IMG/VR virus record: IMGVR_UViG_3300029319_000332
Span: 7,586-29,420 of that record
Source: a virus
Direction: 5' to 3' (one strand)
DNA length: 21,835 nucleotides
The notes beneath the pieces are model-generated. The model did not search any database, was not told the origin of the DNA, and saw nothing but the letters and a program-made list of their open reading frames with translations. Each line of letters starts with the position of its first letter. The first letter of the stretch is position 1. Of this stretch, positions 1 through 21,835 are shown piece by piece. Made by a program: the position numbers and the translations under genes.

Positions 1-2
1 TC

Positions 3-1535
3 ACAATTCCTTCTGGTGGAGTTACTGGTCCTATCACTGGCGTTGTTAACGCAGGTGGTGGTACACTCTATCAAGCAAACGATGTTGTAACAGTCACACA
101 ATCTGGTGGTGCAACTGGTACATTAACTATCGGTGCAGTTCAGGATACTTCAATCGCTATCACAGAAGCATACGACTGGTGGACAAATACTAATATTGAT
201 GGGGCAGAGAGTTCTGCAGGAAGTGGCGAGACTCGTCTTTCTGCTATCGGTCCTCGTCCTGGTACATCTGCATACGCTGCAGACAAAGGTGTTTACTACG
301 ATGAAGTACACATCGCTGTTGTGGACAGAGACGGATCTGTATCTGGTAGTAAAGGAAGCATCGTTGAGAGAATGACTTTCCTTTCTAAATTAACAGATGG
401 TAAAAATGGTGAAGGTGGATCAGCATACTACGTAGACCAGTTAGAACTTCTTTCTGAATATATCTACGCTGGATCTGCTGTAACACAAGCACACGCACCT
501 TCTACAACTCAGGCAGGTACTGCATGGGGTTCTGCATCTCCTACAAGTGGAACAATGTGGATGAAACTTAGTGGTGTAGTTAAGACTACTCTAACAGGCG
601 GTACTGATGATTATGATTACACTAACGGAGAATTTGAATCTGGTTTAGATCTATTCTCTGATAAAGAAAGTACAGACATTGACTTTATCCTAATGGGTGG
701 AGGAATTCCTGGTGGAACAGAAGCAAATGCAAAAACTAAGGCAGCATATTGTGCAACAATCGCTGGTCTAAGAAAAGATGCAATCGCTTTCCTATCTGCA
801 TATAAAGAGAATCAGGTTTCTGGTACTGTAACTCTATCAAGAGCACAACAGAAAACTAACACAATCGCTTTCTTCTCTGCTATATCATCTAGTTCTTACA
901 CAGTTCTAGACAGTGGATTCAAGTACTTCTACGATCGTTTCAACGATAAGTACAGATACATCCCATGTAACGGAGACGTTGCTGGTCTGTGTGTTTCTAC
1001 TTCTGCAACACTTGATGACTGGTTCTCTCCTGCTGGGTTATCCAGAGGTGGAGTTCGTAATGCAATTAAACTTGCATTCAACCCAACTGCTGCAGATAGA
1101 GATGAACTTTATCAAGCAAGAATCAATCCTATTGTTTCTTTCCCTGGTCAAGGTATCACACTCTTTGGTGATAAGACTGCACTGTCTTCACCTTCTGCAT
1201 TCGACAGAATTAACGTTCGTCGTCTCTTCATCAACATTGAGAAGAGAGCAGAATCACTCGCTAAGGGTGTACTCTTTGAGCAAAATGATGAGACAACAAG
1301 ACTTGGTTTCACCAATGCACTTTCTTCCTACCTCACTGAGGTTCAGGCAAGAAGAGGTATTACTGATTACCTAGTTGTTTGTGATGAATCAAACAACACC
1401 GCAGCAGTAATTGATAGAAATGAATTTGTTGCTGAAGTATTTGTAAAACCAACACGTTCAATCAATTACATCACCCTGTCCTTTGTTGCTACTAGATCTG
1501 GAGTTGCTTTCAGTGAAGTAGTTGGACAAGCGTAA
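3..1535 (+). CDS. 18: Tail sheath protein gp18 (5' end outside window)
   Basis: The reading frame is open from base 3, so the start lies upstream of the window and 510 C-terminal residues are visible. The product forms the contractile sheath around the tail tube and drives DNA injection. The identification rests on the C-terminal part: a FDRINVRRLFINIEK segment, an F-x-N-D-E-T-T-R-x-G-F stretch, and a final segment with YLVVCDESNN and FVKPTRSINYITL, all typical of phage sheath proteins. It is also the gene that normally precedes the tail tube gene 19, as here. The first visible residues (about 1-50) are rich in Gly, Thr and Val and look like an inserted beta-rich domain rather than conserved sheath core. 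The next gene begins 24 nt after the stop, behind an AAAGGA ribosome binding site. Family call is firm; the start cannot be seen. Confidence 0.93.
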   Translation, partial: TIPSGGVTGPITGVVNAGGGTLYQANDVVTVTQSGGATGTLTIGAVQDTSIAITEAYDWWTNTNIDGAESSAGSGETRLSAIGPRPGTSAYAADKGVYYDEVHIAVVDRDGSVSGSKGSIVERMTFLSKLTDGKNGEGGSAYYVDQLELLSEYIYAGSAVTQAHAPSTTQAGTAWGSASPTSGTMWMKLSGVVKTTLTGGTDDYDYTNGEFESGLDLFSDKESTDIDFILMGGGIPGGTEANAKTKAAYCATIAGLRKDAIAFLSAYKENQVSGTVTLSRAQQKTNTIAFFSAISSSSYTVLDSGFKYFYDRFNDKYRYIPCNGDVAGLCVSTSATLDDWFSPAGLSRGGVRNAIKLAFNPTAADRDELYQARINPIVSFPGQGITLFGDKTALSSPSAFDRINVRRLFINIEKRAESLAKGVLFEQNDETTRLGFTNALSSYLTEVQARRGITDYLVVCDESNNTAAVIDRNEFVAEVFVKPTRSINYITLSFVATRSGVAFSEVVGQA

Positions 1536-1559
1536 TTCATTTAATTAAAGGAAAAAACA

Positions 1560-2162
1560 ATGGCTATTAACTCTAACGTAAATGAGTTTCTGCAGAGAAT
1601 CAGGCAAGGCGTTAAGCCTAATATGTTCGTGGTTAACTTTGAGTTTCCAGGAACACTCGCCAAGGGTGGTACAGACGTTGATCTAACTAACATCCTTTGC
1701 AAATCTGCAGCACTCCCAGCATCCAACTTGGGTGTTATCGAAGTTCCCTTCAGAGGAAGAACTGTTAAGATTGCAGGTGATCGTACGTTCGACACTTGGA
1801 CTGCAACATTCGTCAACGATGAGGACATGAGAATTCGTGCATTCATGGAAGAATGGATGGGCGAAATCAATTCACATGCTGGTAACAAGTCTTCACTATT
1901 CACACCTGAAACAAGTGGACAAGGTTACATGGCTCATCTACTAGTTAAACAACTAGAGAAAGATGCTACTGATAACGGTAGTGTTGTTAGAGAGTACAAA
2001 CTCTGGCATTGCTTCCCAACTAATATTTCTCAGATTGATCTTGCATATGATAGTAACGATCAGGTCTCTGAATTTACAGTTGAATTCCAGTTATCATACT
2101 GGACTGCAGACGCAGGACCAGCAGCAGAAACTAGTCCACCATCTATCGCGGTAGACGAGTAA
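1560..2162 (+). CDS. 19: Tail tube protein gp19
   Basis: The 200-residue product is the major tail tube subunit, stacking in hexameric rings inside the sheath to form the DNA channel. Residues about 45-85 carry the tube-fold signature seen in T4-like gp19: a C-K-S-A-A-L-P-A-S segment, then VPFRGRTVKIAGD and F-V-N-D-E-D-M. The C-terminal half holds the beta strands ending in FTVEFQLSYW. Length and position right after the sheath gene fit the family. The ATG is preceded by AAAGGA at good spacing. A 10-bp palindrome (TTTAATTAAA, 1540-1549) lies in the short gap after the sheath gene. The C-terminal tail is Pro/Ser-rich and probably flexible. Confidence 0.93.
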   Translation: MAINSNVNEFLQRIRQGVKPNMFVVNFEFPGTLAKGGTDVDLTNILCKSAALPASNLGVIEVPFRGRTVKIAGDRTFDTWTATFVNDEDMRIRAFMEEWMGEINSHAGNKSSLFTPETSGQGYMAHLLVKQLEKDATDNGSVVREYKLWHCFPTNISQIDLAYDSNDQVSEFTVEFQLSYWTADAGPAAETSPPSIAVDE

Positions 2163-2172
2163 TTTCTGGGCG

Positions 2173-2180
2173 TATAAATA
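2173..2180 (+). promoter_or_regulatory. T4-type late promoter box TATAAATA ahead of gene 20
   Basis: An exact match to the T4 late promoter -10 element TATAAATA lies 30 nt before the portal start codon, in a 47-nt gap between genes 19 and 20. In T4 this element is read by the late sigma factor gp55, which is also encoded in this window (10766-11245). The exact 8-of-8 match in a non-coding gap makes chance unlikely; activity is inferred. Confidence 0.8.
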
Positions 2181-2196
2181 GAATAGTTGAGATATA

Positions 2197-2208
2197 GTGT
2201 AATTACAC
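2197..2208 (+). repeat. 12-bp perfect palindrome just before the portal start
   Basis: GTGTAATTACAC is a perfect 12-bp palindrome ending one base before the ATG of gene 20. It occupies the space where a Shine-Dalgarno would be expected, and none is visible there. In RNA it could form only a weak stem; as DNA it could be a small dimer-binding site. Function unknown. Confidence 0.5.
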
Positions 2209-2209
2209 A

Positions 2210-3895
2210 ATGAGTCAATTATTCGGATTCCAAATTAATCGTAAGGAAAAGGGCAGGGGTCAATCTCCTGTCCCACCTAATGCTGATGACGGAGTAAACG
2301 TTGCAGCTGGCGGTTACTTTGGAACGTATGTTGAAACGGATGCTCAAGCAAGAAACGAATACGATCTTATCAAGAGATATAGAGATATGTCTCTACATCC
2401 AGAGTGTGACTCTGCGATTGATGATATCGTTAATGAGTTTGTTGTTAGTGACTCCAATGATACATGTGTAAATATTGATCTAACCAATTTACAGGTTGGA
2501 GCTTCAGTTAAGAAGCGTATACGAGAAGAGTTTGAGTACGTCAAACGCCTTCTCAATTTTGATATGAGGGCACATGAACTTATCCGTAACTGGTATGTTG
2601 ATGGTAGAACCTATTACCATAAGGTAATTGATCTTAAAGACCCTAAGAAAGGTATCACTGAACTTCGTTATATTGATCCTCTAAAAATTAGAAGGGTCAG
2701 ACAAAAAATCAAGAAAGTAGATCAAGTGGATCCTCTTGCGATTCGCGGAACAGCACTCGAACATGAGTGGGGTGACTACGTTGATTATTATGTCTACAAT
2801 CCAAAAGGTTACGGTAGACAATCAGCAATGATTGGTACTGGTGATTTTTCAAGTAACCAAGGAATTAAGATTGCCTTCGATGCAATAACATATGTTCATT
2901 CTGGTCTACAGGATATGAACAAGAGAATGCATCTAAGTTTCTTACACAAAGGAATTAAGTCACTCAATCAATTGAGAATGATTGAAGATGCTCTTGTTAT
3001 ATACAGATTATCCCGTGCTCCAGAGCGTAGAATTTTTTACATTGATGTTGGTAACTTGCCTAAAGTAAAGGCAGAACAATACCTTCGTGATGTTATGGCT
3101 CGCTATCGTAACAAGTTAGTTTACGATGCTGCTACTGGTGAAATTCGTGACGACAAAAAGCATATGAGTATGCTAGAAGACTTCTGGTTACCTCGTAGAG
3201 AAGGTGGTCGCGGAACCGAGATCACAACTTTACCAGGTGGTCAAAACCTAGGTGAACTCAAGGATGTAGAATACTTCAAGAAGAAACTTTACAACAGTTT
3301 AAATCTACCTCCATCTCGTCTCACAGACGATAACAAAGGATTTAATCTTGGTAAATCTACCGAGGTTCTTCGTGATGAATTGAAGTTTGGTAAGTTTATT
3401 GGAAGACTGCGTAAGAGATTTAGTGGAATATTCCACGATACTCTAAAGACTCAACTCATCCTGAAAGGAGTTATTGCTCCTGAAGACTGGGATGATATGG
3501 CTGAGCATATCCAGTATGACTACCTCCATGATAATCATTTCAATGAGTTGAAAGAACTTGAGATGGAAACTCAAAGGATTGGACTCGTAACACAAATGGA
3601 TGCATTTGTTGGTAAGTATTATTCTGTTGATTATATTCGTAGAACTATCCTTGGACATAAGGATGAGGAGATTAAGGAACAGGATAAGTTAATGTCTAAA
3701 GAGATTGATGCTGGAATAGTCATGGATCCTGCGGACATTAATACATTTGATATGATGGATCGCCAAAACACTGCATATCAACCAGAAATATCTGCACAAC
3801 AGGCAGATGATGCACATGAAAGATCCCTTGAAGCATCAAAAGAGCAAGCGAAATTAAAACCCGCGCCCTCTAAAACGTCTAGTAATGCTAAATAA
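2210..3895 (+). CDS. 20: Portal vertex protein gp20
   Basis: The 561-residue product forms the dodecameric portal at one capsid vertex, nucleates prohead assembly and is the DNA entry and exit channel. Family features include an N-terminal region with the YDLIKRYRDMSLHPECDSAI segment, then DDIVNEFVV; a central LRYIDPLKIRRVR and SFLHKGIKSLNQLRM region; and SRLTDDNKGFNLGKSTEV, typical of T4-like portals. Length fits cyanophage gp20. The C-terminal 40 residues are rich in Gln, Ala, Glu and Lys. The gene has its own late promoter box 30 nt upstream, but no clear ribosome binding site at the ATG. The gp67-like gene follows after 11 nt. Confidence 0.96.
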   Translation: MSQLFGFQINRKEKGRGQSPVPPNADDGVNVAAGGYFGTYVETDAQARNEYDLIKRYRDMSLHPECDSAIDDIVNEFVVSDSNDTCVNIDLTNLQVGASVKKRIREEFEYVKRLLNFDMRAHELIRNWYVDGRTYYHKVIDLKDPKKGITELRYIDPLKIRRVRQKIKKVDQVDPLAIRGTALEHEWGDYVDYYVYNPKGYGRQSAMIGTGDFSSNQGIKIAFDAITYVHSGLQDMNKRMHLSFLHKGIKSLNQLRMIEDALVIYRLSRAPERRIFYIDVGNLPKVKAEQYLRDVMARYRNKLVYDAATGEIRDDKKHMSMLEDFWLPRREGGRGTEITTLPGGQNLGELKDVEYFKKKLYNSLNLPPSRLTDDNKGFNLGKSTEVLRDELKFGKFIGRLRKRFSGIFHDTLKTQLILKGVIAPEDWDDMAEHIQYDYLHDNHFNELKELEMETQRIGLVTQMDAFVGKYYSVDYIRRTILGHKDEEIKEQDKLMSKEIDAGIVMDPADINTFDMMDRQNTAYQPEISAQQADDAHERSLEASKEQAKLKPAPSKTSSNAK

Positions 3896-3906
3896 TTCTT
3901 GAAGCT

Positions 3907-4116
3907 ATGGAACAATCTAACCCAGAAAGCGAAGTTATGAACGTTGTCGATAAAATCGAGAACGGTAACAGAGCAGACGCAATCAACGCCATCAACGATA
4001 TGCTGTTCTCAAAAGCAGCAGACGCTATGGCGTCATACAAACAGGTTGTAGCGAAAACTTTTTTTGACGAACCAGCAGAGGCACTACCCGATGAAACTGA
4101 TAACGGAACAAATTGA
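3907..4116 (+). CDS. 67: Small prohead core protein, gp67-like
   Basis: This 69-residue acidic protein sits between the portal and protease genes, exactly where T4 has gene 67, which encodes an internal scaffold-core protein removed by the prohead protease. The layout matches T4 gp67. A short amphipathic helical N-terminal part contains NGNRADAINAINDMLF and a KQVVAKTFFDEP segment, recalling T4's A-R-N-F-L and acidic continuation. It is followed by a short acidic tail (DETDNG). Sequence identity to T4 is low, so the call leans on position, size and pattern. Its last 26 nt overlap the protease gene in another frame, suggesting translational coupling. Confidence 0.7.
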   Translation: MEQSNPESEVMNVVDKIENGNRADAINAINDMLFSKAADAMASYKQVVAKTFFDEPAEALPDETDNGTN

Positions 4117-4735
4117 AGATGTAAAACTAGTCACCGAAGGAACTGGTGACGATAAAAAGTTATACATTGAAGGTGTTTTTCTCCAGTCGGAGTTAAAAAA
4201 CCGTAACGGTCGCATGTACCCTTTCAGTGTTCTTGAAAAAGAAGTTAATCGTTATAACGAAGAGTATGTTAAAAGTAAACGTGCTCTAGGAGAGTTAGGT
4301 CATCCTGATGGTCCTACTGTGAATCTCGATAGAGTATCACATAGAATTACTTCACTTAAAGCAGAAGGCAATAACTTTATTGGTAAAGCACAAATACTTG
4401 ATACACCAATGGGTAAAATTGCTAAGTCTCTTCTTGGTGAGGGAGTTCAACTAGGTGTTTCCTCTCGTGGAATGGGAAGCATCGACAAGCGTGAAGACGT
4501 CAACGTTGTTATGGACGACTTTATGCTTGCAACTGCTGCTGATATAGTAGCAGATCCTTCCGCGCCTGATGCATTTGTTAATGGTATCATGGAAGGTAAG
4601 GAATGGGTATGGAACAACGGTATCTTAAAGGAGACAAAAGTTGCTAAATACCAGAGTTACATGAATGAAAGCACTCGTGCAGATTTAGAGGAAAGAACCC
4701 TCAAAATCTTCTCTGATTTCCTTTCAGGATTGTAA
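4091..4735 (+). CDS. 21: Prohead core protease gp21
   Basis: The 214-residue serine protease sits in the prohead core and cleaves scaffold and capsid proteins during maturation. T4-like gp21 landmarks are clear: KLYIEGVFLQSELKNRNGR (residues about 23-41), ALGELGHP with the likely catalytic His71, LGVSSRGMGS with the likely catalytic serine at 124 or 125, and DPSAPDAFV near 155-163. I chose the ATG at 4091 over an in-frame ATG at 4064 because conservation begins after 4091 and the earlier start would extend the overlap with the gp67-like gene. AGAGG lies about 10 nt upstream. The catalytic assignments come from family alignment by eye. Confidence 0.94.
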   Translation: MKLITEQIEDVKLVTEGTGDDKKLYIEGVFLQSELKNRNGRMYPFSVLEKEVNRYNEEYVKSKRALGELGHPDGPTVNLDRVSHRITSLKAEGNNFIGKAQILDTPMGKIAKSLLGEGVQLGVSSRGMGSIDKREDVNVVMDDFMLATAADIVADPSAPDAFVNGIMEGKEWVWNNGILKETKVAKYQSYMNESTRADLEERTLKIFSDFLSGL

Positions 4736-4738
4736 TTT

Positions 4739-4746
4739 AATAAATA
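4739..4746 (+). promoter_or_regulatory. Late promoter-like box AATAAATA ahead of gene 22
   Basis: AATAAATA, one mismatch from the T4 late element TATAAATA, lies just after the gene 21 stop and 39 nt before the gene 22 start, about the spacing seen for the exact box before gene 20. It would give extra late transcripts for scaffold and capsid, which are needed in large amounts. The AT-rich gap makes a chance match possible. Confidence 0.55.
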
Positions 4747-4785
4747 AACTATAGACTATTCATACGAAACTAGAGGATAACTCAA

Positions 4786-5952
4786 ATGTCAGATATGTTA
4801 AACGAAAAGTTCGCGGAGTTCGTTAGTGAGCAAAAGGTAACCCTTGCAGAAGGCGACCCAATGCCTACTGTAACAGCTTCAGTGCTCCCTGCAAACCCTG
4901 CTGCTCCAAGTGGTGGCATTAGTGGTGAACCAAACCGTGCTAAGGGTGGTTCAGATCCTCAACCTTCCGTGGGTACAGAGGTTGCACCTTCAGGTCAGTC
5001 AGTTACTGATAATGGTGGTCCGCTACCAGATGGTAACGACGAGGGTGAGGACAATCCTGGATCTAAAGCTGCTGCACCTGTTGGCGCTAAGGCAGCACAA
5101 AGTGATGGAACTGCACAAACCGCGAATATACATGATGCAGGTGATCAAGGTACCACTCCTTCTATTGGTACTGATGTTTCATACGGAACAAGTAAAGGTC
5201 CTGATGTAACATATCCTATCAAACCATCGTATGAAAGCGTTGACGTTTCTGACGACGTTAAGGCACTATTAGAAGGAACCGAACTCTCTGAAGAGTTTGC
5301 CGAGAAAGCGAAGACTATCTTCGAGGCTGCTATCAAGGCAAAACTTTCTGAAGAGTACGACAAGCTTGTAGAACACTTTGCTAACGAACTCGATAAGCAA
5401 GTAACTGCTGCTAAAGCAGAGCTTTCCGAGGAAGTTAACGGCACTGTGAACTACGCCATCGGTCAATGGATGGAATCTAATCAGGTTGCAGTTGACCGTG
5501 GAATCAGGAATGAGATTACTGAGGACTTCATCGCAGGTCTAAAAAATCTCTTTGAAGAGCACTACATTACTATCCCCGACGATAAGGTCGATGCGGTAGA
5601 AGGTATGGCTGATACAATTCGTGAAATGGAAGAGCGTCTAGACGAACAGGTCAAGACCAATGTGAAACTTCAAACCCGTCTTAATGAGTCTGCTAAGAAG
5701 GTCATCGTTAACACTATTAGCGAAGGTCTAGTAGATACTCAGAAAGATAAACTCGCTACTCTTGCTGAGGGTGTAGACTTTGTATCCGAAGAGGAATACA
5801 CAAAGAAAGTTAAAGCACTTAAAGAGAGCTACTTCCCTAACGCACCTGTTGTTGCGAGAGAAGAGAGTGAAGAAACTCCAGTTGAGCAGGAAAATGTATC
5901 CCCAGCAATGGCGGCATACATCAATGCTATGCAACGCTGGTCTGAATCATAA
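4786..5952 (+). CDS. 22: Prohead core scaffold protein gp22
   Basis: The 388-residue product is the major scaffold of the prohead core, around which capsid protein assembles before it is degraded by gp21. Its position between protease and major capsid genes is diagnostic. Residues about 20-150 are a Gly/Pro/Ser/Ala-rich low-complexity segment. Residues about 150-350 are long charged helices (for example LSEEFAEKAKTIFEAAIKAK and MADTIREMEERLDEQVKTN) expected to form coiled coil, as in T4 gp22. The C-terminus, AMAAYINAMQRW, resembles the conserved end of gp22 proteins. A good AGAGGA site lies 8 nt before the ATG. The Gly/Pro-rich segment makes it longer than T4 gp22. Confidence 0.92.
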   Translation: MSDMLNEKFAEFVSEQKVTLAEGDPMPTVTASVLPANPAAPSGGISGEPNRAKGGSDPQPSVGTEVAPSGQSVTDNGGPLPDGNDEGEDNPGSKAAAPVGAKAAQSDGTAQTANIHDAGDQGTTPSIGTDVSYGTSKGPDVTYPIKPSYESVDVSDDVKALLEGTELSEEFAEKAKTIFEAAIKAKLSEEYDKLVEHFANELDKQVTAAKAELSEEVNGTVNYAIGQWMESNQVAVDRGIRNEITEDFIAGLKNLFEEHYITIPDDKVDAVEGMADTIREMEERLDEQVKTNVKLQTRLNESAKKVIVNTISEGLVDTQKDKLATLAEGVDFVSEEEYTKKVKALKESYFPNAPVVAREESEETPVEQENVSPAMAAYINAMQRWSES

Positions 5953-5992
5953 TAAACAAACTAATTTTTCCCAAATAAGAGGCTAAAAACAA

Positions 5993-7399
5993 ATGTTTAA
6001 TGCAAAATCTCTACAGGAAAAGTGGGCACCTGTTCTAGGTCATGAAGGCGCTGCCTCCATTAAAGACAATTATAGAAAAAGTGTTACCGCTGTTCTTCTA
6101 GAAAACCAAGAAAGATTTCTTCGCGAAGAGCGTGGAATGATTAACGAAGTTGCAGTTAACAGTTTAGGCGCAAGTACTGTGTCTCCAGCTGGATCTGCAC
6201 TCGGAAACAGTAATACTGCAGGTCTTGCAGGTTTCGACCCTGTATTGATCTCATTGATTCGTCGTGCTATGCCTAACTTGGTAGCATACGATATCTGTGG
6301 TGTACAACCTATGTCTGGTCCTACTGGTCTGATCTTCGCAATGAGATCTAGATACGAGAACCAAGGCGGCGAGGAAGCACTATTCAACGAACCAGATACA
6401 GGATTCTCTGCTTCTGGCGAAGCATCTGCTGGAGCATATACTCCTAGAACTGGTGCTGGTGTTGGTGGTGACTCTGAGGGTAACAACCCTGCTCTACTTA
6501 ACGACGCTTCACCTGGAACCTATGAGAAGGCACAGGGAATGTCTAGAGAAGATCTAGAAACAATGGGCGAAACAGGTAATCTGTTCCGTGAAATGTCATT
6601 CAGCATTGAGAAGACTTCTGTGACTGCTAAGTCCAGAGCTTTGAAAGCAGAATACACTCTAGAACTTGCTCAAGACTTGAAAGCAATTCATGGATTGGAT
6701 GCAGAGCAAGAACTTGCTAACATCCTATCTTCTGAAGTTCTTGCTGAGATCAACAGAGAAGTTGTTAGAACCGTATATCAGGTTGCTAAGAAAGGTGCAG
6801 CGAATAACGTTGCTACTTCTGGTATATTTGACCTAGACGTTGACTCCAACGGTAGATGGTCAGTTGAGAAGTTCAAAGGTCTTCTATTCCAAATCGAGAG
6901 AGATGCAAACGCAATTGCTCAAGAGACTCGTAGAGGAAAGGGTAACTTCTTGATGTGTTCTGCTGACGTTGCTAGTGCTCTAGCAATGGCTGGTGTACTT
7001 GACTATAGTTCTGGTTTGACTGGTGCTGGTGGACCTTCCATCGGTGAAGTTGATGATACTGGAAACCTTCTAGTTGGTACAATCAACGGACGCATTAAGG
7101 TTTATGTTGACCCATATGCTGCTAACCTAAGCGACAAGCACTTCTATGTCGTAGGTTACAAGGGTACTTCTCCTTATGATGCTGGACTGTTCTATTGCCC
7201 ATACGTTCCTCTACAGATGGTTCGTTCAATAGACCCAAGCACATTCCAACCTAAGATTGGATTCAAAACACGTTACGGTATGGTATCTAACCCATTCGTT
7301 ACAACTAACGGTGTATACAGTGGAACTCCTGATGGAGAATCACTAACTGCTAATGCTAACATGTATTACAGACGTACACAGGTTACAAACCTAATGTAA
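5993..7399 (+). CDS. 23: Major capsid protein gp23
   Basis: The 468-residue product builds the hexamers of the capsid shell. Recognisable blocks include FDPVLISLIRRAMPNLVAYD (residues about 81-100), PMSGPTGLIFAMRSRY, the helical SFSIEKTSVTAKSRALKAEY followed by LAQDLKAIHGLDAE, and the C-terminal YFCPYVPLQ-like and FKTRYGMVSNPF segments, all highly conserved in T4-like cyanophage capsids. A likely gp21 cleavage site of the (L/I)-x-E type is I50-N-E52, which would remove an N-terminal propeptide; this is inference. AGAGG precedes the ATG. A palindrome spans the stop codon and an intrinsic terminator follows 21 nt later. Confidence 0.97.
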   Translation: MFNAKSLQEKWAPVLGHEGAASIKDNYRKSVTAVLLENQERFLREERGMINEVAVNSLGASTVSPAGSALGNSNTAGLAGFDPVLISLIRRAMPNLVAYDICGVQPMSGPTGLIFAMRSRYENQGGEEALFNEPDTGFSASGEASAGAYTPRTGAGVGGDSEGNNPALLNDASPGTYEKAQGMSREDLETMGETGNLFREMSFSIEKTSVTAKSRALKAEYTLELAQDLKAIHGLDAEQELANILSSEVLAEINREVVRTVYQVAKKGAANNVATSGIFDLDVDSNGRWSVEKFKGLLFQIERDANAIAQETRRGKGNFLMCSADVASALAMAGVLDYSSGLTGAGGPSIGEVDDTGNLLVGTINGRIKVYVDPYAANLSDKHFYVVGYKGTSPYDAGLFYCPYVPLQMVRSIDPSTFQPKIGFKTRYGMVSNPFVTTNGVYSGTPDGESLTANANMYYRRTQVTNLM

Positions 7400-7410
7400 A
7401 TTTTACATTA
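7392..7410 (+). repeat. Perfect inverted repeat spanning the gene 23 stop
   Basis: TAATGTAAATTTTACATTA is two 9-nt arms around a single T. The left arm contains the capsid stop codon (7397-7399). It lies only 10 nt before the terminator hairpin. It could protect the 3' end of the abundant capsid mRNA, or be a DNA-level protein site; which one cannot be told from the sequence. Confidence 0.6.
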
Positions 7411-7420
7411 CAAATATCTT

Positions 7421-7445
7421 GGGGTCCTCACGGACCCCTTTTTTT
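7421..7445 (+). terminator. Rho-independent terminator after the capsid gene
   Basis: A 7-bp GC-rich stem, GGGGTCC paired with GGACCCC around a TCAC loop, is followed directly by seven T residues. This is a textbook intrinsic terminator. It lies 21 nt after the gene 23 stop and closes the late capsid operon. It is the only clear intrinsic terminator in the window. Confidence 0.93.
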
Positions 7446-7450
7446 GTCTA

Positions 7451-7458
7451 TATAAATT
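7451..7458 (+). promoter_or_regulatory. Late promoter-like box TATAAATT after the terminator
   Basis: TATAAATT differs from the late consensus TATAAATA only at the last base. It lies directly after the terminator and 20 nt before the first small ORF. It could restart late transcription for the tail protein gene at 7783. One mismatch in an AT-rich gap leaves real doubt. Confidence 0.45.
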
Positions 7459-7477
7459 CTAAAAGAGCTGCTATAAT

Positions 7478-7609
7478 ATGAAAAGTAATATGCAATATTT
7501 AATTTGGTCTTCTATTCTAGAACAACTAGAGAAGCACAATAATACCAGTGGACATTACTACAATATGGTATATGCAAACGTTAAACAACATGAACCAAAA
7601 AAATCTTAG
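7478..7609 (+). CDS. Possible 43-residue protein, unknown
   Basis: A short ATG-initiated frame encodes 43 residues, starting MKSNMQYLIWSSILEQLEKH and ending in a basic KQHEPKKS. The first 20 residues could form an amphipathic helix. No family is recognised. The start codon lies 20 nt after a late-promoter-like box, but no Shine-Dalgarno is visible. Its end overlaps longer versions of the next ORF in another frame, so probably at most one of the overlapping parts is conserved. It may be a chance frame. Confidence 0.35.
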   Translation: MKSNMQYLIWSSILEQLEKHNNTSGHYYNMVYANVKQHEPKKS

Positions 7610-7631
7610 TTCGCGCTACAGTAAAGAGTGC

Positions 7632-7754
7632 ATGAATATAAGAAGTGAAGTATTAACAATTCTCTTCCAAGAGTTTGGTAATGGTTCACCAACAAATAAC
7701 ATGAGAATCTACGAGTGTGCAGACAAGTTAATGAAAGCGTTGAATTGTGACTGA
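7632..7754 (+). CDS. Small conserved-looking protein, about 40 residues, unknown
   Basis: The frame encodes MNIRSEVLTILFQEFGNGSP followed by a helical segment with YECADKLMKAL and ends just before a tail protein gene. The pattern (helix, Gly-Ser-Pro turn, second helix) looks like a folded helical hairpin, not random translation. The start is uncertain. The frame opens with a GTG at 7548 (68 residues) and has further ATGs at 7572 and 7590. I prefer 7632 because AAAGAG lies 5 nt upstream and the well-patterned part begins there. No function is known to me. Confidence 0.5.
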   Translation: MNIRSEVLTILFQEFGNGSPTNNMRIYECADKLMKALNCD

Positions 7755-7782
7755 CTAAATAGTTATAGCTTGGGAAGTTGAC

Positions 7783-8304
7783 ATGTCTGCCGACTGGTAC
7801 AAATCACAACTAAAGAATAGAAACTACCTATCACCACTTGGTTTTAAATTAGAACTTGAGTTATTTGATGGTGTAGATTTCTTTTGTCAACAGGCAAACA
7901 TCCCAGAAATAACAATGCCTGTAACACAAGTCCCTACAAGGTATCGTTCCGTACCCATCGTTCCTGGTGGAGGAGTGACCTTTGGGGACTTTTCTGTACA
8001 GTTTATTATAGATGAAGATCTAGTAAACTATAATTCTATACAGAAATGGATCAGGCGTAATGGAAATGATGGTGGTGACTCTACTATCGTTCCAGGAGAA
8101 CCAGAGTACAGTGACGGTCGGTTACTGATTACTACCTCAAACTATCAAATAAAGAAAGCAATAGTGTTCAAAGGTTTATTTCCTATCTCTATTACTTCCG
8201 TTCCCTTTGATGCTACAGTGACCGACCAAGAATACTTTACAGCAAATGTTGTATTCAAGTACCACAACTACATGATAACCGACACTAACTTTAATGAACT
8301 TTGA
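7783..8304 (+). CDS. Tail-tube-fold protein (gp19-related; tail completion or tube-associated)
   Basis: This 173-residue protein shows the same signature as the gp19 tail tube protein in this window: an F-C-x-x-A-x-x-P segment near residue 34, then VPTRYRSVPIVPGGGVTFGD, an F-I-I-D-E-D-L segment and a W near residue 90. It is therefore probably a tube-like structural protein, such as a tube terminator, tube initiator or completion factor. I recall this locus being labelled gp3 (tail completion) in some cyanophages, but the sequence alone does not show that, so no symbol is given. A GGGAAG site precedes the ATG. A weak late-like ACTAAATA lies 22 nt upstream (7754-7761). The 3' end overlaps uvsY by 11 nt. 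Confidence 0.75.
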   Translation: MSADWYKSQLKNRNYLSPLGFKLELELFDGVDFFCQQANIPEITMPVTQVPTRYRSVPIVPGGGVTFGDFSVQFIIDEDLVNYNSIQKWIRRNGNDGGDSTIVPGEPEYSDGRLLITTSNYQIKKAIVFKGLFPISITSVPFDATVTDQEYFTANVVFKYHNYMITDTNFNEL

Positions 8305-8770
8305 TTCACTTCGTAATCGCTTTGATAAAATCCGTGAAGATTGGGCAGAAGACTCTGAAGTAGATTTTCAATTCAAGAACAAACAATACACCACAGACCT
8401 TGGTCAGTTAGCTCTTGAGATCCCTTTCCAACACAATAAATATTTAAACCATTACACTGATCTAACAGAAATTAAAACCTCTTTAGAGTTTCAAGCAAGG
8501 CAACTTGTAAGACAGAAGAGAGAATATTACGGTGGAGAAGCTGACGCTAAAACCTATGCAGAAAAACCATTCGGCAACAGCATCAAAACCTCAGAAAAGA
8601 TGAAAGTTTATCTTGAGTCTGACGAAGATATTATAAACATAGAAGCAAAGGTCAAGTACATTGATCAGATGCTATTTTTCTTAGATCAAGTAATGAAACA
8701 AATCTCCAGTCGTGGGTTCCAGATTAACTCTGCTATCCAGTGGGAGAAATTTATAAACGGTAGTGACTAA
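8294..8770 (+). CDS. uvsY: Recombination mediator UvsY
   Basis: The 158-residue product loads the UvsX recombinase onto single-stranded DNA covered by the phage SSB, supporting recombination-dependent replication and repair. Similarity to T4 UvsY (137 residues) is visible in the order W-L-N-K-H-like YLNHYTD, then the basic RQKREYYGGEADAKTY (T4 has LDYYSGRGD), the K-T-S-E-K-M-K-V-Y-L-E-S-D-E-D segment and the C-terminal ISSRGFQI. The start overlaps the preceding tail gene by 11 nt and the stop overlaps the uvsW start as TAATG. T4 also has uvsY and uvsW as neighbours. Confidence 0.92.
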   Translation: MNFDSLRNRFDKIREDWAEDSEVDFQFKNKQYTTDLGQLALEIPFQHNKYLNHYTDLTEIKTSLEFQARQLVRQKREYYGGEADAKTYAEKPFGNSIKTSEKMKVYLESDEDIINIEAKVKYIDQMLFFLDQVMKQISSRGFQINSAIQWEKFINGSD

Positions 8771-10224
8771 TGTCCGACATTGTAATTAAAAAGAAAAATG
8801 AGGTATACGTCACTGTCGCTGGAGCAGCTCACATTCATCATGAGTTGTCTGATTACTTTTCATTTGAAGTACCAGAAGCAAAGTTTCTAAAAAGAAATCC
8901 CAAGTACAAGTACTGGGATGGAACAATTCGTCTATATTCTCCTGCAAATGGTGAGTTGTATGGAGGTTTGTTAGATCATTTATTTGAGTGGGCAGACGAG
9001 AGAGCATATACCGTAGCATATGAAAAGAATGATTGGTACGGTGATGCTAGTGATACCAATGGATTTGTGTCTTTAGAAGGAGTCAAACTCTTCATGGACA
9101 AGATAAGCAATGTCCCACCTCGTGACTACCAGTATGAGGCAGTCTACGAAGCACTTAAGAATAATCGTAAATTACTTCTTTCCCCTACGGGCAGCGGAAA
9201 GAGTTTGATGATCTATTCCCTCGTCAGATACTATTGCGCTACCAACAAGAAAACGCTCATCATCGTGCCTACTACTTCTTTGGTAGAGCAAATGGTTAAC
9301 GACTTCAACGAGTATGGATGGGATGCTGATGCTCATGTTCATAAAATTTATAGTGGAAAAGATAAAGTAACAGAAAAGAAAGTTATAATTTCAACATGGC
9401 AGTCTATCTACAAGTTTCCTAAAAGATACTTTGACGACATTGACTGTGTAATAGGAGATGAAGCACATCTCTTCAAATCCAAATCCCTAACAGGCATTAT
9501 GACTAAATTACATAATGCAAAATATAGATTTGGTTTTACTGGTACGCTTGATGGTAGCAAGACACACAAGTGGGTACTAGAAGGATTGTTTGGATCCTGT
9601 AAACAGGTTACCAAGACTGACGAATTAATCAAGTCTGGTTACCTATCTAAGTTTAGAATCAAGGTATTACTATGTAATCATGCTCCGCAATACTTTGAGT
9701 CATATCAAGAAGAAATTGATTTCCTAGTGCAGCATCGCGGAAGGAATAACTTGATCAAGAATCTAGTAGCGGATATAGAGGGTAACACTCTTGTTCTTTT
9801 TAATTATATCGAAAAACATGGCGAACCGCTATACGAATTGATAAATAATACTGTAGATGAGCAAAGGAAGATATTCTTTGTTCATGGTGGAACAGATGTA
9901 GAAGATAGAGAAGAGGTAAGACATTTAACCGAAACTGAAGATAATGCAGTCATTATCGCTTCTTACGGAACATTCTCCACTGGTATTAACATAAAGCGAT
10001 TACACAACATTATCTTTGCTTCCCCTAGTAAGTCTCGTGTTAGAAACTTACAATCAATAGGAAGGGTCTTACGTAAAGGAGAAGGAAAAGATATAGCGAC
10101 CTTATACGATATCGCTGACGATATCAACGGTAGGAACTACACTCTCAAACATTTAAACGAGAGGGTAAATATTTACCAATCGGAAAACTTCAAATATGAA
10201 GTTATAAAAGTAAACTTACGATAG
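8770..10224 (+). CDS. uvsW: UvsW DNA/RNA helicase
   Basis: The 484-residue superfamily 2 helicase unwinds branched DNA and R-loops, shutting off origin initiation and promoting recombination-dependent replication in T4. Motifs in order: Q-like region PPRDYQYEAV (116-125), Walker A SPTGSGKS (138-145), motif Ia IVPTTSLVEQ (165-174), STW (208-210), DEAH (230-233), motif III FTGTL (256-260), motif V SYGTFSTGINI (398-408) and motif VI QSIGRVLRKGEGK (428-440). The N-terminal 110 residues, including KYKYWDGTIRLY, match the UvsW N-terminal domain that binds DNA. Length is close to T4 UvsW (about 500). The start overlaps the uvsY stop by one base. Confidence 0.95.
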   Translation: MSDIVIKKKNEVYVTVAGAAHIHHELSDYFSFEVPEAKFLKRNPKYKYWDGTIRLYSPANGELYGGLLDHLFEWADERAYTVAYEKNDWYGDASDTNGFVSLEGVKLFMDKISNVPPRDYQYEAVYEALKNNRKLLLSPTGSGKSLMIYSLVRYYCATNKKTLIIVPTTSLVEQMVNDFNEYGWDADAHVHKIYSGKDKVTEKKVIISTWQSIYKFPKRYFDDIDCVIGDEAHLFKSKSLTGIMTKLHNAKYRFGFTGTLDGSKTHKWVLEGLFGSCKQVTKTDELIKSGYLSKFRIKVLLCNHAPQYFESYQEEIDFLVQHRGRNNLIKNLVADIEGNTLVLFNYIEKHGEPLYELINNTVDEQRKIFFVHGGTDVEDREEVRHLTETEDNAVIIASYGTFSTGINIKRLHNIIFASPSKSRVRNLQSIGRVLRKGEGKDIATLYDIADDINGRNYTLKHLNERVNIYQSENFKYEVIKVNLR

Positions 10225-10228
10225 GAAT

Positions 10229-10645
10229 ATGGAAGAAGAATTCTATGCGGTAGTAAAGTTAGTATCAGGTGAAGAGATTATATGTAAGATTTGTTACATG
10301 CCTGAGGAAGATACTTGTCTGATAAGTGAACCAATGAAAGTAGAACATGTAACTAGACATCAGAATCTACAAGGTATTCAAGGATTTACTTTAGTGGAAT
10401 GGTTACATTCTACTTTTGAAGATCTATTTCTTGTACCAAGAAAGCATATCCTTACTATGAGTGAGTGTGATAAGAAAGTAGAGAACTTTTATCTTAAATG
10501 TTTATCAGAAGATAAGAAACAAAAGTCTTTAGCACAACATGTTAATGAAGGTAAGAATGGTAATCCAGAAAAAATACTACCTGGATACGTTGGATCAGTA
10601 GATCAAACGAGAAAATTACTTGAGAAGATATACAAAGGAAGCTAA
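10229..10645 (+). CDS. Small Sm-like (LSm-fold) protein, function unknown
   Basis: The 138-residue product begins with YAVVKLVSGEEIICKICYM and continues with T-C-L-I-S-E-P-M. This is the pattern of an Sm1-type strand pair, in which a hydrophobic strand and a SGEEI turn are followed by a strand ending in a Pro-containing turn. A similar SGEEII pattern is common in small uncharacterised phage proteins. The C-terminal half (about 95-138) is charged, with many Lys and Glu. It starts 4 nt after uvsW behind an AGGA. An RNA-binding role is possible by fold only; I infer no target. A weak stem-loop (10663-10677) follows. Confidence 0.7.
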   Translation: MEEEFYAVVKLVSGEEIICKICYMPEEDTCLISEPMKVEHVTRHQNLQGIQGFTLVEWLHSTFEDLFLVPRKHILTMSECDKKVENFYLKCLSEDKKQKSLAQHVNEGKNGNPEKILPGYVGSVDQTRKLLEKIYKGS

Positions 10646-10662
10646 GATACTATGTTCCTTTG

Positions 10663-10677
10663 AACCTTCACAAGGTT
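10663..10677 (+). other. Weak stem-loop between the Sm-like gene and gene 55
   Basis: AACCTT and AAGGTT pair around a CAC loop, 17 nt after the stop. There is no T-run after it, so it is not a standard intrinsic terminator. It may stabilise the 3' end or be incidental. Confidence 0.3.
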
Positions 10678-10714
10678 ATTGTACTAAGTTTATGAGGATT
10701 CGTCAAGCCCCCTA

Positions 10715-10741
10715 TTGCATGAGTTTTGATTTTGTGATAAT
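10715..10741 (+). promoter_or_regulatory. Sigma70-like extended -10 promoter before gene 55
   Basis: In the 120-nt gap before gene 55, TTGCAT (10715-10720) is followed after 15 nt by GATAAT (10736-10741). A TG at 10733-10734 makes an extended -10 element. A transcript would start about 18 nt before the ATG. This suits the late sigma gene being read by host RNA polymerase with the host sigma factor before late transcription begins. The spacer is shorter than the usual 17 nt, but extended -10 promoters tolerate this. Confidence 0.55.
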
Positions 10742-10765
10742 ATAGGTACATGTAAAAGGAAATAT

Positions 10766-11245
10766 ATGGTCAGGCGTAAAAACACCGAATACTATGTGAA
10801 CAACAAAGAACTATTGGAAGCAATGACTTCCTATAGGGAAAGAGTTATTTACGCAAAGGAACACGACAAACCCAAACCAAGGGTGAGTAACTATGTTGGT
10901 GACTGTTTTTTAAAGATCGCAACTCACCTTTCCTATAAACCAAACTTTGTTAATTATCCATTCAGAGAAGATATGATCTGTGATGGTATTGAGAACTGCT
11001 TGCAGTACATTGATAACTTCGATCCTGAGAAGTCTAAGAACCCTTTTGCATACTTTACTCAAATTATTTACTACGCTTTCCTACGTCGCATACAGAAGGA
11101 GAAGAAGCAACTCGAAATTAAACAAAAAATCCTTGATCATTCTGATGCAGCATCTGTTATGCAGATCGACGACAGTGGTGGTACCTCAGGTTCCGCTGAG
11201 ATGAACACCATTAAAGAAAATATTGAGATCAGGATGAACCGATGA
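10766..11245 (+). CDS. 55: Late transcription sigma factor gp55
   Basis: The 159-residue product is a small divergent sigma factor that directs host RNA polymerase to TATAAATA late promoters, with the sliding clamp gp45 as co-activator in T4. The hallmark is the FDPEKSKNPFAYFTQI stretch followed by Y-Y-A-F-L-R-R-I-x-K-E-K-K (residues about 90-120), which matches sigma region 2 in T4-like gp55. The N-terminal part contains SNYVGDCFLKIATHL. A Shine-Dalgarno, AAAGGA, precedes the ATG, behind an extended -10 promoter. The stop overlaps the next start as ATGA. Both the promoter box it should read (2173) and its clamp partner are in this window. Confidence 0.95.
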   Translation: MVRRKNTEYYVNNKELLEAMTSYRERVIYAKEHDKPKPRVSNYVGDCFLKIATHLSYKPNFVNYPFREDMICDGIENCLQYIDNFDPEKSKNPFAYFTQIIYYAFLRRIQKEKKQLEIKQKILDHSDAASVMQIDDSGGTSGSAEMNTIKENIEIRMNR

Positions 11246-11394
11246 GTGATGGTAAATTGTGGGAGGACATGAGGAGACTTAATACATTGTATGAAGAACT
11301 TATGTGGGGATATGATGATGTGTTAGAATTTACAATTGAGAATGAACGGATTGTTATTTACAACAGAACACAAGAACAACAGCAACAACAATGA
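11242..11394 (+). CDS. Small 50-residue protein with glutamine-rich tail, unknown
   Basis: The frame encodes 50 residues: MSDGKLWEDMRRLNTLYEEL, then a beta-like segment LEFTIENERIVIYNRT and a QEQQQQQ end. It starts within the gp55 stop (ATGA overlap), with AGGA about 8 nt upstream inside gp55, and its own stop overlaps the next start in the same way. This tight coupling supports a real gene despite its length. The helix-plus-strand pattern looks folded. I recognise no family; co-expression with gp55 and gp47 is all the context offers. Confidence 0.72.
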   Translation: MSDGKLWEDMRRLNTLYEELMWGYDDVLEFTIENERIVIYNRTQEQQQQQ

Positions 11395-11621
11395 GTGGAG
11401 ATTACGAATCATATGAATGGAATGATACCCCGTGGGGAAGATTCCGTATCGAGAGCCAACGCTCTGGAACGTGGACTAGCTACAGTGAGGATGGTAAGGG
11501 AATCGTCACCTGCTATTCGAGGGAAGTTTGTATTGAAGTCACTAGATTCCACCTGGAAGGTGTCGCAACCGACTGGTCAACTTCTGGAATCGCTGACGAG
11601 ACAATGGGAGAAAAGAGATGA
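11391..11621 (+). CDS. Small 76-residue protein, unknown
   Basis: The product is 76 residues long and rich in aromatic residues, Ser, Thr and Glu, with strands such as WGRFRIESQRSGTWTSYS and GIVTCYSREVCIEVTRFHLE, suggesting a small beta-sheet fold. There is no signal peptide or membrane segment. It is bracketed by ATGA overlaps with the preceding 50-residue gene and with gene 47. An overlapping frame from 11395 gives a less plausible basic peptide and is treated as a shadow. Function unknown. Confidence 0.72.
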   Translation: MSGDYESYEWNDTPWGRFRIESQRSGTWTSYSEDGKGIVTCYSREVCIEVTRFHLEGVATDWSTSGIADETMGEKR

Positions 11622-12658
11622 AGATTGCAGTAATAACTGATCAACATCTAGATGCTCGTAAAGGAAACCCAGCGTTCTGGGAATTCTTTCAGCAGTTCTA
11701 TGATAATATATTCTTTCCTACTCTCGAAAAAGAAGGTGTAGAAACTATTATTGATTGTGGCGATACTTTTGATAATAGGAAAACAATTGATTTTAATACC
11801 TACAATCGAATTACAGATAATTACTTCTCACGATTAAAGGATTATAATGTGCATATGATTCTTGGTAATCACTGCACATATTATAAGAACACTAATAAAA
11901 TTAATTCACCAGAGCTACTTCTAGACAAGTATGATAATATTAATGTCTATGCTGAGGCAGAAGAAATTAAGTTAGGTAGTAAAACCTTTCTTATGCTTCC
12001 ATGGATTAATAAGGAGAATAAAGAGAATGTTCTTAAGATTCTTGAAACCAGTAACGCAGATATCCTATGTGGTCATCTAGAACTTGCTGGATTTGAGATG
12101 ACTCCTGGTCTTATGATGGATCATGGTATGGATAGAAATCTATTTCATAGATTTAATCGTGTCTGGTCTGGACACTACCATCACAAATCAAAGCATGGTA
12201 ACATACAGTATCTTGGTAACCCATACCAAATTTACTGGAATGACTATAAAGATCAAAGAGGATTTCATATCTATGATACAGAAGCAGATACATTAACTTG
12301 GATTAAGAATCCATATGAAATCTTTCACAAGATCTACTACAATGATATCGAAACAAATTATGATAAAGTAGATGTAAGTCCTTACAAGAATTGCTTTATC
12401 AAGATTATTGTTGAAGAAAAAAGAAAGTATGCTCAGTTTGACTCATTCATTGATAGAATGTATAGGGCAGGAGTTCATGATATTAAAATCATTGAGACTC
12501 TAGTCGATTCAAATATTGATGATGATGCGGACATTGATGTTAAGGATACATTAACTCTACTCAATGAGTACATCGACGAAGTTGAGGTATCCGTAGACAA
12601 GTCCGACCTAAAAAAATTGATGCAGACATTATACATAGAGTCATGTGAGGTAACATGA
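11618..12658 (+). CDS. 47: Recombination endonuclease subunit gp47 (SbcD/Mre11 family)
   Basis: The 346-residue product is the nuclease subunit of the gp46/gp47 complex, which resects DNA ends so that UvsX can start strand invasion. The metallophosphoesterase motifs are in order: D8-Q-H10 (motif I), DCGDTFD (46-52), LGNH (82-85), GHLE (152-155) and SGHYHHK (184-190), giving the two-metal site. The rest is the capping and dimer region. Length is near T4 gp47 (339). The ATG overlaps the preceding stop, and GGGAG lies upstream. The gp46 partner follows after one small gene. Confidence 0.95.
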   Translation: MKIAVITDQHLDARKGNPAFWEFFQQFYDNIFFPTLEKEGVETIIDCGDTFDNRKTIDFNTYNRITDNYFSRLKDYNVHMILGNHCTYYKNTNKINSPELLLDKYDNINVYAEAEEIKLGSKTFLMLPWINKENKENVLKILETSNADILCGHLELAGFEMTPGLMMDHGMDRNLFHRFNRVWSGHYHHKSKHGNIQYLGNPYQIYWNDYKDQRGFHIYDTEADTLTWIKNPYEIFHKIYYNDIETNYDKVDVSPYKNCFIKIIVEEKRKYAQFDSFIDRMYRAGVHDIKIIETLVDSNIDDDADIDVKDTLTLLNEYIDEVEVSVDKSDLKKLMQTLYIESCEVT

Positions 12659-12659
12659 C

Positions 12660-12926
12660 GTGTATATTCTTACTCTAACAGGCAAACCAGAACAGGTATT
12701 TTCTCTTGCTAACCTTTCAGACCGTCAAGTGGTCCCAATGTTTGAACAAGAAGAAGATGCTGAACGCTATGTTTATCTAATAGATGAATGTACAGATCCT
12801 ATGGCTCCAGAATTGGATGTGATAGAGATTGAAAAAGATGCTATAATAAAAGCATGTAAGTCTATGGGTCACGATTACGTTGTGTATTCAGAAGACGATT
12901 TGATTATTCCACCTCTCAGTTTATGA
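12660..12926 (+). CDS. DUF3110-like small protein (cyanobacterial family)
   Basis: The 88-residue product starts at GTG with GAGG 9 nt upstream; no in-frame ATG fits better. The pattern MYILTLTGKPEQVFSLA, then VVPMFEQEEDAERYVYLIDE, then a last part with VIEIEKDAIIKACKSMGHDY, resembles the DUF3110 family of cyanobacteria and plants (strand, F-E-x-x-x-D-A-x-R-Y helix, then a strand and a cysteine-containing helix). The family's function is unknown. It is inserted between gp47 and gp46, coupled by an ATGA overlap to gp46. The match is from memory of the family pattern. If right, it suggests a gene acquired from a cyanobacterial host. Confidence 0.75.
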   Translation: MYILTLTGKPEQVFSLANLSDRQVVPMFEQEEDAERYVYLIDECTDPMAPELDVIEIEKDAIIKACKSMGHDYVVYSEDDLIIPPLSL

Positions 12927-14638
12927 TTACGTTTGAAAAAGTACGTTGGAAAAATTTTTTAAGTACAGGCAATACCTTCTCGGAAGTTGATCTTCGAGTT
13001 GCAAAGACTAATTTAATTGTTGGTAGTAATGGAGCAGGTAAAAGCACCATTCTAGATGCCCTTACTTTTGGTTTGTTTGGAAAACCTTTTCGTAAAATTA
13101 GTAAATCATCTCTAGTGAATAGTGTTAATGATAAGGACACTGTTGTTGAAGTGGAGTTTACGATTGGTAAAAATGAATACCAAGTAATGCGTGCTATCAA
13201 ACCAAACAAACTTGAGATATCAGTAAACGGACAGTTGTTTAATCAAGAAGCAGCAGTCAATGATCAACAAAAGAATTTTGAAAAGAATGTTTTGAAGATG
13301 AACTTCAAATCATTTACTCAGGTTGTAATCTTGGGTGCCTCAACATTTGTTCCCTTTATGAGAATGCCTCTAGGACAGAGGAGGGAAATTATTGAAGACA
13401 TTCTAGACATTCAGATCTTCTCTACGATGAATGATAACCTGCGAGCGAAGGTAAAGATTAATAATGAAGAACTTAGAGAGATTGATTATCAATTAGAACT
13501 AGTTAAGAATAAAATTGCTATCCAGAAAGAACATATGTTGAATCTGGAGAAGAGAGATAAGGAAGAAATTGACAGGAAGAAACAAAAAATTGCTGAATAT
13601 GAGCAGAAGGAAACAGATAACTCAGATATTATTACAAATCTCACACAACAAATCCTAAGACTTAATGAAGAAATGTTGGACTATAAACAGTCCAGTAAAA
13701 AACTCACTAAGTTGAACACATACTTGATGAAGTTAACACATAAACTTAACTCAATCAAGAAAGAACATAAGTTTTTTGAAGACAATCATGTGTGTCCTAC
13801 ATGCACACAAACCTTAGAAGATACTTTTAGAAAAGAAAAAATTTCTAGTGGTAAAAATAAAATACAAGAAATGGAAGAGGGATTTGATGAACTAAACAAT
13901 GCAATTGAAGAAGAACAAACTAGAGTTGAAAGATTCAATGAGTTATCTACAGAGATCAGTGATTTGAATAGTCAGGTAACGCAAACAAACTATGAGATAA
14001 CTTCAATAAGAAAAGCTATCACAGACATTAATAATGAGATCGACGAAATACATAATGATAATGCTGATGCAAAGGCAGAGTACTCTAAGTTAAAAGTTCT
14101 TGTTTCTGATAAGAAAGATTTGTCTGTACAACTAGATGAAACTAGAAAAGATAAAGATACATTAAGTGTTGCATCAAAACTATTGAAAGACAGTGGTATC
14201 AAGACTAGAATTATAAAAACTTATCTACCCACCATGAACAAGATGATTGCACATTATCTTGGAAACATGGAGTTTTACGTTAATTTTACTCTCGATGAAA
14301 ATTTTGAGGAAACGATTAAATCAAGGTATCGCGATGTTTTTTCTTACGAATCGTTCAGCGAAGGAGAGAAAGCTCGTATTGATATTGCTCTTTTGCTCAC
14401 TTGGCGTTCTATTGCTAAGCTTAAGAATAGCGTCGATACTAATTTACTTATCTTAGATGAAATATTTGATGGTTCTCTTGACCAATCAGGTACATCTGAG
14501 TTAGGATGGATCTTGAGAAATTTTGATGATCGTACTAATGTGTTTGTAATCTCACATAAAGAAGCTATGAGTGATAAGTTTGAGAGAACTCTCATTGTAG
14601 AAAAACCAAAGAATTTTAGTACTCTCCGTGAATATTAA
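12923..14638 (+). CDS. 46: Recombination endonuclease ATPase subunit gp46 (SbcC/Rad50 family)
   Basis: The 571-residue SMC-like ATPase partners gp47 in DNA end resection. The N-terminal ATPase half has Walker A GSNGAGKST (34-42). Two long coiled-coil arms (about 170-280 and 300-420) flank a zinc hook C291-P-T-C294. The C-terminal half carries the ABC signature SFSEGEKARID and the Walker B LLILDEIFDGSLD, with an ISH switch near the end. Length is near T4 gp46 (560). The ATG overlaps the preceding stop; no separate Shine-Dalgarno is seen, so coupling is likely. The 3' end overlaps the oxygenase gene by 11 nt. Confidence 0.96.
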   Translation: MITFEKVRWKNFLSTGNTFSEVDLRVAKTNLIVGSNGAGKSTILDALTFGLFGKPFRKISKSSLVNSVNDKDTVVEVEFTIGKNEYQVMRAIKPNKLEISVNGQLFNQEAAVNDQQKNFEKNVLKMNFKSFTQVVILGASTFVPFMRMPLGQRREIIEDILDIQIFSTMNDNLRAKVKINNEELREIDYQLELVKNKIAIQKEHMLNLEKRDKEEIDRKKQKIAEYEQKETDNSDIITNLTQQILRLNEEMLDYKQSSKKLTKLNTYLMKLTHKLNSIKKEHKFFEDNHVCPTCTQTLEDTFRKEKISSGKNKIQEMEEGFDELNNAIEEEQTRVERFNELSTEISDLNSQVTQTNYEITSIRKAITDINNEIDEIHNDNADAKAEYSKLKVLVSDKKDLSVQLDETRKDKDTLSVASKLLKDSGIKTRIIKTYLPTMNKMIAHYLGNMEFYVNFTLDENFEETIKSRYRDVFSYESFSEGEKARIDIALLLTWRSIAKLKNSVDTNLLILDEIFDGSLDQSGTSELGWILRNFDDRTNVFVISHKEAMSDKFERTLIVEKPKNFSTLREY

Positions 14639-15260
14639 TTTTGAACCGTTCTTTTCATCAGGTTATGTGCATACAGTATTACCAGAAGGAACTAGAAAAA
14701 CATTAGATAATTTAATCTGGTCTGCTGATAGAACAAAGAAAACCAGTCTATCTGGTATACAAACAGACAACTGGTTATTACCAGAAGCAACACCTCTCTT
14801 AGGTCCTGTAATTTTAGAACTGGTCAAGACTTATAAAGATACTCATAAAGAACTGACGGATGAGTATGAGCAGGAAGTTCAAAAAATTATTAGACCAAAA
14901 TATAATTTTGATTCTCTTAGTTTAGAAACTATGTGGGTTAACGTTACTGAAAAGTATATGTACAATCCACCACATAATCATCAAGGTGTATACAGTTGGG
15001 TTCTTTTCCATGATATACCATACTCTTTAGAAGAAGAAAGAAAAGATTATAGAGTTGCATCTTCAAATCAACCCTACCCAGGATGTTTTTATTTTATTCA
15101 TCCTACACATTCTGGACATACATATTGTCAAAATATTGAGATTGATTATAAGTCTAATGGACATATGATATTATTTCCCGCTAGGATCTATCACGGAGTA
15201 AATCCATATTATACAACTGATAAACCTAGAATTAGTTTAGCAGGTAATGTGACACTTTAG
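14628..15260 (+). CDS. Putative 2OG-Fe(II) oxygenase
   Basis: The 210-residue product starts at GTG, 11 nt inside gp46. Its C-terminal half resembles phage 2-oxoglutarate/iron oxygenases (the 2OG-FeII_Oxy_5-like group). MWVNV (102-106) is followed by PPHNHQGVYSWV (114-125), where H116 or H118 would be the first iron ligands, then ILFPARIYHGV (181-191) with the distal ligand H189, and R201-I-S, where the arginine would hold 2-oxoglutarate. The usual H-x-D is replaced by H-x-H, so activity is not certain. Such genes are common in T4-like cyanophages, but their substrates are unknown. The stop lies inside a hairpin motif that recurs before cobS. Confidence 0.75.
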   Translation: MNINFEPFFSSGYVHTVLPEGTRKTLDNLIWSADRTKKTSLSGIQTDNWLLPEATPLLGPVILELVKTYKDTHKELTDEYEQEVQKIIRPKYNFDSLSLETMWVNVTEKYMYNPPHNHQGVYSWVLFHDIPYSLEEERKDYRVASSNQPYPGCFYFIHPTHSGHTYCQNIEIDYKSNGHMILFPARIYHGVNPYYTTDKPRISLAGNVTL

Positions 15261-15278
15261 AAAGTGGTCCAATAGTGG
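15253..15278 (+). repeat. Upstream motif, copy A (before the VWA/metallopeptidase gene)
   Basis: CACTTTAGAAAGTG forms a 6-bp hairpin around AG and contains the oxygenase stop codon. After one base it continues TCCAATAGTGG. The same composite motif recurs at 17572-17596, before the cobS-like gene, with the first block 13 of 14 identical and the second 9 of 11. Probably a shared regulatory or RNA-processing element for the two genes. Confidence 0.6.
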
Positions 15279-15308
15279 TACACAAGGTCAAATTTATGTG
15301 TACAATAG

Positions 15309-17570
15309 ATGCATAACACACAAACGGTCATGCATACAAATCAACCAGAAATCAAAGGCAATCTTGCTCGTCTCCTCGCTACAGAGAATCTTATCGTAGA
15401 ACATCGCAGAACTGCTACAGCATCCTTTGATGTAGATCGTCGTGTCTTGACTCTTCCTATGTGGGATCATGCTTCTGGAACTGTGTATGATATGCTTGTA
15501 GGTCATGAGGTAGGTCATGCTCTATTCACTCCTAATGAAGACTGGAGAGAGAAAGCACAATGCCCTCAAGACTTTATAAATGTTATCGAAGATGCACGTA
15601 TTGAGAAACTAATGAAGCGTAAGTTTCCAGGTCTTCGCAAGTCTTTTAATAATGGTTATCAAGAATTAAATAGTAGAGATTTCTTTGGTGTTGAAGATGA
15701 AGATACATCTGAGTTCAGTTTGATTGACCGTATCAATCTGCACTTCAAGATTGGTGCTAGTGCATTGATTCCATTTTCTATCGAAGAAAAGTTATTTGTT
15801 GCTCGTACAGATCTTGCTGAGACTTTTGAAGAAGTGTTAGAAATTGCTAAAGATGTTTTTAACTTCAGTAAGCAACAACAAGAAGAGCAGGCAACTATAG
15901 AAGTACCTGCAGAAGAAGATGCTGAAGAGTTTCAACCTAAAAATAATACTGGTGGACAATCTAAAAATGCATCTTCATCTTCATCTGATAAAGCAGGAGA
16001 GTCTAAGTCTAGTGACGAAGATCAACCAACTGTATCAAGTAGTTCATCATCTAGAGGTGGTGGTGCATCATCTGCTCCTAATCAATCAAAGTCATCAGGA
16101 ACAGAACTCGAAGATGTAAGAGATGATATGTATGATGAAGATGGTAATCTAACTGAACCTGAGAATTCACTTGAAGAATCTAAAACTCAACGTTCTTTCG
16201 ATAATGCAACAGAAGAACTATCTTCAAGAGGTCACAGAAGAGATCCAGTCTATGTTGAGATTCCTCAGAAAGTTGATGTAGATAATCACGTAGTTGATTG
16301 GAAAGTACTTCATGGTTGGATCAATGAGAATGCAGAAGATCCTGAGAGATATCTAGAAGTAGATGCTAGATATCAACTATTCAAAAAGCAATCTCAAAAA
16401 GAAGTTAACTATCTTGTAAAAGAGTTTGAGTGTAAAAAATCTGCTGATGCATATGCTCGTGCAGGTCAATCTAAAACTGGTGTTCTTGATACTGCAAAGT
16501 TACATACTTACAGATACAACGAAGACCTTTTCAAAAAAGTAACAATCCTTCCTGATGGTAAGAACCATGGTTTACTTTTCATTCTTGATTGGTCTGGTTC
16601 TATGTCTAGCGAATTACTTGCTACAGTAAAGCAAGTTTTAAATCTTACTGCATTCTGTAAGAAAGTTCAAATTCCATTTGAAGTATATGCGTTTACTAAT
16701 GAATGGTATGCCGCTAAGAGAGCAATGGAAAATAGTACTGAGAATAAAGATTTCAATGATTATCGTTATGGTTACTATTCTTCTCGTCATGAAGATGTTA
16801 AGAAGAATGAAATCTATCTTGATGCAAATTATTTTCACTTAATGAATTTTGTTTCATCTCGTTCTAACTCTCGTGAGTATGAGATGCAGTGCAGAAATCT
16901 TTTCCGTGAAGCATCTGTCTACAGACACAATACAGGATATGGTTCAACTTTTGGTATTGGTCTATCTGGTACTCCTTTGAATGAAGCAATCGTAATGTTA
17001 AATTACATCATCCCTGATTTCAAAAAGCAGAATGATTTACAGAAAGTAAATGTATGTGTTCTATCTGACGGCGAAGCATGCTCTAGTTCATACGGTCAAG
17101 AGATCTATGATGAACATGAAGATGAAACCAGAATTGTTTCACGTCGTGTTGATTTTGGTGTAATCCTCCGTGACCGTACAACTGGTCGTGTTTACAGTGG
17201 TTTTGATTATGATAATGCTACAAGTATTTTCATTCAGCAGGTTCGTGATCGTAATCCTTCTGTAAATGTTATTGGATTCCGTATTCTTCCAGGTGGTTGT
17301 CTTCAGCAGTTTGTTGGTAAGTATGCAGATTGGGATGACTATCCTAAAGTCCAGAAACAATGGAGAAAAGAGAAGTCTGCAATCATTCCTAATCCTAAAG
17401 GATACAGTGCTCTCTATGCTATCTCTAACAACTCATTAGTTTCAGAAACTGAATTCAACGTTGAGTCTGGTGCTAAGAAGGGTGAGATTTCTAGAGCATT
17501 CAAGAAGATGCTAGGTAACAAATCTACCAACAAAAAACTACTCAGTTCATTCGTAGAGTATGTATCATAA
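15309..17570 (+). CDS. CobT-like protein: HExGH metallopeptidase-like N-terminus and C-terminal VWA domain
   Basis: The 753-residue product has three parts. (1) Residues about 10-190 contain H66-E-V-G-H70 followed by N-V-I-E94-D-A-R-I-E, the arrangement of a gluzincin zinc peptidase with a downstream Glu ligand. (2) Residues about 195-300 are a Ser/Glu/Asp-rich disordered linker. (3) The C-terminal half is a von Willebrand factor A domain with a complete MIDAS: D427-W-S429-G-S431, T555 in G-T-P-L-N-E-A, and D587 in L-S-D-G-E. Paired with the cobS-like ATPase downstream, it resembles the CobT/CobS or MoxR/VWA partnership. Cobalt chelation is only one possibility, and no CobN is in the window. 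An in-frame ATG at 15330 is an alternative start; neither start has a good ribosome binding site. Confidence 0.85.
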   Translation: MHNTQTVMHTNQPEIKGNLARLLATENLIVEHRRTATASFDVDRRVLTLPMWDHASGTVYDMLVGHEVGHALFTPNEDWREKAQCPQDFINVIEDARIEKLMKRKFPGLRKSFNNGYQELNSRDFFGVEDEDTSEFSLIDRINLHFKIGASALIPFSIEEKLFVARTDLAETFEEVLEIAKDVFNFSKQQQEEQATIEVPAEEDAEEFQPKNNTGGQSKNASSSSSDKAGESKSSDEDQPTVSSSSSSRGGGASSAPNQSKSSGTELEDVRDDMYDEDGNLTEPENSLEESKTQRSFDNATEELSSRGHRRDPVYVEIPQKVDVDNHVVDWKVLHGWINENAEDPERYLEVDARYQLFKKQSQKEVNYLVKEFECKKSADAYARAGQSKTGVLDTAKLHTYRYNEDLFKKVTILPDGKNHGLLFILDWSGSMSSELLATVKQVLNLTAFCKKVQIPFEVYAFTNEWYAAKRAMENSTENKDFNDYRYGYYSSRHEDVKKNEIYLDANYFHLMNFVSSRSNSREYEMQCRNLFREASVYRHNTGYGSTFGIGLSGTPLNEAIVMLNYIIPDFKKQNDLQKVNVCVLSDGEACSSSYGQEIYDEHEDETRIVSRRVDFGVILRDRTTGRVYSGFDYDNATSIFIQQVRDRNPSVNVIGFRILPGGCLQQFVGKYADWDDYPKVQKQWRKEKSAIIPNPKGYSALYAISNNSLVSETEFNVESGAKKGEISRAFKKMLGNKSTNKKLLSSFVEYVS

Positions 17571-17571
17571 C

Positions 17572-17596
17572 CACTTGAGAAAGTGTCCACTAGGGG
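17572..17596 (+). repeat. Upstream motif, copy B (before the cobS-like gene)
   Basis: CACTTGAGAAAGTG (5-bp hairpin, GAGA loop) plus TCCACTAGGGG begins one base after the stop of the VWA gene. It matches copy A at 15253-15278 apart from a one-base gap and three substitutions. It runs directly into the hairpin and promoter of the cobS-like gene. Confidence 0.6.
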
Positions 17597-17611
17597 GTTG
17601 ATTTACCCCCT
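17592..17611 (+). promoter_or_regulatory. Hairpin overlapping the -35 box of the cobS-like gene
   Basis: AGGGGGT and ACCCCCT pair as a perfect 7-bp, mostly G-C stem around TGATTT. There is no T-run downstream, so it is a poor terminator. The -35 box TTGATT lies in the loop, so it may be an operator or a structured 3' end for the upstream mRNA. Confidence 0.6.
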
Positions 17612-17625
17612 TCATGCTCTATACT
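17598..17625 (+). promoter_or_regulatory. Sigma70-like promoter of the cobS-like gene
   Basis: TTGATT (17598-17603) and TATACT (17620-17625) are separated by 16 nt, close to the bacterial sigma70 consensus. Transcription would start about 20 nt before the ATG at 17651. This fits early or middle expression by unmodified host polymerase. Confidence 0.68.
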
Positions 17626-17650
17626 ATATTCATACAAACAAATTAATCCG

Positions 17651-18745
17651 ATGCCTTTTGAACCCGTTCCCGTTACAACCGAAGACTTAGTTACATACCT
17701 TTCTGAAAAGGTTGGTACTGAGGTAAATACAAAAGCTTTATTTGAGGCGTCTGAACATTTCAATTGTTCTCTTGCTACAGTAAAGAAAAGACTTAAAAAA
17801 TACAAGCAAGGTATTGGTAAGTGGAATCTAACTATCCAAGAAAAACTTGAGAAGACTTTCCAAGCACCTGCTGCTATTCCTGCTATTCAGCAAAATCTAG
17901 TTCCTGATAAGGATGCAAACTATGTTCCTTTCGGTAACTTTACTGATGTAAAAAAGATTCTTCAATCTAAAATTTTCTATCCTACATTCATCACTGGTTT
18001 GTCTGGAAATGGTAAAACATTTTCTGTTGAACAGGCATGTGCAACTCTAAATAGAGAACTAATTAGGGTAAACATCACAATTGAAACCGACGAAGATGAT
18101 CTTATTGGTGGGTTTCGTCTTGTTAATGGCGAAACTGTTTGGCACAACGGACCTGTGGTTGAAGCTTTGGAGAGGGGAGCTGTCCTCCTTCTAGACGAAG
18201 TTGACCTTGCGTCTAATAAAATTCTTTGCTTACAATCTATTCTTGAAGGCAAAGGTATCTTCCTTAAGAAGATTGGTAGATATGTACAACCTGCTCCAGG
18301 TTTCAACATCATCGCTACTGCTAACACAAAAGGTAAAGGTTCTGACGATGGTAGATTCATCGGTACTAATGTATTGAATGAAGCATTCCTTGAGAGATTT
18401 GCTCTAACATTTGAGCAGGAGTATCCTACTCCTAAAACAGAAATGAAGATTCTTGAAAAGGTTGCCGCTACTCTTGGTAAGAAAGACAAAGAGTTCTGTG
18501 AGAATCTTGCTAACTGGGCAGACATTATCCGTAGAACATTCAAGGACGGTGGTATTGATGAAGTCATTTCTACACGTAGACTTGTACACATCATGAGAGC
18601 ATATGCTATCTGGAATGATCGTATGAAGTCAATCAAAGTTTGTACTAACAGATTTGATGACGAGACAAAGCAATCTTTCATAGAATTATATGATAAGATA
18701 GATGCAGGAGTTGACCTTGATCAGGAGGAGTCTGTAGATGCTTAA
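17651..18745 (+). CDS. cobS: CobS-like AAA+ ATPase (MoxR/CobS family)
   Basis: The 364-residue product is the AAA+ ATPase often annotated in T4-like cyanophages as CobS, the ATPase subunit of the aerobic cobaltochelatase. Residues 1-60 hold a small helical domain with S40-L-A-T-V-K-K-R-L that could be a helix-turn-helix. The AAA+ core follows: Walker A GLSGNGKT (116-123), DDLIGGFRLVNG (149-160), Walker B VLLLDEVD (178-185), sensor region IIATANTKGKG (220-230) and N-E-A-F-L-E-R-F (243-250) with the likely arginine finger. Its upstream neighbour has a VWA domain with intact MIDAS, the usual partner of MoxR/CobS ATPases. It has its own sigma70-like promoter. Confidence 0.9.
   Translation: MPFEPVPVTTEDLVTYLSEKVGTEVNTKALFEASEHFNCSLATVKKRLKKYKQGIGKWNLTIQEKLEKTFQAPAAIPAIQQNLVPDKDANYVPFGNFTDVKKILQSKIFYPTFITGLSGNGKTFSVEQACATLNRELIRVNITIETDEDDLIGGFRLVNGETVWHNGPVVEALERGAVLLLDEVDLASNKILCLQSILEGKGIFLKKIGRYVQPAPGFNIIATANTKGKGSDDGRFIGTNVLNEAFLERFALTFEQEYPTPKTEMKILEKVAATLGKKDKEFCENLANWADIIRRTFKDGGIDEVISTRRLVHIMRAYAIWNDRMKSIKVCTNRFDDETKQSFIELYDKIDAGVDLDQEESVDA
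18723..18730 (+). promoter_or_regulatory. Near-perfect Shine-Dalgarno inside the 3' end of cobS
   Basis: AGGAGGAG lies 7 nt before the ATG at 18738 and inside the cobS-like coding region. It is the strongest ribosome binding site in the window and decides the start of the 56-residue gene. Confidence 0.75.
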
Positions 18746-18908
18746 TCATGTTGAAGGGATGATGGGTCGTATCGTATTACTACGAGGGACCCAAGTCCGA
18801 ACCGCTAAAATTATTGGTGGTAACGCTTCTGAACTTTTTATGAGGTCTATTGACGGAAAAGATTTTAAGTGCTATCATGATAATGTCGAGTATATCTACG
18901 AGCGTTAA
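18738..18908 (+). CDS. Small 56-residue protein, unknown
   Basis: The product is MLNHVEGMMGRIVLLRGTQV followed by RTAKIIGGNASELF and a last segment ending VEYIYER. Alternating short strands and Gly turns suggest a small SH3-like barrel. It overlaps the end of the cobS-like gene by 8 nt and its stop is directly followed by the next ATG. The AGGAGGAG site 7 nt upstream is strong evidence that it is translated. No family is recognised, and nothing suggests a membrane location. Confidence 0.78.
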   Translation: MLNHVEGMMGRIVLLRGTQVRTAKIIGGNASELFMRSIDGKDFKCYHDNVEYIYER

Positions 18909-19208
18909 ATGAGTTTTAAATACCGTGAAGACAAATTCCTAGAGGAGTTAGATCACTACATTCAACATACTTATTCTGAACACTACTCAACAGATAAACT
19001 TCAAACCCTCGATGTAATTGATGCGTGTGGTGATGCTAAAGCATTTTGCAGAAGTAACATTCTAAAATACGCTTCACGTTACGATAAGAAAGGAAGTGCT
19101 AGACAAGATCTCTTAAAGGTGCTACACTATGGAATATTACTCATGCACTTTCATACAAGAGATGAAGCAAACTATGCTGCAGTGATTGAAGCAGCACAAG
19201 AAGACTAA
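18909..19208 (+). CDS. DUF3310-like protein
   Basis: The 99-residue product contains L-D-V-I-D-A-C-G-D-A-K-A-F-C-R-S-N-I-L-K-Y followed by A-S-R-Y-D-K-K-G and R-Q-D-L-L-K-V-L-H-Y. This is the pattern of DUF3310 proteins in many phages (N-x-x-K-Y-x-x-R-x-x-K-K-G ... D-L-x-K-A-x-x-Y). Their biochemical role is not established; a nucleotide-related function has been proposed for relatives. The start follows the preceding stop directly with no gap, so it is co-translated with the 56-residue protein. gp45 follows after 6 nt. Confidence 0.78.
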   Translation: MSFKYREDKFLEELDHYIQHTYSEHYSTDKLQTLDVIDACGDAKAFCRSNILKYASRYDKKGSARQDLLKVLHYGILLMHFHTRDEANYAAVIEAAQED

Positions 19209-19214
19209 TTTATT

Positions 19215-19931
19215 ATGACCGCTATTGCTACGAAGATGAGCACTCTAACTTTTTCTGAGAAAACTTATCAAATTTTGATGAACTTCTCAACTATTAATTC
19301 TTCGATTGTTTTTAAAAAAGGTAACCTAATCCGTACTATTGCTAATGCACAAAACATTCTTGGAGAATATATTTCTGAGGAATATATCCCTCAGGATTTT
19401 GCTATCTATGATCTTTCTGAGTTCATTTCTGCAATCGGTATTTGTACTAGAGATAGAATCTTTCCATCACTTCATTTTGATAATGATGATTACGTAACTA
19501 TTAAAGGTGGTAATCTTTCTATCAGATATTATTTCAGTGATCCTCAGATTACTCTTAAGTCTGCAGGAGAAAAAAATGTAAACTTTCCTGGTTCAAATAT
19601 TTCATTTACTATTGACCAAAATGATCTAAAGAACTTGCGTGATGCACTTGCTAAGTTTAATCTTCCTGAGGTTCTATTCAGATCTCGTGATGGAAAGATT
19701 AGTGTACACGGTGTTGATAGTGAGAATGCAACCAGTAATACATTCTGGATGGATTTTCCTAATGGACAATCTACAGGTGACTTTGATCTAACTCTTAACA
19801 CAGAGAACTTACGTGTTGCTAGAAACCACGATTATCATGTTAAAGTTTCTGAGGAATTATTGAGTGAGTGGACAGTTGTTGGACCAAATGATTTACATCT
19901 AAAATATTTTATCGCACTTGAACCTAAGTAA
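19215..19931 (+). CDS. 45: Sliding clamp gp45
   Basis: The 238-residue product forms the trimeric ring that tethers the phage DNA polymerase and, in T4, also activates late promoters through gp55. Similarity to T4 gp45 (228 residues) is visible in LMNFSTINSSIVFKKGN (T4: LKNFATINSGIMLKSGQ), DFAIYDLSEFISAI (T4: DVAIYDLNGFLGIL), the DGKISVHG segment and the C-terminal YFIALEPK (T4: YVVALEAD). An in-frame ATG at 19236 is an alternative start and would remove the first 7 residues, which have no T4 counterpart. The stop overlaps the gp44 start as TAATG. Confidence 0.95.
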   Translation: MTAIATKMSTLTFSEKTYQILMNFSTINSSIVFKKGNLIRTIANAQNILGEYISEEYIPQDFAIYDLSEFISAIGICTRDRIFPSLHFDNDDYVTIKGGNLSIRYYFSDPQITLKSAGEKNVNFPGSNISFTIDQNDLKNLRDALAKFNLPEVLFRSRDGKISVHGVDSENATSNTFWMDFPNGQSTGDFDLTLNTENLRVARNHDYHVKVSEELLSEWTVVGPNDLHLKYFIALEPK

Positions 19932-20887
19932 TGAAGAGAGAATTTCTTTGGGTGGAGAAATACCGCCCACATAAAATTAAAGATTGCATTCTCCCTGATG
20001 GATCTAAAAAATCTTTCCAGGGTTTTCTTGATCAGGGGGAAATACCTAACCTCCTTCTAAGTGGTCCTGCAGGTGTTGGGAAAACAACAGTTGCCCGTGC
20101 CCTCTGTGATGAAATAGGTGCCTCCTATCTCCTTATAAATGGGTCTGATGAAGGTCGTTCGATAGACACTATTAGAACTAAAGTAAAACAGTTTGCTACT
20201 AGTGTTTCACTGACTTCGAGTGCTGCTCATAAAGTAGTCATTCTGGATGAAGCAGATAACATGACTTACGATGTTCAGATGATTCTTAGAGCAGCGATTG
20301 AAGAGTTTCATATTAATTGTAGATTTATATTTACTTGCAACTTTATCAATAAACTGATTGACCCTATAAAGTCACGTTGTACTGTTGTTGATTTTACAAT
20401 CAAACCTTCTCATAAAGAGAAACTACAGGAAGAGTTCTTCTATCGTATTCGTGATATCTTAAATGCAGAATCAATTAAATATGATGATAAGATTATTGCT
20501 AAACTTATCAAAAGATATTATCCAGATTGGAGACGTCTTTTAAATGAAGCACAAAGATTTGCATCATCAGGTGAGATTGACTCAGGCATTCTAATAGATA
20601 TCGCAGATATTAATATTGATGATCTGATTCGAGCAATGAAAGATCGTAACTATTCTACAGTTAAGTCTTGGGTTACACAGAACATGGATCATGATCCCTA
20701 TATGGTAATGAGAAAGATCTACGATGTTCTATACCAACACGCTAGTAATGCTAGTGTCCCTAACTGTGTATTGATTATTGCTAAGTATCAATATCAAATT
20801 CAGTTTGTTGCAGATCAAGAAATTAATACCCTAGCATGTCTTACAGAGATTATGTTAGATGGAGTTGAATGGAAAACTAAAGCATGA
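19931..20887 (+). CDS. 44: Clamp loader large subunit gp44
   Basis: The 318-residue AAA+ ATPase opens and loads the gp45 clamp at primer-template junctions. Motifs: VEKYRPHKIKDCILPD at the N-terminus (T4: EQKYRPSTIDECILPA), Walker A GPAGVGKTTVARALCD (45-60), NGSDEG (70-75), Walker B VVILDEADN (102-110), and S148-R-C, the conserved SRC motif whose arginine acts in trans. Length matches T4 gp44 (319). It is coupled to gp45 upstream. The second loader subunit, gp62, is not seen directly downstream, unlike T4. Confidence 0.96.
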   Translation: MKREFLWVEKYRPHKIKDCILPDGSKKSFQGFLDQGEIPNLLLSGPAGVGKTTVARALCDEIGASYLLINGSDEGRSIDTIRTKVKQFATSVSLTSSAAHKVVILDEADNMTYDVQMILRAAIEEFHINCRFIFTCNFINKLIDPIKSRCTVVDFTIKPSHKEKLQEEFFYRIRDILNAESIKYDDKIIAKLIKRYYPDWRRLLNEAQRFASSGEIDSGILIDIADINIDDLIRAMKDRNYSTVKSWVTQNMDHDPYMVMRKIYDVLYQHASNASVPNCVLIIAKYQYQIQFVADQEINTLACLTEIMLDGVEWKTKA

Positions 20888-21069
20888 AGAAATCTGAACT
20901 AATACATTATCGTTTACAGGCAATGCTACGTGAGCATAGTTTTAGTGACCTAGAATACCTAGGTGTAAGAAAAGATAGCATCGGTATACCACAACACTGG
21001 TATAGTATAGGTGGTAATGAAATACCAGTTGATGCTATCGAGGAGTTGGAAAGTGTTGAAGAAGAATAA
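20884..21069 (+). CDS. Small 61-residue acidic protein, unknown
   Basis: The product, MKKSELIHYRLQAMLREHSF and onward to an acidic EELESVEEE tail, starts in the gp44 stop (ATGA overlap). A first amphipathic helix is followed by a W-Y-S-I-G-G-N-E-I-P-V-D-A-I-E-E-L segment. It is far too short for gp62 (187 residues in T4) and shows no clear similarity to it. The stop overlaps the next gene by 17 nt. Function unknown; co-expression with the clamp loader is inferred from coupling. Confidence 0.7.
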   Translation: MKKSELIHYRLQAMLREHSFSDLEYLGVRKDSIGIPQHWYSIGGNEIPVDAIEELESVEEE

Positions 21070-21322
21070 AACAACACCACAAAATGTTAAAGAAGCACAT
21101 GAAGCACTTTTTCATGCTAAAATGAATTTACCAGATGCCGCAGATCATTGCGGTATGACTCAGAAGGAATTGAAAATGACCTTTTTTGAATATCTTAAGT
21201 ACAATGCCCCGAACACTCAAGTCACTGAAAACACCACTTCGATACCCAGGAGGGAAAAGCAGGGCACTAGCAAACCTGTTCCGATTCCTCCCAGACCTTT
21301 CCCAGGCAAAAGAGTATCGTGA
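21053..21322 (+). CDS. Small helix-turn-helix-like protein, unknown target
   Basis: I place the start at GTG 21053 because AGGAG (21041-21045) lies 7 nt upstream; an in-frame ATG at 21011 has no such site. The 89-residue product has a basic N-terminus (VLKKNKTTPQNVKEAHEALF), then M-N-L-P-D-A-A-D-H-C-G-M-T-Q-K-E-L-K-M-T-F-F-E-Y, a spacing that fits a helix-turn-helix. The last 39 codons overlap the Dam gene in another frame and are Pro/Arg-rich and low in structure (KPVPIPPRPFPGK). They may be a by-product of the overlap. Confidence 0.68.
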   Translation: MLKKNKTTPQNVKEAHEALFHAKMNLPDAADHCGMTQKELKMTFFEYLKYNAPNTQVTENTTSIPRREKQGTSKPVPIPPRPFPGKRVS

Positions 21323-21835
21323 ACCATTCTTAGGTGGTGGTAGTGTTGCTATAGAAGTTACTAAACGTTATCCTAATTTACCTATCTGGGTCAATGATTT
21401 ATATAAACCATTATATCTTTTTTGGACAGCATTGAGAGACGATGGTAACTATCTTTATGATCAACTCATACAATTAAAACAAAGACATCCTGATCCAGGT
21501 TCTGCTAAACAATTATTTTTAGATGCTAAGGAGAAAGTAAATGAGGATGATATTGGATACAAAGATAAAGCAGTTGCTTTTTATATTATTAATAAGTGTT
21601 CTTTCTCTGGTCTCACTGAGAGTTCATCTTTTTCAAAACAAGCAAGTGAATCCAATTTTTCCATACGTGGTATAGAGAATCTTAAAACTTATTCTACCTT
21701 AATAAAGAACTGGAAAATTACGAACAATAATTATAACGATTTGTTAACTAATGATGAATCTATCATCACTTACCTAGATCCACCATATGAAATTAAATCA
21801 AACTTATATGGAAAGAAAGGAAACATGCACAAAGG
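21204..21835 (+). CDS. dam: Dam-type DNA adenine methyltransferase (3' end outside window)
   Basis: 210 residues are visible before the window ends. The D12-class N6-adenine methyltransferase motifs are clear: LRYPGGKSR (12-20, the N-terminal cofactor-contact motif), FLGGGSV (42-48, S-adenosylmethionine motif I), ND at 64-65, and the catalytic DPPY (192-195). Target is probably GATC or a related site, by family, but specificity cannot be read here. The ATG at 21204 lies 119 nt inside the preceding gene, needed because the PGGKS motif is encoded in the overlap. No good ribosome binding site is present. It occupies the place where T4 has gp62 and regA. Confidence 0.92.
   Translation, partial: MPRTLKSLKTPLRYPGGKSRALANLFRFLPDLSQAKEYREPFLGGGSVAIEVTKRYPNLPIWVNDLYKPLYLFWTALRDDGNYLYDQLIQLKQRHPDPGSAKQLFLDAKEKVNEDDIGYKDKAVAFYIINKCSFSGLTESSSFSKQASESNFSIRGIENLKTYSTLIKNWKITNNNYNDLLTNDESIITYLDPPYEIKSNLYGKKGNMHK

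Follow-up and report, generated by a model that had tools for sequence, protein, structure and literature searches.

Genes annotated as cobS are frequently reported as auxiliary metabolic genes of phages, and they are the basis on which phages are said to raise vitamin B12 in their hosts. A stretch of viral DNA of 21,835 nucleotides (here, the window), which is a fragment of a T4-like cyanophage, carries such a gene beside one encoding a CobT-like protein with a zinc-site pattern. Does this pair belong to cobalamin synthesis, or does it form a machine of another kind?

A cobS-like gene pair among replication genes

The window contains the two genes, both unbroken at the coordinates first assigned to them, within a block of replication and recombination genes. 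The features discussed below are as follows.

11618..12658, + strand: neighbouring gp47, SbcD-like nuclease subunit (synteny with annotated phages)
12923..14638, + strand: neighbouring gp46, SbcC-like ATPase (synteny with annotated phages)
15309..17570, + strand: CobT-like protein P0001, 753 aa, with a predicted N-terminal metal-site domain, then a disordered linker, then a vWA domain (phrog_459 "peptidase," E 6.9e-270; AlphaFold pLDDT 81.7)
15348..15899, + strand: P0001 N-terminal domain, residues 14-197 (AlphaFold model and alignment)
15504..15518, + strand: P0001 HEVGH, residues 66-70 (sequence conservation)
15579..15605, + strand: P0001 NVIEDARIE, residues 91-99, with D95 invariant and N91, E94 and E99 almost invariant (alignment)
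15900..16172, + strand: P0001 low-complexity Ser/Asp/Glu-rich linker, residues 198-288, predicted disordered (pLDDT <50 for 199-286; 14% mean identity)
16470..17567, + strand: P0001 conserved SKTGxLDTxKLH lead-in and vWA domain, residues 388-753 (AlphaFold, Foldseek)
16587..16601, + strand: P0001 MIDAS DWSGS, residues 427-431 (alignment)
16971..16973, + strand: P0001 MIDAS T555 (alignment)
17067..17069, + strand: P0001 MIDAS D587 (alignment)
17651..18745, + strand: CobS-like MoxR-class AAA+ ATPase P0002, 364 aa (phrog_249, E 3.3e-138; AAA_5 E 8.6e-20; best Foldseek matches NorQ, CbbQ)
17678..17827, + strand: P0002 predicted winged helix-turn-helix, residues 10-59 (H-E-H-H-E-E, pLDDT about 82-88; weak HTH matches)
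17996..18019, + strand: P0002 Walker A GLSGNGKT, residues 116-123 (alignment)
18185..18205, + strand: P0002 Walker B LLLDEVD, residues 179-185 (alignment)
19215..19931, + strand: neighbouring gp45 sliding clamp (synteny with annotated phages)
19931..20887, + strand: neighbouring gp44 clamp loader (synteny with annotated phages)

The two proteins are ordinary members of their families, which are labeled "peptidase" (phrog_459) and "porphyrin biosynthesis" cobS (phrog_249), and the pair is already known as a cyanophage core pair under the labels "peptidase/cobS" or "cobST" (PMC3037559, PMC8651126). We found no experimental test of the function of either family in the literature. The initial annotation had called the system under-described, which holds for its function but not for the pair itself. 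Scans for sigma-70 and terminator signals gave nothing useful beyond shuffled controls.

The replication setting noted at the outset is borne out by synteny and extends beyond the window: counting loci of at least 9 kb, 15/16, 30/32, and 71/71 contain genes of replication or recombination. The two genes are adjacent or near each other in cyanophages, and relatives are spread over unrelated phages and plasmids; in E. coli and Klebsiella they occur on phage-plasmids and IncC plasmids. On the IncC plasmid, the relatives adjoin ssb-bet-exo. These IncC/SXT-type loci resemble the phage pair in having an AAA+ protein and an HExxH-vWA protein near recombination genes, but the two genes are split by ssb-bet-exo and accompanied by an extra DUF3150 protein; the SXT gene numbers would correspond to the AAA+ and HExxH-vWA proteins judging by position. 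A viral scan using the ATPase of Vibrio phage MJW as a query returned no match. At CobS-like loci of Staphylococcus phages, an HEAFH open reading frame considered as the CobT partner proved to be PcfJ-like and unrelated. A VMAP/ternary conflict system was also considered and set aside, as there is no third component here and its description does not mention CobT or CobS (PMC7159879).

Spread over unrelated mobile elements, together with a rapidly varying linker, could point to a host-shutoff or counter-defense factor whose role is not in replication but in eliminating a particular host protein, for example a nuclease or a defense protein. However, the link to replication genes is constant, no defense-island context was seen, and the pair is near universal in cyanomyoviruses, which is unusual for a counter-defense gene. 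We consider this explanation very improbable.

Architecture of the AAA+ ATPase and its vWA partner

P0002 has the features of a MoxR (clade 7) ATPase, namely, an AAA_5 domain with Walker A/B, sensor, and arginine finger residues, of which Walker A/B, N225, R249, R294, and R309 are invariant in 62 rows. Its N terminus is predicted to form a winged helix. Several HTH families match N termini of this type across members, each weakly (best E 0.002, most 0.01 to 0.2); the true CobS aligned with P0002 lacks a counterpart of this region, and phage-plasmid ATPases carry a conserved C-x2-C-x4-H-x4-H N terminus in its place.

In P0001, the vWA domain follows the MIDAS pattern DxSxS..T..D. The MIDAS was initially described as complete, and D427, S429, S431, and D587 are indeed identical in 86/86 alignment rows, many of which come from a set found by searching for HEVGH. 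The claim is narrower for T555, which is Thr or Ser in cyanophages but Asn in the 13 distant relatives within the same alignment.

Structural searches place both proteins near NorQ-NorD. The top Foldseek match of P0002 is NorQ in complex with the NorD vWA domain, followed by CbbQ, and the best matches for P0001 include the NorD vWA domain of the NorQD complex. Like the phage pair, NorQ-NorD combines a hexamer-type MoxR ATPase with a partner made of an N-domain, a disordered linker, and a MIDAS vWA domain (PMC13036017, PMC9976466). In contrast, the phage N-domain carries HExxH plus Asp, the phage ATPase has a predicted N-terminal winged helix, and the phage pair has no NO reductase target.

A conserved putative metal-site domain in P0001

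No other region of P0001 is as well conserved as the N-domain, whose mean identity to the window protein among cyanophages is 62%, versus 52% and 44% for the two vWA segments. In the AlphaFold model, small strands precede a helix bearing HExxH (57-73) and a second helix bearing NxxED..E (87-105). This is a zincin-type pattern, with D95 on the second helix as the downstream acidic candidate.

All of the zinc-site and MIDAS residues named in the initial annotation (H66, E67, H70, E94, D427, S429, S431, T555, and D587) lie exactly where it placed them, and the association of a MoxR/CobS-type ATPase with a vWA partner bearing a conserved zinc-site pattern likewise held. An HExxH motif is cheap by itself, as shuffled versions of P0001 would each contain about 0.03 of them on average, and it is its conservation that argues against chance. 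Partners retrieved through the adjoining AAA+ gene, a sampling unbiased for the zinc motif, retain HExxH in 36/36 cyanophage proteins and 53/53 phage-plasmid-type proteins with letters at the site. The 78/78 conservation in the related loci was excluded as evidence because that set had been selected by the HEVGH pattern; since the 86-row alignment includes many of its rows, the identity of P50, H66, E67, H70, E94, D95, and E99 in 86/86 rows is to be read accordingly.

The choice of E94 as the third zinc-site residue did not survive wider sampling. Across 40 very diverse N-domains the invariant acidic residue is D95, and E94 is replaced by Ile or Val in Gordonia phage GTE7 and Vibrio phage MJW. 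H66, E67, H70, and D95 are invariant among the cyanophages, phage-plasmids, IncC plasmid, and Gordonia, Rhizobium, and Vibrio phages, and the N91-D95 spacing approximates that of the gluzincin ExxxD motif. The site is gone from one copy on an Acinetobacter phage-plasmid, which reads QEVAK there, so it can be dispensable.

A gluzincin fold as originally worded is unsupported. Foldseek matches of P0001 in the PDB are confined to the vWA part, profile searches of Pfam and the PDB gave the N-domain no significant zincin match, and phmmer of P0001 against the PDB gave no match. Profile matches of the N-domain to RNA polymerase I, AcrIIA26, a Zn5 protease entry, and two metalloproteinase entries all had E >0.01 and were taken as chance. 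Membership in DUF2201_N (PF13203), a Pfam putative-metallopeptidase plus vWA family, was rejected, as a search of the window record gave no match. From these searches, a peptidase fold for the N-domain is a candidate only and is not proven.

Cobaltochelatase, CbbQ-CbbO, and the probable function of the pair

One published possibility is that the pair is a viral cobaltochelatase in which CobST hijacks host CobN to make more cobalamin, as proposed for tailed viruses by Liu et al. in 2021 (PMC8651126). Resemblance to CobS-CobT (TIGR01650/TIGR01651; PDB 9uka) is genuine: both are AAA+/vWA pairs, CobS comes closest among single-domain PDB sequence matches, and certain relatives in phages, Cyrano among them, pass the PF06213/PF11775 cut-offs. 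Homology to CobT is real, though distant, in both the N-domain and the vWA domain. Direct profile comparison of cyanophage and CobT N-domains was not significant (E 0.05), and the homology runs through phage-plasmid forms as intermediates (hhalign E 1.1e-13 for cyanophage versus phage-plasmid and 1.9e-5 for phage-plasmid versus CobT). Control searches found CobN in Synechococcus elongatus, showing that cyanobacteria have it, and included a cyanobacterium with CobN but no CobT match.

Yet the window proteins, as first argued, fall far from true CobT and CobS. P0001 scores 8.7 bits against TIGR01651 (E 0.62; curated cut-off, 759 bits) and P0002 scores 76.5 bits against TIGR01650 (E 2e-21; curated cut-off, 558.55 bits). 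HExxH occurs in 0/80 true CobT proteins, whose N-domain is degenerate, with EQARVE where the phage has EDARIE; on these comparisons, true CobT is a distant homolog lacking the site present in the phage proteins. The missing large subunit, noted initially for the window, is missing more broadly: CobN was found in none of the ten phage records searched, complete named phages among them; a host could still supply CobN. Relatives are also carried in E. coli and Klebsiella, on phage-plasmids and on IncC plasmids, and these bacteria are not known to build the corrin ring through CobN. The lineages inspected share the replication context. Taken together, we regard a cobaltochelatase as improbable.

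CbbQ-CbbO, the Rubisco activase, has a homologous metal-site domain, a vWA domain, and an adjoining MoxR ATPase (hhalign of CbbO versus phages, E 1.2e-9; reversed controls, 0.06 to 0.6). In CbbO proteins, identified by a CbbR-Rubisco-CbbQ-CbbO operon, both His residues and the Asp are kept, but the catalytic Glu is missing in 27/27, its position drifting freely among M, I, T, A, and C. CbbO also differs in its long extra N-terminal region and its linkage to Rubisco; P0001, which keeps the Glu and has no Rubisco context, is not a CbbO.

The CbbO site shows that His-His-Asp can outlive catalysis. P0001 might likewise hold a structural or delivered metal at its HExxH with N/E-x3-D, the Glu being structural, in an ATP-driven remodeler or metal inserter that cuts nothing. 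The nearest fold matches, NorQ/CbbQ and the NorD vWA domain, fit such a role, and NorQD inserts iron into NO reductase through linker twisting (PMC13036017). Against this, the catalytic Glu, which drifts in CbbO, is invariant in all mobile forms seen with the His pair; a site with a structural role alone should have no use for this residue. No metalloenzyme target lies among the nearby genes. This alternative seems to us rather doubtful.

Conservation, homology, architecture, and gene context, all read from sequence, instead favor a MoxR AAA+/vWA machine of the NorQD/CbbQO type, not a cobaltochelatase, that most likely cuts or remodels a protein at replicating or recombining DNA, a reading that we hold with about even confidence. 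Retention of the site in nearly all mobile copies examined, and its destruction in the true B12 enzyme, make cutting or remodeling of proteins the more likely activity. In such a machine, the vWA protein would plug a hexameric AAA+ ring, the MIDAS and N-terminal domain would hold the substrate, and ATP hydrolysis would pull or twist it via the flexible linker. Because the HExxH plus Asp site is complete, peptide-bond hydrolysis, or at least binding of a catalytic metal, is plausible. The predicted winged-helix N terminus of the ATPase, the other feature that sets the pair apart from its housekeeping counterparts, could tether the machine to nucleic acid. As a product of a replication/recombination gene block, the machine may act on a host or phage protein on replicating or recombining DNA, with the caveat that gene context is an association and not a substrate. 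The observation behind the initial annotation is thus confirmed, and its interpretation, ATP-driven peptide cleavage or metal insertion, is partly supported. Tentatively, the mobile "CobT" may be an active, ATP-driven, DNA-tethered metalloprotease of an unrecognized AAA+ protease class, one with a vWA-zincin powered by a MoxR ring; CobT and CbbO would then be pseudo-enzymes of the same zincin ancestry, CobT having lost the entire site and CbbO just its catalytic Glu. We consider this possible, with less than even confidence.

New here are the HExxH plus invariant D95, shared by all cyanophage copies examined and by widely divergent phages and plasmids, the loss of the site in CobT (80/80), and the retention of His-His-Asp without Glu in CbbO (27/27), along with the failure at the curated CobT/CobS cut-offs, the lack of CobN in ten records, the predicted winged-helix ATPase N terminus, and the replication/recombination setting. 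The N-domains of MoxR-vWA machines were previously described as unrelated (PMC9976466). An active-site ladder from HExxH plus Asp (mobile elements) through HxxxH plus Asp (CbbO) to none (CobT) unites these machines and provides exact targets for mutagenesis (H66, E67, H70, and D95). If the pair is a remodeling or proteolytic replication machine, B12 claims would need revision for cyanophages and for the many phage-plasmids and plasmids carrying the pair.

A conserved HExxH-Asp site in a two-gene module

The window, a T4-like cyanomyovirus fragment from a 29.4-kb IMG/VR virus record, carries two intact open reading frames (ORFs) separated by 80 bases. Translation placed every residue that the initial annotation had listed for the pair at its position.

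14628-15260, 2OG-Fe(II) oxygenase-like gene (phrog_81), directly upstream of the pair
15309-17570 (+), CobT-like ORF, 753 aa, intact
17594-17612, GGGGGTTGATTTACCCCC hairpin-like repeat inside the 80-base gap; no score in a terminator scan
17651-18745 (+), CobS-like ORF, 364 aa, intact, same direction

Because shuffled versions of the 753-aa protein would contain HExxH at a rate of about 0.03 per copy, conservation is the real test of the site. Matches covering 80% or more of the protein were obtained in 450 phage records for the CobT-like protein and in 459 for the CobS-like protein, with the same cyanophage counts by organism name (365 Synechococcus, 61 Cyanophage, 24 Prochlorococcus). To avoid bias, loci were fetched via the ATPase and the partner inspected afterwards; among the proteins with letters at these columns, HExxH was intact in 36/36 from cyanophages and 53/53 of phage-plasmid type. 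Only four residues, H66, E67, H70, and D95, show no substitution in a set of 40 N-domains drawn from phage-plasmids, IncC and Marinobacter plasmids, cyanophages, and phages of Rhizobium, Gordonia, Vibrio, and Escherichia. E94, initially named as the acidic residue, is substituted in GTE7 and MJW; the invariant acidic residue is D95. N91 and D95 lie 21 and 25 residues after H70; this N91-x3-D95 arrangement, with E at position 91 in 15 of 27 CbbO proteins, recalls the gluzincin ExxxD motif and offers a candidate third ligand. One relative, from an Acinetobacter phage-plasmid (L015 2980-4902; QEVAK...SLLEEARVER), no longer has the site but keeps the vWA protein and ATPase, apparently a separate loss that arose in a mobile-element lineage.

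CobT and CbbO as degenerate relatives

The pair itself is already known. Against curated CobT and CobS, whose cut-offs are 759 and 558 bits, the two proteins of the pair reach 8.7 and 76.5, which places neither inside the true families. The reported lack of a cobaltochelatase large subunit extends further: CobN had no match in any of ten phage records searched, while positive controls matched. Profile comparisons nevertheless indicate that the CobT-like family is a true but distant CobT relative, because phage-plasmid-type proteins pass PF06213 and PF11775 (95 and 276 bits for Cyrano) and hhalign connects the N-domain of cyanophages with that of phage-plasmids (E = 1.1e-13) and the latter with CobT (E = 1.9e-5). 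The alignment with CobT pairs phage HEVAH with a degenerate CobT segment and NxxEDxxIE with CobT FDAVEQARVE; HExxH occurs in the N-terminal part of 0/80 alphaproteobacterial CobT proteins. Liu et al. (2021) considered the "peptidase" label of the cyanophage protein mistaken (PMC8651126); against this view, the alignments show phages retaining, at the sequence level, precisely the residues lost by CobT. In the Escherichia phage Cyrano (L010 2374-4482), the CobT-like protein is annotated as dimethylbenzimidazole phosphoribosyltransferase, a name conflict, since CobT denotes two enzymes that are unrelated.

A search of 249 genomes from the phylum of Sinorhizobium with the mobile-element N-domain profile matched 41. 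At 27 of 30 inspected loci we found a long vWA protein in which H-[MITAC]-A-[AGS]-H is followed, after 25 to 26 residues, by E-D-[ASC]-R-[VI]-[ED]; all 27 keep the two His and the Asp, and none has the Glu. One sits in a CbbR-Rubisco-CbbQ-CbbO operon, read from ORF translations, and the group is therefore CbbO-type. CbbO matched phage N-domain profiles at E = 2.2e-8 to 1.2e-9 (reversed controls, 0.06 to 0.6); NorD and CbbO N-domains have been described as unrelated and non-conserved (PMC9976466). The remaining three loci (L327, L328, L329) retain HExxH, and L328 adjoins toprim-like and DUF3150-like genes. On a cellular contig (G248; L358 3917-11851), toprim-like and DUF3150-like genes likewise accompany an HExxH vWA protein; this is probably a mobile element, either integrated or carried on a plasmid. 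Since the site is intact in many unrelated mobile lineages, an unrooted parsimony argument favors its loss in CobT and CbbO and its retention in mobile elements.

Replication-gene setting and the ATPase

The window order is gp47-gp46-2OG oxygenase-CobT-like-CobS-like-gp45-gp44; in P-RSM6 a 2OG oxygenase lies directly downstream of the pair instead. Among loci of at least 9 kb in three sets, the pair was present in 16/16, 32/32, and 71/71. Genes for replication or recombination, namely gp44-47 for cyanophages and DNA polymerase III alpha for phage-plasmids, were present in 15/16, 30/32, and 71/71, bearing out the proposed replication setting. On an IncC plasmid, the pair genes flank ssb-bet-exo and DUF3150.

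MoxR-like ATPase, DUF3150, and HExxH vWA protein around ssb-bet-exo:
L014 3639-6797, IncC plasmid
L326 4855-7333, IncC plasmid
L016 1154-5644, Marinobacter plasmid

SXT transfer fell at most 10-fold on deletion of s067, s068, and s070 (PMC2791158), which are equated with these proteins by position only. In P-SSM4 (L005 6241-6930), pcyA separates the pair genes, and other cyanophage loci have gaps of up to ~3.5 kb; the interval looks like an insertion spot.

The closest structural match of the modeled ATPase (pLDDT 80.6) is NorQ in complex with NorD, followed by CbbQ. Its residues 10-59 are predicted as H-E-H-H-E-E, a winged-helix pattern, and HTH families match weakly but repeatedly over 30 members. 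The phage-plasmid branch instead has a conserved N-terminal C-x2-C-x4-H-x4-H (RHEph10, ROS/MUCR match, E = 0.029). That this ATPase carries nucleic-acid-binding-like modules of two different kinds may reflect a shared requirement. In the literature we could search, we did not find the winged-helix ATPase, the CbbO link, or the intact site separating the pair from true CobT.

Predicted fold and proposed mechanism

AlphaFold (86 sequences; mean pLDDT, 81.7) predicts an N-domain at 14-197, disorder at 199-286, and a vWA domain from ~420. Predicted helices 57-73 (H66/E67/H70) and 87-105 (N91-E99) both lie behind small strands, an arrangement that resembles minimal zincins. The suggested gluzincin-like identity is tentative: the Foldseek hits in PDB were all vWA-type, one being NorD from the NorQD complex, and sequence searches with the N-domain found no zincin family. 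The best BFVD matches were further phage proteins of the "peptidase," "CobT," and vWA kinds, some of them from haloarchaeal and Thermus viruses. In Pseudoalteromonas phage vB_Psh_XG4 (L007 3917-7454; record marked unverified, CobS ORF in two frames), the CobT-like protein is divided and reordered: the HExxH-NIVED part forms an ORF of its own, with a vWA ORF upstream, and the domains may function as two independent chains.

The initial observation stands, and its interpretation as an ATP-powered remodeling system is supported in part. In NorQD, cryo-EM places a finger of the vWA domain inside the AAA+ pore, and the proposal there is that ATP hydrolysis twists the vWA relative to the N-domain and stretches the linker (PMC13036017). 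The phage pair shares the N-domain/linker/vWA plus MoxR layout. By analogy, the phage proteins would form a complex running a NorQD-type motor, whose N-domain may have kept the ability to attack a peptide bond or to bind a catalytic metal, and the machine would act on proteins at phage DNA.
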